DNA of 64,000 bases from Methanococcus vannielii SB (GCF_000017165.1 NC_009634.1:434001-498000), one strand, 5' to 3'. Counted from the stretch's first letter, positions 1-64,000 are shown. Notes: generated from the sequence alone by a model not told the origin. Numbers and translations are program-made.

Positions 1-87
1 CTTTATAGTGTTGATAGGGATAGAATTTCTCTTTGGATTAAAGAAAGGATTAGGAGAAATCTTGAAAAAAATCTTGACTTGATTTAA
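1..87 (+). CDS. C-terminal end of an unidentified protein (partial)
   Basis: An open frame enters from the left edge in frame 1 and ends at TAA (85-87). Only 28 residues are visible. They are highly charged (Asp, Arg, Lys, Glu) and look like the helical tail of a soluble protein. Too little is present to name a family. It is followed by about 110 bp of AT-rich spacer before the next gene on the same strand. A second frame also stays open over this short stretch, so even the reading frame is provisional. Confidence 0.35.
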   Translation, partial: LYSVDRDRISLWIKERIRRNLEKNLDLI

Positions 88-198
88 AGTTCCATTTTTT
101 TATATATTTTAAATTTACATATTTTAAATTTATTATCTTAATTTTAGCTATTTTTTAACTAACCTTACCTTAAATTAGTTTAAGAGGAGGGGAATTTT

Positions 199-1167
199 TT
201 GAAAAATTTTAAAAAACCAAATATTATAATAAGTAGATGTATCGAACATGATAACTGTAGGTATGACGGCCATAAAATTTCAAGCGATTTTGTAAAAAAT
301 ACTAAAAAATACTTTAACTATATAACTGTGTGTCCCGAAGTTGAAATCGGGCTTCCAATTCCAAGAAATTCTTTAAAAATTGCTTTTAAAAATAATAACT
401 ATGAATTTGTTCAAAATAATACATATAATAATTATACCGAAAAAATTAGAATTTTTTCATCGAATTTTTTAGAATCAATAACCAATGTTGATGGATTTAT
501 ACTAAAAAATAAGTCCCCTTCTTGTGGAGTAAAGGGGGTTAAAATATATCTTGAAAATGGAAACCCGATAAATCAGAAAACAGAAGGTTTTTTTGCCAAA
601 GAAGTTTTAAAGAGATTTCCAAATATTCCAATAGAAGACGAAGCAAGGCTTAGAAATAAGCGGATAAAAGACCATTTTTTAACAAAAGTATATACGCTTT
701 TAGATTTTAAAGATACTAAATATTCTAAATCCATAAAAGAATTAATAGAATTTCATACAAAAAATAAATTACTATTCATGGCATACAATCAAAAACAAAA
801 GGACATTTTAGGAAATATAGTTGGAAATTATTCCAAAAATTTTGATAATTTAATAAAATATTACGAATTAAATCTAAATTTGCTTTTAAGTCGACCTCCT
901 TTAACTGAATCTAACATAAACGTCCTTATGCATATTTTTGGGTACGTTTCTAGAAAACTTTCAAAGGAAGAAAAAGAGCTATTTATCGAGTCATTAGAAC
1001 GGTACCGTAATGAACTTGAATGTATTAATATTCCAATAATTCTTTTGAAATCATGGATTATTCGTTTTGACGTTGATTACCTAAAAAAACAGACTTATTT
1101 TGAACCTTTTCCAATGGAACTTTCAGATAATAGCGATTTATTTAAAAGAGACTATTGGAAAGAATAG
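199..1167 (+). CDS. TudS (DUF523)-DUF1722 two-domain protein
   Basis: 322 residues. The N-terminal half (about 8-150) is a DUF523 domain, the family of thiouracil desulfidase TudS, which binds a [4Fe-4S] cluster through three cysteines. Matching cysteines are visible at C14 (ISRC), C45 (VCPE) and C109 (KSPSCGVKG). The C-terminal half (about 155-310) is a DUF1722 domain like E. coli YbgA. The fusion is common in prokaryotes. TTG is chosen as start because a strong GAGGAGGGG Shine-Dalgarno lies just upstream. The substrate is unknown; desulfuration of a thiolated base is an inference from the TudS family. It stands alone, convergent with the tRNA-Ala gene. Confidence 0.85.
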   Translation: MKNFKKPNIIISRCIEHDNCRYDGHKISSDFVKNTKKYFNYITVCPEVEIGLPIPRNSLKIAFKNNNYEFVQNNTYNNYTEKIRIFSSNFLESITNVDGFILKNKSPSCGVKGVKIYLENGNPINQKTEGFFAKEVLKRFPNIPIEDEARLRNKRIKDHFLTKVYTLLDFKDTKYSKSIKELIEFHTKNKLLFMAYNQKQKDILGNIVGNYSKNFDNLIKYYELNLNLLLSRPPLTESNINVLMHIFGYVSRKLSKEEKELFIESLERYRNELECINIPIILLKSWIIRFDVDYLKKQTYFEPFPMELSDNSDLFKRDYWKE

Positions 1168-1203
1168 ATATATCTTTAAATTCCAATAATTGTTATTTAG
1201 GAA

Positions 1204-1277
1204 TGGACTGAGCGGGATTTGAACCCGCGGCTTCCGCATAGCCAATGCGGCACTCTCCCAGTCTGAGCTATCAGCCC
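1204..1277 (-). tRNA. tRNA-Ala (anticodon GGC)
   Basis: Read on the minus strand the sequence folds as a 74-nt cloverleaf. The acceptor stem starts GGGCTGA and pairs with TCAGTCC, including the G3-U70 wobble pair that is the alanine identity element. The D arm is GCTC, the anticodon stem CCGCA/TGCGG encloses loop TTGGCTA (anticodon GGC), and the T arm carries GGTTCAAATC. The discriminator is A. CCA is not encoded. No intron is seen. Confidence 0.95.
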
Positions 1278-1427
1278 CAAATTCAGTCTAAATTTGCTGT
1301 TTTTAATATATAAAATTTTCTATTTTAAGTATTTTAAAATCCGGATTTTAAAAAATTATAAATTGTGAAAAGAATAAAGGACTATAAAGTAAAAAATAGC
1401 CTCATTTAATTACTTTTAGTGTTTTTC

Positions 1428-2821
1428 ATGAAAAATATAGACTTTGATTACGACGTAATTATAATAGGTGCGGAGCCTTCTGGACTTTTTTGCGCATTTG
1501 AACTTTCAGAAAATAGTAATTTAAGAATACTCGTAATTGATAAAGGTAAAGATATTTTAGACCGGATTTGTCCGATTAAAAATACTAAAAAGTGCATGCA
1601 TTGTAGTACTTGCCAAATAATGTAGGAGGTTGGGGGTACAGGAGATTTAAGTGATGGAACACTTAATTTAAGGCCCAATATTGGAGAAAACCTGTCCGAT
1701 ATACCCAATGATAAAAACTATTCATGGCCGCTTATTTTTGAAGTCGATGATATTTTCTTAAAAAATAATGGCCCAAAGAACTTTCAAAAGGAAACCTGGT
1801 AAAATTAAGAGAATTACAAAAAAAGCCGTATAAAATGGGGTTAAATTTATACCAATAATTCAAAGACATATGTTTCAGACAATACTAAAAAAGTAATTTT
1901 CAGTATTAAAAATAAATTTCAAAAAAAATGGTGTTACGTTTTTATTAAACACAAACGTAATTGACTTTACAAAAAATAGTGTAAAAGTAAATCAGTTAGA
2001 AAAACTAAAAAATATAACTACAAAATACATTGTAGTTACCCCAGTTCGGGAAATGCAGACTGGTTTTTAAAAATAGCTAAAAAAATCGGTTTAACTGCAT
2101 ATCACGGGCCTATTGATGTTGGAGTACGTGTAGAAGTTCCAGCAATGATATTTGATGGAATAACAAAAATAAACCATGACCCCAAATTTCACATATTCAC
2201 AAAAACATATGATGACTTTGTACGAACTTTTTGTACGAATCCACGAGGATTTGTTGTTTGAGGGAAATATGGTGATATGTTTGTGTAAGTGGCCACTCAA
2301 TAGTAAATACAAAAAGTGAAAATACCAATTTTTCACTTTTAACCCCGATATAACTTACAAAGCCTATAGAAAATACTACAGGTTACAGAAAAATATTGCA
2401 AAGCTTACAACTACCTTTGTCGGTGGAAAGCCAATTTTAAAGAGATTTGGTGATTTAAAAAGAGGGCAGAAAAATACTTTAGAAATGCTCAAAAAAGCAG
2501 TTTTGAACCAACTTTAAAACTGGTAACCTCTAGATACACTACAATGGCAATTCTGCATAGAATAGTTACAAGTATCGTTGAAAATATTGAAAAGTTAGAT
2601 AAATTCCGGGAGTTTTCAATGACCCTACACTATTATATGCTCCATAAATAAAGTATTATGCAATGAAAGCAGTAGTAAATACGAATTTAAAAACTAACAT
2701 TGAAAATGTTTATGTTGCATGCGATGGTGCAGGACTTTTATCTGCACGTGGAATTTTAAAAAAGGAAGCAATTGTTGATTTAAATATCAAAAAAATGAAA
2801 TTAACTGGAAAGAAAAAATAA
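1428..2821 (+). pseudogene. Decayed FAD-dependent dehydrogenase (COG2509-like)
   Basis: Translating all three forward frames gives successive pieces of one FAD-dependent dehydrogenase. They are an N-terminal Rossmann segment (YDVIIIGAEPSGLFCAFEL), a CPIKNTKKCMHCSTCQIM cysteine region, SDGTLNLRPNIG, IPIIQRHMFQTIL, GPIDVGVRVEVPA and a C-terminal DGAGLLSARGI segment ending at TAA 2819-2821. An in-frame TAG near 1623 follows the cysteine region, and many frameshifts and stops follow. Even the dinucleotide-binding glycine motif is altered (GAEPSG for the expected GAGPSG). The number of lesions shows old decay, not a sequencing slip. It lies directly upstream of cysS. Confidence 0.85.
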
Positions 2822-2844
2822 TAAATCTTTAAACGGCGATTTTT

Positions 2845-4272
2845 ATGTTAAGGATATATAACACAATTACAAAATCTGAAGAAGTATTTAAAACTTTAAA
2901 TAACGAAGAAGTTAAAATTTATGTTTGTGGCCCAACAGTCTACGATGAAACTCATATTGGACATGGTAGAACGTATGTTTCTTTTGACATTATTAGGCGG
3001 TATTTAGAACATATTGGATATAGTGTAAAACTTGTCATAAATTTTACAGATATTGATGACAAAATAATAAATCGGGCACTAAATTTAAATGTAACTCCAA
3101 AAAAAATCTCGGAAAAATACATTGAAATATTTTTAAACGATATGAAAACATTAAATGTTAAACCTGCCGATATTTATCCTAAAGTTACAGAAAATATTCC
3201 CGAAATTATTTCTTTTATTGATAAGCTAATTGAAAAGGGCTTTGCATATAAGACGGATAGTGGTGTTTACTTTGAAATTGAAAAATTCAAAGATTATGGA
3301 AAATTAAGTAATATTAATTTAGAAAACTTAATTTCTGAAGATAAATTAGAAAGTAAAAGTGAAAAGAAAAATCGTTTTGATTTTGCATTGTGGAAAAATA
3401 AAAAATCAGGAGAACCTTACTGGAAAAGCCCTTTTGGAGATGGAAGGCCCGGCTGGCATATAGAATGTTCAGTAATGAGCATGAAGTATTTAGGGGAACA
3501 GTTTGACATTCACGGCGGAGGAAGGGATTTATCATTTCCACACCATGAAAACGAAATTGCACAAAGCAGTGCATATTCTGGAAAAAATTGGGTAAATTAC
3601 TGGGTACATACGGGTTTTGTAATGGTTAATGGCGAAAAAATGAGTAAGAGTTTAGGTAATTTCGTTACTATTTCAGAAATCTCAAAAAAATACTCCCCCG
3701 AAGTTTTAAGGCTATTTTTTATTCAGAGACATTATAAAAGCCCGATTGATTATACTGAAGAATCAATGGAACATGCTAAGGCTTCACTTCAAAAACTATA
3801 TAATGTAATTGAAAGTGTTAGAATTGCACTTGAAAATCCCGTAAATAGCGTTTGGGATGAAAATGAAGCTTTCTTTTACAATGTTTTAAAAAATTCGAAA
3901 ATAAATTTTTATAGGGCAATGGATTCAGATTTTAATTCAGTTAATGCATTAAAAACAGTTTTTGAAGTTTCAAATAGCGTAACTAAATATTTAAGTGTCT
4001 CAAAATCTCCAAATGTAGCTTTACTTATAAAAACCCTTGATTTTTTTAAAAATGTCGGTGAAATATTCGGTTTATTTGAAGGTTATTTTTATAAATCTTC
4101 TAACGTTAAAGAGGAAAGTTTAATTAAATTTTTAGTAGATTTAAGGGATGATTTAAGGTCAAAAAAGAATTATGAAACGTCTGACAAAATAAGGGACGGG
4201 TTAAAAGAATTAGGATACCAAATTGAAGACAGTTCAAAAGAAAATACGGTATTTAAAAAAATAAATATTTAA
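2845..4272 (+). CDS. cysS: Cysteinyl-tRNA synthetase
   Basis: 475-residue class I aminoacyl-tRNA synthetase that charges tRNA-Cys with cysteine. HIGH is at 37-40 and KMSKS at 265-269. Zinc ligands corresponding to the E. coli enzyme are C28, C208, H233 and E237. The length is typical. Methanococci also make Cys-tRNA by the indirect SepRS/SepCysS route, so this gene is a second, direct route (family knowledge; the indirect genes are not in this window). The start ATG follows GGCGAT. It sits 23 bp after the pseudogene and may depend on that gene's old promoter. Confidence 0.97.
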
Positions 4273-4347
4273 CGACCAATTGGCCCTAAATTCTTTAAAA
4301 AAAGATATATTTTAGAAATAAACTATAATTTTATTAGTTGGGATATT

Positions 4348-4974
4348 TTGGATAAAAAATATTATAAAACATTTAAAAAATATTCAAAAGTTGAACGAAT
4401 TGTCAAAGATTCACTATTTATAGGCTACGGTAAACCCGTATCCAGTGAAAAAGAGGCTAAAGAATTTATTTTAAAAATTAAAGAAATTCACAAAGATGCA
4501 ACACATAACGTTTCAGCATATCGGATAAATAGTTTAAACAATTTTTCAATAAAGTATGACGACGATGGAGAGCCACAGGGAAGTTCTGGAAAACCCATTT
4601 ACAGAGTCATAGAGTTAAAAGACATTCAAAATGTAGTAATTGTAGTAACAAGATATTTTGGCGGCACTAAGCTTGGTTACGGTGGAATTTTAAAAGCTTA
4701 TTTAGATACTGCAAGTGAAGTTATAACTTCTTCAGAAATTTTAGAAGTATTTCAAAAATCACAAATTTTTTTAGAATTTGAATATTCTCATATCGAAACT
4801 ATTAAAAAAGCCATAGAAAATTTAGGGAAAATCATTGAAGAAACGTATTTTGAAAAAGTAAGATATAAAGTAGAAGTTAATTTTGGTTTTGAAGAAGAAC
4901 TTATTAAAAAGCTTGTAAGCGCAACTAAAAATAATATTAAGATTGAAAATATCAATAGTAATATACGCAATTAA
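4348..4974 (+). CDS. IMPACT/YigZ family protein (UPF0029)
   Basis: 208 residues. The N-terminal domain carries the family signature DDDGEPQGSSGKPI (about 70-85) followed by VVTRYFGGTKLGYGGI. The C-terminal part (about 135-208) matches the usual second alpha/beta domain of YigZ. The family is linked to translation control (eukaryotic IMPACT) and nucleic-acid binding, but its archaeal role is not known. TTG is the start, preceded by GGGATAT. It is co-directional with cysS after about 75 bp, so co-transcription is possible. Confidence 0.85.
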   Translation: MDKKYYKTFKKYSKVERIVKDSLFIGYGKPVSSEKEAKEFILKIKEIHKDATHNVSAYRINSLNNFSIKYDDDGEPQGSSGKPIYRVIELKDIQNVVIVVTRYFGGTKLGYGGILKAYLDTASEVITSSEILEVFQKSQIFLEFEYSHIETIKKAIENLGKIIEETYFEKVRYKVEVNFGFEEELIKKLVSATKNNIKIENINSNIRN

Positions 4975-5006
4975 TAAATACATAAATTTGAGTTCGAGAG
5001 ATTATA

Positions 5007-6836
5007 ATGAAAGTAATGAAAAAAATTTTGGCAATTTTAATAATCTTAATTTCAATTACATCAGGATTTGCATTAAATTTAGAAAATTCGGGATTTAAGC
5101 GTTCAATTAATATTACAGCCCCTGCAGTTTCTTTAACGGATGAAGGTTATGTTGGAGCACCGGTTAAAATAGAGGTTATAGTTTCGTTTGGAAATGGCCA
5201 TACATTTATGGATACCATGCCACTTACGGAACTTGATATGCAAGGTTCTGCAAGAATAGCTTCAAAAGTTGCGTTTGATTTTTGCGGAAAAGAAAAAAAT
5301 GAATATGACGTTTATTATATCATTCGTTCTGAAGTTCCAACAGTTGGAGGCCCTTCTGCGGGAGCTGTTTTAACCGTTGCAACAATTGCTGCAATTAATG
5401 GTTGGGAAGTAAATGAAAACGTCATGATGACTGGAATGATAGGCCCAGACGGAACTATTGGCCCCGTTGGCGGAATACTTGAAAAAATAAAAGTTGGAAG
5501 TGAAATGGGGATTGATTATTTTTTAATACCTTACGGCCAAAGAAATCAGGTTGATTCCAATAATAACTCAATAGATGCTGTAAAATATGGTAAAAGCCTC
5601 GGAATTACCGTAATTGAAGTTAGTAACATTTATGATGCTATTTACTACTTTACGGGATATAAAATATCAAAAAGTCATGAAGTTAATCCTATTTTAGAAT
5701 ATAGATATATAAAAACCATGGAAGGGCTTTCAGAGGTAACTCTTGAACGTTCAAAAAAAGAACTTGAGGAGCTAAAAACTCTTGATACCAGTAATTTAAA
5801 TTCTAGTGAAATTACGGAATTTGAAGATGCACTAAAAAGTGCGTCAAACCTCATAATTATTTCAAATGAATTTCATTTTAAAAAAGAATACTATGCAAGT
5901 ACGTCAAGGAGTTTTAACGCACTTATAACACTTGAATCAATCAAAGCAAAGCATTATTATAAAGATAACGAATCTATAAAAAATTACATTGATGAGGTAG
6001 AAAAAAGCGTTTCTTTAAAGAAAGAAAAAATAAAAGACGTGAAACTTACAAAAAATAATTTAGAGTATGTTTTCGCTGCAAAAAGTAGAGTTTATGAAGC
6101 TTTTGAATTAGTTGAAGAATCTAAAAATAGTTACGAAAATGGAGATTTAGATTCTGCAATTTATTATGCATCATATGCAAAATTAAGGGCGGAAACTGGA
6201 ATATGGTGGCTTAATTTATCACAGCAGCCTGATTATTCCGAAGAAATTGACGAAAAATATTTAAAATACCTTGCAAGGGAATATTTAGATAATTCAGAAA
6301 TTGTTATTATATATTCTTCGATGTTATTTTCTGAAAAATTATTAAGCTATCCTGTAAGGCAGATTGAAGAATCTAAAAAGTACTATAATCAAAAAGAATA
6401 CCTTCTTTCAATCTCAAAAAGTATTGATGCTTATGTTTATGCCACAACAATTTTAGACTATTCGTCAGATGTTGAATATTTAAAAAAATTGGCCGTAAAA
6501 AAAATAAATAATGTGGCAGATTGTGGAAATAATTTAGATAATACTACTTACGTGCCTGTTTCTGCACTTGGTTATTTAGAATACTCCAATAGTTTAGAAG
6601 ACAAATATTCAAAGGTCCTTTATTTAAAATATGCAACTGCATTTGCACAGATGAATATTGATATATTAAAAGAACTTGAAAACTTCGAAAAAAAGGATTT
6701 TAATGACTTAAAATTAGTTCCTAAAAATTTTGACCCCTATAAAGCCCATAAAAATATTTTTACAAACATAGTATACCTATTAGTTGGAATGTTATCTGGA
6801 TTAATAATTAGGTCAATTTACAGTGGACATGATTAA
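5007..6836 (+). CDS. Exported, C-terminally anchored Lon-like (S16) protease
   Basis: 609 residues with no AAA+ ATPase domain. Residues 1-22 form a signal peptide or signal anchor (MKKILAILIILISITSGFA). The S16 protease domain follows (about 35-220), with catalytic Ser117 in GGPSAG and Lys160 in GGILEK; the 43-residue spacing equals that of Lon. A long helical region (about 230-570) follows, then a C-terminal membrane helix (NIVYLLVGMLSGLIIR) and a short tail. The protease domain is therefore predicted outside the membrane, tethered at the C-terminus, and ATP-independent. The substrate is unknown. Confidence 0.85.
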   Translation: MKVMKKILAILIILISITSGFALNLENSGFKRSINITAPAVSLTDEGYVGAPVKIEVIVSFGNGHTFMDTMPLTELDMQGSARIASKVAFDFCGKEKNEYDVYYIIRSEVPTVGGPSAGAVLTVATIAAINGWEVNENVMMTGMIGPDGTIGPVGGILEKIKVGSEMGIDYFLIPYGQRNQVDSNNNSIDAVKYGKSLGITVIEVSNIYDAIYYFTGYKISKSHEVNPILEYRYIKTMEGLSEVTLERSKKELEELKTLDTSNLNSSEITEFEDALKSASNLIIISNEFHFKKEYYASTSRSFNALITLESIKAKHYYKDNESIKNYIDEVEKSVSLKKEKIKDVKLTKNNLEYVFAAKSRVYEAFELVEESKNSYENGDLDSAIYYASYAKLRAETGIWWLNLSQQPDYSEEIDEKYLKYLAREYLDNSEIVIIYSSMLFSEKLLSYPVRQIEESKKYYNQKEYLLSISKSIDAYVYATTILDYSSDVEYLKKLAVKKINNVADCGNNLDNTTYVPVSALGYLEYSNSLEDKYSKVLYLKYATAFAQMNIDILKELENFEKKDFNDLKLVPKNFDPYKAHKNIFTNIVYLLVGMLSGLIIRSIYSGHD

Positions 6837-6913
6837 AAATATAAATAGTCGTAAAGCATAGAATATTTTCATAATCTGATATTTAAATATTCTATTTATT
6901 AAATGGTGATATT

Positions 6914-8458
6914 ATGGAATCATACGTATACTCTAACGAAATTATTAAAAATTCTTTAAAAGCGATGAATCTACCAAAAAATGTGAGAATATTTGATACC
7001 ACTTTAAGAGATGGAGAACAAACCCCAGGTGTTTCTCTAACGCCCGATGAAAAGATAGCTATTGCAGAAAAGCTTTCTGAAATTGGGGTTTCGGCAATTG
7101 AAGCTGGTTTTCCAGTATCTTCAGAAGGTGAACGGGAATCAATAAAAAAAATAGCTTCCCTTGGACTTGATTGTGAGATATGCGGGCTTTCAAGGGCTGT
7201 TAAAAAGGACATAGATGTTGCAATAGATTGCGATGTTCAAAGTATTCATACATTTATTGCAACATCGCCACTGCATAGGGAATACAAGCTAAAAATGAGT
7301 AAAGAACAAATTATCGAAACTCTCGTAAAATCGATTGAATACATTAAAGAACATGGAATAACTGTTGAATTTTCAGCAGAAGATGCAACTAGAACGGAAC
7401 TTGAATACTTAAAAGAGGCTTATAAAAATGCGGTCGATGCAGGAGCTGACAGGATAAACGTTCCAGATACAGTTGGAGTAATGGTTCCAAATTCGATGAA
7501 ATATTTAATATCTGAATTAAAAAAGGATATAAAAGTTCCAATATCAGTTCATTGTCATAATGACTTTGGACTAGGGGTTTCAAATTCTATTGCAGCAGTG
7601 GAAGCAGGAGCACTACAGGTACACTGTACAGTAAATGGACTTGGTGAAAGGGCAGGTAATGCATCTTTAGAAGAAACAGTAATGTCATTAGATATGATTT
7701 ACGGAATAGACACAGGAATTAAAACAGAAATGCTAACAAAACTTTCAAAGCTTGTTTCACATTATACGGGGATTAAAACTCAGCCTAATAAAGCTATTGT
7801 TGGTGAAAATTCGTTTGCCCATGAAAGTGGAATCCATGCACACGGTGTTTTAGCACATGCATTAACTTATGAGCCAATTGACCCTGAAATTGTTGGAAAC
7901 AGGCGGAGAATTGTGCTTGGAAAACATAGCGGGGCCCATGCAATAAAATCCAAACTTTCCGAAATTGGCGTTGAAGTTGGAACAAGCGTTTCAAATGAGC
8001 AGTTTTCTGAAATCGTTGAAAGGATAAAATCTATTGGCGACAAAGGAAAAATAGTAACTGATGCAGATGTAATGGCAATAGCAGAGGACATTACCAAAAG
8101 AACCTTAAAATCACAAAGAATTGTTGACTTAGAGCAGTTTGCAGTAATTACTGGAAACAACGTAATACCTACGGCAAGTGTTGCATTGAAAATAAAAGAC
8201 CAAGTTTATAAAAAGTCAGAAATTGGTGTTGGGCCAGTTGATGCTGCATTAAAAGCAATTCAAGCAGTAGTTGGTGAACATATACGGCTAAACGAATACA
8301 GTATTAACGCAATATCCGGCGGAACCGATGCAATTGCGGAGGTTACGGTAAGACTTGAAAATCATGAAAAAGAAGTTATTGCAAAAGCTACAAGCGATGA
8401 CGTTGTTAGGGCCTCAGTAGAAGCAGTGATTGATGGAATAAATAAACTAATGGAATAA
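6914..8458 (+). CDS. leuA: 2-isopropylmalate synthase (LeuA)
   Basis: 514 residues. It is predicted to condense acetyl-CoA with 2-oxoisovalerate, the first step of leucine synthesis. DTTLRDGEQ lies at 28-36, metal ligands in HCHND at 213-217 and the [10 protein letters not shown] motif follows. The LeuA regulatory domain (about 390-514, with [13 protein letters not shown]) points to feedback control. The family also contains AksA (homocitrate synthase, coenzyme B) and CimA (citramalate synthase). The full regulatory domain and the length favour LeuA, but sequence alone does not exclude a relaxed substrate. Start ATG is preceded by GGTGAT. The 3' end lies in a 25-bp tandem duplication. Confidence 0.9.
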
Positions 8459-8492
8459 GTACCCAATTAAACTAATGGAATAAGTACCCAAT
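8443..8492 (+). repeat. Perfect 25-bp tandem duplication across the leuA stop codon
   Basis: Positions 8443-8467 and 8468-8492 are identical. Copy 1 contains the last leuA codons and the TAA (8456-8458). Copy 2 lies wholly in the intergenic region, so the protein is unchanged. Confidence 0.95.
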
Positions 8493-8607
8493 AAAACAAT
8501 TTAAATCATTTAAAACATTTTTATAATTTTTCAGTTAAAAGTATGTTAAAAAGTAGTATTTATAATTTTAAAGCCTAACTATTTTGCCATGTAAATATCT
8601 GGGTGAC

Positions 8608-8688
8608 TTAATATAAGAAAAATAAAGGAATTGTAGAACAAATCATCGCCACCCCGATGAATAATGCTACCAATTTTCTATTATTCAC
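8608..8688 (-). CDS. Possible 26-residue membrane microprotein
   Basis: A GTG at 8686-8688 opens a 27-codon frame ending at TAA (8608-8610). The product reads VNNRKLVALFIGVAMICSTI and then PLFFLY: a short basic N-terminus and one hydrophobic helix. The start overlaps the last codons of the CYTH gene. A strong Shine-Dalgarno (GGAGAGGG) lies inside that gene at proper spacing, as expected for translational coupling. Nothing else explains this stretch. No family is recognised; chance cannot be excluded at this length. Confidence 0.5.
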   Translation of the reverse strand: MNNRKLVALFIGVAMICSTIPLFFLY

Positions 8689-9241
8689 GGTTCCCTCTCC
8701 GTAACTCTAAATAAGATCTCTTTTCTAATTTGTCAGTACTAATATTTAAACTTTTCAGTAAGTCCAAAAGTTCAAATAATGCACTTTCTCGTTCAAAATT
8801 ATTAGATACTACTTTTTCAATTTCCAAATACTTTCCAACATCTAAAACATCATCAAAAGAAACTTCTATGTCTTCTTTTTGATATATTTCCCTAACTTTT
8901 TTAATTGGCCTTACGGGTTTAAAACCTAATTTTTCAAATATTTTATGCATTGAATTCACTTCAAAAACTTCCACCTCAATTTCTTCCCTTGTTTTTGAGA
9001 TGCCATCTAATTTTTTACCCTTATATGTAACATATATCTTTTCATCGTTTTTTCCAACAGTTTTTGAACATCTTATCCGTAACGCTTCGTCAGTAATTTG
9101 AAAATCCCTATCAATGCCATTAAAGTAGGTATCAGTTTGTTCTTTTATTTCTTTTTTTAGAAAACCCATTTTTAATAGACTTTCAAGTATTTTTTCAGGA
9201 TTTTCATTGCTTAAATTTACCTTTATTTCTACTTCAATCAT
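8681..9241 (-). CDS. CYTH-domain (CyaB-like) triphosphate-binding protein
   Basis: 186 residues. It begins with the CYTH signature ExExK (E3, E5, K7), continues with alternating charged strands, and has the conserved late acidic/basic pattern (EIEVEVFE, VSFDDV, YLEIEKV). CYTH proteins bind triphosphate substrates in a beta tunnel; members include class IV adenylate cyclase (CyaB) and thiamine triphosphatase. Archaeal members are usually annotated as adenylate cyclase, but the activity here is unproven. Its ATG overlaps the TGA of the upstream HTH-ACT gene by 4 bp, so the two are translationally coupled. Confidence 0.85.
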   Translation of the reverse strand: MIEVEIKVNLSNENPEKILESLLKMGFLKKEIKEQTDTYFNGIDRDFQITDEALRIRCSKTVGKNDEKIYVTYKGKKLDGISKTREEIEVEVFEVNSMHKIFEKLGFKPVRPIKKVREIYQKEDIEVSFDDVLDVGKYLEIEKVVSNNFERESALFELLDLLKSLNISTDKLEKRSYLELRRGNRE

Positions 9242-9672
9242 ACTAACACCACTTTTTCTGCAATACCTTCTAAATTCTCTTTCAAATCATTAAATTCAAG
9301 GTTTTCAATAACTAACCATATTACAACCTTATTTCCCTCTTTTTCAAGGGTTGTTGAAAGAATATTCCCATTTATTTCAGAAATTTTTGAAGAAATACTT
9401 GCTAAAAGCCCTATTTTATCATTTGCAACTACCTGAACCTTAATTGTAATTAAATTTATATTTTTCTTCTTTAAAACATATTTTCCTTCATTAGTTAAAA
9501 AAACTCCGCCTGTTTTTCCTTTTTTGGTATCTACAAATCCCAAATCCCTTAAAACTCGGATATATCGGTCAATATTTTTAGGATGGGTTTTTAATTCCAT
9601 TGCTATTTCTTTTGTAGTAGTATATTTTTCAAGAATAGTCAAGATTTGTTCTGTTATTCCATCAATCTTCAT
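9238..9672 (-). CDS. Winged-helix regulator with ACT domain (intact copy)
   Basis: 144 residues. Residues 1-75 form a winged helix-turn-helix (TTTKEIAMELKTHPKNIDRY as helices 2-3). Residues about 77-144 are an ACT domain (VQVVANDKIGLLASISSKIS), which usually binds an amino acid or similar small ligand. This suggests a ligand-responsive DNA-binding regulator; its target is unknown. It is the downstream, full-length member of a tandem duplication and overlaps the CYTH gene by 4 bp. Its ATG (9672) lies inside the 3' end of the truncated copy. Confidence 0.85.
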   Translation of the reverse strand: MKIDGITEQILTILEKYTTTKEIAMELKTHPKNIDRYIRVLRDLGFVDTKKGKTGGVFLTNEGKYVLKKKNINLITIKVQVVANDKIGLLASISSKISEINGNILSTTLEKEGNKVVIWLVIENLEFNDLKENLEGIAEKVVLV

Positions 9673-9947
9673 AATTTTCCACGACTTTTTCCAAAATTGT
9701 AATTAAATTTATATTTTTCTTCTTTAAAACATATTTTCCTTCATTAGTTAAAAAAACTCCGCCTGTTTTTCCTTTTTTGGTATCTACAAATCCCAAATCC
9801 CTTAAAACTCGGATATATCGGTCAATATTTTTAGGATGGGTTTTTAATTCCATTGCTATTTCTTTTGTAGTAGTATATTTTTCAAGAATAGTCAAGATTT
9901 GTTCTGTTATTCCATCAATCTTCATAATTTTCCACGACTTTTTCCAA
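9442..9947. repeat. Perfect 253-bp tandem duplication
   Basis: 9442-9694 and 9695-9947 show no difference on direct reading. The unit runs from the end of the HTH-coding region to just upstream of the start codon. 253 is not a multiple of three, which is why the upstream copy loses its ACT domain. Perfect identity means a very recent event or an assembly artefact. Confidence 0.95.
9662..9925 (-). CDS. Truncated duplicate of the HTH-ACT regulator (HTH only)
   Basis: 87 residues. The first 76 are identical to the N-terminus of the following gene, then the frame crosses the duplication junction into former upstream sequence (tail LEKVVENYED) and stops. It therefore carries the winged helix without the ACT domain. 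Its last 11 bp overlap the ATG of the intact copy. If made, it would be a ligand-insensitive DNA-binding protein competing for the same operator; equally it may be a by-product of a fresh duplication. It keeps the original promoter, so the full-length copy now depends on readthrough or reinitiation. Confidence 0.7.
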   Translation of the reverse strand: MKIDGITEQILTILEKYTTTKEIAMELKTHPKNIDRYIRVLRDLGFVDTKKGKTGGVFLTNEGKYVLKKKNINLITILEKVVENYED

Positions 9948-10091
9948 ATGACTTAAATAAAATTATCCGTAATATGCTATAAAATATAATATAAAATATA
10001 TTATCTAACACATATATGTAATATATTAAACATCTTTTTCTTAATGTTATCGATAAAAATTATGTAAAAATTACACGAAGGGGGAAAATTC
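9948..10091. promoter_or_regulatory. Divergent promoter region between HTH gene and moaC
   Basis: About 140 bp of almost pure AT separates the divergent HTH gene and moaC. TATA-like runs occur on both strands (around 9978-10003). A 10-bp palindrome ACATATATGT lies at 10010-10019 and could be an operator for the adjacent winged-helix protein; this is inference. moaC has its own Shine-Dalgarno AAGGGGG. Confidence 0.45.
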
Positions 10092-10627
<536 letters not shown>

Positions 10628-10638
10628 GTAGATAATTC

Positions 10639-12123
10639 TTAAATCACTTTATCAAGTAGTGAAACTATATTCATTACAGGAATTTCTTTTTTAAAACTGT
10701 TTTCTTCCATGTATTTTTTCAAGCTGTCCCTAACGTGATATTCGCAAAATGGGCATACCGTAATTACATAATCTGCATCTGTTTTATATACCATATTTGC
10801 TTTTCTTTTCCCGATTAAAGCTGCAACTTCTGGCTTTCCAGAACGAACTCCCCCTCCTGCACCGCAGCACTGGTCGGGAATTTCCATTTCAACAAATTTT
10901 AATTTTGGAATGCTTTCTAAAATTTTCCTAGGTTCAAGATATACTTTTTGACCTCGTCTCAAGTGGCATGGGTCGTGGTAAGTTACTGTAATATCTAAAG
11001 GCTTATACTCAATTAATCCAACTTCTGTTAAAATTTCAGTAATATCCTTTATCTTAAACTCTTTTTCTTTGTAATCATTCTTTAAAGTGCTTCCGCACCC
11101 TGCACAAAGAGTAACAACATAGTCAACATTTAACTTATTAAAAATTTCGAGGTTTTGTTTTTTTAACATTTCTGAGATATCCGTCTGACCAGTTCTAATG
11201 TATGGGGAACCGCAACATACCTGTAACTTTGGAATTACTACTGAAACACCATGTGCATTTAAAACCCTTACTGCACTTTTTCCAAGTTCTAAAAGTCTAA
11301 AATCGACCAAACATCCTGTAAAAAATGCAACACGCAATTTTTCATTTTCTACAAAATATTCATCTTTTACTTCCTCTAAAAATGAAGATTTATCTTTTGG
11401 AATTGACCTTTTTTGGAGTAATGCGTTTTTTCTAACTTCTAAATGGCTTTCAAGATTGTATCCTTTTTTAAATGTCTTTTCCCTTAATTTTTCAACTACA
11501 TTATGTACAATATCGATTTCTTTTGGACAGACTTCAACACATCTACCGCAAGTTGTACAGTTATAAATATTTTCGTTAAATGCATCGCTTTCCCGTTTTG
11601 AATCATCTCTTTTGTCAAAAGCAAACCTTGCAAGCTGTCTCATAAATGTAGGCCCAGGATAATTAGAATATTTTCTCGCAGGACACATTGAAATACAGCT
11701 TAAACATTCAATGCATCCTCTAATCGATTTAACATCTTTAATATCGTTAGGATATATCTTTAAATTTGATAGTTCTTCAAGGTTAGGTTTACCGTTTTTT
11801 TGCTGAATGTAATTTTTCAATGTTCCTAGTTTTTTATAGTACGGACTTCTATCAACTACGAGGTCAATAATAACGTCAAATCCATCTAAGGGCTCAATAT
11901 ACATTTTATCTTCAACTTTTGTCTTACATGCAAGCCTTGATTTTTTATTTATTGTCATTGCACAGCTCCCACATTGGCCTGCCCTACAGGATACCCTAAA
12001 CTGTATATTTTCGCCGTAATTTTTATTAATATATTCTAAAGCGTCAGTTACAGTTATTTTTTCAGGTACAATAAATTCTTTAAATCCTTCGGTTTTTTTC
12101 ACGTTTATTTTAACTGTGTTCAC
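10639..12123 (-). CDS. tfrB: Thiol:fumarate reductase/succinate dehydrogenase iron-sulfur subunit
   Basis: About 494 residues from the GTG start. The N-terminal [2Fe-2S] domain has CRAGQCGSC plus a later Cys. Two [4Fe-4S] motifs follow (CIECLSCISMCP, CTTCGRCVEVCP). The second half has two CCG domains like HdrD (VCCGSPYIRTGQ, CAGCG; CCGAGGGVRSG). This is the architecture of TfrB, which in methanogens reduces fumarate with coenzymes M and B as donors for the reductive TCA branch. The flavoprotein partner TfrA is not in the window. An in-frame TTG 9 nt upstream abuts the Shine-Dalgarno (CAGGG) directly, so GTG at 12121-12123 is preferred. Confidence 0.9.
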   Translation of the reverse strand: MNTVKINVKKTEGFKEFIVPEKITVTDALEYINKNYGENIQFRVSCRAGQCGSCAMTINKKSRLACKTKVEDKMYIEPLDGFDVIIDLVVDRSPYYKKLGTLKNYIQQKNGKPNLEELSNLKIYPNDIKDVKSIRGCIECLSCISMCPARKYSNYPGPTFMRQLARFAFDKRDDSKRESDAFNENIYNCTTCGRCVEVCPKEIDIVHNVVEKLREKTFKKGYNLESHLEVRKNALLQKRSIPKDKSSFLEEVKDEYFVENEKLRVAFFTGCLVDFRLLELGKSAVRVLNAHGVSVVIPKLQVCCGSPYIRTGQTDISEMLKKQNLEIFNKLNVDYVVTLCAGCGSTLKNDYKEKEFKIKDITEILTEVGLIEYKPLDITVTYHDPCHLRRGQKVYLEPRKILESIPKLKFVEMEIPDQCCGAGGGVRSGKPEVAALIGKRKANMVYKTDADYVITVCPFCEYHVRDSLKKYMEENSFKKEIPVMNIVSLLDKVI

Positions 12124-12268
12124 ACGTATCAACCCTGAAATTCAGATAAAAAAAATAATAAATTAATAAATTTGAATCTAGATTAAATTATATTAAGGTA
12201 GTATATAAAAATGGCATATTAAGACTTGTTGTTTTAACGTTTAGAGTAAGAAATAAAATAATATCAAT

Positions 12269-12315
12269 TTCTTTAAAAAAATTTTTAATGTTATTCTTTA
12301 AAAAAATTTTTAATG
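12269..12315. repeat. 22-bp direct repeat with 25-bp period
   Basis: 12269-12290 and 12294-12315 are identical and separated by 3 bp. They lie just beyond the 3' end of the ion-exchanger gene, in the AT-rich spacer between it and the tfrB promoter region. Confidence 0.85.
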
Positions 12316-12324
12316 GTATATATT

Positions 12325-13287
12325 TTAGAATATAATTCCAATATTAAGGCCAAAAATAAATAAAAGGTAAATAATAACAAGTATCAAACCATCAAATCTC
12401 GTAATTTTCGATAGGCGGTTGTCAATCTTTTTTAAATGTAATATTCCTTTTATTTTTTCTTTATTCATCAATATAACTAATAAAAATACCATTAAAAAAT
12501 TTGTAACTAGTTCAAATTTAAATACTGGAATTTCTGAAATTAGTGCAGCAATTGCTAGTGCACCGCATGTATTTATGATGTTACTTCCAATGATATTTCC
12601 AATTACAATCCCACCAAGTTTTTGCCTTGCAGCAGCAACCGAAACAGAAAGTTCAGGTAGCGACGTTCCAAATGCAACAATTGTAAAACCAATAATTTTT
12701 TCGGAAATTCCAAATGCACTTGCAAGACCTTTTGCACCATCTACAAAGAATTGACTTCCAAATACAACAATTGCTAGCCCGATTAAAAGATAAAAAATCG
12801 ATTTTTTGAAAGTAGTATCTTTTTCGTGTTCTTCATTGTCTGCTTCACCAGTTTTTATTGTATATACTAAATAGAACAAAAGTAACAGGATTAAAATTAG
12901 TCCATCAAAGCTTGAAAATCCATTGTATCCAAGTGTAGTTAAAATTAGCGTGTAAACTAAGTATAAGTAACCATTTTTTACAACTGACTTATTTTTTATG
13001 AATACTGAAGAAATAATTAAACTTAATCCTAAAACGAGGCCAATATTTGCAATACAGCTTCCAAGGGCATTTCCTAAAGCTAAATCAACTGAACCTGTAG
13101 ATGCTGCATATGCACTTGTAAATATTTCAGGTAACGACGTTCCAAATGCAACAATTGTAGCCCCAATTACAAAGCTTGGAATTTTAAATTCCTTTGCAAA
13201 TCGTGATGCACCTAAAACAAACCAGTCACTACCATATGACAGCATCAATAAACCCAATGCTAAAAAAAGCACTGATTCAAAAAGCAT
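12325..13287 (-). CDS. Na+/Ca2+ exchanger family protein (NCX_Mj-like)
   Basis: 320 residues, about ten membrane helices in two inverted halves. Each half has the alpha-repeat GxTIVAFGTSLPE. The ion-binding glutamates are E54 and E212, in practice the positions of E54 and E213 in the crystallised M. jannaschii exchanger NCX_Mj. It is predicted to exchange cytoplasmic Ca2+ for external Na+. A hydrophilic loop (about 145-162) separates the halves. Start ATG follows GGTGAAAAT. In M. jannaschii the homologue, as I recall, also neighbours the tfrB homologue, so the pairing is conserved. Confidence 0.9.
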   Translation of the reverse strand: MLFESVLFLALGLLMLSYGSDWFVLGASRFAKEFKIPSFVIGATIVAFGTSLPEIFTSAYAASTGSVDLALGNALGSCIANIGLVLGLSLIISSVFIKNKSVVKNGYLYLVYTLILTTLGYNGFSSFDGLILILLLLFYLVYTIKTGEADNEEHEKDTTFKKSIFYLLIGLAIVVFGSQFFVDGAKGLASAFGISEKIIGFTIVAFGTSLPELSVSVAAARQKLGGIVIGNIIGSNIINTCGALAIAALISEIPVFKFELVTNFLMVFLLVILMNKEKIKGILHLKKIDNRLSKITRFDGLILVIIYLLFIFGLNIGIIF

Positions 13288-13324
13288 ATTTTCACCATAA
13301 AAAAGAATAAGGTATTATAAATCT

Positions 13325-14260
13325 TTAATAGTACATTTCATACGACTTATAAGATTTAAAACTTTCTTTTATATCCATGTTTTCAGAAATTCCTTTTCCA
13401 AACCCGTATCCAAAACTTGTTGCGATATTATTAAGCGTCATGCCAAAAAACCCGATAGAACTACTTTTTTTGTATTCATAGATTCTTGGTTCGGATATTT
13501 TTGCAAATTTACATGCCATATCAATTGCATCTTTTTCAGTTCCAACTTGGTCTATGAGGCCTGCATTTTTAGCCTGTAACCCGTTATAAATTTTTCCGTC
13601 AGCCGCAATCAATGTTTCATTTATTGTCATGTTCCTATTTTCTGCAACCATTGAAATAAAATCAAAGTACATTTCATCAACAATTGATTCAAGCATTTTA
13701 TATTCTTCTTCAGTCATTGGCCTATTTGGCGTTCCAATGTTTTTATACTTTCCACCGGTTATACTTGTTGTATTTACGCCCAGTTTTTCCATGAGGCCAT
13801 AATAGTGCAATAATTCCATTCTAACCCCTATACTTCCAACAAGGGATTGTTTTTCTGCAACGATATAATTTGATGATGATGCCGCCATGTATGCGCCTGA
13901 AGCCCCAATTGTTTCGATGTATGCCACAACTGGCTTTTTTTCGGAAACTTCTTTAATTTTTCTTGAAAGTTTTTCACTTGCAACAACTTCCCCTCCAGGA
14001 GAATTAATTTTAATGATAACTGCTTTTATATTATCATTATTTTCAACTTCATCAAGCCATTTTATATAATCTTCAACACCCGTCGTTCCAGTGCTTAATA
14101 ATCCTGAATCACTACCTTTTAAAAAGATAGCACCATCTAAATTTATCATTGCAATATTATTTGAAAAGGACGTATCAAAAGATACAACTGCCAAAATCCC
14201 AATCAATAATAGCCCCATAATAACAAATGCAGCTGCTGAATAGGTATAAACTTTTTTCAT
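13325..14260 (-). CDS. sppA: Signal peptide peptidase SppA (S49)
   Basis: 311 residues. One N-terminal membrane helix (about 7-28) anchors an external serine/lysine protease that degrades cleaved signal peptides. NSPGG lies at 87-91, nucleophile Ser121 in IGASGAYMAA and general-base Lys173 in GGKYKNIG; the 52-residue spacing matches bacterial short-form SppA. This is a single-domain, short-form enzyme. Start ATG follows AAGGGGG. It is 17 bp downstream of the OB-fold gene and probably in its transcript. Confidence 0.93.
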   Translation of the reverse strand: MKKVYTYSAAAFVIMGLLLIGILAVVSFDTSFSNNIAMINLDGAIFLKGSDSGLLSTGTTGVEDYIKWLDEVENNDNIKAVIIKINSPGGEVVASEKLSRKIKEVSEKKPVVAYIETIGASGAYMAASSSNYIVAEKQSLVGSIGVRMELLHYYGLMEKLGVNTTSITGGKYKNIGTPNRPMTEEEYKMLESIVDEMYFDFISMVAENRNMTINETLIAADGKIYNGLQAKNAGLIDQVGTEKDAIDMACKFAKISEPRIYEYKKSSSIGFFGMTLNNIATSFGYGFGKGISENMDIKESFKSYKSYEMYY

Positions 14261-14277
14261 TTCTAAGCCCCCTTAAA

Positions 14278-14895
14278 TTAGAGTATTCTATAACTTCCAG
14301 AATTTGGTTCGTAAATTTCCCCATCTTCTTTTAGTTCTGAAAGTATGTTGTCAAGTTCAGAATCACTAATTCCAACGGTTTCAACTAATTCATCGTATAA
14401 AATACCGTCATTTTCACGGATTATATCTAAAACCTTATCTTTAATATCTAATTCACCATATAGGTCTTCTAAAGCTTCATTTTCTGCTGAAAAGTCTGAA
14501 CCAAACTCATCTTTGTTATATACTATCGTTTCTTCATCTTTTACATATTTTCTCGTTTTTTCAATTTCTAAATTCCGTAATTTTTCCCATTTTTCCTTAT
14601 TTTCATTCTTTTTTGAATATATTTCAAGGGAAATACTTCTTTCACCATTATATTCTGAGATTCTGCCAATAATATCTAAAAAGTCTTTTTCTTCAATATC
14701 TAGCGCCTTATTTTCAAAGTCTTTTACTATAACTCCACCTAAGTTAAAGGTGATAATATTTGATTTATTGACGTTTTTAACTTCTCCAAGGATTCTTACC
14801 CTATGGATTCTTTTTCCATCTAAAATTAATGATTTTTCAAATATTTCATTTTCTAAAAATTCACTTGGATGGATTTTATAAGCTACGTACCTCAT
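14278..14895 (-). CDS. RPA-associated OB-fold protein (COG3390-like) with winged helix
   Basis: About 205 residues. The N-terminal half has an OB-fold pattern (VRILGEVKNVNK, ITFNLGGVIVKDF, DFLDIIGRIS). A charged linker follows, and the last 60 residues form a winged helix (LYDELVETVGISDSELDNIL). This matches archaeal RPA-family accessory proteins, which bind or assist single-stranded DNA-binding RPA; a role in replication or repair is inferred. A longer frame starts at 14922, but GGTGA lies 8 nt before the ATG at 14893-14895, so that start is used. Confidence 0.75.
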   Translation of the reverse strand: MRYVAYKIHPSEFLENEIFEKSLILDGKRIHRVRILGEVKNVNKSNIITFNLGGVIVKDFENKALDIEEKDFLDIIGRISEYNGERSISLEIYSKKNENKEKWEKLRNLEIEKTRKYVKDEETIVYNKDEFGSDFSAENEALEDLYGELDIKDKVLDIIRENDGILYDELVETVGISDSELDNILSELKEDGEIYEPNSGSYRIL

Positions 14896-15041
14896 CACGA
14901 TTCTCACCAAAATAAAAGTCATTTTTTTATTTAAAATTTAAAAAATATAAGGTTATTTATTTTGTTTTAATTTTCTTTTAATTTTTTTATAAAATTTACG
15001 TTTAATATTTTTAAGAATTTATTTATTAATAAGCCTATATT

Positions 15042-15446
15042 TTAATTATCTTCTTCATCTTCATCAATAATTACGCCGTGCCTTGTTCTTGGCGCAATGT
15101 CCTTTAATAGTTTTAAAATATCTTCGCCCTCTTCTGCGATAAATTCAAGTTTTATTCCACCATGAATATCCTTATCAAAATTCAATAACCCCGAATATGC
15201 AGCTTGTTTATTTATGTAAAATTTAGTCCTATTTCCGATAATATTCCGTTCTAAAACGTTTCTAGCTGCATCAAGTATTGCCTGACTTCGAAGTAATTCT
15301 TTAAATCTTGATACATTTTTTGACTCACAAAAAATAATATTTTCGTCAAATTCTGTTTTTATATCCATAAAAATATTTTTAATTGCGTTTAAAACCTTTT
15401 CACTATCTTCAGTTGGTTTTACCTTAGCATTTATCTTGATTATCAT
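15042..15446 (-). CDS. UPF0201 family protein
   Basis: 134 residues. The sequence shows the UPF0201 pattern: an N-terminal beta-alpha-beta unit, the FKELLRSQAILDAARNVL helix (about 49-66), and a late DKDIHGGIKLEF strand. Family members are small archaeal proteins with an RNA-binding-like fold and no established function. The C-terminus ends in a strongly acidic tail (IIDEDEEDN). Start ATG is preceded by AGTGAT. Confidence 0.8.
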   Translation of the reverse strand: MIIKINAKVKPTEDSEKVLNAIKNIFMDIKTEFDENIIFCESKNVSRFKELLRSQAILDAARNVLERNIIGNRTKFYINKQAAYSGLLNFDKDIHGGIKLEFIAEEGEDILKLLKDIAPRTRHGVIIDEDEEDN

Positions 15447-15550
15447 AAATTATCACTAACAGATCTTAAAGAAATTTTTGAATATATACTAATTAATAAA
15501 ATTTTAATTAATGAAAGTCCAGTTAATAAAATTTTAAGAATTTTTAAAAT

Positions 15551-16678
15551 TTAAAGAAGAACATTTTTCATTATTTCTATTGCCTTTTCAATGTCTTCAT
15601 ATTTAGTAGCATATGAAAATCTAACCCTGTTTTCACCCTGTTTTCCAAATGCTGACCCTGGAACGCATAATATATTATTTTTAATCAATTTTGTTGCAAC
15701 TTCCATTCCATTACCATATTCACTGACGTCAGGGAATATATAAAATGCCCCTTCTGGTTTTTGAACATTGAATATATCTTTTAATCCAGTATATATCAAG
15801 TTTCTTCTTTTTTCAAACTCTAAAACCATTTCAAAAACGCTTTTTTGGTCACCAGTAAGTGCTTCAAATGCCCCATATTGAGCAAAAGAAGTTGCGCAAG
15901 CAAATCCGTACTGGTGAATTTTCATCATATTTTCAATAAGATTATATTTTTTATCGAAGTTTTCATTTACTGCTAGATACCCAATCCTCCATCCAGTCAT
16001 TGAATAAGCTTTTGAAAATCCGTTAATCACTATTGAATTATCGGTAAATTCCATTGCAGAATAATGTTTTTTCCCATAAATTATTTTTTCATAAATTTCA
16101 TCAGAAATTACTGTAATATTGTTATCCCCTGCAATTTCACAGACTCCTTTGATTTCTTCTTTTGTTATTACGCTTCCAGTAGGGTTTGAAGGCGAATTTA
16201 AAATTATACATTTCGTTTTTTTAGAAATGTTGTTTTTTAGGGATTCTAAATCAATTTTAAATTTATCATCAAGATTTACCGGAATAACTTTCCCTTCTGA
16301 AAGTTCAGTTAGTCCTTTATACGACACAAATCCGGGGTCAGGAATTAAAACCTCTTCATTTTTATTAACTAGAGTAAATAATGAAAGCATCAGTGCTTCG
16401 GATGCACCACACGTTGTAATAATATTATTTCTTGGAACATCTAAATTATTATCTTTTTTTAATTTTTCAGAAATTGCGTTTGTAAGTTCTAAAATTCCTG
16501 CATTGGGAGAATAATGGGTTTTCCCATTTAAAAGTGCTGTTTTTGCAGCCTCAACTATGTTTTTTGGAGTGTCAAAGTCCGGTTCTCCAATTCCCAAATT
16601 TATCGAGTTTTCTGTTGCCATGTTAAATATTTTCCTAATTTCGGACTGTTCTGTTCCTAAACACCTGTTTGAAATCAT
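15551..16678 (-). CDS. PLP-dependent aminotransferase (aspartate aminotransferase type)
   Basis: 375-residue class I/II aminotransferase. Substrate-binding features include INLGIGEPDFDTP near residue 31, NSPSNPTG at about 161-168, the SDEIYE segment, and the PLP-binding lysine K223 in GFSKAYSMTGWR. The terminal RVRFSYA arginine binds the alpha-carboxylate. Homologues are annotated as aspartate aminotransferase; other amino-acid donors cannot be excluded. It is divergent from ehbC, and a TATA-like run (around 16690-16705) lies between them. Start ATG follows AAGGTGGTAGT. Confidence 0.88.
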   Translation of the reverse strand: MISNRCLGTEQSEIRKIFNMATENSINLGIGEPDFDTPKNIVEAAKTALLNGKTHYSPNAGILELTNAISEKLKKDNNLDVPRNNIITTCGASEALMLSLFTLVNKNEEVLIPDPGFVSYKGLTELSEGKVIPVNLDDKFKIDLESLKNNISKKTKCIILNSPSNPTGSVITKEEIKGVCEIAGDNNITVISDEIYEKIIYGKKHYSAMEFTDNSIVINGFSKAYSMTGWRIGYLAVNENFDKKYNLIENMMKIHQYGFACATSFAQYGAFEALTGDQKSVFEMVLEFEKRRNLIYTGLKDIFNVQKPEGAFYIFPDVSEYGNGMEVATKLIKNNILCVPGSAFGKQGENRVRFSYATKYEDIEKAIEIMKNVLL

Positions 16679-16798
16679 ACTACCACCTTAGATAATTATA
16701 TATAATCAAGAACTATAATGATTAATCATTATTATTCTGTTAGATATGTACTCGTAAAGTTATTATTCGCTTCAACGTTTAAATCATTGGTGAATTAC

Positions 16799-17059
16799 AT
16801 GTTAGAGGATATTGTATTAATAATTGCTTCCCTTGGTATAATTTTCGCATCTTTTAGACTATGGGTTGAAAAAGACCGGAAAAGAATGGTTTATGCAAGA
16901 CTCCATATTGTTGGAGTAATAGATATTGCATGTATTGTGATAATGCTTGTATTTAAACAGTATTTGCTTGCTCTTACGTACTTTATTTTAGTACCTTTTG
17001 CAGCCCATGCGATAGCTAACGCAGATTACCACGATGAATTGAAAACTAAAGGAGTGTAA
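16799..17059 (+). CDS. ehbC: Energy-converting hydrogenase B subunit C (MrpG/MbhC-like)
   Basis: 86 residues, three membrane helices. The middle resembles MnhG/MrpG antiporter subunits (YARLHIVGVIDIACIVIML). Ehb is the membrane [NiFe] hydrogenase that uses ion motive force to reduce low-potential ferredoxin for CO2 assimilation; the small MrpEFG-like subunits form its ion-channel part. In methanococci these genes are scattered, and a C-D pair alone is expected. An upstream ATG exists at 16718, but GGTGA sits just before the ATG at 16799. Subunit lettering follows the Mbh order and is less certain than the family. Confidence 0.8.
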   Translation: MLEDIVLIIASLGIIFASFRLWVEKDRKRMVYARLHIVGVIDIACIVIMLVFKQYLLALTYFILVPFAAHAIANADYHDELKTKGV

Positions 17060-17062
17060 TTT

Positions 17063-17302
17063 ATGATTTACATTGATTACTTAGTTATGGTACTCGTTTT
17101 AATGTCTTACATAGGTGCTTTAATTCAAAAAGACCTTATTAAATCCGTGGTATTAACTGGATTAGGGGGGCTTGGACTTGCATATTTATTCAGTTCATTA
17201 CTTGCGCCTGACGTTGCACTAACAGAAGCAATTTTAGGCGGTGCAGTATTACCCGCATTTTTCGCATTTACAGTTAGAAGAACACAAAGGCTTGATGAAT
17301 AA
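17063..17302 (+). CDS. ehbD: Energy-converting hydrogenase B subunit D (DUF4040/MbhD-like)
   Basis: 79 residues with two to three membrane helices. The sequence LIQKDLIKSVVLTGLGGLGL followed by LLAPDVALTEAILGG is the DUF4040 signature found in MbhD and in the C-terminal part of MrpA. It follows ehbC after 3 bp, with GGAGTG as Shine-Dalgarno, so the two are co-translated. It should help form the proton or sodium path of Ehb. Catalytic subunits of the complex are not in the window. Confidence 0.82.
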   Translation: MIYIDYLVMVLVLMSYIGALIQKDLIKSVVLTGLGGLGLAYLFSSLLAPDVALTEAILGGAVLPAFFAFTVRRTQRLDE

Positions 17303-17342
17303 TATTTAAAATTTAATAAAAAATTAAATATTTATAAAATAC

Positions 17343-17813
17343 CTATTTTTTATTATAAATTCCATCATAAGTTCCGTTTGGATTTTTAACTTCAAAAAAT
17401 ACTATTTGTGCAATTTTAGCGTATTTATACATGGTTACCGGATTCATAACATGCATTAAATAACTTGCATAACCCTCGTATCCCGGATCATGTACTGCCG
17501 TATAAAACGTTACGCCCATTCTAAGAAAAGTACTTCTTGGAAGTACAAAACCTGCCAAATTTTCTGGAATTTTCATTTTTTCATTAATTTTTACAACATA
17601 AATCCCACATTCAAGGTCAATTTTTTCGTCTTTTTCCGAATCAAAAATTAAAACGTGCTCAGGAAGAACCCGTTTTTCATTTGAGAAATCAATTGAACCG
17701 TTTCCGGAGATTTTATAGATTTTATCAAGTTTTAAGTCAATCCCACACTGTTGAAGCTGGCCTTCTTTTAAATCGGATAAAAATTCTTTTGAAATATTTG
17801 GACCAATAATCAT
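17343..17813 (-). CDS. dut: dUTPase (dCTP deaminase-like fold)
   Basis: 156 residues. The family motifs are QQCGIDLKLD (about 22-31), PRSTFLRMGV (about 91-100), HDPGYEGYA (about 107-115) and a late YAKIAQIVFFEV. It belongs to the trimeric dCTP deaminase/dUTPase family. The length and the position next to glmU and glmM match the M. jannaschii protein annotated as dUTPase, distinct from the longer bifunctional DCD-DUT. It removes dUTP to prevent uracil incorporation. Deaminase activity cannot be ruled out. Its ATG lies 2 bp from the glmU stop codon. Confidence 0.85.
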   Translation of the reverse strand: MIIGPNISKEFLSDLKEGQLQQCGIDLKLDKIYKISGNGSIDFSNEKRVLPEHVLIFDSEKDEKIDLECGIYVVKINEKMKIPENLAGFVLPRSTFLRMGVTFYTAVHDPGYEGYASYLMHVMNPVTMYKYAKIAQIVFFEVKNPNGTYDGIYNKK

Positions 17814-17814
17814 T

Positions 17815-19059
17815 TTAATTCCTCTTTTTAATTATTAATTCGTCTTTTTTATAAACAAAGCTTTCTTTTTCAATATCTTTATCAACTAGGCAATTTGCAC
17901 CAATAATTGAATTACTCCCAACTTTAACGCCAGGCATTAATGAAACTTGAATTCCTGTTTTTACATTGTCGCCGATAACTGCACCAAATTTCCTGACACT
18001 TTTTACCTTCGTACCCTTAATATTTAGAGTAACTGGTTCGTCATCAAACCTTAAATTTGCGGTTATCGTGTTACATCCAAAATTACAGTCTGAACCGATA
18101 ATACTATCCCCAACATACGAAAGATGCGGTATTTTAGTATTTTTCATTATAATACTCCCTTTAATCTCAGAAGAATTTCCAACAAAAGTATCTTCCATTA
18201 AAACAGTATTTGGCCTTATATATGCTAAAGGCCCAATAAATGCACCTGATTTTATAATTACTGGCCCTTCAATTACTGAATTTGATTTTACAGTTACTCC
18301 TTCTTCAATAATAACATTTCCTGTGATTGTTACATTATTTTCAATATTTCCAGAAATTTTTGGCATTATATTTTTTAAAAAATAATTATTTGCACTTAAA
18401 ACGTCCCAAGGCCTCCCAATATCGTTCCAGTACCCGTTTAATTCAATTCCATAAAGTTTACTGCTTTCAATTAGTTTTTTTAAGGCATCGGTTAATTCAA
18501 TTTCCCCCCGTTCTGAAGGAAGCAGATTTTCCAAAATTTCAAAAACAAAATTTTCCAGTTTATAAATTCCAGCATTTATCAAATTTGATGTAAATTTTGA
18601 TTTTATTTCATCTTCATTTGGTTTTTCAAGTAAATTTATAACTTTATTATCGTATCCAAGCTCAATTACTCCAAAATTTTCAGGATTATCTACTTTTGAT
18701 AAGCCAACAGCATTTTCATAATTTAAAAATTCCAAAATATCGCTTTCAAAAATTACATCCCCATTTAAGACTAAAAAATCTCCTTTTATGTAGTTTTTAG
18801 CCATTAATACAGCATGCCCCGTTCCAAGCTGTTTTTCTTGAACTATAAATTCTATTTTTTCATTCCCGTAAAAATAATCTATTATTTTTTCTTTTTCAAA
18901 ACCAACTACCAAGTATATTTTTTCAACGTGATTTTCAATTTTTTCAATAATATGTTCAAGTATTGGTTTTCCCGCAATTGGGATCATTGGTTTTGGACGA
19001 TTTTCGGTTATAGGATAAAGTCTTGTTCCACTTCCGGCACATAATATTACTGCATCCAT
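17815..19059 (-). CDS. glmU: Bifunctional GlmU-type sugar-1-phosphate nucleotidyltransferase/acetyltransferase
   Basis: 414 residues. The N-terminal nucleotidyltransferase (about 1-225) has the GSGTRLYPITENRPKPMIP signature and NGDVIFESDILEF. The C-terminal part (about 240-405) is a left-handed beta-helix of hexapeptide repeats (VIEEGVTVKSNSVIEGPVII). Archaeal relatives acetylate glucosamine-1-P and transfer UMP to make UDP-GlcNAc. Some use dTTP with glucose-1-P, so nucleotide preference is open. It lies between glmM and dut in one minus-strand operon, supplying the glycan locus next door. Start ATG follows GGGGGAAAAT. Confidence 0.9.
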   Translation of the reverse strand: MDAVILCAGSGTRLYPITENRPKPMIPIAGKPILEHIIEKIENHVEKIYLVVGFEKEKIIDYFYGNEKIEFIVQEKQLGTGHAVLMAKNYIKGDFLVLNGDVIFESDILEFLNYENAVGLSKVDNPENFGVIELGYDNKVINLLEKPNEDEIKSKFTSNLINAGIYKLENFVFEILENLLPSERGEIELTDALKKLIESSKLYGIELNGYWNDIGRPWDVLSANNYFLKNIMPKISGNIENNVTITGNVIIEEGVTVKSNSVIEGPVIIKSGAFIGPLAYIRPNTVLMEDTFVGNSSEIKGSIIMKNTKIPHLSYVGDSIIGSDCNFGCNTITANLRFDDEPVTLNIKGTKVKSVRKFGAVIGDNVKTGIQVSLMPGVKVGSNSIIGANCLVDKDIEKESFVYKKDELIIKKRN

Positions 19060-19069
19060 ATTTTCCCCC

Positions 19070-20410
19070 TTATTTCAAAATTCCGTTATTTACAAGCGAA
19101 ATTCCGTTATTTAACAGTTCATTTGCAAACGTTTCATCTTTTGCTTCAACTCTAACTCTAATGTAACTTTCAGTTCCTGAAGGCCTAATTAATATCCATC
19201 CATTTTCAAATGAAAATCTAACCCCATCAAGAGTTTCAGGTTCTTTTTTAAATAATAATTTACCTTCTTTTGAAACATATTTCATAACTTTATTCTTTAA
19301 TTCATCAGGACATGGCAGTTTTTCACGTAAATTAATGTATGAAGGAACTTCATCCATAATTTCGCATAGTCTTTTATCATAAAACTCCATCATTTCTAAG
19401 ACCCTAAGTCCTGAAAGAATTCCATCAGGCGTTAAATGAATGCTTTTATGAATCCAAGTTCCTGAAGGCTCCCCTCCAAAAATAGCACCTGTTTTTTCAA
19501 TTTCATATGCAACAGAAACATCGCCAATTTTTGTTCTTATAACTTCTGCTCCAAACTCCTTCAAATATTCTTCAATTGCCATTGATGCGTCAACCGTTGT
19601 TACGATTTTTTTAGCATTTGTTTTTTGAACGACATATTTACAAAATGCAGCTAAAAGTTTATCAAAATCAGTTACTCTTCCCATTTCATCAATTGCAATC
19701 ATCCTATCTGCATCGCCATCATGTGCAATACCGATAAAATCCCTTCCAGATAAATTAAGTCCTTTTACAATATCTACTGTTTCAACAAGGTTTTTTTCAT
19801 TTGGTTCAGGCATTCGTCCAACAAACCTTCCATCACAGTGCGAATTTACGGAAATTACCTTACATCCTGCATTAGTAAATAAATTTGGTGAAATTCCGCA
19901 TGCTGCAGCATTTGCACAGTCAACAACAACATTAAATTTCTTTTTTATATTTATATTACTTAAAATATAGTCCAAATACTTTTTAACGGCAGTTTTATCT
20001 TCTGAAACATTTCCTACAATGTCCCATGAAGGGTCTAAAAAATCGCTTTTTTCAATTATTTCTTCCAAAGATTCTTCTTGATTTGGCGTAAAAGAGGTTC
20101 CGTTATTATTAAATAGCTTTATCCCGTTGTATTCTGGCGGATTGTGGGATGCCGTAATCATAATTCCAATATCATGGCTTTTTGCAGAAAACCCCAAGAC
20201 GGGAGTTGGAACAATTCCTAAAATCGTTACATCACAACCCCCATTTAAAAGTCCTGCTGTAATTGCACTTTCAATTAAATTTCCAGTAGTTCTCGTGTCT
20301 CTTCCAATTACTGCCTTTTTAAAATTTTTAGATATTGCAAAACCTACCTTGTATGCAATTAAAGGGTCTAAATTTTTCATCCTAATTCCAGAAGTTCCAA
20401 AAAGTTTCAA
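19070..20410 (-). CDS. glmM: Phosphoglucosamine mutase
   Basis: 446-residue alpha-D-phosphohexomutase. The phosphoserine loop TASHNPP is at 86-92 (Ser88), the metal loop DGDADR at 231-236, the sugar loop GGEPSGTWIH follows, and RPSGTESYIRVRVE lies near the end. It interconverts glucosamine-6-P and glucosamine-1-P; relatives also act on mannose or glucose phosphates. It is the first gene of glmM-glmU-dut, with 10 bp between glmM and glmU. The TTG start follows GGGTGAAAAA. Confidence 0.9.
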   Translation of the reverse strand: MKLFGTSGIRMKNLDPLIAYKVGFAISKNFKKAVIGRDTRTTGNLIESAITAGLLNGGCDVTILGIVPTPVLGFSAKSHDIGIMITASHNPPEYNGIKLFNNNGTSFTPNQEESLEEIIEKSDFLDPSWDIVGNVSEDKTAVKKYLDYILSNINIKKKFNVVVDCANAAACGISPNLFTNAGCKVISVNSHCDGRFVGRMPEPNEKNLVETVDIVKGLNLSGRDFIGIAHDGDADRMIAIDEMGRVTDFDKLLAAFCKYVVQKTNAKKIVTTVDASMAIEEYLKEFGAEVIRTKIGDVSVAYEIEKTGAIFGGEPSGTWIHKSIHLTPDGILSGLRVLEMMEFYDKRLCEIMDEVPSYINLREKLPCPDELKNKVMKYVSKEGKLLFKKEPETLDGVRFSFENGWILIRPSGTESYIRVRVEAKDETFANELLNNGISLVNNGILK

Positions 20411-20520
20411 TTTTTCACCCGATACTTAATAACTAATTAATTGATTAAACTAAATAACTAGTCAAAAAGTTAAAATAATAAACTCAATCTTTATATTCTT
20501 TTATCGGTATATTCTTTTAA

Positions 20521-20538
20521 TCAAACATACATATAAAG
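20521..20538 (+). promoter_or_regulatory. Putative BRE/TATA promoter of the glycan locus
   Basis: CATATAAAG at 20530-20538 resembles an archaeal TATA box, with an A-rich BRE-like TCAAAC just before. It lies about 36 bp before the ATG at 20574, giving a short leader that includes the CGGGGG Shine-Dalgarno. It would drive the two or more plus-strand genes that follow. Confidence 0.4.
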
Positions 20539-20573
20539 TATATCATTTTAATTTACTTTAATCGGGGGAACTT

Positions 20574-21521
20574 ATGCTATCTGATATTTTTGAAGGAATT
20601 GAAAGTGAAAATTACGGAAAAATTTCGAATTTTTCAAAAGTATTAAATGAAATTTATAAGAATAATGAAACTAAGTTTGATAGTAATTATTTGAACGATT
20701 TAGGTATTTTAAAAGTAGAAAATGAATTATTATTTTACGGTAAAAATTATCCTCTTTTTAAAATGCTTTACTATTTTAACGAAATTCCCCTTTTTAATTC
20801 TGAAAAAGATTCGATTATTTTTTTAAAAAATAATGGGTTTAATCCATCAAAAACTTACCTTGACCTTAAAAATTTTGAAAAAGATAAATTAAAAAATTTA
20901 ATTATGGGTTTTACTGAAAATCAAATTCCAATTGAATATAAACCATTTATAAAAAATTTAATTATTGGAAACGAATATTATCTTTCAAAATATAATATTG
21001 AATTAAAAGAATACATTTCAAATTTAAATTCAGCTTATAAATTAAAAGAATATGAAATAGTCAAAAATTGCGTGATAAACAAAGAATTGCCCGAAAAAAA
21101 CTTAATTTTAAAATATAAAAAGGATTTTTCAAAATCGATTAATCTATTTAATAAAAAATTAAATGAAGAAAAAATTCACGAATTTTCAATTGAATTTAAT
21201 AAAAATTCATTTGGCTGCCAATACATCTATTTAAAACAGTCTTTATGGGATAAAATTAAGGGTTGGTTTTTTGGAGAGATTAATGGAAAATATTTTCCTG
21301 CACTCGTAAATATTTCCTATAATCATAAAAAAATCGATTATTTAAAACCGTTTTTTATTTTGAATGATAATGACGATAAAATAAATGTTACTGCAAAAGT
21401 TCCAAAACTTTTATATTTAAAGTATGGCCTAACATTAAACCACATTAAATTAAATGGAAAGCATACCTACTTTGGAAAATGGAACATAAAAAATTTTAAA
21501 AAATTTTGTGGTAATTTATGA
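20574..21521 (+). CDS. Unidentified 315-residue protein at the start of the glycan locus
   Basis: Not recognised. It is soluble, Lys/Asn/Phe/Tyr-rich, with no signal peptide or membrane helix. The first half looks helical; residues about 200-300 look strand-rich (EFSIEFNKNSFGCQYIYLKQ, KINVTAKVPKLLYLKYGLTL). The start is clear from TCGGGGGAACTT before ATG. Its TGA overlaps the ATG of the next glycosyltransferase (ATGA), so the two are translationally coupled and probably serve the same pathway. Base composition is even poorer in GC than flanking housekeeping genes. A sugar-modifying or transferase role is guesswork. Confidence 0.8.
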   Translation: MLSDIFEGIESENYGKISNFSKVLNEIYKNNETKFDSNYLNDLGILKVENELLFYGKNYPLFKMLYYFNEIPLFNSEKDSIIFLKNNGFNPSKTYLDLKNFEKDKLKNLIMGFTENQIPIEYKPFIKNLIIGNEYYLSKYNIELKEYISNLNSAYKLKEYEIVKNCVINKELPEKNLILKYKKDFSKSINLFNKKLNEEKIHEFSIEFNKNSFGCQYIYLKQSLWDKIKGWFFGEINGKYFPALVNISYNHKKIDYLKPFFILNDNDDKINVTAKVPKLLYLKYGLTLNHIKLNGKHTYFGKWNIKNFKKFCGNL

Positions 21522-22327
21522 ATGAAAAACCATTAATTTCAGTTTTGATGCCAAATTATAATAATGAAAAATATTTAGCTGAAGCAATTGAATCAATTTT
21601 AAACCAAACTTATGGAAATTTTGAATTCATCATAATTGATGACTGTTCAACGGATGATTCTTGGAGTATAATTCAAGATTATGCTAAAAAAGATAAAAGA
21701 ATAATGGCATTTAGAAATGAAAGGAATTTGGGAAGGCCAAAAACATACAATCGATTATTAGAATTAATATCTAATGAATCGTTTTTCTTTTTTTTCATGG
21801 GTTCAGATGATGTTTTAAAAGAAAATATGATCGATGTAAAAATTAGATATTTTAATAATTTTAAAGAAGTTGATGGAGTGGGTAATTCAATAGAATATGT
21901 TGATGAAAATTTAAATTTTATTAAAAAACGAGAATACCCTGAAAAGAAGGAGGATATTAAAAAAAACTTTTTAATATTCAATCCAATTTCTCAAGGAGGT
22001 ATGTGTTTAAAAAGCTACTTAAAAGCTGAAAAATTCAATGAAGATTATAAAGTATGCCTTGATTATGAAATTTGGACTAGGCTTATTGACAAAGGGTATG
22101 TTTTTGAAAACTTAAAAGAAAGTTATTATTTATATAGGCAGCAAAAAGAACAGGCAAAACAAAAAAATTTAAAATTGACTTTAATAAATACTGTTAAAAT
22201 TAAGTCAAAGTATATATTTAAACCAAAATATTTTTCAATTAAATCTTTTTTAAGGTTTAATTTAGAAATTTTACTAATATTTCCCCCTAAAAGATTAATA
22301 TTATGGGTATTTTATAAAACCCTGTGA
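21518..22327 (+). CDS. Family 2 glycosyltransferase
   Basis: 269 residues. The GT-A fold signature is at the N-terminus (PLISVLMPNYNNEKYLAEAI, then IIIDDCSTDDSW). The metal-binding acidic motif is GSDD, near residue 99, where most relatives have DxD. DYEIWTRL (about 184-191) holds the likely catalytic acid, and a basic, hydrophobic C-terminal tail may hold it at the membrane. It should transfer a sugar from a nucleotide donor to a lipid-linked or growing oligosaccharide on the cytoplasmic face. The specific sugar cannot be told. It overlaps the preceding gene by 4 bp. Confidence 0.88.
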   Translation: MNEKPLISVLMPNYNNEKYLAEAIESILNQTYGNFEFIIIDDCSTDDSWSIIQDYAKKDKRIMAFRNERNLGRPKTYNRLLELISNESFFFFFMGSDDVLKENMIDVKIRYFNNFKEVDGVGNSIEYVDENLNFIKKREYPEKKEDIKKNFLIFNPISQGGMCLKSYLKAEKFNEDYKVCLDYEIWTRLIDKGYVFENLKESYYLYRQQKEQAKQKNLKLTLINTVKIKSKYIFKPKYFSIKSFLRFNLEILLIFPPKRLILWVFYKTL

Positions 22328-22379
22328 TTTATAATACGATTCCAACTAATTTTAAAGAATTTTAAAATAAGGTGAATTA

Positions 22380-23344
22380 ATGATATGGCCAGATAATAAA
22401 AAATTTGCATTTACAATTATTGATGATACAGATAATGGAACAGTTAATAATTTAAAAAAATTATGAATTACTCTATGAAAATAAAATCAAAACTACTAAA
22501 ACCGTTTGGGTTTATGAACCAAGAGATAATTTTAAAGGCGATTGTTTACTAGATAAAAAATATTTTAATTTTATTAAAGATTTACAAAAAAAAGGTTTTG
22601 AAATTGCTTCTCATAGTGTTGGCTCAGGAAACTTTTTAAGAGATGAAATATTAGAAGGTTTTGAAATTTATGAAAATAAATTAGGTAAGCTTCCTAATAT
22701 TCATATCAATCATTCTCAAAATAAGGATAGTATTTATTGGGGTTATAAAAGACATATATTTCCTTTAAACATTATTTATAGGTTTATTTATAAATATAAT
22801 TTTTATGGTTGTAATAAAAAAAGTAATCATTTTTGGGGTGACTTTTGTAAAAAAAGATTAAATATGTAAGAAATTTAACTTTTGATGAAATTAACACTTT
22901 AAAGATTGACTCAAAAATGCCTTACATAATAAAGAATAAAAAATTTTCAAACTATTGGTTTTCATCTTCAAATGGTGCAAACGTTAGCGAATTTATTAAT
23001 TTGCTGAGTTATAAAAATATTGATAAGTTAGAAGAAGAAGGGGGACTATGTATTATTTACACGCATTTTGCACAAGGTTTTATTAAAAATGGTGAAATAA
23101 ATCAAGAATTTAAAGATAGGATTAAATATCTGTCTAAAAAGGACGGCTGGTTTGCCCCTGCAAGTGAAATTTTAGATTATCTGTTTTAGAACAACGGGAT
23201 GAGGAATTAAAAGTTAACTATGCTTATTTGTTAAAGTTGGATTTGATTTGGTTTTTTGAACAAATGAAAAAGAGGTTAGTTAAATTTAAAAACAATAGTT
23301 CAAGTTTCAAAAAAAAGAATAAAGTTATAAATGAAATTCAGTAG
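22380..23344 (+). pseudogene. Frameshifted polysaccharide deacetylase-like gene
   Basis: Three forward frames join into one protein: MIWPDNKKFAFTIIDDTDNG..., then TKTVWVYEP...FEIASHSVGSG (a deacetylase-like TIIDDTD and ASH pair)...HINHSQNKDSIYWG, then TFDEINTLKIDSKMPYIIKN...CIIYTHFAQGF...FAPASEILDYL, then EQRDEELKVNYAYLLKLDL ending at TAG 23342-23344. The breaks are near 22465, 22855 and 23187. Each lies in an A or T run and is mended by adding one base. The gene keeps a good Shine-Dalgarno (AAGGTGA) and looks freshly inactivated. The third segment alone forms a 90-residue open frame (22917-23189), not counted as a gene. Confidence 0.85.
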
Positions 23345-23361
23345 TAAATGAAATTCAGTAG
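23328..23361. repeat. Perfect 17-bp tandem duplication across the deacetylase stop
   Basis: 23328-23344 and 23345-23361 are identical. The first copy ends with the TAG stop codon of the deacetylase pseudogene. Confidence 0.95.
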
Positions 23362-23381
23362 TCCTTTGTGGTGGTCGGAAT

Positions 23382-24233
23382 ATGGAATTTAAAAAAGTTT
23401 CAGTAATTATGTCAGTATATAATGAAAAAGAAGAGTATTTAAAAAAGGCTATTGAAAGTATCTTAACTCAAACTTACCAAAATTTTGAATTTATTATTAT
23501 ATTAGATAACCCATTAAATAATAATGCAAAAAATATTATCTTAAACTATAAAAAAAATGATAAACGAATTATTTTTTTAGAAAATACTGAAAATTTGGGG
23601 CTTGCAAAATCTTTAAATAGGGGTATTGAAATTGCAAATGGAGAATACATCGCAAGAATGGATTCTGATGATATCTCAGTAAAAAACCGATTCGAAAAAC
23701 AGGTTGAATATTTATTAAATATGGCTGAAGTGGACTTATTGTTCACTTGGACTTGTTTAATTGATGAAAACGATAAATATTCAGGTAAATTCAAACCTGA
23801 AAACAAATTTTGCAATAATCTAAAAAAATATTTTTTTGAAAAACACTTGTTTGCCCATCCAACGTTGATGACTAGATCAGAAGTACTAAAAAAGTTGAAA
23901 TATAGTTCAGATTTTAGGTATTCACAAGACTTAGACCTATGGTTTAGAAGTATAAATGAAAATTTAAATTTTAATATACTTGAAGAACCTCTTTTAAAAT
24001 ATCGAACAGTTACAGAAAGTTTGGCTTACCATATTTTTAAACAAAAAAGGGGATCAAAATATACATTCAAAGTATTTAATAAAAATATATCTAAATATTA
24101 TAATAATTATTATTTTGTTAAAAGATATATTTACTATTTATTAAAAGTAATTATTTTTAACTGCGTTCCTGAAAAAATTTTAGAATTATTATTAATATTA
24201 AAAAGAAGGTTAAATAAAATTTTTTCTAATTAA
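23382..24233 (+). CDS. Family 2 glycosyltransferase
   Basis: 283 residues. GT-A start (VSVIMSVYNEKEEYLKKAIE), then NLGLAKSLNRGIEIANGEYI and a clear DxD in RMDSDD (about 92-97). HPTLMTRSEVL and the DLDLWFRS segment are typical of GT2 enzymes that extend surface glycans. A basic, hydrophobic C-terminal stretch (about 240-283) suggests membrane association. Start ATG has the weak GGTGGTCGGA upstream. The 3' end overlaps the convergent FkbM gene by 24 bp, so it is the last plus-strand gene of the locus. Confidence 0.88.
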   Translation: MEFKKVSVIMSVYNEKEEYLKKAIESILTQTYQNFEFIIILDNPLNNNAKNIILNYKKNDKRIIFLENTENLGLAKSLNRGIEIANGEYIARMDSDDISVKNRFEKQVEYLLNMAEVDLLFTWTCLIDENDKYSGKFKPENKFCNNLKKYFFEKHLFAHPTLMTRSEVLKKLKYSSDFRYSQDLDLWFRSINENLNFNILEEPLLKYRTVTESLAYHIFKQKRGSKYTFKVFNKNISKYYNNYYFVKRYIYYLLKVIIFNCVPEKILELLLILKRRLNKIFSN

Positions 24234-24923
24234 TATTACTTTTTCCCCAGTTTTATATTCAACCCATTCAGATAAATTAATTGCACTATATAATGCTTTA
24301 GTACATCCTTCATTAATTCTATCGTGAAGCTCTATCACTATCACGTTTACTTTATTAATCCACTTTTTAGAATTTTTTGTAAATAGTTCTTTTTCTGAGC
24401 CTTCAATGTCTATTTTTAGTATATCGATTTTATCCCAATTCTGGGTATCCAATATATTATCTATAGTTGTCGATTTTATATCATATTCATCGGTGCTTAA
24501 AACTTCACTGACTTTAAAACCCCATTTTCCTGTTTTTCTATCTTCAACTTTTAAAAAAGCTTCTTTATACCATAATCCTAAGTTTAAACTTATGATTTGC
24601 TTTATTTTATTGGTATTTTTTACCAAAGTATTAAAATTACTCTTTTCAGGTTCAATTGCAATAATTTCTGCTTCAGGGTATTTTTCATGGAAATATATTG
24701 ATGAATATCCTGCGTACGCCCCTGCATCTATAATATATTTTGGTTTAAGTTTTACTGGCAAATTCAATTCTTTCTGAATAAAAATATTCAAAAAAACATT
24801 TAAATCAGTTGTATTTTTCCGGATAACTAGGTTAGGGTACTTAAGTTTATACCATATAATATACGGAACTGCAATTAATTTTAATTTAATATTTTTTGTA
24901 AATAAATTAATAATCTTACCCAT
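24210..24923 (-). CDS. FkbM-family SAM-dependent methyltransferase
   Basis: About 237 residues. The SAM-binding motif I is YIIDAGAYAGYSSIYF, motif II is IIAIEPEKSNFNTL, and the FkbM hallmark DILKIDIEGSEKELF lies near residue 170. Family members O-methylate hydroxyls on sugars and polyketides; here a sugar hydroxyl of the surface glycan is the likely target (inference from context). GGTGA is placed 5 nt before the ATG at 24923, so the GTG at 24932 is not used as start. It is the last gene of the long minus-strand operon. Confidence 0.85.
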   Translation of the reverse strand: MGKIINLFTKNIKLKLIAVPYIIWYKLKYPNLVIRKNTTDLNVFLNIFIQKELNLPVKLKPKYIIDAGAYAGYSSIYFHEKYPEAEIIAIEPEKSNFNTLVKNTNKIKQIISLNLGLWYKEAFLKVEDRKTGKWGFKVSEVLSTDEYDIKSTTIDNILDTQNWDKIDILKIDIEGSEKELFTKNSKKWINKVNVIVIELHDRINEGCTKALYSAINLSEWVEYKTGEKVILIRKNFI

Positions 24924-24932
24924 TAATTTCAC

Positions 24933-25667
24933 CTACTTCTTTATGCAATAACATTCATAACCCAATGTCCATTCTTTTTCATTATCCAGTGAATCTAAAA
25001 AATATAGAATGAAGGGGATTAAAAATTTACAAAATAATAAACTAACGACATAAAATGGAAATAATGCAATTTTTTCAATTAACATTTTTCTTTGAGAATA
25101 TATATAAGATAGCATTATGGATATTTCTTTAGACAATTGCCAAAAAAGGCCACCTCTTGGTTTTATATAAATTATATTAAAACCTGCCTTTTCAAACATG
25201 GTTTTTAAGCCGTAATTTGTAAAATTAAAATAGTTGTAAGGTTTACCATGGACCCCATATAATAATGGAGCCGTTAAATACAGTTCCCCATTCTCTTTAA
25301 GGATTCTGTAAAATTCACAAATTACTTTTTGAGGATTTTCAACATGTTCCAATACCTGAGTGTTAATAATTACATCATAACTATTATCATTTTTTGGTAT
25401 CTTTTCTAAATTACATATGAAACTGTGCATGCTTTTTGAAGATTTATCAAATATATCTTCAAAATCAGTAGATTCATACATGGTGTGTCCGAAATATTTT
25501 TTATATGGGCAGCTCCCTGCGCCTGCATCCAAAACTACTTTATTTGAACCGATATTTTTGGAAATATCGGATATAAATTTGTTAATAGAACCTTTTTCCG
25601 GATCAATTATTTTTCGAATATAAAAGGGTATTTTTGAATCTATTTTTTTAAAAATCGTTGATATCAT
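24933..25667 (-). CDS. Class I SAM-dependent methyltransferase
   Basis: 244 residues. Motif I is KVVLDAGAGSCPYKKYFG (about 38-55), an acidic STDFEDIF follows, and the methyltransferase type 11 core is YDVIINTQVLEHVENPQKVI with the later ILKENGELYLTAP. A hydrophobic C-terminal stretch (about 195-228) could anchor it to the membrane, as in methyltransferases acting on lipid-linked sugars. The acceptor is unknown. It begins 1 nt after the aldolase stop and ends 9 nt before the FkbM start. Confidence 0.8.
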   Translation of the reverse strand: MISTIFKKIDSKIPFYIRKIIDPEKGSINKFISDISKNIGSNKVVLDAGAGSCPYKKYFGHTMYESTDFEDIFDKSSKSMHSFICNLEKIPKNDNSYDVIINTQVLEHVENPQKVICEFYRILKENGELYLTAPLLYGVHGKPYNYFNFTNYGLKTMFEKAGFNIIYIKPRGGLFWQLSKEISIMLSYIYSQRKMLIEKIALFPFYVVSLLFCKFLIPFILYFLDSLDNEKEWTLGYECYCIKK

Positions 25668-26480
25668 TTATTTTCCCCTAATTTCATTTACATTATTTTT
25701 TAATGTTGTTTGATTATTTAATAAATCTTCTTTGGTTAACGTACTCAAATAATCCATATATTTATTTAATTTTTCAACTTCCAATTTTAAATCGATTTTA
25801 TCCCTAATATCATCAAAAGTCTTCGCATTCCCATGAAAATCTCTAGATAATATAACTCTTGTTGAGTTTAATCGGTAATGTTCAGATAGAATTAGTTTTG
25901 GGTCTAAAGGTAAATCTTCTTTTAACCTTCCAACCCCTCCGAACCCAAATGTAATACCTTTTGTAACTATTTTTTTGGATAAATATTCAACAATTCCACC
26001 ACTTAAAAGTTCAAACATGAAATTTAAACCCATACCTAAGTGTAAATCATTAAGCCCCACATGTATTTCGTCAATCCCTTCAATGTCCAAAATTTCGTCA
26101 ATTCTAACGAGGGCTTGGGGGGTTTCTAATAGTAGATTAACTAAAGCCCTATTATTTACGTACGAAACAAATTCTTCAACTTCTTTAGCGGTTTTAAACA
26201 TGGGTAACATTACGATATCTGCACCTACATTAATTACATTATCAATTTCAGTCTTAGAATTATCATTTAATGGATTAATTCTAACTAATAATTTTGATTT
26301 TTTGAGTATTTTTTTTACTTCCGTAACATCTTCAATTGAGTGTTCTGAAATCAATGTATTCAAATGTCCCTGTCTTTCTTTTTTTCCCAAAATCTCTAAA
26401 TCTACCATAATTATATCTATACCGGATTCTTCGGCATATTTTGCAAATTTTGGATCCTTTGTTATCAGTATCGTTTCCAT
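25668..26480 (-). CDS. HpcH/HpaI-family aldolase
   Basis: About 270 residues. Key residues of class II HpcH/HpaI aldolases are present: Arg67 (LLVRINP), metal ligands Glu119 (LLLETPQAL) and Asp145 (GLNDLHLGMG). These enzymes cleave or form 4-hydroxy-2-oxo acids from pyruvate and an aldehyde; some relatives act on acyl-CoA (CitE type). Its place directly after a transaminase and a decarboxylase suggests synthesis of an unusual building block, not catabolism. A TTG at 26504 is possible, but AGGG lies 6 nt before the ATG at 26480. Confidence 0.8.
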   Translation of the reverse strand: METILITKDPKFAKYAEESGIDIIMVDLEILGKKERQGHLNTLISEHSIEDVTEVKKILKKSKLLVRINPLNDNSKTEIDNVINVGADIVMLPMFKTAKEVEEFVSYVNNRALVNLLLETPQALVRIDEILDIEGIDEIHVGLNDLHLGMGLNFMFELLSGGIVEYLSKKIVTKGITFGFGGVGRLKEDLPLDPKLILSEHYRLNSTRVILSRDFHGNAKTFDDIRDKIDLKLEVEKLNKYMDYLSTLTKEDLLNNQTTLKNNVNEIRGK

Positions 26481-26504
26481 ATTAAACCCTAATGTATCGG
26501 ACAA

Positions 26505-27416
26505 TTAATATATTGGTGTTAAAAATTGATCGTAATTTTTTAACTTTCCTCTAACCATTTTAAAATAAAATTCACGGAGTTGTTCTGTAAGTTTACCTTT
26601 TGATTTATTTCCCACAGCATATCTATCAATAGTTAATACGGAGGTAATTTCCATTGCTGTCCCGCATAAAAATGCTTCATCACATATATAAAGTTCAGTT
26701 CTATCAATATCTCTTTCAACCACATCAATGTTCAAATCGCTTTTTGCGATATCAATAATATTCTGTCTAGTAATACTTTCAAGTATTGAAGCCGTTACCG
26801 GAGGAGTAATTAATTTTTCGTCACGTATAATAAAAATACACGAACCAGGTCCTTCAGAAACTTTTTTCTGATTATTTAAAAAAATTGCTGTGTCATAACC
26901 ATTTTTTACTGCTTCTAAATGTCCCAATCTACTATTCATATAATTGGCCCCAACTTTTACCCGAGGGGATAATGAATTATCATTAATCCGTTCAAAAGAA
27001 CTTACGCAACAATCTATTCCAATTTTATCATAGGGCCTTCCTTTAGGAATTGGGGCTATAAACATTTCTAAAGGCCCTTTTGAACTCCAACTTCCAAAAC
27101 CATCTAAAAAAAGAGTCTGTCTAACAGTGATATCTTCTTTAAAGTTATTAGCCCTAACAATATCTAAAAAACTATTTTTTAAAAAATTAAAATCATATTT
27201 TAAATCGAAGTCCATGATTTTAGCGGAATTAATAAGTCTATTTATATGTTCGGTTAATTTGAATGCATATAACTGTTCTTTTTCTTCATTCCAGTAACAT
27301 CGAATTCCTTCAAAAACATTTACGCCAAATTGGCTTGTAGGGGCTAAAACATTTATTTTGGCCTGACTTACAGGAATTATTTCTTCTTTAAACCAGATTA
27401 ATCTTTCTGTTTCCAT
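26505..27416 (-). CDS. Class IV (branched-chain type) aminotransferase
   Basis: 303 residues. The fold-type IV pattern is clear: GVNVFEGIRCYW near 31-42, PLP-lysine K154 in RVKVGANYMNSRLG, SEGPGSCIFIIRDEKLITPP, and the late CGTAMEITSV glycine loop. The family includes IlvE and D-amino acid and 4-amino-4-deoxychorismate enzymes. A housekeeping IlvE would not be expected inside a glycan operon. It may therefore aminate the 2-oxo acid made by the adjacent aldolase (inference). Start ATG follows GGGGCAT. Confidence 0.82.
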   Translation of the reverse strand: METERLIWFKEEIIPVSQAKINVLAPTSQFGVNVFEGIRCYWNEEKEQLYAFKLTEHINRLINSAKIMDFDLKYDFNFLKNSFLDIVRANNFKEDITVRQTLFLDGFGSWSSKGPLEMFIAPIPKGRPYDKIGIDCCVSSFERINDNSLSPRVKVGANYMNSRLGHLEAVKNGYDTAIFLNNQKKVSEGPGSCIFIIRDEKLITPPVTASILESITRQNIIDIAKSDLNIDVVERDIDRTELYICDEAFLCGTAMEITSVLTIDRYAVGNKSKGKLTEQLREFYFKMVRGKLKNYDQFLTPIY

Positions 27417-27431
27417 GCCAATGCCCCTATT

Positions 27432-28661
27432 TTACTCGAACATATATGTTTTAAAAATATCTTCAAAAGTCTCTTTATGTTTAACAATTTTAAACTTATC
27501 CCCATTATAATCAATTATTGGAACGTTTGGACAGATGAATGGTGGTTTAAAAACGAATGAATAAGAACCTACATTGTCAAAAGCAATATAATCTCCGATA
27601 TTCAAAATTCCGCAGTAGTTTTTAAATAAATAATCTGCTTCAATACAAGTATATCCCGAAATGTCAACATTATTAATAAATTTTCCATTTTTAAATTCAG
27701 AATATACATTAATTGGTAAATTTATGCTTAAACCGAATAATCCCATATTAAATTTACTACCCGTAGTCATTGCAATTTTTTTACCCCTAATATTTTTAAT
27801 TTCAACAATTTTAGCAATAAACTTCATAGTATCTGCTACAAGTGCCGTGCCCGGTTCCAAAATTAATTTCGGCTTTCTATTTTCAGGTATATTTTTAAAA
27901 TATTCTTTAAATCTTGATGCGATGATACTTGCATAATCGGAATACGATGGAACATTGCAATTGAATTGCTTTGCCAAAAAGTCGTTTACTTTTCCAAAAT
28001 AACCTCCACCAATATCTACAAATTCAGGGATATTCTCTTTAAACAACAAATCTAAAATATTTATTAAATTATCAACTCTTTTTGAGTATGAATCTAAATT
28101 TCTATCTGGAAAATGACAATGAATTCCTTTGATGTATAAATTATCGATTTTTTTAAGTTCTTTGAATTTTTCAATAAATTCTGCATCCCTTACATCAAAA
28201 CCAAAACGGGATACTGTAGAACCCATCTCAAAATTACACCTTATGCCAACGGATAAAATTTTACCTGGATTGGAATTTGCAATTTCTCTAATTAAGTCTA
28301 ATTCTCGGTATGAATCAACATTTACAATGCTTCCTTTGAGTAAAAAATACTCCAAATGTTCTTTTGTTTTGAGGGGCCCGTTTACAATAATGTTGGAGGG
28401 GATTACCCCAATCTTTATTGCTAAATCATACTCCATTTTAGAAACTACTTCTGCAAAGCCACCTTTTTTGTTAACAATTGAACATAAATGTGGCAGGTAA
28501 TTCGTTTTATATGAATATGCAATTACCGTATTAGGGTATATTTTCTGAAATTCTCCTAGAAATTCATCATAATTTTTAACGAATTTATTTGAATCAAGTA
28601 AATAAAATGAATCACCAAAATCTTCATTTAACTTATTTAAAACGTTCCAATTAAGTTCCAT
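27432..28661 (-). CDS. Fold-type III PLP decarboxylase (LysA/ODC-like)
   Basis: 409 residues. PLP lysine K52 is in AYSYKTNY. The family GGG motif is VDIGGGYFG, the phosphate-binding EPG motif is LILEPGTALVADT, and the opposite subunit contributes Cys (YTCIEADYLF) and Tyr (VGSYSFVFKPPF). EPGT replaces the EPGR common in DAP and ornithine decarboxylases, so the substrate probably differs. It should decarboxylate an alpha-amino acid to an amine, stereospecifically. With the aldolase and transaminase it forms a plausible three-step route. It starts 2 bp from the stop of the dehydratase gene. Confidence 0.82.
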   Translation of the reverse strand: MELNWNVLNKLNEDFGDSFYLLDSNKFVKNYDEFLGEFQKIYPNTVIAYSYKTNYLPHLCSIVNKKGGFAEVVSKMEYDLAIKIGVIPSNIIVNGPLKTKEHLEYFLLKGSIVNVDSYRELDLIREIANSNPGKILSVGIRCNFEMGSTVSRFGFDVRDAEFIEKFKELKKIDNLYIKGIHCHFPDRNLDSYSKRVDNLINILDLLFKENIPEFVDIGGGYFGKVNDFLAKQFNCNVPSYSDYASIIASRFKEYFKNIPENRKPKLILEPGTALVADTMKFIAKIVEIKNIRGKKIAMTTGSKFNMGLFGLSINLPINVYSEFKNGKFINNVDISGYTCIEADYLFKNYCGILNIGDYIAFDNVGSYSFVFKPPFICPNVPIIDYNGDKFKIVKHKETFEDIFKTYMFE

Positions 28662-28663
28662 TT

Positions 28664-30100
28664 TTACACCATATCGAATTCTTTATAAGTAGGCACTAAT
28701 TTTTTCAATATCGGTTTTACTTCATCAAATGTTTTTTCCCCACTAACGTTAACTAATTGGGTTACTGTATCGATAAATTCTTTATGGTCAAATTCTTCAT
28801 CTCTTTTTAAAATATAAATTTTGTCGTTTTTTGTTGCCAACGTTTCTTCAATTTTTGTTAACGGTTCTTCATATAGTTTTTCCCCAGGTCTTAATCCGAT
28901 AAATTCTAATTTAACATCTTTATCTAATTCCAAACCTGCAATTTTTATCATTAGTGTTGCAAGGTCAATAATCTTAATTGGTTCCCCCATATCTAAAACA
29001 AATATTTCATCATTAGTTCCTTGAACCCAACACTGTAATATCAAATAAACAGCTTCATCTATACTCATGAAATACCGAATAATATCTTTATGAGTTATTG
29101 TTATACGGCCTTCCCTAATTTGTTTTTGAAATGTAGGTATAACACTTCCATTACTATTTATTACATTTCCAAATCTAACGGCTAAAAAGGAAGTTTTTGA
29201 ATTGTCTAGTGATGCATAGTAATGCATCATTTTTTCAGTTATTCTTTTTGTAACGCCCATAATATTTGTCGGATTTACAGCCTTATCTGAAGATATTAAT
29301 ATAAAATTTTTTACTTGGTGTTTGATTGCAATTTCATATAAATTTTTTGAACCCATTACATTATTTTTGATAGCTTCATAGTAATTTAATTCCATTAGTG
29401 GAACGTGTTTATATGCTGCAGCATTAATAATTACGTCTGGTTTTTCACTACCAATTATTTGATTCATGCGGACTTCATCTTGAATATTTCCAATATAGTA
29501 TGAAAAATTATTTAATGAAACCTTATCATTTGTCTTAATAATTTTATTTATCTTGTCTTCTAGATAAAACATTCCATTTTCTGACCAGTCGACCATGATT
29601 AATTTTTTAGGGCATAAACTTGCAATTTGTTGACATAATTTTGAGCCAATAGATCCAGCAGCACCAAAGACAATAAATGTTTTACCCTCAACCTTTTTTG
29701 AGATATTTTCAAACATTTTTTTTGTAACCTTTTTTCCAATAATGTCTTCAACAGAAATTTCCCTTAATTGGGTTAGATTAACCCTATTTAATAATATTTC
29801 AGAATATCTTGGTATTAATTTAATTTTAACTGGAAACTTAATACATTCAAGATAAATTTTTTTAAGTAATTCACCTTCAGTAGCAGGCATTGCAATAAAA
29901 ACTATTTTTATACCATATTTTGGTATAATTTGTTTTAAATTTTCAATTTTACCGAGGATTGGGAAACTTTTTATTGATTCAGTTACGTTATCATCTATAA
30001 ATCCCAAAATATTTATTGGATATGAACCAGCTATAAATTCATTCAAAAGTTCTTTTCCAGCGCCCCCTGCACCAATGATTATGGCTTTTTCATTGTCCAT
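28664..30100 (-). CDS. PglF/CapD-like UDP-GlcNAc 4,6-dehydratase
   Basis: About 478 residues. A CoA-binding-like Rossmann domain (AIIIGAGGAGKELL) is followed by an extended SDR domain with GAAGSIGSKL, the NAAAYKHVPLME motif and SSDKAVNPTNIMGVTKR, in which Lys takes the place of the usual Tyr neighbour in this dehydratase class. The four membrane helices of full-length PglF are absent, so this is a soluble form. It should make UDP-4-keto-6-deoxy-GlcNAc or a similar sugar. A longer frame starts at 30136, but GGGTGT precedes the ATG at 30100. That ATG overlaps the glycosyltransferase end by 11 bp. Confidence 0.85.
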   Translation of the reverse strand: MDNEKAIIIGAGGAGKELLNEFIAGSYPINILGFIDDNVTESIKSFPILGKIENLKQIIPKYGIKIVFIAMPATEGELLKKIYLECIKFPVKIKLIPRYSEILLNRVNLTQLREISVEDIIGKKVTKKMFENISKKVEGKTFIVFGAAGSIGSKLCQQIASLCPKKLIMVDWSENGMFYLEDKINKIIKTNDKVSLNNFSYYIGNIQDEVRMNQIIGSEKPDVIINAAAYKHVPLMELNYYEAIKNNVMGSKNLYEIAIKHQVKNFILISSDKAVNPTNIMGVTKRITEKMMHYYASLDNSKTSFLAVRFGNVINSNGSVIPTFQKQIREGRITITHKDIIRYFMSIDEAVYLILQCWVQGTNDEIFVLDMGEPIKIIDLATLMIKIAGLELDKDVKLEFIGLRPGEKLYEEPLTKIEETLATKNDKIYILKRDEEFDHKEFIDTVTQLVNVSGEKTFDEVKPILKKLVPTYKEFDMV

Positions 30101-31202
30101 TTTTACACCCGAGTACTTCTTTGTAAATTTTTTCAACTTTTTCCATTTCTAGATAATAATTATAATTTTTGTTTATATGTTTAATATTATTTTGACCCAT
30201 TTCAATTCTTTTTCCGGTATCATCTATTAACTTTAATAATGAATTTGCTAACTCTTCGGGATTTTTTGATTCAAATAAATATCCATTTACATCTGGTTTA
30301 ACCCATTCTGAATTATCGCCAAAATCAGTAATAACTACAGGTAGCCCGCATGCCATCGCTTCTGCAGTACTACATGAAAGTCCAGAATCAGACAATGCGG
30401 TTGATACATAAATATCCGAAGAAGATAGATACATCGGCATTTGTTCATGCGGAATATTGCCTAAAAAACTAATATTATCGGAAATTCCCAGATTTTTTGT
30501 TAAATTAATTAACTCATTTTTTTTAGAACCTTCTCCAATTATTAAAAATTGAACTTTTTTATTTCTATCTATTATGATTTTTGCAGCATTTATCAATGTT
30601 TCGATATCATAAATAGGCCTTAAATTCCTTGTTGAGATAATTAAAACCCTATCTTCGTTTTGAACTTTTAAAAAGTTACTTTTTTTGTTTTTTGAAAACA
30701 CTTTTATGTCTATTCCAAATCTTATCATTTTGATTTTATGCGTATCTTTACAATATTTCTTTATTTCATCAACCATATTTTCCCCGTCACAAATAATATA
30801 TTTTGATTTAGAGAAAATTTGTGGCAATATTGCACGATATATCGGATTTTTTTTAGGTTGGATTAAAACATCCGTACCCCAAGGTGTTAATATATAATGT
30901 TTACCACTAAACATACCAAATAATCCAAATTGGTATACGTCATGGACATGTATTATGTCACAATTTATCTTTTTTAATGTAGGGGCATATCTTAAATGGG
31001 CAAATATATAATAGAACAGCCAAAGTAAAAAAGCATTTGGAACATTTTTATTTTGAATTATTTCTATATTGAGATTCTCTATTTCTTTTAAAACAGGCCT
31101 CATTGAAAATAGAGTTATGTCGTAACAATCTTTTTCTAAAAAGTATTTAATGTATTTATATGTATGAGTACTTGATCCATCGGCTAAATAAAGTAATTTC
31201 AT
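30090..31202 (-). CDS. Family 4 glycosyltransferase
   Basis: 370 residues with the two-domain GT-B fold. The N-terminal domain has DIIHVHDVYQFGLFG and PWGTDVLIQPKK. The C-terminal domain has NLRPIYDIETLINA, then FLIIGEGSKKNEL and the family signature SALSDSGLSCSTAEAMACGLP (EX7E-type nucleotide-sugar site, with the first Glu replaced by Asp). It is a retaining transferase acting in the cytoplasm. Start ATG follows GGGA. It is 18 bp downstream of the UDP-GlcA epimerase gene. Confidence 0.9.
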   Translation of the reverse strand: MKLLYLADGSSTHTYKYIKYFLEKDCYDITLFSMRPVLKEIENLNIEIIQNKNVPNAFLLWLFYYIFAHLRYAPTLKKINCDIIHVHDVYQFGLFGMFSGKHYILTPWGTDVLIQPKKNPIYRAILPQIFSKSKYIICDGENMVDEIKKYCKDTHKIKMIRFGIDIKVFSKNKKSNFLKVQNEDRVLIISTRNLRPIYDIETLINAAKIIIDRNKKVQFLIIGEGSKKNELINLTKNLGISDNISFLGNIPHEQMPMYLSSSDIYVSTALSDSGLSCSTAEAMACGLPVVITDFGDNSEWVKPDVNGYLFESKNPEELANSLLKLIDDTGKRIEMGQNNIKHINKNYNYYLEMEKVEKIYKEVLGCKNGQ

Positions 31203-31220
31203 TTTTTCCCAGTTTATAGT

Positions 31221-32180
31221 TTAATACCTATTTTGAATATACCATTTAACAAACCTTTTTATTCCTTCTTCTATGCATATATTAGGATAATATTTTAAAT
31301 TTTCTTTTGATTTTGTTAAGTCTGCCATTGTAATTAAAACATCCCCTTCTTGCACGGGTAAGTAATTTTTAATGGCTTTTTTCCCAGTTTCTTTTTCTAT
31401 TAAGGAAATCATGTATTCTAATTCAATAGGGTTATCCCCGCCAAGATTAAATATTTCATAATCTATTTTTTTACTTAAAAAAACTGCTGATTTTATCCCT
31501 TCAACTATATCTGAAATATATGTAAAATCCCTTTTCATTTTTCCGTAATTATAAACATCAATTGGTTTTTCTTCCAATATATTTTTAGTGAATTTCCAGT
31601 AAGCCATATCGGGCCTTCCAAATTCACCATAAACCGTGAAAAATCTTAAACCAATCATTTCTATCCCATATAAATGATTATAAACATGTGCAATTAATTC
31701 ATTATATTTTTTAGTTGCAGCATATAAACTAACCGGTTTATCGACATTATCTGATTCCAAAAAAGGTGTTTTTTCGTTTCCGCCATATACTGATGAAGAT
31801 GATGCAAAAATAACTCTTTTAATACCGTATTTTTTAGCAAGTTCAAAAATATTTAATGTTCCTAAATTATTACTGTATTCATAAACATGCGGATTTTCTA
31901 AAGAGTACCTAACTCCAGCCTGTGCTGCAAGATGGACTATTAAATCAGGTTTTTCTAAATTGAAAATTTCATCTAATTCTTCGTAATTTATAATATCTTC
32001 ATCAAAAAACTTAAAATTTTTAAATCCTTTTAAAATGTCAAGCCTTTTTTCTTTTAATTTTACATCATAGTATGGATTTAAATTATCAATCCCAATTATT
32101 TGAATTTCAGTATTTTTTAAAATATTTTCAGAAAAACTAAACCCTATAAACCCAGCTGCACCAGTAACTAAAATTTTCAT
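31221..32180 (-). CDS. UDP-glucuronate 4-epimerase-like NAD-dependent epimerase
   Basis: 319 residues. GAAGFIGFSFSE binds NAD; the catalytic dyad is Tyr153/Lys157 in SLYAATKKYN, with SSSSVYG upstream. The IDNLNPYYDVKLKEKRL segment is typical of UDP-glucuronate 4-epimerases. It would convert UDP-GlcA to UDP-GalA, using the product of the adjacent dehydrogenase. Its ATG overlaps the ugd TGA by 4 bp (ATGA), strong evidence that the two act in sequence. Confidence 0.88.
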   Translation of the reverse strand: MKILVTGAAGFIGFSFSENILKNTEIQIIGIDNLNPYYDVKLKEKRLDILKGFKNFKFFDEDIINYEELDEIFNLEKPDLIVHLAAQAGVRYSLENPHVYEYSNNLGTLNIFELAKKYGIKRVIFASSSSVYGGNEKTPFLESDNVDKPVSLYAATKKYNELIAHVYNHLYGIEMIGLRFFTVYGEFGRPDMAYWKFTKNILEEKPIDVYNYGKMKRDFTYISDIVEGIKSAVFLSKKIDYEIFNLGGDNPIELEYMISLIEKETGKKAIKNYLPVQEGDVLITMADLTKSKENLKYYPNICIEEGIKRFVKWYIQNRY

Positions 32181-33499
32181 CTTAATCCAACTCCAATATA
32201 CTCAAACTCGATTTTTTTAATTTTTTCATTATCAATTATATTTCTGCCATCAAATATGACTTTTTCATTAACCATATTAAAAATATTTTCAAAGTCAATA
32301 GTATTAAATTTAGTATCTTCAACAGCAAAAATTATTCCATCAACCCCGGTAACTGCTTCTACCAAACTATCTAAAATATATAAATTATATCCATAAAATG
32401 CTTTTGATTTATCTAATGTATACATATTATATGCATTTTCTCTTGCTCTTTTAACATTATCAAAACCTTTTATAATTGCATCTTCTTTTAGTAGCAAATC
32501 AATTAGTTTTATACTAGCACTTTCCCTTAAATCATCAGTATCGGGTTTGAAAGCTAAACCTAAAACTGCAAAAGTTTTACCTGAAATATCCCCATAATAA
32601 TTTTTAATTTTTTCAAAAAACCATTTTACTTGGTTTTCATTTACGCTATCTGTTGCAGTCATAAGTTTTGGATCGATACCTTTAGATTCAAACTGTTTTG
32701 TTAAAGACTTTACATCTTTTGGAAAACATGACCCTCCATATCCAATTCCCGCATTTAAAAATTTTTTCCCAATTCTATCATCAAGTCCCATTGCATAAGA
32801 TACGGTTTTTATGTCCGCATTTGTTTTGTCTGCTAATTTAGAAAGCTCATTTATAAATGAAATTTTTGTTGCTAAAAATGCATTTGAAGCATATTTTATC
32901 ATTTCTGCAGTTTCGTAATTTGTTAATATCAAGGGTATATTTTTTTCAATAAAATATTGATAAATGTATTTCAAAATTTCCTTTGAAGATAAATCATTTT
33001 CATCAAAACCTAAAATTATTCTTTCAGGATTTAAAAAATCTTTTAAAGCCATTCCTTCCCTTAAAAATTCTGGATTTGATATGATTTCAATATTATATCC
33101 ATTTAAACGTTCTTTTAAAAGCTGGTTTGTCCCAATTGGAACAGTTGATTTTACAACTAAATATTTTTTACCCGAAATATGTTTTTTTAAGTTATCAACT
33201 GCTGAAAAAATATATTTTAAATCAGTATTTCCATTATTGTCTTGTGGCGTTCCAACACACAAAAAAATAACTTCAGAATCTTTTATTTTTTCATAGGATG
33301 TTGTAAATTCTAAATTTTTTCCTGTGTGTTTTTTTAAAAGTTCTTCCAAACCTTCTTCATATAATGGACAAATTCCATTATTTAACATTTTAACTTTTGA
33401 ATCATCAATATCTATCCCTATAACTTTAAAACCAAAATTTGCTAAGCCCACTGCTTGAATTAATCCAACATAACCTGTCCCAATTACTGAAATTTTCAT
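32177..33499 (-). CDS. ugd: UDP-glucose 6-dehydrogenase
   Basis: 440 residues. N-terminal NAD domain GTGYVGLIQAVGLA; catalytic Cys258 in GIGYGGSCFPKD; Lys in the KYASNAFLATKISF helix; C-terminal UDP-binding domain with LGLAFKPDTDDLRES. It oxidises UDP-glucose (supplied by galU in the same cluster) to UDP-glucuronate with two NAD+. UDP-ManNAc dehydrogenases share the fold, but the PEFLREGMALKDFLNPERI region fits the UDP-glucose type. Start ATG follows GGTGAC. Confidence 0.9.
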   Translation of the reverse strand: MKISVIGTGYVGLIQAVGLANFGFKVIGIDIDDSKVKMLNNGICPLYEEGLEELLKKHTGKNLEFTTSYEKIKDSEVIFLCVGTPQDNNGNTDLKYIFSAVDNLKKHISGKKYLVVKSTVPIGTNQLLKERLNGYNIEIISNPEFLREGMALKDFLNPERIILGFDENDLSSKEILKYIYQYFIEKNIPLILTNYETAEMIKYASNAFLATKISFINELSKLADKTNADIKTVSYAMGLDDRIGKKFLNAGIGYGGSCFPKDVKSLTKQFESKGIDPKLMTATDSVNENQVKWFFEKIKNYYGDISGKTFAVLGLAFKPDTDDLRESASIKLIDLLLKEDAIIKGFDNVKRARENAYNMYTLDKSKAFYGYNLYILDSLVEAVTGVDGIIFAVEDTKFNTIDFENIFNMVNEKVIFDGRNIIDNEKIKKIEFEYIGVGLR

Positions 33500-33504
33500 T
33501 TAAG

Positions 33505-35007
33505 TCACCAGAATTTAAAAGTTTTTAATTCAGATATCTTAATAATATTTAGTAAAATTATGCTCAAAAAATACACAATTAAATAGACTATGCCGAATAA
33601 TAAAATTAATATATATTCATTAAAACTCATTCCTTTTATAAATATTAAAGGAATAAATGCCAATATTGAGGAAAAAATACATAATATAAATTTTTTAATT
33701 GGAAATTTATAATCTAAAAATTTATTTAAGTAATTAACTTGTAAAATTTGAATTAAAATATAACTTAATGTGGTAGTAAATGCTGCACCACTCGTTCCAA
33801 ATTTTGGAATTAAAATTAAATTAAAAATTAAATTAAAAATTGCCCCAATATATAATATTTTAGTTGAAAGGTATGGTTTTCCAATTCCATTAAAGACATT
33901 AAATACAATATTATTCATTGATAAAAAGACTATTCCAAAACTTAAAATTGACATTGGAAGAGCTGCAGTTAAATAATTTTCATTGAAAAATAGATTTATT
34001 AAAACAGTTGGAAAATATGATAAAAGTACTGAAAAAGGAATTGAAATTATAAATGAATATGTTAATACCTTTTTTAAACCCTCTGAAAGATTCTTTTTTT
34101 CACCTTTTTCCCACATTTCGGTACTCATTGGAAGTATTACAGAACATATTGAAGATGCAAAATAACTTAATACTAAAACTGTCGGCATTGCAACGTTCCT
34201 ATAATCTGCAACCGAATCAAGTCCTGTAAAGTATGTCAAACATATTGAATCAAGGTATCCCATTATGATAAACCCGGCACTTCCAAACATTATCGGCATA
34301 CTGTATGTAAAAATATCTTTTAAAAGTTTTTTTGAAAAAGAAAACTTTTCAATAAAAAATTCTGGAAATATCTTTTTTAAAAAAATTGTCCCATAGATTA
34401 GAATCATTAAAATTGGAGCAATTGTATATGCTAAGGGCGGAGAATAAACGCCAAATCCAAAGTAAATAAAAATAAAAGATAAAACTAAAACACTTGATAT
34501 ATTTAAAAAAGTATATGTACTATATATTTTTTGACTTTGAAATCCAAGTAATGAGTTAACAGTTAAGTTTTTTATCCCATCAAATATATAAAATCCAAAA
34601 ACCATTATTATAAATACCGTAGAAATAGCTTCAAGATTTCCAAACTGGCCTTGACTATTTATATAGTATTTTATAATTAAAGGGGACATTGAATACATTA
34701 AAAATGCAATTAAAACTGCCATTCCTGTTTGAATTATTAAAACGTATAATAGTGTTGATTTTATTAAATCATACCTATTTTGAACTAAAAATTTTGGAAT
34801 AAAGTATATTACTGCATTACCTAATCCTAAACCTCTAAAAATTGCAATCATGCTGATTAAATCTAAAATTGCATAGAAAAGGCCTACTTCAACTTTTGAA
34901 AGTGAATTTGCATATAATATTCTTACAAAATAACCAATAGGGGCTGCTAACATTAAGAATAAAAAATTCCATGCAGCACCCTTAATCATTCTATCTTTAT
35001 AACTCAA
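33505..35007 (-). CDS. Oligosaccharide flippase (MOP/PST family)
   Basis: 500 residues, 12-14 predicted membrane helices throughout, no soluble domain. The pattern (GAAWNFLFLMLAAPIGYFVR at the N-terminus, GLGLGNAVIYFIP, a mid-protein GSAGFIIMGYLDS) is that of Wzx-like MOP exporters. It would flip the lipid-linked glycan to the outer face for transfer to archaellin or S-layer protein. The TTG start follows GGGGAT. It stands 5 bp before ugd, in the same operon. Confidence 0.88.
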   Translation of the reverse strand: MSYKDRMIKGAAWNFLFLMLAAPIGYFVRILYANSLSKVEVGLFYAILDLISMIAIFRGLGLGNAVIYFIPKFLVQNRYDLIKSTLLYVLIIQTGMAVLIAFLMYSMSPLIIKYYINSQGQFGNLEAISTVFIIMVFGFYIFDGIKNLTVNSLLGFQSQKIYSTYTFLNISSVLVLSFIFIYFGFGVYSPPLAYTIAPILMILIYGTIFLKKIFPEFFIEKFSFSKKLLKDIFTYSMPIMFGSAGFIIMGYLDSICLTYFTGLDSVADYRNVAMPTVLVLSYFASSICSVILPMSTEMWEKGEKKNLSEGLKKVLTYSFIISIPFSVLLSYFPTVLINLFFNENYLTAALPMSILSFGIVFLSMNNIVFNVFNGIGKPYLSTKILYIGAIFNLIFNLILIPKFGTSGAAFTTTLSYILIQILQVNYLNKFLDYKFPIKKFILCIFSSILAFIPLIFIKGMSFNEYILILLFGIVYLIVYFLSIILLNIIKISELKTFKFW

Positions 35008-35037
35008 AAATTATCCCCTTAAAAATAAAAAATTTAA

Positions 35038-35916
35038 TTAAATATCTTTAATTCCATTATCCATTTCAACTTCTGGAATCCATCCTAAACTTTTAGCATA
35101 ATTATAATCAATATAAATTCTATAAACTTCGCCATCTCGCTCTTTTTCATAAATTGGATTTTTATCAAAGCCGACTTCAGAAGATATAATCTTAAAAAGT
35201 TCATTTACAGATGTTTCTTTTCCAGAACCAATATTTACAATCTCATTTTTCCAATTTAATGCCATTAAATTTGCTTTTGAAACATCTTTAACATTTACAA
35301 AATCCCGTGTCTGGTTTCCATTTCCATAAATTATTGGACTTTCTCCTTTTTTCATTTTATCAATAAAGATTGAAATAACGCCTGCTTCACCAAGGGGGTC
35401 TTGACGTTTCCCATAAACATTAGAATACCTTAAAATACAGTATTCGATATTGTAAAGTCTATTATATAATTTGATATATTCTTCTGCACAAAATTTACTT
35501 AATCCATATGGTGAAAGTGGATTTACATCGTGTTTTTCATCAACCGGTAAATATTTTGGTTCCCCATACACTGCACCGCCGGAAGATGAAAAAATAATCT
35601 TTTTTACACCATATTCTTTCATTTTTTCTAAAATATTGATTGTTCCAAGGATATTTATATTTGCATCTAAAATAGGGTCTTCAACAGATGTTCTAACATT
35701 AATCTGTGCTGCTTCATGAATTACGCATTCAAATCCTGTTAAATCTAAATTTTTATCCAATATGTCTCCGTTTATAAATTTTGCGGAGTTATTTATGTTT
35801 TTTTCATTTCCAGTACTTAAATTATCTAAAATTGTTACATCATGCCCATTTTCAATTAATAAATCAACAATATGGCTTCCAATAAACCCTGCACCGCCAG
35901 TTACTAAAATTTTCAA
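35038..35916 (-). CDS. UDP-glucose 4-epimerase-like SDR epimerase
   Basis: 292 residues. NAD site GGAGFIGSHIV at 7-17; catalytic Tyr147/Lys151 in SPYGLSKFC; SSSGGAVYGEP upstream. It resembles archaeal GalE-type enzymes that interconvert UDP-Glc/UDP-Gal or the N-acetyl forms. The protein ends abruptly after EMDNGIKDI; relatives usually continue for about ten residues with a last helix, so the C-terminus may be clipped. The TTG start follows AAGGTGAAAC. A 17-bp tandem duplication lies just upstream of its start. Confidence 0.85.
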   Translation of the reverse strand: MKILVTGGAGFIGSHIVDLLIENGHDVTILDNLSTGNEKNINNSAKFINGDILDKNLDLTGFECVIHEAAQINVRTSVEDPILDANINILGTINILEKMKEYGVKKIIFSSSGGAVYGEPKYLPVDEKHDVNPLSPYGLSKFCAEEYIKLYNRLYNIEYCILRYSNVYGKRQDPLGEAGVISIFIDKMKKGESPIIYGNGNQTRDFVNVKDVSKANLMALNWKNEIVNIGSGKETSVNELFKIISSEVGFDKNPIYEKERDGEVYRIYIDYNYAKSLGWIPEVEMDNGIKDI

Positions 35917-35930
35917 AGTTTCACCTTGAT

Positions 35931-35964
35931 TTTACCAATTAATTTAATTTACCAATTAATTTAA
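35931..35964. repeat. Perfect 17-bp tandem duplication
   Basis: 35931-35947 and 35948-35964 are identical. They lie immediately upstream of the epimerase gene (minus strand), in its leader or promoter spacer, and may change spacing of promoter elements. Confidence 0.93.
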
Positions 35965-36015
35965 AAAAGTAAATTTAAATTATTCATTAAATTTTACATA
36001 ATTAACTATACAACT

Positions 36016-36063
36016 ATTTACACAATTTCGTAAGGTATTTTTTAAACCCGCCAATGTTATCAA
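36016..36063 (-). repeat. Degenerate copy of the galU 3' end
   Basis: 36016-36063 resembles 36106-36153, the last codons of galU, at an offset of exactly 90 bp (30 codons, same frame). On the minus strand it reads VDNIGGFKKYLTKLCK and a stop at 36014, against DNIDGFKEYIQDLCNK in galU. It has no start of its own. It is either the relic of an in-frame duplication or the remains of a second galU copy. Confidence 0.75.
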
Positions 36064-36082
36064 CAACCTTTGAAAAAGGTTG
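36064..36082 (-). terminator. Hairpin between galU and its duplicated tail
   Basis: CAACCTT and AAGGTTG form a perfect 7-bp stem around a 5-nt loop. It lies 19 bp past the galU stop. No long T-run follows on the minus strand, so termination or mRNA-end protection is only a suggestion. Confidence 0.4.
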
Positions 36083-36100
36083 ATCAAAGTGATATGTATT

Positions 36101-36949
36101 TTATTTATTACACAAATCTTGAATGTACTCTTTAAACCCGTCAATGTTATCAATTCCAAGTTCAACGTTTGCCTCAAGCCATCCTTTAATGTCTCCAATA
36201 TCATACCGTTTAAAATCAACTTCAACGCCTATTATTTTTTCCTCTTTTAAAAGCATTTTCATTGCATCAGTAAGTTGGATTTCCCCTCCCCTTCCAGGTT
36301 CAGTATTTTCAAGGTGCTTAAATATTTTTGAAGATAAAAGATATGCTCCAGTAATTATAAGGTTAGATGGGGCTTCTTCTACTTTTGGTTTTTCTACAAG
36401 GTCATCTATTTCAAAAATTCCTTTTTCAATTTCTTTTCCAGAAATTACGCCGTATTTATGTACATTTTCTTTTGGAACTCGTTCTAAAGCGATTACTGAA
36501 CAGCCGTATTTTTCATGGATTTCAATTAATTTTTTTGGAACGTTTCCTGAATATATCGTATCTCCAACCATTATAACTGTATAGTCTTCGCAGATAAACT
36601 CCCTTCCACAGTAAACTGCGTCCCCTAATCCTTTTTGTTTTCCCTGCCTGATATAATAAATATGTGCAAAATCATTTATTTCCTGAATTGTTTTTAAAGC
36701 TTCACACTTTTCATCTTTTTTTAACCGCTCTTCAAGTTCAAAATTTTTATCAAAGTGGTTTTCAATTGCAGATTTTCCCCTACCCGTAATTACAAGTATA
36801 CTTTCTATTCCTGCACTTGCCAAATCTTCAATTACGTATTGAATTATTGGTTTTCCTAAAACTGGAAGCATTTCTTTTGGTTGCGCCTTTGTAATTGGAA
36901 GAAGCCTTGTTCCAAATCCTGCGGCAGGTATGATAGCTTTTTTTAGCAT
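36101..36949 (-). CDS. galU: UTP-glucose-1-phosphate uridylyltransferase
   Basis: 282 residues. GFGTRLLPITKAQPKEMLPV is the nucleotide-binding signature; IIQYVIEDL, GLGDAVYCGREF and the acidic VMVGDTIYSG follow; the later EKPKVEEAPSN and GRGGEIQLTDAM complete the GalU pattern. It makes UDP-glucose, the substrate of the ugd gene 3 kb away, and thus feeds the glycan locus. Start ATG follows GGGGTAAT. It is first in the minus-strand cluster running to 24.2 kb. Confidence 0.92.
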   Translation of the reverse strand: MLKKAIIPAAGFGTRLLPITKAQPKEMLPVLGKPIIQYVIEDLASAGIESILVITGRGKSAIENHFDKNFELEERLKKDEKCEALKTIQEINDFAHIYYIRQGKQKGLGDAVYCGREFICEDYTVIMVGDTIYSGNVPKKLIEIHEKYGCSVIALERVPKENVHKYGVISGKEIEKGIFEIDDLVEKPKVEEAPSNLIITGAYLLSSKIFKHLENTEPGRGGEIQLTDAMKMLLKEEKIIGVEVDFKRYDIGDIKGWLEANVELGIDNIDGFKEYIQDLCNK

Positions 36950-37176
36950 TAATTATTACCCCGTTCTAATTTTGGCAGTTACATAAAACATTATTACAAC
37001 ATATCTTGAAAAATACGATATGCCATATATGATACAAAGTATATTACACCATATGATACAAAATATAATACAATATATAATACCTATATGGCGTATTACA
37101 AATAATCAAAATATAATATAAATGCATATTAAGTTGGATTTATATTAAGCTTGTTATAATCATGATGACTACTCTC

Positions 37177-38082
37177 TTAAATTAACATGTATATTATAGG
37201 TAAAACCCCTAATGAAATGACAGTTGATATAAAACATGCTGATGCAACGAGTTTTACATCCAAATCATAAATAACCGCAAATACCAAAGGCATCATTGCA
37301 GAAGGCATTGCAGACTGCATAACCGCTACTTGTTTATCTAGCTGATTCGATAAAAGGCTTTCGGAAATTGGAAATGCAATTAATGGTGAAATTACCATCC
37401 TAAATATTGAAGCTAAAATTCCGTAAGTTAATCCAAATTTTGCAGCTTTTGGGGATAAGGAAAGTCCTAAAGAAAGCATTATTAAAGGAATTGTCGCATT
37501 TGACATATATTCTAAAGACATTACCATAAATTTTGGAAGATTTGAAAGCTCAAAATTAATTAAAACCAGTAACACACTTAAAATTGCCGTTAAAAGTGGG
37601 GGAAACGTTATAACTTCAAGCATTACATTTTTCTTTATCCCGCTTACCCTAACTCCAATATATGTTCCTAAAAACATACTTACAAATATTGCTGCCATAT
37701 CACAAAAAATTGCCCTTAATAGGCCTTCAGTTCCATAAAATCCTAAAATTACTGGATAACCTAAAAAACCAGTGTTTCCAACTGATGAAACTAAAATAAA
37801 CCCGCCAAGTGATTTATTATCTAACTTTAATCGCTTTCCAACAAAATATGCTAAGATTGCACATATTAAAGTTGAAATAAGGATTATAAATGGAAGTTTC
37901 ATGAATTCCGGCAAGTCGGCAGGAGTTACGTTTTTAATTAGTGATAAAAATATTGTTGAAGGCATTGCAATATATATTACAATTTTATTTAACACCATTC
38001 TATCTTTTTCATCGAGTATCTTAAAATGTCTTGAAAAATATCCAATTAAAATCAAAAATACAATAACGTACATGATTTCCAT
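37177..38082 (-). CDS. AEC-family membrane transporter
   Basis: 301 residues, about ten membrane helices with the five-plus-five layout of the auxin efflux carrier family. Recognisable segments are VGNTGFLGYPVILGFYG (about 100-116) and the late MQSAMPSAMMPLVFAVIYDLD. Members export or exchange organic anions; the substrate here cannot be told. It stands alone between galU and coaD. The 227-bp spacer on the galU side holds AT-rich imperfect repeats (around 37010-37080) but no gene. Confidence 0.85.
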   Translation of the reverse strand: MEIMYVIVFLILIGYFSRHFKILDEKDRMVLNKIVIYIAMPSTIFLSLIKNVTPADLPEFMKLPFIILISTLICAILAYFVGKRLKLDNKSLGGFILVSSVGNTGFLGYPVILGFYGTEGLLRAIFCDMAAIFVSMFLGTYIGVRVSGIKKNVMLEVITFPPLLTAILSVLLVLINFELSNLPKFMVMSLEYMSNATIPLIMLSLGLSLSPKAAKFGLTYGILASIFRMVISPLIAFPISESLLSNQLDKQVAVMQSAMPSAMMPLVFAVIYDLDVKLVASACFISTVISLGVLPIIYMLI

Positions 38083-38136
38083 AAAATATCATCTGTTTAA
38101 TTATCTCTTTTTAAATTTATAGACAATTCATTTTAA

Positions 38137-38595
38137 TTACATATTACATTTTTTAGGTAAATTACCTTTAATATCAATAAATCCATTCCTTATTCTTGTT
38201 ACCGATATTGGAATTGAATCTTTCGCAAGCAAAAAGTCACAAATTTCTATTTTTAAGGGTTTTAATCCCTTTTCAATCCTTATTTTATTTATTTTTTCCG
38301 CATTTTCCTTAGTTTCAATACTTACAACAATTACGTCGTAATCTTCAAAAATTGAGTCTCCAAATAGGTCATTTATTTCCATTATTTTGTATTCAATTTT
38401 AAATTTATCTAAAAAATTCATTAATTTATTTTTTCGAAAATTAAATGAATTTACTTCATGTTTTTTATATGATTTTACAAATTCATCACTTGTAAGGCCG
38501 ATAAATAACTTTCCAAAACTTGAAGCATGTAAAAGAAGCTTTTCATGACCTTTATGTAATATATCAAAGGTTCCGCCAACAATAACTTTTTTCAT
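38137..38595 (-). CDS. coaD: Archaeal phosphopantetheine adenylyltransferase
   Basis: 152 residues. The nucleotidyltransferase motif [15 protein letters not shown] lies at 8-22, followed by [12 protein letters not shown], and the second signature ISVTRIRNG near the end. It adds AMP to 4'-phosphopantetheine, giving dephospho-CoA; archaeal members are a branch distinct from bacterial CoaD. Start ATG follows AAGGTGTTTTA. The spacer upstream (38596-38741) holds only short AT repeats. Confidence 0.9.
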
Positions 38596-38741
38596 TAAAA
38601 CACCTTAAAAACCATATTTAATTGTAAATTGAAGTTAACAGTAATTAATAACTGTAAATTAAATATATTTTAAAAATAATTTTATGATGTTAAAAATAAT
38701 TTTAAAAATAATTTTAAAAAAATAACTAAATTATTTAAAAA

Positions 38742-41015
38742 CTATTTCTGCTTCCTTATTGCTTCAAGAATAATTTTTTGTTCAGTTCTTGCAACAACGT
38801 TTCTAATTGTTTCTACTGCGTCAATATTTGCAGAAATACTTGTAATTCCCCATTCAACTAATTTTTCAACGATTTGTGGTCGGCTTCCAGCTTGCCCACA
38901 GATTGAAGTTTTAACACCTGCACTTTTGCATGAGGTTATTACAAGTTCAATTAGTTTCATAACTGCAGGGTGGTTTTCAAGATAATATTTTGAAACGTTT
39001 TCATTGTTTCTATCAATTGCAATTGTGTACTGAGTTAAATCGTTTGTTCCAAGGCTTGCAAAGTCAATTCCTTCTTTTATAATCTCATCAATTATTAAAG
39101 CTGCAGCAGGGGTTTCAATCATTACGCCAAATTCCACGTCTTGCATTAATTTTAAACCCACTTCATTTGAAATTTCCTTTACCTTTCTAATTTCATCAAC
39201 ATTTGTAACTAATGGAATCATTACATTGATATTTCGGTAACCTTCTTCCCTTAGTTTTTTGATTGCTTTTAATTCACATTTTAAAATTTCAGGTTGATCA
39301 AGTCCCCTTCTAATTCCTCTCCACCCCATCATCGGGTTGTGTTCGTGAGGTTCATCTTCTCCCCCTTTTAAACCCACAAATTCATCAGTTGGAGCGTCAA
39401 GTGTTCTATATGTAACAGGCCTTGGGTAAAACGCATCTGCAACTTTTCTAATTCCTTCAGAAAATACTTCAATTAATGCATCTTCCCCCTTATCTTTCAA
39501 GATTTTTCCAGGGTGTACTCCAGTTCCTAAAATCATGTGTTCTGCCCTTAAAAGGCCTACACCGTCAGCTCCTGTTGCGGCAGCCCGTTCTGCAACTTCA
39601 GGCATACTTACATTTGCTTTTATTTCTGTTGCAGTAATTACTTGTGAACCGGCGTAAATTACCTGAGTTTGAATATTCTCTTCCTTTTTACCGATTTTAC
39701 CGTCGTATACCATTCCTTTTTCGCCATCAACAGTTACACAAGAATTATCTTTTAAAACTTTTGTAGCTTCTTTTGTTCCAACTACACAAGGAGTTCCAAG
39801 CTCTCTTGAAATAATTGCAGCATGGCAAGTTAATCCTCCATCATCAGTTACAATTGCACTTGCCCTTTTCATTGCAGGAACCATGTCAGGGGTCGTCATT
39901 TTTGTAACTAAAACATCTCCTTCCAAAATTTTTCCAATCTGTTCAATTTCTGAAATTATTTTTACTTTTCCAAAGTCAATTCCAGGAGATGCACCAATTC
40001 CTTTTAATAATATTTTTCCATCTTGATCTAGGGATTGTTTTACCTCTTTTTTCCCACCAAGTGTTGTAATTGGCCTTGCCTGAAGCATGTAAATTTCCCC
40101 ATTTTTAATTGCCCACTCGATATCCATTGGCATTTTATAATGGTTTTCAATTGTTTTACCTACTTTTTGAAGATTTAAAATTAATTCTTCTGTTAAAACC
40201 TGTTTTTCTTTTAAATCCTCTGGAGTTTCAACTTCTTTTGTAACGCCATCTTCTTTTATAAACATCGTATTTTTTCTTGCAACGTTTATATCCACAATTT
40301 TTTCAGTATTTTTTTCAATAATATACGTGTCAGGGCTTACCGTTCCACTAACTACGCCTTCACCAAGTCCCCATGCACCTTCAATTACCATTTGATTGTA
40401 ATCGTGGTTTATTGGGTTTACCGTAAACATTACGCCTGCTTGATCTGCATTAATCATTTTTTGAACTACTGCAGCAAGTGCAACTTGAAAATGGTCAAAA
40501 CCTTTCTCTTCCCTGTAAAAAATAGCTCTTGGAGTAAACAATGATGAAAAACATTCCTGAACTGCTTTTAAAACCTGTTCATTTCCTTTCATGTTTAAAA
40601 AAGTTTCCTGTTGTCCTGCAAAACTTGCATCAGGTAAATCTTCCGCAGTTGCTGAACTTCTAACTGCAACAAAAGATTCCTCCTCACCACCCATTTCACA
40701 AAGTGTATTGTATGCCTCGATAACACTGATTTTTAAATCATCTGGCAATTTTACCTTTTCAATTGCGCCCCTAACTTCTTTTGAAGCAGAAATCAATTCT
40801 TCAGTATTATTAACGTCAATATTTGATAAAACTCGTTTAATTTCATCTTTTAACTTCGTTTCTTCAATAAAGTATTTGTAAGCGTCAGAAGTAACAACAA
40901 ATGCGGGGGGAACCGGTAATTTTGCATTCCACATTTCACCAAGCGATGCTCCTTTTCCACCAGCAATATCTACATCTTCATTTCTAAGGTCTTTAAGCCA
41001 TGTTATCAGTTTCAT
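38742..41015 (-). CDS. ppsA: Phosphoenolpyruvate synthase
   Basis: About 757 residues. It makes PEP from pyruvate with ATP to AMP and phosphate, a central gluconeogenic step in methanogens. Order: N-terminal ATP-grasp domain (GGKGASLGEMWN; VAVRSSATAEDLPDASFAGQ), swivelling domain with phospho-His in GGLTCHAAIISRELGTPCVV, and C-terminal PEP/pyruvate barrel ending with SICGQAGSRP. Length is normal. A GTG/ATG start nine codons upstream is possible, but GGAGGATTT sits just before the ATG at 41015. Confidence 0.95.
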   Translation of the reverse strand: MKLITWLKDLRNEDVDIAGGKGASLGEMWNAKLPVPPAFVVTSDAYKYFIEETKLKDEIKRVLSNIDVNNTEELISASKEVRGAIEKVKLPDDLKISVIEAYNTLCEMGGEEESFVAVRSSATAEDLPDASFAGQQETFLNMKGNEQVLKAVQECFSSLFTPRAIFYREEKGFDHFQVALAAVVQKMINADQAGVMFTVNPINHDYNQMVIEGAWGLGEGVVSGTVSPDTYIIEKNTEKIVDINVARKNTMFIKEDGVTKEVETPEDLKEKQVLTEELILNLQKVGKTIENHYKMPMDIEWAIKNGEIYMLQARPITTLGGKKEVKQSLDQDGKILLKGIGASPGIDFGKVKIISEIEQIGKILEGDVLVTKMTTPDMVPAMKRASAIVTDDGGLTCHAAIISRELGTPCVVGTKEATKVLKDNSCVTVDGEKGMVYDGKIGKKEENIQTQVIYAGSQVITATEIKANVSMPEVAERAAATGADGVGLLRAEHMILGTGVHPGKILKDKGEDALIEVFSEGIRKVADAFYPRPVTYRTLDAPTDEFVGLKGGEDEPHEHNPMMGWRGIRRGLDQPEILKCELKAIKKLREEGYRNINVMIPLVTNVDEIRKVKEISNEVGLKLMQDVEFGVMIETPAAALIIDEIIKEGIDFASLGTNDLTQYTIAIDRNNENVSKYYLENHPAVMKLIELVITSCKSAGVKTSICGQAGSRPQIVEKLVEWGITSISANIDAVETIRNVVARTEQKIILEAIRKQK

Positions 41016-41391
41016 TTTAAATCCTCCATGGGCGCTTTTCACGTTTCTTTAATAAAAATAACTAAAATCACATTTTCTATTTACACTACTCAGATATATA
41101 ATATTTTGTAGAGTCAATTTACCTTTTCGATAATATTTTCCATTTTAAATTATGGTTAGATATGGGTAGTTAAAAAACAGCTAAAAACAATTTAAGGAGA
41201 AATTAAAAGAAATTAAAAGAAATGAAATATAGTTTAAGAAAATTTAAGAGATAATTATCTATAAAATAGCAGTTAAAACTAAAATTCTAAAAATTTTATT
41301 TTTATTTTATTTTATTTTATTTTTACTTTTTGTATTATATAATTAATAAAAAAATATTTTATTCATATAATATGAACTAAAGTACCATTTT
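41016..41391. other. Intergenic region between ppsA and pstS
   Basis: About 376 bp with no credible gene on either strand, lying between divergent ppsA and the pst operon. It must hold the ppsA promoter; TATA-like AGATATATAATA lies at about 41093-41104. A TTTTA repeat tract (41296-41330) and an AATTAAAAG tandem (around 41205-41222) are the only other structure seen. Confidence 0.6.
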
Positions 41392-41407
41392 AGAAACATT
41401 TATATAC
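41392..41407 (+). promoter_or_regulatory. pst operon promoter (BRE and TATA box)
   Basis: AGAAAC (BRE-like) is followed by ATTTATATAC, a near-consensus archaeal TATA box. Transcription would start near 41430, giving a short leader with the GAGGTG Shine-Dalgarno. No obvious inverted repeat that could serve as a phosphate-control operator was found here. Confidence 0.6.
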
Positions 41408-41452
41408 ATTTAACGTATAGGGTATAACATGGAAAATATTTGAGGTGTTACT

Positions 41453-42292
41453 TTGAGAAAGGTTATAGGTTTAGTGGCCGGTACAGTTTTACTATCTATC
41501 GTTTTAGCGATTAGTGGCTGTATTAGCGATAATAATTCAAATCAAGATAATTTACAGCCTGCCATATTAAAAATTTCAGGTTCAACAACTGTTCTTCCAA
41601 TTATAGAAGAATCCGCAAAAAAATTCATGACTGAAAACAGAAATTACATGATTGAAGTAAGTGGTGGAGGTTCAGGACTTGGAATCAAAGAATCCGGTGA
41701 AAATTTAAATAATATTGGAATGAGTTCAAGAGACGTCAAAAAATCAGAATTTGAAAGTTACCCTAGTTTGAAAGTTCACGTAATCGCAAAAGATGGTGTT
41801 GCAATAATTATAAACCCTGAAAACCCAATTTCAGGATTAACAAAAGAACAGACTATTAAAATATATGCTGGCGAAATTACAAACTGGAAAGACGTTGGTG
41901 GGCCTGATGCACCAATTAACGTCTATACGCGGGATGAACAAAGTGGTACAAGAGAAGTATTCTTTGAAAAAGCAATTTCAAAAGCAGACATTACTAAAAG
42001 AGCTGTTGTAGTTGCTTCAAATGGTGCAATGAAAGCTTCAGTAAGGGCCGATAAAAATGGTATAGGATACCTTTCAATTGGATATCTTGATGAAGCTGTA
42101 AAAGGCGTTAAGTTTGAAGGTGTTGAACCTACTGAAGAAAACGCACTTAGCGGAAAATATATCGTTTCAAGAGATTTACTCGTTGTAACAAATGGCGACC
42201 CTAACCCTAGTGAAAAAGCATTTATTGACTTTTTATTAAGTAATAGAGGTCAAGAAATCGTTAAAGAAAAAGGATACATGCAGATAAAGTAA
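41453..42292 (+). CDS. pstS: Phosphate ABC transporter substrate-binding protein
   Basis: 279 residues. A lipoprotein-type signal peptide ends in LAISGC, so the mature protein starts with a lipid-modified Cys (about residue 23). The phosphate-binding signature is SGSTTVLPIIEESAKKF, with SGGGSGLGIK, MSSRDVK and TRDEQSGTRE further on. It captures inorganic phosphate outside the cell for PstCAB. TTG start with GAGGTG six bases upstream. It is first of pstSCAB-phoU; a 220-bp AT-rich gap without a gene separates it from pstC, which may allow uneven expression. Confidence 0.95.
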   Translation: MRKVIGLVAGTVLLSIVLAISGCISDNNSNQDNLQPAILKISGSTTVLPIIEESAKKFMTENRNYMIEVSGGGSGLGIKESGENLNNIGMSSRDVKKSEFESYPSLKVHVIAKDGVAIIINPENPISGLTKEQTIKIYAGEITNWKDVGGPDAPINVYTRDEQSGTREVFFEKAISKADITKRAVVVASNGAMKASVRADKNGIGYLSIGYLDEAVKGVKFEGVEPTEENALSGKYIVSRDLLVVTNGDPNPSEKAFIDFLLSNRGQEIVKEKGYMQIK

Positions 42293-42512
42293 GTATAGAA
42301 GTATAAAAACTTTTGAAATAATTATATGTAATTAGTACAATTAAATTATAAGAACTAAATTAATATTTTTTATTAAACTTTATTAAACGTTACTAAAAAT
42401 TTTACTAGATGTTTAATTATTTGAAAAATGAATTTTTAGATATTAATTAGATTATTAGCATTATATCGTTAGATTCCTGTTATTATTATAATTTACAACT
42501 CCGGTGAAATAA

Positions 42513-43385
42513 ATGCGTAAAAATACTGCTGAAGCACTAATCGAATCTGTAATAAAATTAAGCGCACTTTTATCAAGTGCAGTTATTTTTTCAATGGTGC
42601 TTTTTTTAATAGTAAGCAGTTTACCTGTTTTTAATACAGTTAGTCCAATAGATTTTATATTTGGACTTGATTGGAACCCATTTAGAGGATTTTATGGAAT
42701 ATTTCCAATGATTGTCGGTTCATTTTTAGTTACAATCCTTGCATTAGCATTTGCAATACCGTTAGGAGTAGGTTGTGCAATATTTTTAGCGGAACTTGCA
42801 CCTAAAAAAATTCAAAAGATATTAAGGCCGTCAATTGAAATTTTAACCGCAATTCCATCAGTAGTTTACGGTTTTGTTGGAATGGTTCTTTTTGTTCCAT
42901 TGATAAGGGACATATTCAATACAAATCCGGGCTACAGCTGGTTTTCTGCATCGATAATTCTTGGAATTATGATTTTACCAACAATTACAGTTATTTCAGA
43001 AGATGCAATAAATTCAGTACCTTACCACTTAAAAGAAGGAAGTCTTGCATTAGGGGCCACGAGATGGCAAACGGTTAAAAAAGTAATTCTTCCAGCTTCA
43101 TTAAGTGGCATTATTTCTGGAATAATTTTAGGGATGGGTAGAGCTATTGGCGAAACTATGGCTGTACTAATGGTTGCTGGAAACTGGGCATTAATTCCTA
43201 CATCAATTTTTGATCCAGTAAGGCCTTTAACGTCCCATATTGTTTTAAATATTAAAGAAACGGCATCTGGAAGCCCAATATATTATGCAATGTTTGCAAC
43301 AGGGCTCGTATTATTTTTAATGGTACTTATTTTGAATATAATTTCCCAGTACGTAAATAAAAAATACCGAATAAAATGGGATTAA
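42513..43385 (+). CDS. pstC: Phosphate ABC transporter permease PstC
   Basis: 290 residues, six membrane helices. The binding-protein-dependent transport motif (EGSLALGATRWQTVKKVILP) lies in the fourth loop and contacts PstB. Other PstC features are the PSVVYGFVGM segment and GRAIGETMAVLMVAGN. It pairs with PstA to form the phosphate channel. Start ATG follows CGGTGAAATA. Confidence 0.94.
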   Translation: MRKNTAEALIESVIKLSALLSSAVIFSMVLFLIVSSLPVFNTVSPIDFIFGLDWNPFRGFYGIFPMIVGSFLVTILALAFAIPLGVGCAIFLAELAPKKIQKILRPSIEILTAIPSVVYGFVGMVLFVPLIRDIFNTNPGYSWFSASIILGIMILPTITVISEDAINSVPYHLKEGSLALGATRWQTVKKVILPASLSGIISGIILGMGRAIGETMAVLMVAGNWALIPTSIFDPVRPLTSHIVLNIKETASGSPIYYAMFATGLVLFLMVLILNIISQYVNKKYRIKWD

Positions 43386-43396
43386 CAGGTGGAACT

Positions 43397-44263
43397 TTGA
43401 ATGACGCTAAAAAAGCAAAAATTGAGGAAAAAATCGTATTTAGTATATTCTACCTGTTTGGATTCTTAGTTATAGGAATTCTTTTTACTATTGTGGGTTA
43501 CGTGTTTTTAAACGGCATTGGGGTCATAAATATGGAGTTTTTCTTTGGGGACTCAAACCCGCTAAAAGTAATCCTTGGAATTGAAAGAACTTTTGACGGA
43601 ATTTGGAATTCAATTATTGGAACGCTTGCATTAGTTATTTTAGCAGTCCTACTATCAATTCCATTTGGCATATTTGGAGCAATTTACCTTCAAGAATATG
43701 CAAAAGATAATCTCCTTACAAAAATTATAAGGTTTTCATCAGACAGCCTTGCAGGACTCCCTTCAATAGTTTTTGGCCTTTTTGGATATGCAATTGCAAT
43801 AAAAACAGTTGGCCCATCGCTCCTTATTGGGGGACTTACTCTTTCGTTTATGATACTGCCAATAATTATACGGGCAACTGAAGAGGGATTAAAATCAGTT
43901 TCGCCAGGACTTAGGGAAGCAAGTCTTGCATTAGGGGCTACAAAATGGCAGACTATATTAAAAGTCGTAATTCCATCAGCACTCCCCCAAATTATTACCG
44001 GAATTATTCTTGCAATGGGTAGATGTGCCGAAGAAACTGCTGCAATAATATTTACTGCTGCAACTGCATTTTCGTTTGGATTGGGGCTATTTAACAGGGT
44101 TGAAACTCTTTCATTTAGTCTCTATATTATTGCAACAGAATATTCAAATGCTGAAGAGCTCAAACTAGCGTATGGAATTGCACTAGTTTTAATCACGATT
44201 ATGTTTATACTATTTGGAATTGCAAATATTATTAAAAATAAATTTAAGCTTTCACATGGCTAA
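43397..44263 (+). CDS. pstA: Phosphate ABC transporter permease PstA
   Basis: About 288 residues, six membrane helices. It contains DSLAGLPSIVFGLFGYA, the coupling loop EASLALGATKWQTILKVVIP and GRCAEETAAIIFTAATAF, all typical of PstA. An upstream ATG at 43376 overlaps pstC by 10 bp, but AGGTGG is well placed only for the TTG at 43397. It is coupled closely to pstC. Confidence 0.93.
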   Translation: MNDAKKAKIEEKIVFSIFYLFGFLVIGILFTIVGYVFLNGIGVINMEFFFGDSNPLKVILGIERTFDGIWNSIIGTLALVILAVLLSIPFGIFGAIYLQEYAKDNLLTKIIRFSSDSLAGLPSIVFGLFGYAIAIKTVGPSLLIGGLTLSFMILPIIIRATEEGLKSVSPGLREASLALGATKWQTILKVVIPSALPQIITGIILAMGRCAEETAAIIFTAATAFSFGLGLFNRVETLSFSLYIIATEYSNAEELKLAYGIALVLITIMFILFGIANIIKNKFKLSHG

Positions 44264-44284
44264 AAATTCTTTAAGGTGCAGTTT

Positions 44285-45040
44285 ATGAATATAAAAATGG
44301 ATTCAAAAAATGTAAATTTGTGGTATTCAGAAAAACAGGCTTTAAATAATATAAATCTTCCAGTTTATGAGAACAAAATTACTGCATTAATTGGGCCAAG
44401 TGGCTGTGGGAAGTCCACGTTTTTAAGGTGCCTAAATAGAATGAATGACTTAATTACGAACGTAAAAATTACTGGGCAAATCACTCTTGACGGGAAAAAT
44501 ATTTATGAAAAGGATGTAGACGTTGTAGAACTTAGAAAACGTGTTGGAATGGTTTTTCAAAAGCCAAACCCGTTTCCAATGACAATTTACGAAAATATTG
44601 CATATGGCCCAAAAATTCACGGAATAAGTGATAAAAAGACTCTTGATGAAATTGTTGAATGGGCATTGAAAAAATCAGCACTTTGGGACGATGTAAAAGA
44701 TGATCTTAAAAAATCTGCCCTAAAACTTTCAGGCGGGCAACAACAAAGACTTTGTATTGCACGAACGATTGCAGTAAAACCTGATGTAATTTTAATGGAT
44801 GAACCTTGTTCTGCACTAGATCCAATTTCAACGCTAAAAATAGAAGATTTAATGGTTGAACTAAAAAAAGAGTATTCTATCGTAATAGTAACTCATAATT
44901 TACAGCAGGCAAGCAGGGTCTCTGACTATACTGGATTCTTCATGCTTGGAGACTTGATTGAATTTAACAGTACTGATAAACTCTTTGTAGAACCAAAAGA
45001 AAAGAAAACTGAGGATTACATTAGTGGAAGATTTGGATAA
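44285..45040 (+). CDS. pstB: Phosphate ABC transporter ATP-binding protein
   Basis: About 251 residues. Walker [11 protein letters not shown]-loop [11 protein letters not shown] (with the PNPFP signature specific to PstB), ABC signature LSGGQQQRL, Walker [14 protein letters not shown], and the switch His in VTHNLQQA. It powers phosphate import. A GTG at 44276 is in frame, but AAGGTG lies six nt before the ATG at 44285. Confidence 0.95.
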
Positions 45041-45078
45041 TTTAGTATTACGTTATAATTTTAAATTCCGGTGATACC

Positions 45079-45765
45079 ATGGTAAGAAACGAATTCTCTA
45101 AGCAGATGGAATTAGTTGAAAATTTAGTTCTTGAAATGTCAAAAATGTGCAAAAAATCGCTTGAAGATGCAATTTTGGCATTTACAACTTCAGATAAGAA
45201 TCTTGCAGAAATTGTAAAAAATGGCGATGATGAAATAGATTTAAAAGAAATGGAAATTGAAGAAAAGTGTATTTCGCTAATGGCTCGCCAACAGCCCGTT
45301 GCAGGCGATTTAAGAGAAATTTTAACAGTTATTAAAATTATTTCAAAACTTGAAAAAATAGGAGATATGGCATCTAGAATTGCAAAAACGACAATAAACT
45401 CTGAAAATAATTATTTAAGGTCTAAAAATAGTTCTACCATAATATTAATGGGCGAAATGCTTCAAAAAATGCTTGAAGATTCCACCTGTTCGTTTAAGTC
45501 TAGAGATTTAAAACTTGCAAAAGAGGTATATTTTTCAGATAAGAAAATAGATGAATTATATAAAACGCTTTATCGGGAAATGACGTGCCATATGATTGAA
45601 AATCCGAAGACTATCGGGGAATCTAGTGACTTTTTGATAGTTGGAACATATCTTGAAAGAGTTGGAAACATCTGTGCAAGTATTGGTGATAGGACTGCTT
45701 ATATGGTAACTGGAGAAAGAATAAAAGAAGAAGAATTTGAAGGAAAAATTGATAAAAAATCTTAA
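45079..45765 (+). CDS. phoU: Phosphate uptake regulator PhoU
   Basis: 228 residues, all-helical, two PhoU repeats (about 5-100 and 115-210). The E/DxxxD metal motifs are seen in NGDDEIDLKEMEIEE and in the second repeat (FSDKKIDELYKTL); the SDFLIVGTYLERVGNICASI segment is highly typical. PhoU restrains Pst transport and signalling when phosphate is plentiful. Start ATG follows CCGGTGATA. It ends the operon, and the regulator gene opposite converges on it. Confidence 0.93.
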   Translation: MVRNEFSKQMELVENLVLEMSKMCKKSLEDAILAFTTSDKNLAEIVKNGDDEIDLKEMEIEEKCISLMARQQPVAGDLREILTVIKIISKLEKIGDMASRIAKTTINSENNYLRSKNSSTIILMGEMLQKMLEDSTCSFKSRDLKLAKEVYFSDKKIDELYKTLYREMTCHMIENPKTIGESSDFLIVGTYLERVGNICASIGDRTAYMVTGERIKEEEFEGKIDKKS

Positions 45766-45829
45766 AAAAATAATATTTTCAAAAGTTTAAATAAATTAAA
45801 TTTTTGAGCATTGAAATTAAAAAATTAAG

Positions 45830-46237
45830 TTATTCAGTATATTTTTCATCAACAACAATTTTTACAGGATTTGATGAAACACCTTCTTTTCCGGATTCTA
45901 ATTTTCTATCAACCATTATCAGGTCATTTAACTTTTCCTGAATACTTTTTGAAATTTTTCTAACTATTTCAGAAGGAGCTGCTGCAGTATACAAATACGG
46001 CTTTTTACCGAGTCCTTCCTTATCCATCTTTTCTCTTGAAACGTAGCCAGTATTATACATTTCTAAAATAGATTCCCTTACTGTTGAAGGATATATTCCT
46101 GTTCCGTCTGCAATATCATCAACAGTGCTTTTATCATATTTTCTTAGGTAAATATATATTTTTGCCCTAACTTCGCTAGACATCAAGTTAGCTAGATTTT
46201 CTATTAATTTACGATCTACATTTTCTATTGTATTCAC
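45830..46237 (-). CDS. Winged-helix transcriptional regulator next to the pst operon
   Basis: 135 residues. A winged helix (about 12-75) has the recognition segment DDIADGTGIYPSTVRESILEM and a wing VSREKMDKEGLGKKPYLY. The C-terminal 60 residues are helical and likely dimerise. The fold is of the ArsR/TrmB broad class. Position suggests phosphate control, though conserved synteny and not sequence supports it. GTG start after GGGGGCGAT. Inverted repeats in its own leader suggest autoregulation. Confidence 0.82.
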   Translation of the reverse strand: MNTIENVDRKLIENLANLMSSEVRAKIYIYLRKYDKSTVDDIADGTGIYPSTVRESILEMYNTGYVSREKMDKEGLGKKPYLYTAAAPSEIVRKISKSIQEKLNDLIMVDRKLESGKEGVSSNPVKIVVDEKYTE

Positions 46238-46523
46238 TATTTATCGCCCCCGATAAAACATTCGAAAAGTTAACAAATGTTAGTCCTTTCAAAGTACCCC
46301 CACTTTAAAAGTCCTAAATATATATCTAAATAAAATAAGATATAAAGCTTTTGTATTGTCAACTATCATTTAAAAAAAGATTAAGCGTAATTTATAAAGT
46401 AATTTACTTTTTAAAGCAAATTAAAAGATAATCTATTAAAAAACCTTAAAAATGATGGTATAAGTGATATCTTAATGTTAATACAATGTTATTAAAATAA
46501 ATTGTATTTTAATTTAAAATAAA
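46238..46523. promoter_or_regulatory. Leader and promoter region of the winged-helix regulator
   Basis: On the minus strand a TATA-like run (about 46315-46327) is followed by two inverted repeats near the expected transcript start: AAAGT/ACTTT at 46291-46306 (six-base centre) and TAACA/TGTTA at 46271-46282 (two-base centre). These could be operators of the regulator itself. No gene is seen between the regulator and argD. Confidence 0.45.
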
Positions 46524-46563
46524 TTTATATTTATATTTATATTTATATTTATATTTATATTTT
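46524..46563. repeat. (TTTATA)n microsatellite over the argD stop codon
   Basis: About 6.5 perfect copies of TTTATA. The argD TAA (minus strand, 46555-46557) lies inside the array. Changes in copy number would alter only sequence beyond the stop. Confidence 0.95.
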
Positions 46564-47745
46564 TGAAAATACATCATCAAGACTTGATACCATTCCATCA
46601 ATATGCTCTTTTTGAATAATTAATGGAGGTAAAAATCTTAAAACCGTATCTGAAGTACAGTTTATAAGGTAACCTTGTTTAAACATTTCCTGAACGATGT
46701 TTGAACCATTGAAACTCAATTCAAGTCCCGTCATAAGTCCAATTGATCTAACTTCCCTTACAAAGTCATATTTTTCTTCAATTTTCTTCAATTTATCAGT
46801 AAAATAAACGCCCATTTCGTTCGTATTATTTAAAAGTTCTGAAATTAAATTAATTGAAGTAATTGCAGTAGCGCATGCAAGAGGATTTCCTCCAAAAGTA
46901 GTACCATGGCTTCCAGGAGTAAACGCATTTGAAACTTCGTCTTTTGCAATCATTGCACCAATTGGGATTCCGCTACCAAGTGCCTTTGCTAATGTTATTA
47001 TATCGGGTTTTACACCGTAATGTTCAAATGCAAACATTTTACCAGTTCTTCCAAGCCCGCACTGTACCTCATCAAATATCAAAACAATATTTTTATCATC
47101 ACATAACTCACGAACAGCTTTTAAATATTCTTGGTCTGCAATATGAATTCCACCTTCGCCCTGAACTGGCTCTATCATTATTGCTGCGGTTTTATTTGAA
47201 ATGGACTCTTTTAATTTTTCTATATCATTAAAAGGAACATGCTTAAATCCTGTCGGTAATGGATCGTAACCTTCCTGATACTTTGGTTTAGGGGTTGCAG
47301 TAATCGTTGTTAGGGTTCTACCGTGGAATGCATGCTCCATTGTAATAATTTCCCCTTCTTTTCCAAAAGCTTTTGAATACTTTCTTGAAAGTTTTATTGC
47401 AGCTTCGTTTGCCTCCGCACCGCTGTTACAAAAGAATGCTTTATCAAGCCCACTTATATTCACGAGTTTTTTTGCAAGATTTACTTGGGGAATATTATAG
47501 TATATATTTGAAACGTGAATAAGTGTTTCAGCCTGCTTTTTAATTGTTTCAACAATTTTAGGGTGACAGTGTCCAACATTGTTTACAGATATTCCTGAAA
47601 GAAAATCAACATAACTATTTCCATTAATATCATATACATTCATTCCATCCCCTTTTACGAGAACTGCTGGAACTCTTCCATACGTATTTATGACATATTT
47701 ACTTTCTTCAAGGATTACATTATCCATTTCTTGATTACTAAGCAT
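46555..47745 (-). CDS. argD: Acetylornithine aminotransferase
   Basis: 396-residue class III aminotransferase of arginine synthesis. NSGAEANEAAIKLSRKY (about 105-121), FDEVQCGLGRTGKMFAFEH and PLP lysine in TLAKALGSGIPIGAM are diagnostic, followed by GTTFGGNPLAC. It converts N-acetylglutamate semialdehyde to N-acetylornithine; relatives also serve lysine synthesis (DapC). Start ATG follows GGTGATATT. Confidence 0.93.
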   Translation of the reverse strand: MLSNQEMDNVILEESKYVINTYGRVPAVLVKGDGMNVYDINGNSYVDFLSGISVNNVGHCHPKIVETIKKQAETLIHVSNIYYNIPQVNLAKKLVNISGLDKAFFCNSGAEANEAAIKLSRKYSKAFGKEGEIITMEHAFHGRTLTTITATPKPKYQEGYDPLPTGFKHVPFNDIEKLKESISNKTAAIMIEPVQGEGGIHIADQEYLKAVRELCDDKNIVLIFDEVQCGLGRTGKMFAFEHYGVKPDIITLAKALGSGIPIGAMIAKDEVSNAFTPGSHGTTFGGNPLACATAITSINLISELLNNTNEMGVYFTDKLKKIEEKYDFVREVRSIGLMTGLELSFNGSNIVQEMFKQGYLINCTSDTVLRFLPPLIIQKEHIDGMVSSLDDVFSKI

Positions 47746-47952
47746 AATATCACCATAAAAATTAAATTAGTACATTTTAAAATAATTAGACATTTTTACT
47801 TCACTTACTAATAAAAACATATTTTTAGAAATTAATTAATACAATCATGTTTAAAAATATATTGTTTTTTAAAAAAATTAAATTTTAATAAAATTCGTTA
47901 TAATTTGTTAAATATTTAAAATATGTAAAAAATGAAAGAGTTAGGGATTTTA

Positions 47953-48525
47953 ATGGAATTTTTAAGTAATATATATCCATATATTGCCATTTTAAATTTT
48001 TTGATGTTATCCATGCTTTTTATCCTGTTTATAAAATATTCAAGCCTTTTAAGGAATTCTTTTAAATATTCGTATAGTAAAGTCTGTCCTGATGATAGAA
48101 TTGAAGTTTTAAATGATGAAAAGTACTATTACTATATACTAAATAAAATAAAATCTGCAAAACGTGAAATTAATATAATAATGTTTTCGATATATAAAAG
48201 TGAAAAAACAGCAGAATTAATAAATGAGCTAATAGAAGCACGTAATCGAGGAGTTATGGTTCGTGTAATCTTGGAAGAAGACGTTGGCTCAAATATCCTT
48301 GCACAAAGTCGCCTTTCAAGCAAAAAAGTCCTTGTAAAATTTCACGATTCAAAAAAGACCCACAACAAATTTATTATAATTGACGATACAGTAATAGTTG
48401 GGAGCCACAACTGGACTGACAAGGCACTTTTTCAAAACAAAGAGTCCAGTATAGCTTTAATTAATAAAGTCGTTTTAGAGGAAGAGAAACGCTATTTTGA
48501 GTTATTATGGGGTGCTTCTGAATGA
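47953..48525 (+). CDS. Membrane-anchored single-HKD phospholipase D-family protein
   Basis: About 190 residues. An N-terminal membrane helix (about 8-30) precedes one PLD-like domain with a single HKD motif (THNKFIIIDDTVIVGSHNWT; His-x-Lys and Asn/Trp follow). Single-motif PLD proteins act as dimers, often as Nuc-type nucleases. Whether this one cuts nucleic acid or a phosphodiester lipid is unknown. ATG at 47932 has no Shine-Dalgarno; TTAGGG precedes the ATG at 47953. It overlaps tfuA by 4 bp (ATGA). Confidence 0.82.
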   Translation: MEFLSNIYPYIAILNFLMLSMLFILFIKYSSLLRNSFKYSYSKVCPDDRIEVLNDEKYYYYILNKIKSAKREINIIMFSIYKSEKTAELINELIEARNRGVMVRVILEEDVGSNILAQSRLSSKKVLVKFHDSKKTHNKFIIIDDTVIVGSHNWTDKALFQNKESSIALINKVVLEEEKRYFELLWGASE

Positions 48526-49178
48526 AAGTAGCAATTTTTTCAAAATTAACAGTTAAAGAAAACGAAATAAGGAGTATTATGAAATATTTTGATGTTGACA
48601 TATATCCTCCAATAAAAAGAGGAGATTTAACTTTTGAAAAGATGAAAGAATACGGCGTTATAGGAATAATTGACGGGTGCTTTTTACAAAATACTGCTGT
48701 ATCCCATAGGGAGATATTAAAAATCATGGAAAATGGAGTAAAAGTATTCGGTTCTGGATCAATGGGTGCTTTAAGGGCTTCAGAACTCGATACGTATGGA
48801 ATGATTGGAATTGGGAAAGTTTATTATAAGTACAAATCAGGAATTGTTTTTGATGACGATGAAGTTGCTGTAACTTTTGATGAAAACTTAAATCAGATAA
48901 CTTTTTCAATGGTAAGTTTTAGGGAAATGGTAAATAGTGCATTAGTTGAAGGAATAATAACTAAAATAGACGCACAAAATATTATAGATGCTGGAAAAAA
49001 TTTATATTACCCATTAAGGACGTATGAAAATGCAATTAAAAAGGCAGGAATTTTAGAGGATAAAAAAGAAACGCTACTAAATTACCTTGAAAAACAAGAA
49101 GATATTAAAAGAAAAGATGCTTTTGAAATGATTTCAAAGATAATTGAATATGTAAACTGCAATATAAATATAGTTTAA
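48522..49178 (+). CDS. tfuA: TfuA-like protein (YcaO partner)
   Basis: 218 residues. The TfuA core is clear: VSHREILKIMENGVKVFGSG followed by SMGALRASELDTYGMIGIGK (about 65-105), then DDDEVAVTFDE. In methanogens TfuA helps YcaO install the thioamide of thioglycine in methyl-coenzyme M reductase (McrA), probably by delivering sulfide. No ycaO gene is in this window, so the pair is split in this genome. It is translationally coupled to the PLD gene, and its Shine-Dalgarno (GGTGC) lies inside it. Confidence 0.88.
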   Translation: MKVAIFSKLTVKENEIRSIMKYFDVDIYPPIKRGDLTFEKMKEYGVIGIIDGCFLQNTAVSHREILKIMENGVKVFGSGSMGALRASELDTYGMIGIGKVYYKYKSGIVFDDDEVAVTFDENLNQITFSMVSFREMVNSALVEGIITKIDAQNIIDAGKNLYYPLRTYENAIKKAGILEDKKETLLNYLEKQEDIKRKDAFEMISKIIEYVNCNINIV

Positions 49179-49212
49179 GAACTTTAAATTTTTATCAAAA
49201 ATAGGTGGAGCC

Positions 49213-49659
49213 ATGAAAGTGGAACTAAAGGTAAAACCAATAGAAAATGGTACGGTAATAGACCATATCGAAAGTTCTAAAGCCCTAAAGGTTTATGACT
49301 TACTAAAAATTAATGAAAGTATGCCCGTAACTTTAGCACTTAATGTATCTTCAAAAAAAGGCAGTTTAAAAGATATTTTAAAAATTGAAGGTCTTGCACT
49401 TTCAAAAGCAGATGTAAATAAAATTGCCCTAGTATCTCCAAACGCAACCATAAATATCATAAAAGACGGTAAAGTAGTATCTAAATTCAAAGTAGGCATT
49501 CCAAATAAAATTGATGGAATAGTAAAATGCACAAATCCAAACTGCATTACAAATAAAGAAGGCATAAAAAGCAAATTTACAGTTGAACAAAAAGACACAT
49601 TAAAAATAAGATGCGACTACTGTGAAAAATTTATCAATTCTATAATCATATCAAGATAA
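49213..49659 (+). CDS. pyrI: Aspartate carbamoyltransferase regulatory chain
   Basis: 148 residues. The N-terminal allosteric nucleotide-binding domain (about 1-95) begins MKVELKVKPIENGTVIDHI. The C-terminal zinc domain has four cysteines in KCTNPNCI and RCDYCEKF. It assembles with PyrB (not in this window) into the regulated enzyme of pyrimidine synthesis. Start ATG follows AGGTGGAGCC. A 15-bp tandem repeat covers the stop codon. Confidence 0.94.
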   Translation: MKVELKVKPIENGTVIDHIESSKALKVYDLLKINESMPVTLALNVSSKKGSLKDILKIEGLALSKADVNKIALVSPNATINIIKDGKVVSKFKVGIPNKIDGIVKCTNPNCITNKEGIKSKFTVEQKDTLKIRCDYCEKFINSIIISR

Positions 49660-49680
49660 TTAATATAAAGATAATTAATA
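49653..49680. repeat. 13-bp direct repeat with 15-bp period across the pyrI stop
   Basis: 49653-49665 and 49668-49680 are identical. The pyrI TAA (49657-49659) is in the first copy. Confidence 0.85.
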
Positions 49681-49775
49681 CCACAGTTAATTTAAAAGTA
49701 ATTTTATACATTAATCAAATTTTTATATTTTAGCCGATATATTATTACTGAAACGAGATTATGTTGGTGATTTTC

Positions 49776-50864
49776 ATGAAATTACACGAATACGAAGCAA
49801 AAAGAATTTTCAATGAAAATGGAATACCCATACCAAAAGGAATTGTTACAAAAACTAAATTAGAGGATATTGAAGGCCCAGTTGTAATTAAAGCACAAGT
49901 TTTAGTTGGGGGAAGGGGTAAAGCAGGCGGAATTTTATTTGCAGATACATTAAATGAAGCAAATTCAAAAATAGAATCTTTAATTGGAAAAGAAGTGAAG
50001 GGTGAACATGTAGAGTCGCTTTTAATTGAAGAAAAGATTAAAATCTTAAAGGAATACTATGTTGGAGTTGTAGTTGATAGAAATGAGAAAAATAACGTAG
50101 TTATCTTTTCAACTGAAGGCGGGGTAGATATCGAGGAAATTGCAAGGACGTCCCCTGAAAAAATTATAAAATACCCTGTTGAAGCAGGTAGTGAATTTTT
50201 ACCCTACAATGCAAGAAATATGCTTAAAAAAGCAGGTTTAAGTTCTGAAGAAATACCAAAAGTTGCAGATATAATATGTAAGGTATATTCTGCATTTAAA
50301 AAAATGGATGGAGTACTTGCAGAAGTAAATCCGCTTGTAATTACAAGTGAAGGGAAAATTCTAGCTGCAGATGCTGTTTTAAATGTTGATGATGATGCAT
50401 ACTTTAAACATTCTTACATGGAATTTGAAGAATTTAAAAAACAAGAAAAGTCAGAATTTGCATACGTTGAGCTCGATGGAGATATTGCAGTTATAGGGAA
50501 CGGTGCTGGGCTTACACTTGCTAGTATGGACGTTGTAAAGGAATTTGGTGGAAATCCTGCATGCTTCTTAGATATTGGCGGGGGGGCCACAAGAGAAATT
50601 GTAAAAAGTGCACTTTTAAAGGCTACTGCTAGAAATAGTGTTAAGGGCGCATTTATAAACATCCTTGGAGGAATTACAAGGTGTGATGAAGTTTCAAAGG
50701 GAATAGTAGATGTTTTAAAAGAAAAGCCGGAACTTAAATTTGCAGTAAGAATGATGGGAACCAATGAAAAAGAAGGAAGGGAAATACTAACGAAAAACAA
50801 TGTAAGTTATGAAAATTCAATGGAAGATGCCGCAAAAGCACTTACAAAGATAATAAACAATTAA
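49776..50864 (+). CDS. sucC: Succinyl-CoA ligase (ADP/GDP-forming) beta subunit
   Basis: About 362 residues. The ATP-grasp domain starts MKLHEYEAKRIFNENGIPIP and contains VIKAQVLVGGRGKAGGI. The C-terminal CoA-ligase domain has FLDIGGGATREIVKSAL and NILGGITRCDEVSKGI. It makes succinyl-CoA for the reductive, incomplete TCA pathway of methanococci, downstream of fumarate reduction by Tfr. The alpha subunit SucD is not adjacent. An upstream in-frame ATG (49761) is rejected because GGTGA precedes the ATG at 49776. Confidence 0.93.
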   Translation: MKLHEYEAKRIFNENGIPIPKGIVTKTKLEDIEGPVVIKAQVLVGGRGKAGGILFADTLNEANSKIESLIGKEVKGEHVESLLIEEKIKILKEYYVGVVVDRNEKNNVVIFSTEGGVDIEEIARTSPEKIIKYPVEAGSEFLPYNARNMLKKAGLSSEEIPKVADIICKVYSAFKKMDGVLAEVNPLVITSEGKILAADAVLNVDDDAYFKHSYMEFEEFKKQEKSEFAYVELDGDIAVIGNGAGLTLASMDVVKEFGGNPACFLDIGGGATREIVKSALLKATARNSVKGAFINILGGITRCDEVSKGIVDVLKEKPELKFAVRMMGTNEKEGREILTKNNVSYENSMEDAAKALTKIINN

Positions 50865-50877
50865 AAAATTTAAAGGC

Positions 50878-51213
50878 GTGGTCTTTTTGTTTAGCCTGTA
50901 TCGAAAAAAGAAGGAAACTGTTGTATCACGGGAAAAATACGAAAATATCAAAAAAATATACTTAGATACTAAAAAATCGTATTTAGACTTAGAATCCAAA
51001 TATAAACATGAAGTCCACACGAATAACCAATTAAAAGATATTTTATCTAAAAAAGACATGGAACTTGAATATTTACATCATAAGCTAAACGAACTTTATG
51101 AAAAATATAAAGACTTATCAAAAGATTATGATAAATTAGAAAAAAGAACAAATTTTTTATTATCTGAACTTGAAATTAAGGAATCAGAAAACTCTAAAAA
51201 GCCTACAAAATAA
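50878..51213 (+). CDS. Small coiled-coil protein of unknown function
   Basis: 111 residues. After a short hydrophobic N-terminus (MVFLFSLY) the protein is one long coiled coil (about 18-100) rich in Lys, Glu and Leu, with heptad-like LESKYKHEV and DKLEKRTNFLLSELE. No enzyme domain. It follows sucC after 13 bp and could be co-expressed. The start is uncertain: GTG at 50878 and TTG at 50887 are both possible. Function not recognised. Confidence 0.65.
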   Translation: MVFLFSLYRKKKETVVSREKYENIKKIYLDTKKSYLDLESKYKHEVHTNNQLKDILSKKDMELEYLHHKLNELYEKYKDLSKDYDKLEKRTNFLLSELEIKESENSKKPTK

Positions 51214-51214
51214 T

Positions 51215-51484
51215 TTACTTCATTCTTTTACAAAGTTCTTTTAAAAAGTCAAGTTTTGACGTCTTTTCATCAATGGTTACTTTTAAGTAACCGCATATTT
51301 CCCACGGCTCTTTTGGATAACTTTTTTTATTATCTATTGAATATTCATGACCCATTTTTTCAATTATGCTTACAATATCTTTTAGTTTAGGGTTTAATAC
51401 TCCAAAACTTTTTGGAACCTTCCTACCTTCGTTTTTAGTCCTTTTTAAGTCGAAGTATGCTGGCCAGATTACAATTTCTTTCAT
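51215..51484 (-). CDS. srp19: Signal recognition particle 19 kDa protein
   Basis: 89 residues, the compact archaeal form. [20 protein letters not shown] near the N-terminus and [16 protein letters not shown] later are the SRP19 signature. It binds helices 6 and 8 of 7S RNA and lets SRP54 assemble, for co-translational targeting. Start ATG follows GGTGAAATCTT. It is convergent with the coiled-coil gene, 1 bp apart. Confidence 0.93.
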
Positions 51485-51823
51485 AAGATTTCACCATTTC
51501 TTCCAATTTATCCATTTTTCCCGTAAATATCCTGAAAACTAAATTAATACAAGTGAAATAGCAGTAACAATAAAAAATCATTATGCGTGATTTAAAAGAA
51601 GAATATATTCAAAATTCATGCCATATATTCTCCTAATCCATACCGAAACTGCAAATAAGTTATAGCAATTGTTAAAATTCATTGAATAGTTCTGCTTTAC
51701 ATTTTCAGTTGAAGTGATAAATCAACCAATTAGAGAAAGCAGTTTTTCGATATGTAGTTTCCATATCACTTAACTGTAAAATACCGTAATAAAGGTTTTC
51801 AAATTTTCATCATCTTCTCAACG
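51485..51823. other. Intergenic region with a long imperfect inverted repeat
   Basis: 339 bp with no convincing gene. Two segments, about 51698-51717 and 51763-51783, are inverted copies of about 20 bp with small gaps (CAGTTGAAGTGATA against TATCACTTAACTG). Inside the right half is a short hairpin GATATG/CATATC (about 51749-51767). It could form an RNA stem-loop of about 85 nt, or be a relic of a small mobile repeat. It separates srp19 from the DUF373 gene. Confidence 0.5.
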
Positions 51824-52936
51824 TTACTCTTCTGTTTTTTGTGATATTTTAGATTTTTTGGGCCCGTGAAATAATACAACGGAAAGTATAATCAATATCG
51901 AAATATATGCAATAATATACATTGCAAGGGTCGTAAATTCAAAAGCTACTCCAGTTAAATATTCTGAGGAAATTAAAAACATCTGTCTTAACATAAATGC
52001 CAAAATTACATTAAAAAATAGCTTTTTTAAAAGGGAAAGTATACTTTTTTCAGTATGTATTAAGTCATCTATAAAATTAACCGTTACTAAAACCAAAAAT
52101 CCAAGCGTTAAAGGGTTTGCAAGGTTAAAAAGGAATTTTCCAAAAAATATTGCAAGTTCAGGGTCTTCCGATACCTTGTATGAATAGAGTATACCCACTA
52201 TAACTATTAAATATCCTAAAATATTCCCAAATGGAGATAATTTTCCAAGTTCAAGTCCTTTCCTACTTTCTTTAAGCATTTTTTTAATTGATTCGACTAA
52301 TCCGACTCCTTCTGAGAGAATATATATCCCGATTAACCCTGAAATTATTCTCCAGCCTAAATCTGAAAATAATGCATAAAGTATCATTGCAAAACCAATC
52401 GATGTGAATATCAAGGGGATATATTGAGACATTGTCTTTTTTATAAATTCCTGCATAAGATAGTAAGTTGATTCTAATGACTCGTTTTGCTTAATCACTA
52501 TTCTTTTTTTCCATACAAACACGTCTTTTAATTCAAGGTACTTTAAAACAAGTTCATCTTCTTTTCCATCTGAAACAAGGTAAATAAAGTCCGGCTCATA
52601 TAAATATATTAAAAAATCGAGTTGTTCTTTTATTCTAATTGCACATACTTCAGACTCTACATCAATATCTCCTGAAACTGTTGCAATTTCTACGTCCTTT
52701 CCTTCCTTTTTCAGGTAATCGTAGTGCTGAACTCCGCCAAGTATGGAGTTTAAATCACTATCTCCTGGATCAGTCAAACCTAAACGCACAGCTGCATTAA
52801 TATTATCCTCCCTACCAAGTATCGGGGTTCTTATATTTGCTTTTCTTCCTATATCGTCGTCCATATCAACAACAATAATAATATACTTTTTGTCTTCAGG
52901 AACATTATCTTTGCCGATATCTTTTATTGATACCAT
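51824..52936 (-). CDS. DUF373 family membrane protein
   Basis: About 370 residues. The N-terminal cytoplasmic domain (about 15-150) has the DUF373 features VVDMDDDIGRKANIRTPILG, GLTDPGDSDLNSILGGV and IYLVSDGKEDELVL. Six or so membrane helices follow (about 170-360). The family is almost restricted to archaea and has no known function. ATG 9 nt upstream (52945) is possible; GTGAT precedes the ATG at 52936. It has its own AT-rich promoter region containing ATTTTAGTT repeats (about 52980-53006). Confidence 0.85.
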   Translation of the reverse strand: MVSIKDIGKDNVPEDKKYIIIVVDMDDDIGRKANIRTPILGREDNINAAVRLGLTDPGDSDLNSILGGVQHYDYLKKEGKDVEIATVSGDIDVESEVCAIRIKEQLDFLIYLYEPDFIYLVSDGKEDELVLKYLELKDVFVWKKRIVIKQNESLESTYYLMQEFIKKTMSQYIPLIFTSIGFAMILYALFSDLGWRIISGLIGIYILSEGVGLVESIKKMLKESRKGLELGKLSPFGNILGYLIVIVGILYSYKVSEDPELAIFFGKFLFNLANPLTLGFLVLVTVNFIDDLIHTEKSILSLLKKLFFNVILAFMLRQMFLISSEYLTGVAFEFTTLAMYIIAYISILIILSVVLFHGPKKSKISQKTEE

Positions 52937-53065
52937 TATTATCACTTTAACATTGAAATAACAAATAAATAAATCTTTTATTTTAGTTATTTTAGTTATT
53001 TTAATTTATAAGTAGCTTAGATGTTAATTTAGGGGAAATTAGAAGATGGTTCATAGCGTAATTAC

Positions 53066-54232
53066 TTATGCAGATATTTCAGATTTTTTAGAAAGGGATT
53101 CAGAAACATATAAAAACATTAACATAACGACCAAAAAACCGTAATTAATGCCTATTTCGCACATTGATAAAAGTACTGCACCATATATTGCGTATATCTT
53201 AGTATCACTTTTTTTATATATTAACTTACTTATAATTCCAAATATTAGGGTAAATATTAAGCCGAAATACCCCATTTCAAGGTAAAGTGGGCCAAACATT
53301 GTTGAAGTAATGTTGTGGGTATACCCATAGATAATATTTCCAATTTGTGATTCCCCTCCCGGCATAAATACGATTTTTCCAAAAAATACCTGTGGGACTG
53401 AAAGTATTTTATTTAACGTCATTAGATCAAAATAAGCCCTATAAGAAAGTATTTCAATAAAATTTAGCGTCCAAATTTGGCCAGATGATGCAAGGATTAT
53501 TTTTGACATCAAACCTAAAAATAATAGGGAAACTAAACCTATAAAAAATATTTTTACCGCACCTATTTTTTTAAGCCTATATTTGTAGAGTAAATATGCA
53601 CTAACTAACCCGATTACATTTGCCTTATAGCCCGTAAGAGTTATAAGTACAAAAGATATTAAAAAATACCAAAAATTAAAAAAACTTGCAAATATAAGTG
53701 CTCCTGACGAAATAAGTCTTAAAGGGTCATTTGAAATTGACATTCTAACTCCATAATCAAGTATTGGAATTTTACCTGTTGTTAAAACCAGTATAATAAA
53801 TGAAAACACGCCAATTGATAGGGTTATTTTCCCAATATCTTTAGAATTATAGTATTTTATAAAAATTTCAAGAATAATAACTACAATTCCCAAAATTATT
53901 ATTGTAAATATTATGCTGTTTGAAAGTAAAAATATGCCGTAAAATGTCGTTAAAATAACTAAAATCCAAGAAATTAACTTTAAATCCAGTTTTTCTAATT
54001 TACCAATTTTTAAATTATTAAACAAAAACGGTATTGAAAATACAAAAATATTCCCAAATACAAATAAAAACATTTTAAAAAGCGAATTTAGTCCAAATTC
54101 TCCATAGTATGGAATTGCAAGAACAAATAAAAACAAATGTCCGAGTGATATAATTACCACAGGATTATCAAGTTCAAAATGAAATTTAGAATCAATTTTT
54201 AAAGCTAAATTATTAAATTTATTTTTTAACAT
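53066..54232 (-). CDS. Polytopic membrane protein, oligosaccharide repeat-unit polymerase-like
   Basis: 388 residues, about ten to twelve membrane helices. It has the layout of Wzy-like polymerases: many helices and one larger loop in the C-terminal half (about 265-325, with PGGESQIGNIIYGYTHNITS). Sequence evidence for the family is weak, since such proteins diverge fast. Start ATG follows GGGGATTTTAA. It overlaps the 3' end of the next upstream gene by 14 bp, so the two similar proteins are co-translated. Confidence 0.6.
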   Translation of the reverse strand: MLKNKFNNLALKIDSKFHFELDNPVVIISLGHLFLFVLAIPYYGEFGLNSLFKMFLFVFGNIFVFSIPFLFNNLKIGKLEKLDLKLISWILVILTTFYGIFLLSNSIIFTIIILGIVVIILEIFIKYYNSKDIGKITLSIGVFSFIILVLTTGKIPILDYGVRMSISNDPLRLISSGALIFASFFNFWYFLISFVLITLTGYKANVIGLVSAYLLYKYRLKKIGAVKIFFIGLVSLLFLGLMSKIILASSGQIWTLNFIEILSYRAYFDLMTLNKILSVPQVFFGKIVFMPGGESQIGNIIYGYTHNITSTMFGPLYLEMGYFGLIFTLIFGIISKLIYKKSDTKIYAIYGAVLLSMCEIGINYGFLVVMLMFLYVSESLSKKSEISA

Positions 54233-55292
54233 TTAAAATCCCCTTAAAAATGCCGTTTAATGATAAAATTGCCCCCAATAAATAAACCATAATTACATCA
54301 AAGTCCAATATTCCTGTTTCTATCCCAATAAGAAAATATGCCGCCATTATTGAATAAACTCCAAGATATGCCCCTTTTAAACATTCGCCTATTTTTTGAG
54401 AAATTCCAAGAAGTAACCCGAAAATTCCAAAGTAAGGAATAATTCCAAGTATTCCAAAATCCATTAAAACTGCTCCAAATATTGTAGGTGTTATTGTAAC
54501 TCCAGTAATTCCAATACTGTTTGCAATTAACGTTCTTGGGCCAAATCTAGAACCGGGAATTATACCGTATGATGAAAATATAGATGTATGAATAATTCCT
54601 TCATAAGTTCCGGTAAAATTATTAACAATTACATCAAGTACGCTCATTGTAAGGCTTATTCTTGAAGTTATCGGGTTTCCACCAATTCCAAGTACGGAAT
54701 GTCTCAAAAATGAAAGCCCAAAAGTAACTATAAAAAGTACTAAAAATGAATAAACTAGTGCATTATTTTTTATTCTTTTTGAATAATAAAGTGAAAATAC
54801 GGTTGAAAGTAATAACAAAATTACTTGCGTCCGATATCCTAAAAGCATGATTAGAGCAGAAAATGCTACCGAATATAAAACTATTCTTTTAAGGCTTAAT
54901 TTTGAACTTGAAATGGCTATTGCAAATCCTAATGGTAACATATGAGATAATGCAGTATAAAGAACATTTAAAAACTTTCTTGATACTGGATCAAATAATG
55001 GAACTCCCCTAACCCATAATAAGTCTAAAATCGTAAATAATACGCCGATAAATATAAGGAAAATGCCGAATAAATAATGCTTTTTAAAATCTATTTTATA
55101 TGGCTTAAATTCAAGGTTTTTAAGTAGTTTTTTTCCAGAAATAAATGAAATATAAAAGAAAAAGCTTGAAAAAAGTACAATTAGTGATGTAGATCCTGAA
55201 ACACTTGAAAATAATACGAATAAAGAAGATAATATAACGAAAATGTGGTGGGGGCCAACTTTTAAATCCTTAAAATCTATAAAATTTTTCAT
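54219..55292 (-). CDS. Polytopic membrane protein, oligosaccharide repeat-unit polymerase-like
   Basis: About 357 residues, roughly ten membrane helices. The large extracytoplasmic loop near 215-245 (EGIIHTSIFSSYGIIPGSRF) resembles archaeal proteins annotated as O-antigen/oligosaccharide repeat-unit polymerases. It may join, or extend, a surface polysaccharide. ATG 15 nt upstream (55307) is an alternative start; TGGATG placement favours 55292. It overlaps the anchored-protein gene upstream. Confidence 0.6.
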   Translation of the reverse strand: MKNFIDFKDLKVGPHHIFVILSSLFVLFSSVSGSTSLIVLFSSFFFYISFISGKKLLKNLEFKPYKIDFKKHYLFGIFLIFIGVLFTILDLLWVRGVPLFDPVSRKFLNVLYTALSHMLPLGFAIAISSSKLSLKRIVLYSVAFSALIMLLGYRTQVILLLLSTVFSLYYSKRIKNNALVYSFLVLFIVTFGLSFLRHSVLGIGGNPITSRISLTMSVLDVIVNNFTGTYEGIIHTSIFSSYGIIPGSRFGPRTLIANSIGITGVTITPTIFGAVLMDFGILGIIPYFGIFGLLLGISQKIGECLKGAYLGVYSIMAAYFLIGIETGILDFDVIMVYLLGAILSLNGIFKGILNVKK

Positions 55293-55297
55293 AGTTA

Positions 55298-56050
55298 TTA
55301 CATCCATGTTGCTACTTTTGCATTTTCGTAATTACTCATATTTATTTCACTTTTTGTCTCATTTAAAATAATACTAACTGTAAGATTAGAAGTTACAATT
55401 TTTTCGACATCAATTATGTCATCAAGGTTTTTAAGGTCATTTAAGTTCAATCTTCCTTTTAAAATTAATCCCCCGTCAACAAAATTAATTTTTGGGGAAT
55501 TTGTTTCAGATTTAAAGTAATTCATTATTTTTAACTGTTCTGTTGGAGTAAATGACTTTGAATCTACTGCAAAAGTACCATCAAGAATAATTGCCAAAAC
55601 AGTTACTTCATTTTGGTCTAAACTAATTTTTTTAGAAATATCTGAAAAAGAAGTTCCAGTTATCGATTCGATATTGTACCTTAAAAGTGTATTTCCAAGG
55701 GGCCTTAAATAAATTTTATTTGCTGCAATATTTTCACTTGAAGCAAGCTTTCCGCCAATGGTTATTTCTCGATCATTATATAATGCGGTGATAGTCCCAC
55801 CTTTTGCAGACAAAATCTGTACTGTATCTGAAAATTCTAAACCATCTAACGTGTACCTTCCTTCGATATTTGCATAGAGGGGAAATCCTTTGGTAAGGAT
55901 GGTCTCTGAAACCCATGCACATTTGTACATTTCTTCACCGTCAAAAACGTATCTTTGTGAAGTAGGTGTTAAAAAATTATAGCCTATTGCAACGGTAGTA
56001 GCTACAATTGATACTACCACTAAAAGTTCCAAAATTCCAATTTTTTTCAT
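55298..56050 (-). CDS. Membrane-anchored extracellular protein (DUF4330-like)
   Basis: 250 residues. One N-terminal helix (about 7-27, ILELLVVVSIVATTVAIGYN) precedes a strand-rich external domain. The start recalls DUF4330 proteins. Segments such as LTKGFPLYANIEGRYTLDGL and VTVLAIILDGTFAVDSKSFT show no catalytic motif. It lies first in a three-gene operon with two polymerase-like membrane proteins, so a role in their glycan or export process is likely but unproven. Start ATG follows AAGGTAGCGTT. Confidence 0.6.
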   Translation of the reverse strand: MKKIGILELLVVVSIVATTVAIGYNFLTPTSQRYVFDGEEMYKCAWVSETILTKGFPLYANIEGRYTLDGLEFSDTVQILSAKGGTITALYNDREITIGGKLASSENIAANKIYLRPLGNTLLRYNIESITGTSFSDISKKISLDQNEVTVLAIILDGTFAVDSKSFTPTEQLKIMNYFKSETNSPKINFVDGGLILKGRLNLNDLKNLDDIIDVEKIVTSNLTVSIILNETKSEINMSNYENAKVATWM

Positions 56051-56130
56051 AACGCTACCTTTAAAATAATTAATTAAAATATAATTAAGATTATGGCAAT
56101 ATCATTATATGAAAAATGCAAATAAAAATA

Positions 56131-57069
56131 TTATGGATTAATTTTAGAAAGAATTGATTTTGCAATTGATTCTGAATCAAGTTTATAGTATTTTAAAAGT
56201 TCTTCTGCTTTTCCAGATTTTCCAAATTCATCGTTTATCCCAATTCTAAATAACTTTTTGTTTAATCCTTCTTCAGATATTACTTCCGAAATTGCACTAC
56301 CAAGGCCCCCTATTATACTGTGGTCCTCTACTGAAACAATAAAATTTTTTGAATTTCTAATTGCTTCTCTATCGATTGGCTTGATTGTTGAAATTGCAAT
56401 TACTTCTGCTGAAACGTTGTTTTCGCTTAATATTTTGCTTGCATTGAGTGCTTCTGAAACAAGCTCCCCTGTTGCAATAATTGTTAAGTTAGTTCCTTCT
56501 TTTAATGTTTTTGCTTTTTTAAATTCAAACTTAGCTTCTTCTTCGTTTTCAAAAATAACTTCCGTGTTTCCTCTCGGCATTCTAACATAGACTGGCCCGT
56601 TATAACTAACTGCCCATTTTATTGCACTTTTTGTTTCAAAATAGTCTGATGGAGAAATTACAACCATGTTTGGAATTGCACGAATTATTGCAATGTCTTC
56701 CGTCATTTCGTGAGATGCCCCATCTTCACCAACCGTAATTCCAGCATGGGTTGCACATATTTTAACATTTAAATTAGGGTAAGCAATTGAATTTCTAATC
56801 TGTTCCCATGCCCTTCCGGTTGCAAACATTGCAAAAGTTGATGCGAAAACAATTTTTCCAGTCCTTGATAAACCTGCTGCCATTCCAATCATGTTTTGTT
56901 CTGCAATTCCTGCATTAAAAAACCTTTTTGGAAATTTTTTTGCAAAAATACTCGTTTTTGTTGAGCCTGATAAATCCGCATCTAAAACTACAATATTTTC
57001 ATTAGATGCACCAAGTTCGGCCAAAATTTCACCGTATGCATCCCTCATTCCTTTTTTTGTACCTATCAT
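56131..57069 (-). CDS. tktB: Transketolase, C-terminal subunit
   Basis: 312 residues covering the pyrimidine-binding and C-terminal domains. DADLSGSTKTSIFAKKFPKR, FNAGIAEQNMIGMAAGLSRTG (with the catalytic Glu that activates TPP) and the VEDHSIIGGLGSAI segment are typical. It pairs with the N-terminal subunit at 57860-58687 to form a full transketolase of the non-oxidative pentose-phosphate route, which methanococci use to make pentoses and erythrose-4-P. Start ATG follows CGGTGACGCTTA. Confidence 0.92.
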   Translation of the reverse strand: MIGTKKGMRDAYGEILAELGASNENIVVLDADLSGSTKTSIFAKKFPKRFFNAGIAEQNMIGMAAGLSRTGKIVFASTFAMFATGRAWEQIRNSIAYPNLNVKICATHAGITVGEDGASHEMTEDIAIIRAIPNMVVISPSDYFETKSAIKWAVSYNGPVYVRMPRGNTEVIFENEEEAKFEFKKAKTLKEGTNLTIIATGELVSEALNASKILSENNVSAEVIAISTIKPIDREAIRNSKNFIVSVEDHSIIGGLGSAISEVISEEGLNKKLFRIGINDEFGKSGKAEELLKYYKLDSESIAKSILSKINP

Positions 57070-57160
57070 TAAGCGTCACCGTTAAAAGTTTAAATTTATT
57101 AAGTAATAGTGTAAGAAATGTAAATAAAGTAAATAAAGTAAATAAATATTGTGAAATTAG

Positions 57161-57817
57161 TTATAATCTGTTTACAGAGTTTCTTAATTCGTTTACTGCA
57201 GAGTTGATGTCTTCTTTTCCATAAATTGCAGAAGCAGCAATTAAAGCATCGGCACCTACTGCTACTACTTTTGGAGCAGTATTTACATTTATTCCGCCAT
57301 CAACAAATATTTTAGTATCATAATTTTCAGAAGTTATCTTTTTTTTCAATACGTCTATTTTTTTAACCATTGGGTTTATAAACGATTGACCGGAAAATCC
57401 TGGTTCAACACTCATTACCAAAACCCCGTAAAGTTCGTCTAATACGTATTCTAAACAGTCTATAGTTGTAGAAGGATTTAGTGCAATTATCGGTTTTGCA
57501 CCGTATTCTTTTATCAAATCTATAGTTTTAAATAAATATTTAGTAGATTCTGCATGAAAAGCAACCATTTCGGCGTAACCTGCAACTTTTGGAATAAATT
57601 TCTCAGGGTTTTCTACCATCAAATGAACGTCCAGTGGAAAGTCCGTTATCTTTTTCAAATCCATTGGGACACTTAATCCCAGACTTAAATTTGGAACAAA
57701 ATGCCCATCCATGATGTCTACATGGAAAAAATCAATTTTTGCGTTTTCTGCTTTTTTTACTTCCTCACTCATGTTTCCATAATCCGCAGAAAGAATTGAT
57801 GCACCAATCATTACCAT
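57161..57817 (-). CDS. rpe: Ribulose-phosphate 3-epimerase
   Basis: 218 residues, TIM barrel. ASILSADYGNM, the metal/catalytic HVDIMDGHFVPNLSLG, DVHLMVENPEKFIP, MSVEPGFSGQSFI and the phosphate-binding VDGGINVNT are all present. It interconverts ribulose-5-P and xylulose-5-P. It lies between the two transketolase subunits, a conserved arrangement in methanococci, so the three genes form one pathway operon. Start ATG follows CGGTGAAATA. Confidence 0.95.
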   Translation of the reverse strand: MVMIGASILSADYGNMSEEVKKAENAKIDFFHVDIMDGHFVPNLSLGLSVPMDLKKITDFPLDVHLMVENPEKFIPKVAGYAEMVAFHAESTKYLFKTIDLIKEYGAKPIIALNPSTTIDCLEYVLDELYGVLVMSVEPGFSGQSFINPMVKKIDVLKKKITSENYDTKIFVDGGINVNTAPKVVAVGADALIAASAIYGKEDINSAVNELRNSVNRL

Positions 57818-57859
57818 TTATTTCACCGTTTTTAAGTATTACATAATTATTAGAAAAAT

Positions 57860-58687
57860 TTATTCGAGTTCTGTAAGTGCTTTTTTTAGTTCTTCTTTAT
57901 TTGGTGCTTTTCCGTGGAATCCCACATTATTTTCCATGAAAGATACGCCTTTTCCTTTTATAGTATTTGCAATAATCATTTTTGGCTTTCCATTTTTCAT
58001 CAATTTTGCATTTTCTACAGTTTTAATAATTTCTTCGTAATTGTGGCCATCAATTTCAAATACATCAAAACCAAATGCGTTAAATTTAGCTTTTAAATCG
58101 CCTAAACACATTACATCTTCAGTACATCCGTCAATTTGGAGTTTATTTCTATCAACAAAGCCTATGAGGTTATCAAGTTTGTAATGTGATGCAGCCATTG
58201 AAGCTTCCCATATTTGGCCTTCCTGACACTCCCCATCTCCAAGTAATACAAAAACGTAATTTTCATAATTATTTAATTTACAGCCGATTGCAACTCCAAC
58301 TGAAGACGAAAATCCCTGTCCAAGAGAGCCAGTATTTACTTCAACACCCGGGATTTCAATTGTCGGGTGCCCCTGTAAAAGTGCCCCAAGTTGCCTTAAT
58401 TTCCAAAGCTCTTCCCTTTTAAAATAATCCAAATCTGCAAGTGTAACATATAATGCGGGACATGCGTGCCCCTTACTTAAAATAAACCTATCCCTATATT
58501 GCATTTCTGGATTATTACAATCGAATTTCATTATATTATAAAATAATGATACAATAATATCGATTGCTGAAAGTGAGCCACCAGGATGTCCAGACTCTGC
58601 AATCCCTATCATTTTAACGATATCGTGTCGCAATGCCTTTGATTTTTCACTTAGCTGCTTATAATCCATAGGTTTGTTACATTTCAT
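57860..58687 (-). CDS. tktA: Transketolase, N-terminal subunit
   Basis: 275 residues. The TPP-binding [20 protein letters not shown] and downstream [13 protein letters not shown] form the thiamine-diphosphate motif; [14 protein letters not shown] near 32-45 and [11 protein letters not shown] are typical of transketolases. It lacks the pyrimidine domain supplied by the subunit at 56131-57069. It is first in the tktA-rpe-tktB operon. Start ATG follows GGTGAAAAA. Confidence 0.93.
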
Positions 58688-59135
58688 TTTTTCACCAAAA
58701 TAAATATCCTTTCTAAGTTACTTTAATATTAACAGAAAAACAAGTGCTAAAAATAAAATAATTGCCTAATATTTATAATACTTGCACTTTTTTTGTCCGT
58801 ATAGTTTTTACATTTTAAGATATTACATAATTTAGTACTTGATTATTAGTAAATCTATTTATAAATTTTTTGTAAGGTTGTTAAGAATATAAAAATTTAA
58901 AAAGTAGCTATCATTTTTTATTTAATAATCATGTTCGAATTAATTTTAATTAATCTAATTTACTCTAATTTACTCTAATTTAATTTAAAATATATTAAAC
59001 TTTTATTTTATGCGTATATTTAATAAATAATAGTAAATCACTTCTTTAACGCATTAATATTTAAATTAGAGCATATATATCACATAAAGTTATCAGACAT
59101 TTATAAATATGTTAATCAAACGCATGGGTGATTTA
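58688..59135. other. Intergenic region between tkt operon and M42 peptidase
   Basis: 448 bp, no credible gene. It must hold two divergent promoters. A TATA-like run AGCATATATATCAC lies near 59069-59082, about 55 bp before the peptidase start. CTAATTTACT is repeated in tandem (about 58952-58980) within a T/A-only stretch. Nothing else was seen. Confidence 0.55.
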
Positions 59136-60188
59136 ATGAATACAATTGACTATTTGAAAGTTCTTGCAACTGAGCCCGGAATTTCCGGAAGAGAAGATAA
59201 AATAAGAGAATATATGAAAAAAGAGCTCGAAAAATACTGCAATAGTGTTGAAACAGATAAACTTGGAAATTTAATTGCTAAAAAAGGAACTATTGGCCCA
59301 AAAATAATGATTGCAGCGCATATGGATGAAATCGGGCTCATGGTAAAATACATTGATGACAAGGGATTTTTAAAATTTGCAAAAATCGGTGGAATTAACG
59401 ATCAAATGCTTTTAAACCAGAAAGTAATCGTCCATAGTGATAATGGGGATATTGTTGGAGTACTTGGTTCAAAACCTCCCCATAAAATGAAAGAAAGTGA
59501 AAAAAATAAATTAATAAGTTCAGAACATATGTTTATTGATATTGGCGCTAAAAATAAAGAAGATGCTGAAAAAATGGGGGTTCAAATAGGAACTCCAATT
59601 TCTTTTAAATCCGAATTTGAAAAATTAGGTGGAAATGCTGTTTCATGTAAGGCATTTGATAACAGAGCAGGTTGTGCAGTTCTTTTAAAGGTTATAGAAG
59701 AATTAAGTAAAACTGATTTAAAGTGTCAGGTGTATGCTGTTGGTACTGTACAGGAAGAAGTTGGTTTAAAAGGTGCAAAAACATCTTCCTATGGAATAAA
59801 TCCTGATGTTGCATTTGCTCTTGATGTTACAATTTGTGGAGACCATCCTGGAATTAAATTAGAGGATGCACCAGTTGAACTTGGAAAAGGCCCTGTTGCA
59901 ACAATTATTGATGCATCTGGAAGAGGAATTATAACCCATTCACAAGTTTTAAAAATGGTAAGGGACGTTTCAAAATCAAAAGAAATTCCAGTACAGTACG
60001 AAGTAGGGGAAGGTGGAACCACTGATGCCACGTCAATCCACCTTACAAAAACAGGTATTCCAACAGGAGTTCTTTCAGTTCCTGCAAGATATATTCATAC
60101 TCCAGTAGAAGTTATAGATTTAAACGACCTTGAAAAAACTGCTGAATTAGTATTAGAATGTATTAAACAGGTTCATGAGTACTTTTAA
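59136..60188 (+). CDS. M42-family aminopeptidase
   Basis: About 350 residues. Metal-site motifs of M42 peptidases are present: [11 protein letters not shown] (His/Asp), [13 protein letters not shown] (bridging Asp), [12 protein letters not shown] (catalytic Glu pair), [13 protein letters not shown] and the final His in [10 protein letters not shown]. Members are dodecameric di-zinc exopeptidases that finish peptide turnover in archaea; some old annotations call them endoglucanases. ATG at 59109 is rejected because GGGTGA precedes the ATG at 59136. Confidence 0.92.
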
Positions 60189-60304
60189 ATTTTAAATAAC
60201 TTTTTTAAATATTTTAGATATTTAAAATATCTTAGATGTTTTAGATATTCATTTTAATATAAATTTAAAATTAACTATCTTAAAAGAATTTAAAACGTGA
60301 GAAT

Positions 60305-60796
60305 GTGGAAGTAAAGATTAAAATAGATACTAAAAACATTGCATGGAAATGTAAGTTTTGCGGCAGTTGTTGTGACTGCCCAAGTGTTTCTAAAAAAGAT
60401 ATTGCAAATATATCTGGGCATTTAAACCTCAAATTTGAAGAGTTTACTAAAAAATATCTTTCAAATTTTGACAAATTTACTGGGAAAATTAAAAAATCTA
60501 AGGAAAAATGCGTATTTTTAGATGAAAATAAACGGTGCAAAATCTATAAAGTAAGGCCCATAATTTGTAGGTTAAGGCCTTACTCCATACAAATTAAAAA
60601 TAGTGAATTGTGTTTAACGTATGATCCTTGGTTTTTGGAACACTGTAATGGGCTTTACATCGGAAATGCGCCTCCAGAAGAAGAATATATAAAACATGCA
60701 GAAACGGTTTATAAATACCTTGGAGAAGAAAAAAATACTCCAGAAGAGTCTTATGAAAAGGCTAAAAAAAGATTAAAAAAGACTAAAAAAGATTAA
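60305..60796 (+). CDS. YkgJ-family cysteine-cluster protein
   Basis: 163 residues. An N-terminal cluster WKCKFCGSCCDCP and later CVFLDENKRCKIYKVRPIIC form the eight-cysteine YkgJ (UPF0153) pattern, thought to bind an iron-sulfur cluster or zinc. C-terminal residues about 110-163 are charged. Function not established. The GTG start has only a weak Shine-Dalgarno. The lysine-rich tail (KKRLKKTKKD) is encoded by a short slippage-prone repeat. Confidence 0.82.
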   Translation: MEVKIKIDTKNIAWKCKFCGSCCDCPSVSKKDIANISGHLNLKFEEFTKKYLSNFDKFTGKIKKSKEKCVFLDENKRCKIYKVRPIICRLRPYSIQIKNSELCLTYDPWFLEHCNGLYIGNAPPEEEYIKHAETVYKYLGEEKNTPEESYEKAKKRLKKTKKD

Positions 60797-60850
60797 AAAA
60801 TGTTAAAACTAAAAAATGTTAAAAAGACTAAATAAATAAATAAATAAATC
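60766..60850. repeat. Low-complexity A-rich tandem repeats at the end of the YkgJ gene
   Basis: Repeated AGATTAAAAA/AGACTAAAAA units, a repeated AAAAAATGTTAAAA, then five AAAT units. The array begins within the last codons of the YkgJ gene and runs past its stop, so slippage could lengthen or shorten its lysine-rich tail. Confidence 0.8.
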
Positions 60851-60874
60851 TTAATTTACATTTTATCACTTAAA

Positions 60875-61171
60875 TTAACAAAATGTCCTGTTTGATACGG
60901 GAATACATAAGGTTTGATTACACTTTGGGCATTCAATAGTCACTTTATCAAGTTCGTAATTTTCTGCAAAAGGGGAATCACAGTAAGGACAATACCAGAT
61001 TTTTTTGCCTGTTTTTTCACATGCGCCTATTTCTCCCACAGTAGGGTGTTTTTTAAAAGTAACAGAACTTTCTTTATCTTGATATTTGAAAAATAAGGCT
61101 ATTAACTCTTTATATAATTCAACAGCTGATTTTTTTATGCATGTTTCTTCATTACATACAGGACATTGCAT
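60875..61171 (-). CDS. Small zinc-ribbon protein
   Basis: 98 residues. Three CxxC knuckles are visible: CPVCNEETC at the N-terminus, CPYCDSPF (about 60-67) and CPKCNQTLC near the end. A helical segment (VELYKELIALFFKYQD) separates the first from the others. This suggests one or two zinc ribbons binding nucleic acid or protein; no family is recognised. Start ATG has a weak GGTGGTAAA upstream. Confidence 0.75.
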   Translation of the reverse strand: MQCPVCNEETCIKKSAVELYKELIALFFKYQDKESSVTFKKHPTVGEIGACEKTGKKIWYCPYCDSPFAENYELDKVTIECPKCNQTLCIPVSNRTFC

Positions 61172-61292
61172 TTTACCACCAAAAAATATAAATTAATATT
61201 TACTATAAAAAATTTAACTTTTTATTATTTAATAGTTGTTTCAAATATAAAATAAGTTTGTAAAGGTAAAAAAATTAAAATAACATTTTTTA

Positions 61293-61307
61293 ATTTACCG
61301 TGTAAAT
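61293..61307. promoter_or_regulatory. Palindrome upstream of the histidine kinase gene
   Basis: ATTTAC and GTAAAT flank a CGT centre as a perfect inverted repeat. It is flanked by two copies of AACATTTTT (around 61282 and 61311). It lies about 110 bp before a TATA-like TTTATAATA (61410-61418). A regulator site is possible; no regulator is known. Confidence 0.3.
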
Positions 61308-61444
61308 GGTAACATTTTTATTTTTGTGGTTTAGATAAGTATTAATGTAATAGAATAAAATAGAATAGAATAAAATTAGGTTTAAGTTAGTTTTGATAAT
61401 TAAAAATTTAATTTATAATATAACAGTATGAATGGGGGCACCTA

Positions 61445-63286
61445 ATGAAAAAAAATGCATCTGGCAAAATAAAAAATAAGTTGCTTTTATATTCCATAAT
61501 ACTTGTAATTATTCCAGTATTGATGTTAAGCTATATTTCAATAAATACGGCATCCAACCTGATAGATTCAAATAAAGAAGCTATTATGGATAAAAACATG
61601 GGTATTTTAAACGAAAGATTTGAATCAACATTCGTTGAATTTGATGTCATGACTTCGTATACTGCAAATTTAAATGTTGTAAAAGATGCTGTAAAAAGAA
61701 AAGATAAAGAGTTTCTTTCGGATTTTGCGTATAATTTAAAATTAGAATCCGAAGTTGACCTTGTAGCATTTACTGATACTGAAGGAAACATTATACAGTC
61801 AAGTAGTGAAAATAATGTAGAAATAAACGATTACGTTAAAAAACTACTTAAGGATAGCTTTACCCATTCTTTTGAAATTTTACCTGAAAGTGAAGCTTTA
61901 AAATATAACGACCATGATTTAGATGGAGATGCATTAGTAATATTTGCGTTAGCACCAGTATATTATGAAAATGAGGTTATTGGTTCTGTTGTATATGTTG
62001 ATATTATAAATAATGAAAATTACGGGGTAGAAAAAATTAAAGAATCTACTAATGATGAAGCATCGATTTATTTAGGGGATACAGTAATTTCAACTACGAT
62101 TACTGAAAATGGAGAATATATCGTAGGTAAAAAAACTCCTGAAATAATATATGGCCCAGATATTCCTAAAAGTAGGTATTTTGGCGTTTTTGAATATTTG
62201 GGTGAAAGATACATTTCAAAATATGCACCAATATCAAATTCAGATGGTGAAGTTATAGGGATGCTAGTAGTAAATTCATTAGAGTCCCCATTTATTGCAT
62301 TTAAAAATAAAGTAATAAAAGAGCTATTGTTTGCAGGAATATATGCAATGTTATCTGCAGTATTTATAGCATTTATTATTTCATCATCAATTACAAAACC
62401 AATATTAAAACTTAAAGAATCCGTAGAGATATTCAAAGACGGTAACTATAAGCATCGTGCAGATATTAAAACAGGAGATGAAATAGAAGAATTAGCCGAT
62501 TCATTTAACCATATGGCAATCGAAGTAAATTTAGCACATGAGAAATTAAAAGAGCGTGCTGAAAGAATTGAAGAGTCTTACGATGAATTAAAAGATCGTG
62601 ATAAATTAAAAACAGAATTATTATCAGCAGTGTCTCATGAATTAAGAACGCCCCTTACATCAATTAAAGGATATTTAGAATTATTAAGGGAAGGAGCCGC
62701 AGGAAAACTAACAGAAACTCAGAAAGAATTTATTGAGGTAGTTTATGAAAATGTAAACCGGCTTAGAAGGCATGTTGAAAACATTAAAGACCTTGTAAAA
62801 GTAGATTCTCTTGAAAATAAAGTTAAGCTTGATGGAGTAAATATTAAAAATGCAGTTTCTGAGATAATTGACAATGTGAAAAATTTTGCAAATGAAAAAA
62901 ATGTCGTGCTGCTTCAAGATATTGACAATGTGGTTATAAAAGGAGATAGAATTAAAATAAACCAAGTTCTTGAAAATTTGGTCGAAAATGCAATTTCATT
63001 TACAAAACCATATTCAAAAGTTACAGTTGGAGGGTACACTGAAGGTGAAAATTTCCACTTGGAAGTAACTGATCAAGGAGTTGGAATTCCAAAAGAAGAG
63101 TTAAATAATATATTTAAAGACTTTTATAGTGAAAGTTTCTCTTCAAAAGTCGAAAACGTTGGTGACCCAAATTTTGGACTTATTGCATGTAAAAAAATTA
63201 TTGAAGCCCATGAAGGTTCAATCTGGGTTGAAAGTAGGGTTGGAAAGGGAACTACAATACACGTACTTCTTCCAATTTATAAATAA
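61445..63286 (+). CDS. Membrane sensor histidine kinase
   Basis: 613 residues. Helix 1 (about 12-34) and helix 2 (about 293-313) bound an extracytoplasmic Cache-type sensor domain. A HAMP domain (about 314-368) and coiled coil follow. The dimerisation box has phospho-His398 in LLSAVSHELRTPLTS. The ATPase domain has N-box ENLVENAISF, G1 DQGVGIP and G2 GLIACKKI. No response regulator lies within the window, so its partner is elsewhere. Histidine kinases are rare in Methanococcus; a bacterial origin of the family is likely. Start ATG follows GGGGGCACCTA. Confidence 0.92.
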   Translation: MKKNASGKIKNKLLLYSIILVIIPVLMLSYISINTASNLIDSNKEAIMDKNMGILNERFESTFVEFDVMTSYTANLNVVKDAVKRKDKEFLSDFAYNLKLESEVDLVAFTDTEGNIIQSSSENNVEINDYVKKLLKDSFTHSFEILPESEALKYNDHDLDGDALVIFALAPVYYENEVIGSVVYVDIINNENYGVEKIKESTNDEASIYLGDTVISTTITENGEYIVGKKTPEIIYGPDIPKSRYFGVFEYLGERYISKYAPISNSDGEVIGMLVVNSLESPFIAFKNKVIKELLFAGIYAMLSAVFIAFIISSSITKPILKLKESVEIFKDGNYKHRADIKTGDEIEELADSFNHMAIEVNLAHEKLKERAERIEESYDELKDRDKLKTELLSAVSHELRTPLTSIKGYLELLREGAAGKLTETQKEFIEVVYENVNRLRRHVENIKDLVKVDSLENKVKLDGVNIKNAVSEIIDNVKNFANEKNVVLLQDIDNVVIKGDRIKINQVLENLVENAISFTKPYSKVTVGGYTEGENFHLEVTDQGVGIPKEELNNIFKDFYSESFSSKVENVGDPNFGLIACKKIIEAHEGSIWVESRVGKGTTIHVLLPIYK

Positions 63287-63393
63287 CCTAAAAAAAGTTT
63301 TAAAATAAAAAACTTTTAAAATTTTTAAAAGTATGATGCTGTTAAAAATTTTTAATTTTAAGTAACTTACCAAATTCAAAAATTAAAAGAAAT

Positions 63394-64000
63394 TTATGCT
63401 GCAGAAACTATTTTTATAATATCTCCGTCATTCAATTCCTGATCGGCACCAATTCTAAGTTTTTTTCTTGCATCAACTGCATATATAAATTTTTGCCCTA
63501 TTTCAGTATGGATTTTAAACGCAAGTTCTCTTGCTGTTGAACCTTTTTTAAGCAAATACGCATCCGGTAAAACATTTCCTTTTTTATCTGAGAATTTACC
63601 CTCGTCTTCAACGGGATATACTACAATCATGTTTAATAGGTCAAAATAAGCATTGTTAATTAAATTTTGAATTCCTGTTCCGCCAAATTTTTCAAGATAA
63701 TTTTTCATATAGTTTAATGCGTTCTTTTGAGCATCGTTTAAGCGGGTTTCATCAATTATTTCCATTTTTTTACCATTGTAATTGATTAAACCTGCTTTTT
63801 CTGCTTTTTTTAGTGCAAGTTCTATTTCCGAAGACGTAGGAATTACTGAAAACTCCTTAAATTCTTCCTTTAATTTTTCAATATTTTTTTCTGCATTTTC
63901 ATGATCAGCCTTGTTTGCAGCTATAATCATTGGTTTTGATGCCTTCCTTAAATTTGTTGAAAGAGTTAAAATATCACTTTCAGTCCATTTCATTGGGCTT
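63394..64000 (-). CDS. YchF/OLA1-type GTP-binding protein, C-terminal part (runs off the window)
   Basis: The right-hand edge cuts the gene; 202 codons are visible. The G4 motif NKAD (IIAANKADHENAEKN) is followed by the helical coiled region and a C-terminal TGS domain (YLLKKGSTARELAFKIHTEI). The G1-G3 motifs must lie beyond the window. Members of the archaeal Obg/YchF class bind ATP or GTP and associate with ribosomes. It reads on the minus strand, convergent with the histidine kinase. Confidence 0.85.
   Translation of the reverse strand, partial: SPMKWTESDILTLSTNLRKASKPMIIAANKADHENAEKNIEKLKEEFKEFSVIPTSSEIELALKKAEKAGLINYNGKKMEIIDETRLNDAQKNALNYMKNYLEKFGGTGIQNLINNAYFDLLNMIVVYPVEDEGKFSDKKGNVLPDAYLLKKGSTARELAFKIHTEIGQKFIYAVDARKKLRIGADQELNDGDIIKIVSAA

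Follow-up and report, generated by a model that had tools for sequence, protein, structure and literature searches.

The window, a stretch of 64,000 nucleotides from Methanococcus vannielii SB (GCF_000017165.1 NC_009634.1:434001-498000) whose genome comprises 1,720,048 bases in a single contig, contains three adjacent minus-strand genes for an HpcH/HpaI-superfamily aldolase (ALD), a branched-chain-type transaminase (BCAT) and a PLP decarboxylase (DEC) (Table 1). Gaps of 15 and 24 bp separate the three genes, and the operon continues on both sides, with 2 bp between DEC and the upstream dehydratase and 0 bp between ALD and the downstream methyltransferase. All three open reading frames are intact; ALD starts at an ATG (26480), with an alternative TTG start at 26504. 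Pfam scores are 52.5 bits for ALD against PF03328 (cut-off 25), 152 bits for BCAT against PF01063 and 90 bits for DEC against PF02784. Reading frames and Pfam matches bear out the gene families and 15-24 bp spacings given in a preliminary description of this DNA, and profile matches likewise confirm the methyltransferases, dehydratase, glycosyltransferase, Ugd and epimerase that it placed around the trio, together with a flippase.

Table 1 Features of the trio operon and its surroundings (positions counted from the first letter of the window).
Feature	Coordinates	Strand	Evidence
RecJ-related protein, left flank	20574..21521	+	NF040701 E 3e-12
FkbM-family methyltransferase	24210..24932	-	TIGR01444 84 bits
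SAM methyltransferase, immediately downstream of ALD	24933..25667	-	PF08241/PF13489
ALD, HpcH/HpaI-superfamily aldolase, 270 aa from ATG	25668..26480	-	PF03328, model, conserved site
BCAT, fold-type IV transaminase, branched-chain type I, 303 aa	26505..27416	-	PF01063, PRK06606
DEC, fold-type III PLP decarboxylase, 409 aa	27432..28661	-	PF02784, alignment, model
CapD/PglF-like UDP-sugar 4,6-dehydratase, trio operon	28664..30136	-	PF02719 346 bits
GT4-type glycosyltransferase	30090..31202	-	PF00534
NAD-dependent nucleotide-sugar epimerase/dehydratase	31221..32180	-	PF01370 177 bits
UDP-sugar 6-dehydrogenase (Ugd-like)	32177..33499	-	TIGR03026 430 bits
Polysaccharide/lipid-linked glycan flippase, conserved right flank of cassette	33505..35007	-	PF01943 102 bits

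The flanks of this region are conserved in two congeners, with GlmU, GlmM and the RecJ-like protein on the left and the flippase and a GalE-like protein on the right, mostly at 72-91% identity. Other glycan genes lie between these flanks in both congeners, and no homologue of ALD, BCAT, DEC or CapD was found there. All seven genomes of the genus encode a flippase homologue (identity 75% in G003 and 53% in G004), and a 77% homologue of Ugd sits at the same locus of G004, a congener without the trio. Conserved flanks enclosing different genes are characteristic of a surface-polysaccharide locus whose cargo can be exchanged, here termed a variable glycan cassette. In GC content the trio (28-31%) is close to the window average (29%), so composition is silent on the time of acquisition. 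ALD was not found in 35 other genomes of the host phylum, and strong DEC homologues were found in none of 296 other archaea. The host genome encodes a separate IlvE-like transaminase (33% identity to BCAT) and a separate LysA-like decarboxylase (31% identity to DEC) elsewhere. Given these separate genes and the absence of ALD and of strong DEC homologues from relatives, the trio stands apart from central metabolism, as judged by homology.

The predicted structure of ALD (pLDDT 93) adopts the HpaI/YfaU fold, of the HpaI/pyruvate-kinase type. Its top Foldseek match was YfaU (2vws, E 1.5e-10), and comparison with AbHpaI (7eth) gave a VIA Z of 21.1 over 190 residues at 1.8 Å; pyruvate kinases score equally against the model, so that the fold match holds at the superfamily level only. 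Residues R67, E119 and D145 are invariant in 18 members and align with the Arg/Glu/Asp site of Escherichia coli YfaU and GarL, as the preliminary description had proposed; by this alignment, Arg is the pyruvate residue and Glu and Asp are the metal residues. ALD thus shares its fold and pyruvate-metal site with the class II pyruvate aldolases HpaI, YfaU and GarL, but is remote from characterised aldolases (~20% identity; 29 bits against the HpaI profile). The HpaI acceptor loop is deleted, the DxEH motif is interrupted by a 17-residue insertion bearing a conserved KxxRQ, and the C terminus carries an ALD-specific motif, EHxRL..ILSR. The catalytic His of DxEH is aligned in most members and is replaced by Gln in locus L003 and by Asn in L008. 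Owing to the loop deletion and the insertion, the acceptor cannot be read from the sequence, and because the His is also not strictly conserved, we infer not only the acceptor but also aldol catalysis itself.

BCAT exceeds the NCBIfam cut-offs for branched-chain transaminases (PRK06606, 298 versus 279 bits; TIGR01122, 268 versus 246 bits) and is 53-65% identical to its counterparts in bacterial trios. Its PLP lysine, already recognised in the preliminary description, lies in the motif K154-x-G-x-N-Y and is invariant among trio members. DEC scores below every curated NCBIfam cut-off, the closest model being FslC (NF041039, 133 bits; cut-off 500); the LysA model TIGR01048 reaches 127.5 bits (cut-off 297.9). 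The exosortase-A-associated decarboxylase (TIGR03099) is, like DEC, a PLP decarboxylase of type III with a link to surface polysaccharide, but DEC scores only 78 bits against this model (cut-off 478). Structural matches of the DEC model include BtrK, DAPDC and FslC, and 7kh2 is close in fold.

Alignment of 21 trio decarboxylases revealed that the PLP lysine and the catalytic Cys, His and Tyr are retained, and that the subfamily signature is YSYKTN / EPG[ST] / TC[IV]E. In all 21, the Arg of the MRP motif is absent, EPG[ST] stands in place of EPGR and CI or CV in place of CE. The EPGT noted in the preliminary description is therefore present in the window copy, but as a subfamily-wide trait rather than a peculiarity, which rules out its interpretation as an inactivating oddity. 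In Thermotoga maritima DAPDC, the distal carboxylate and amine are bound by Arg249, Arg285 and Glu315, and hydrophobic side chains required a hydrophobic residue at position 315 (PMC8277567). We equated these three residues by motif with the three changed positions of DEC. FigC has a Met at the acid position next to the catalytic Cys (PMC7857480), and DEC resembles it in that a hydrophobic residue replaces the distal-amine-binding acid. As DEC lacks both arginines and the distal acid, its expected substrate is an amino acid with a neutral side chain, in keeping with a branched-chain-type transaminase in the preceding step. The clade-2 alanine-racemase-fold decarboxylases (FslC/FigC, SbnH, MccE and BtrK; PMC7857480) resemble DEC in their specialised-metabolite role, which for DEC is a putative one. 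They differ in that DEC falls under all curated cut-offs and has EPG[ST] without the Arg. The partners differ too: DEC is accompanied by an aldolase and BCAT, the clade-2 enzymes by an NIS synthetase, by microcin genes or by an acyl carrier protein.

The trio recurs in bacteria. A scan with the aldolase alignment alone collected 80 bacterial loci; DEC is encoded in 21 of them, and BCAT in 20 of these 21. The one exception, L043, breaks off soon after DEC, and the remaining 59 loci have neither DEC nor a trio-type BCAT. The linkage of the three genes is highly significant (Fisher p = 6e-18), a value that is indicative because the loci are related to varying degrees. Trios occur in at least four bacterial phyla, namely Pseudomonadota (Colwellia, L012), Bacillota, Bacteroidota and Synergistota; cultured strains with a trio include [Clostridium] aerotolerans DSM 5434 (L055) and Colwellia sp. 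C1TZA3. The Colwellia trio has the gene order of the window, with 58% identity in DEC and 65% in BCAT, and the window groups with Colwellia in the trees of both ALD (95/86) and DEC (99/97). In bacteria the genes usually run ALD-DEC-PGT-BCAT-GT2, PGT being an initiating sugar-phosphate transferase (PF02397). A search with positive controls found no PGT in the archaeal genome, so attachment there must differ from that in the bacterial loci.

The module is rare. Two DEC-led searches, one over 392 and the other over 345 genomes, yielded one genome beyond the ALD set, with a full trio in the order ALD-DEC-PGT-BCAT-GT2, and a third, of 295 genomes, returned only a known trio genome. A first scan of genome contigs with DEC alone and a scan of viral sequences with ALD alone gave no match. 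Plasmid sequences contain DEC matches of ~25-29% identity; the enterobacterial ones look like a microcin-C-type operon, a reading consistent with MccE (PMC7857480), and were rejected as trio modules on account of this appearance.

Wherever the contig is long enough, trio loci contain sugar-transferase, glycosyltransferase, flippase or polymerase genes. The exceptions are four loci (L015, L019, L022 and L028) that encode ALD and DEC as a single protein, followed by BCAT and alanine dehydrogenase, in a housekeeping neighbourhood outside glycan loci. The product need therefore not always enter a glycan; as these four loci are close relatives, the alanine dehydrogenase may be a coincidental neighbour. 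ALD-DEC fusions occur in several Clostridia, and in L052 ALD runs into the DEC N terminus at the contig end (a fusion judged from the C-terminal sequence). PGT and BCAT are fused in L045, as are ALD and a CapD-like dehydratase in L021 and L026. Linkage and fusions support the trio as a predicted functional unit, situated mostly in surface-glycan loci. By the criterion of the preliminary description, homologues lying mostly apart and in central metabolism would have spoken against the pathway; we found them linked and in places fused, and the host genome encodes IlvE and LysA separately. Queries for the trio, the M. vannielii glycan and 3-aminopropanol in polysaccharides returned nothing relevant in the open-licence literature, and the module is undescribed in the open literature searched.

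Aldolases outside the trio have other partners. A D-2-hydroxyacid dehydrogenase adjoins ALD in 23 loci lacking DEC and BCAT and never occurs with DEC (p = 2e-4), and asparagine synthase lies near other ALDs without DEC and BCAT, mostly in Gram-negative loci. Halobacillus alkaliphilus is one strain with the dehydrogenase type of locus. Partner labels cluster strongly on the ALD tree (18 changes versus 44.6 in shuffles). The pairing of sister aldolases with a dehydrogenase or an asparagine synthase would follow from ALD producing a 2-oxo acid, and the simplest reading suggests that one such acid would be reduced, aminated and decarboxylated, or amidated. The PGT nearest to ALD also splits by partner type (8 changes overall versus 29.9 shuffled), and all 14 trio PGTs, from four phyla, form one clade (99/93). 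In locus L050, an ALD of the trio clade is accompanied by an HADH-type partner and an HADH-type PGT. The split may mean that the module product is placed on the PGT-transferred residue, or that the block merely moves as a unit. The CapD dehydratase, included as a tree control, does not track module type (10 changes versus 11.3 shuffled) and was rejected as a trio-tracking partner.

On balance, we lean towards reading the trio as a horizontally mobile pathway dedicated to supplying surface glycans with a small amine as a building block. ALD would couple pyruvate, as its enolate, to a carbonyl acceptor to give a 2-oxo acid of the 4-hydroxy-2-oxo type, BCAT would transaminate it to an amino acid with a neutral side chain, and DEC would decarboxylate this to an amine that is probably a 3-amino-alcohol. 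Examples would be 3-aminopropanol, with formaldehyde as the acceptor, or 4-amino-1,2-butanediol, with glycolaldehyde. The amine would then be incorporated into the glycan that the neighbouring genes produce. No enzyme for this attachment was recognised in the trio loci profiled with Pfam. We infer the order of the reactions, the acceptor and the destination of the amine. In the bacterial sugar-coat loci, the trio probably makes a small amine from pyruvate for a surface glycan.

The closest functional parallel is the Campylobacter jejuni HS:2 capsule locus (Cj1436, Cj1437, Cj1438C and Cj1435), in which serinol-P is made by transamination and ethanolamine-P by decarboxylation for the amidation of glucuronate (PMC11800397). 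In both systems a decarboxylase and a transaminase in a surface-polysaccharide locus supply, or in the trio would supply, a small amine for glycan decoration. The C. jejuni system differs in starting from serine-P and DHAP without an aldolase, and in having an amidoligase and a phosphatase, neither of which was recognised in trio loci with Pfam, which an amidoligase domain may escape. The trio would most likely work as these capsule enzymes do in supplying an amine, but by a different route.

The preliminary description had the free amine amide-linked to a uronic acid provided by Ugd and the epimerase. Its aldolase-transaminase-decarboxylase route agrees with a functional unit and with a neutral DEC substrate, but the amide on the uronic acid is unsupported, as no amide-forming enzyme recognised by Pfam recurs among the trio loci, and we consider this attachment unlikely. 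It is possible by analogy with the serinol-glucuronamide of C. jejuni (PMC11800397) and the threonine on ManNAcA of the Methanococcus voltae glycan (PMC2952790), and nothing in the present evidence points to it. Ugd is encoded in the trio operon and several other trio loci, but also, as noted above, at the same locus of a trio-less congener. Pfam, which such a domain may escape, recognised no ligase (ATP-grasp, AsnB or other) that is shared among trio loci, and a FemAB-like gene is present in one trio locus only (L076). The left-flank protein suggested earlier as the amide-forming candidate is RecJ-related, with homologues in 29 of 41 genomes, and is conserved across the Methanococcales, including genomes without the trio; on these grounds it was rejected as an amide ligase. 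The C. jejuni amidoligase forms one domain within a larger protein and is missed by ordinary annotation, so that a comparable one could be hidden in trio loci. Alternatively, the ALD acceptor could be a nucleotide keto-sugar, such that in bacteria an aminoethyl-type branch is built directly on the PGT-transferred sugar. In loci with the other partners, this branch would instead be reduced by the 2-hydroxyacid dehydrogenase or amidated by AsnB. The PGT split and the single trio PGT clade, the PGT-BCAT and ALD-CapD fusions, the dehydratase 2 bp from DEC in the window and the partner exchange in L050 are in its favour. FslC and BtrK, the nearest decarboxylases by profile and by fold, respectively, take conjugated amino acids (PMC7857480), which also argues for it and against the free-amine pathway. 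We nevertheless regard it as quite improbable: CapD is untied to module type, the archaeal genome has no PGT, the fused trios lie away from sugar genes, and the PGT co-phylogeny could reflect operon co-transfer only.

Two further readings would remove the trio from glycan synthesis. One takes ALD as citrate-synthase-like, as SbnG, and DEC as a citryl-amino-acid decarboxylase, as SbnH or FslC, in a carboxylate-siderophore-like pathway. SbnG (4tv5) is among the Foldseek matches of ALD, and FslC is the best profile for DEC and 7kh2 a close fold match, but the FslC score is far under its cut-off, no NIS synthetase was detected among the trio neighbours profiled with Pfam, a branched-chain transaminase would have no evident role, and the setting is one of flippase, polymerase and PGT glycan loci; we judge this reading very unlikely. 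That the genes serve ordinary amino-acid metabolism, or are unrelated and adjacent by chance, has barely any probability in our view. Such a role would suit the BCAT score above the branched-chain cut-off and the four fused trios beside housekeeping genes such as alanine dehydrogenase, but it is contradicted by the cross-phylum linkage, by the fusions, by the separate housekeeping IlvE and LysA, and by the failure to find ALD elsewhere in the phylum or a strong DEC homologue in 296 other archaea.

Beyond the favoured small-amine pathway, we tentatively entertain, at lower confidence, that the aldolase family as a whole constitutes an undescribed C-C-bond-forming route to glycan substituents. 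The 2-oxo acid would become an amine through BCAT and DEC, a hydroxy acid through the 2-hydroxyacid dehydrogenase or an amide through asparagine synthase; in bacteria the product would be borne by the first residue, the one that PGT transfers, and the methanogen would have acquired the amine version. If the small-amine pathway is correct, an aldolase-based route would join the few known ways of making non-sugar amines for surface glycans, one that an archaeon would share with several phyla of bacteria, among whose members are Clostridia and Prevotella from rumen and gut. The enzymes are defined and their product would be accessible to simple assays and then traceable in the glycan, and the sequence signature would predict an amine (or hydroxy-acid) substituent from the genome alone.

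Between two glycosyltransferase genes of the window, a polysaccharide-deacetylase-like reading is broken into pieces in differing frames. It looks like a decayed polysaccharide-deacetylase gene, and its 90-aa ORF had no Pfam match. In the congener G003, the same variable glycan locus includes a gene for a TupA-like ATP-grasp protein.

Relatives of the trio decarboxylase were also seen in other settings. A Parabacteroides glycan locus combines an initiating sugar-phosphate transferase, an epimerase, a more distant decarboxylase relative (~33%) and a PylC-like ATP-grasp enzyme, with a PrpD-family gene adjoining the set. This locus is possibly a cousin of the trio module bearing a ligase. A phage contig with terminase-like and portal-like ORFs codes for a decarboxylase (37% identity) that bears the YSYKTN/EPGT/CIE signature and stands alone, with neither aldolase nor transaminase. 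Plasmid matches to the decarboxylase, E. coli ATCC 25922 among them, are annotated as 'GNAT family N-acetyltransferase' and sit within a ThiF/MFS/methyltransferase operon resembling that of microcin C.

Coordinates of the features
Locus	Position	Strand	Feature
Window	22380-23189	+	deacetylase-like pieces
L108	7448-8062	-	TupA-like gene (G003)
L096	3466-9067	-	Parabacteroides gene set
L094	308-1471	+	phage-contig decarboxylase
L005	3812-8704		plasmid matches
L021	10001-11893		Fimbriimonadaceae fusion
L026	10001-11893		Fimbriimonadaceae fusion

Two Fimbriimonadaceae loci encode a CapD-like UDP-sugar 4,6-dehydratase and an aldolase in one fusion. Rumen Clostridia (L015, L019, L022 and L028) carry an aldolase–decarboxylase fusion together with the branched-chain transaminase and an alanine dehydrogenase, not in glycan loci; in these, the module product may be put to another use.
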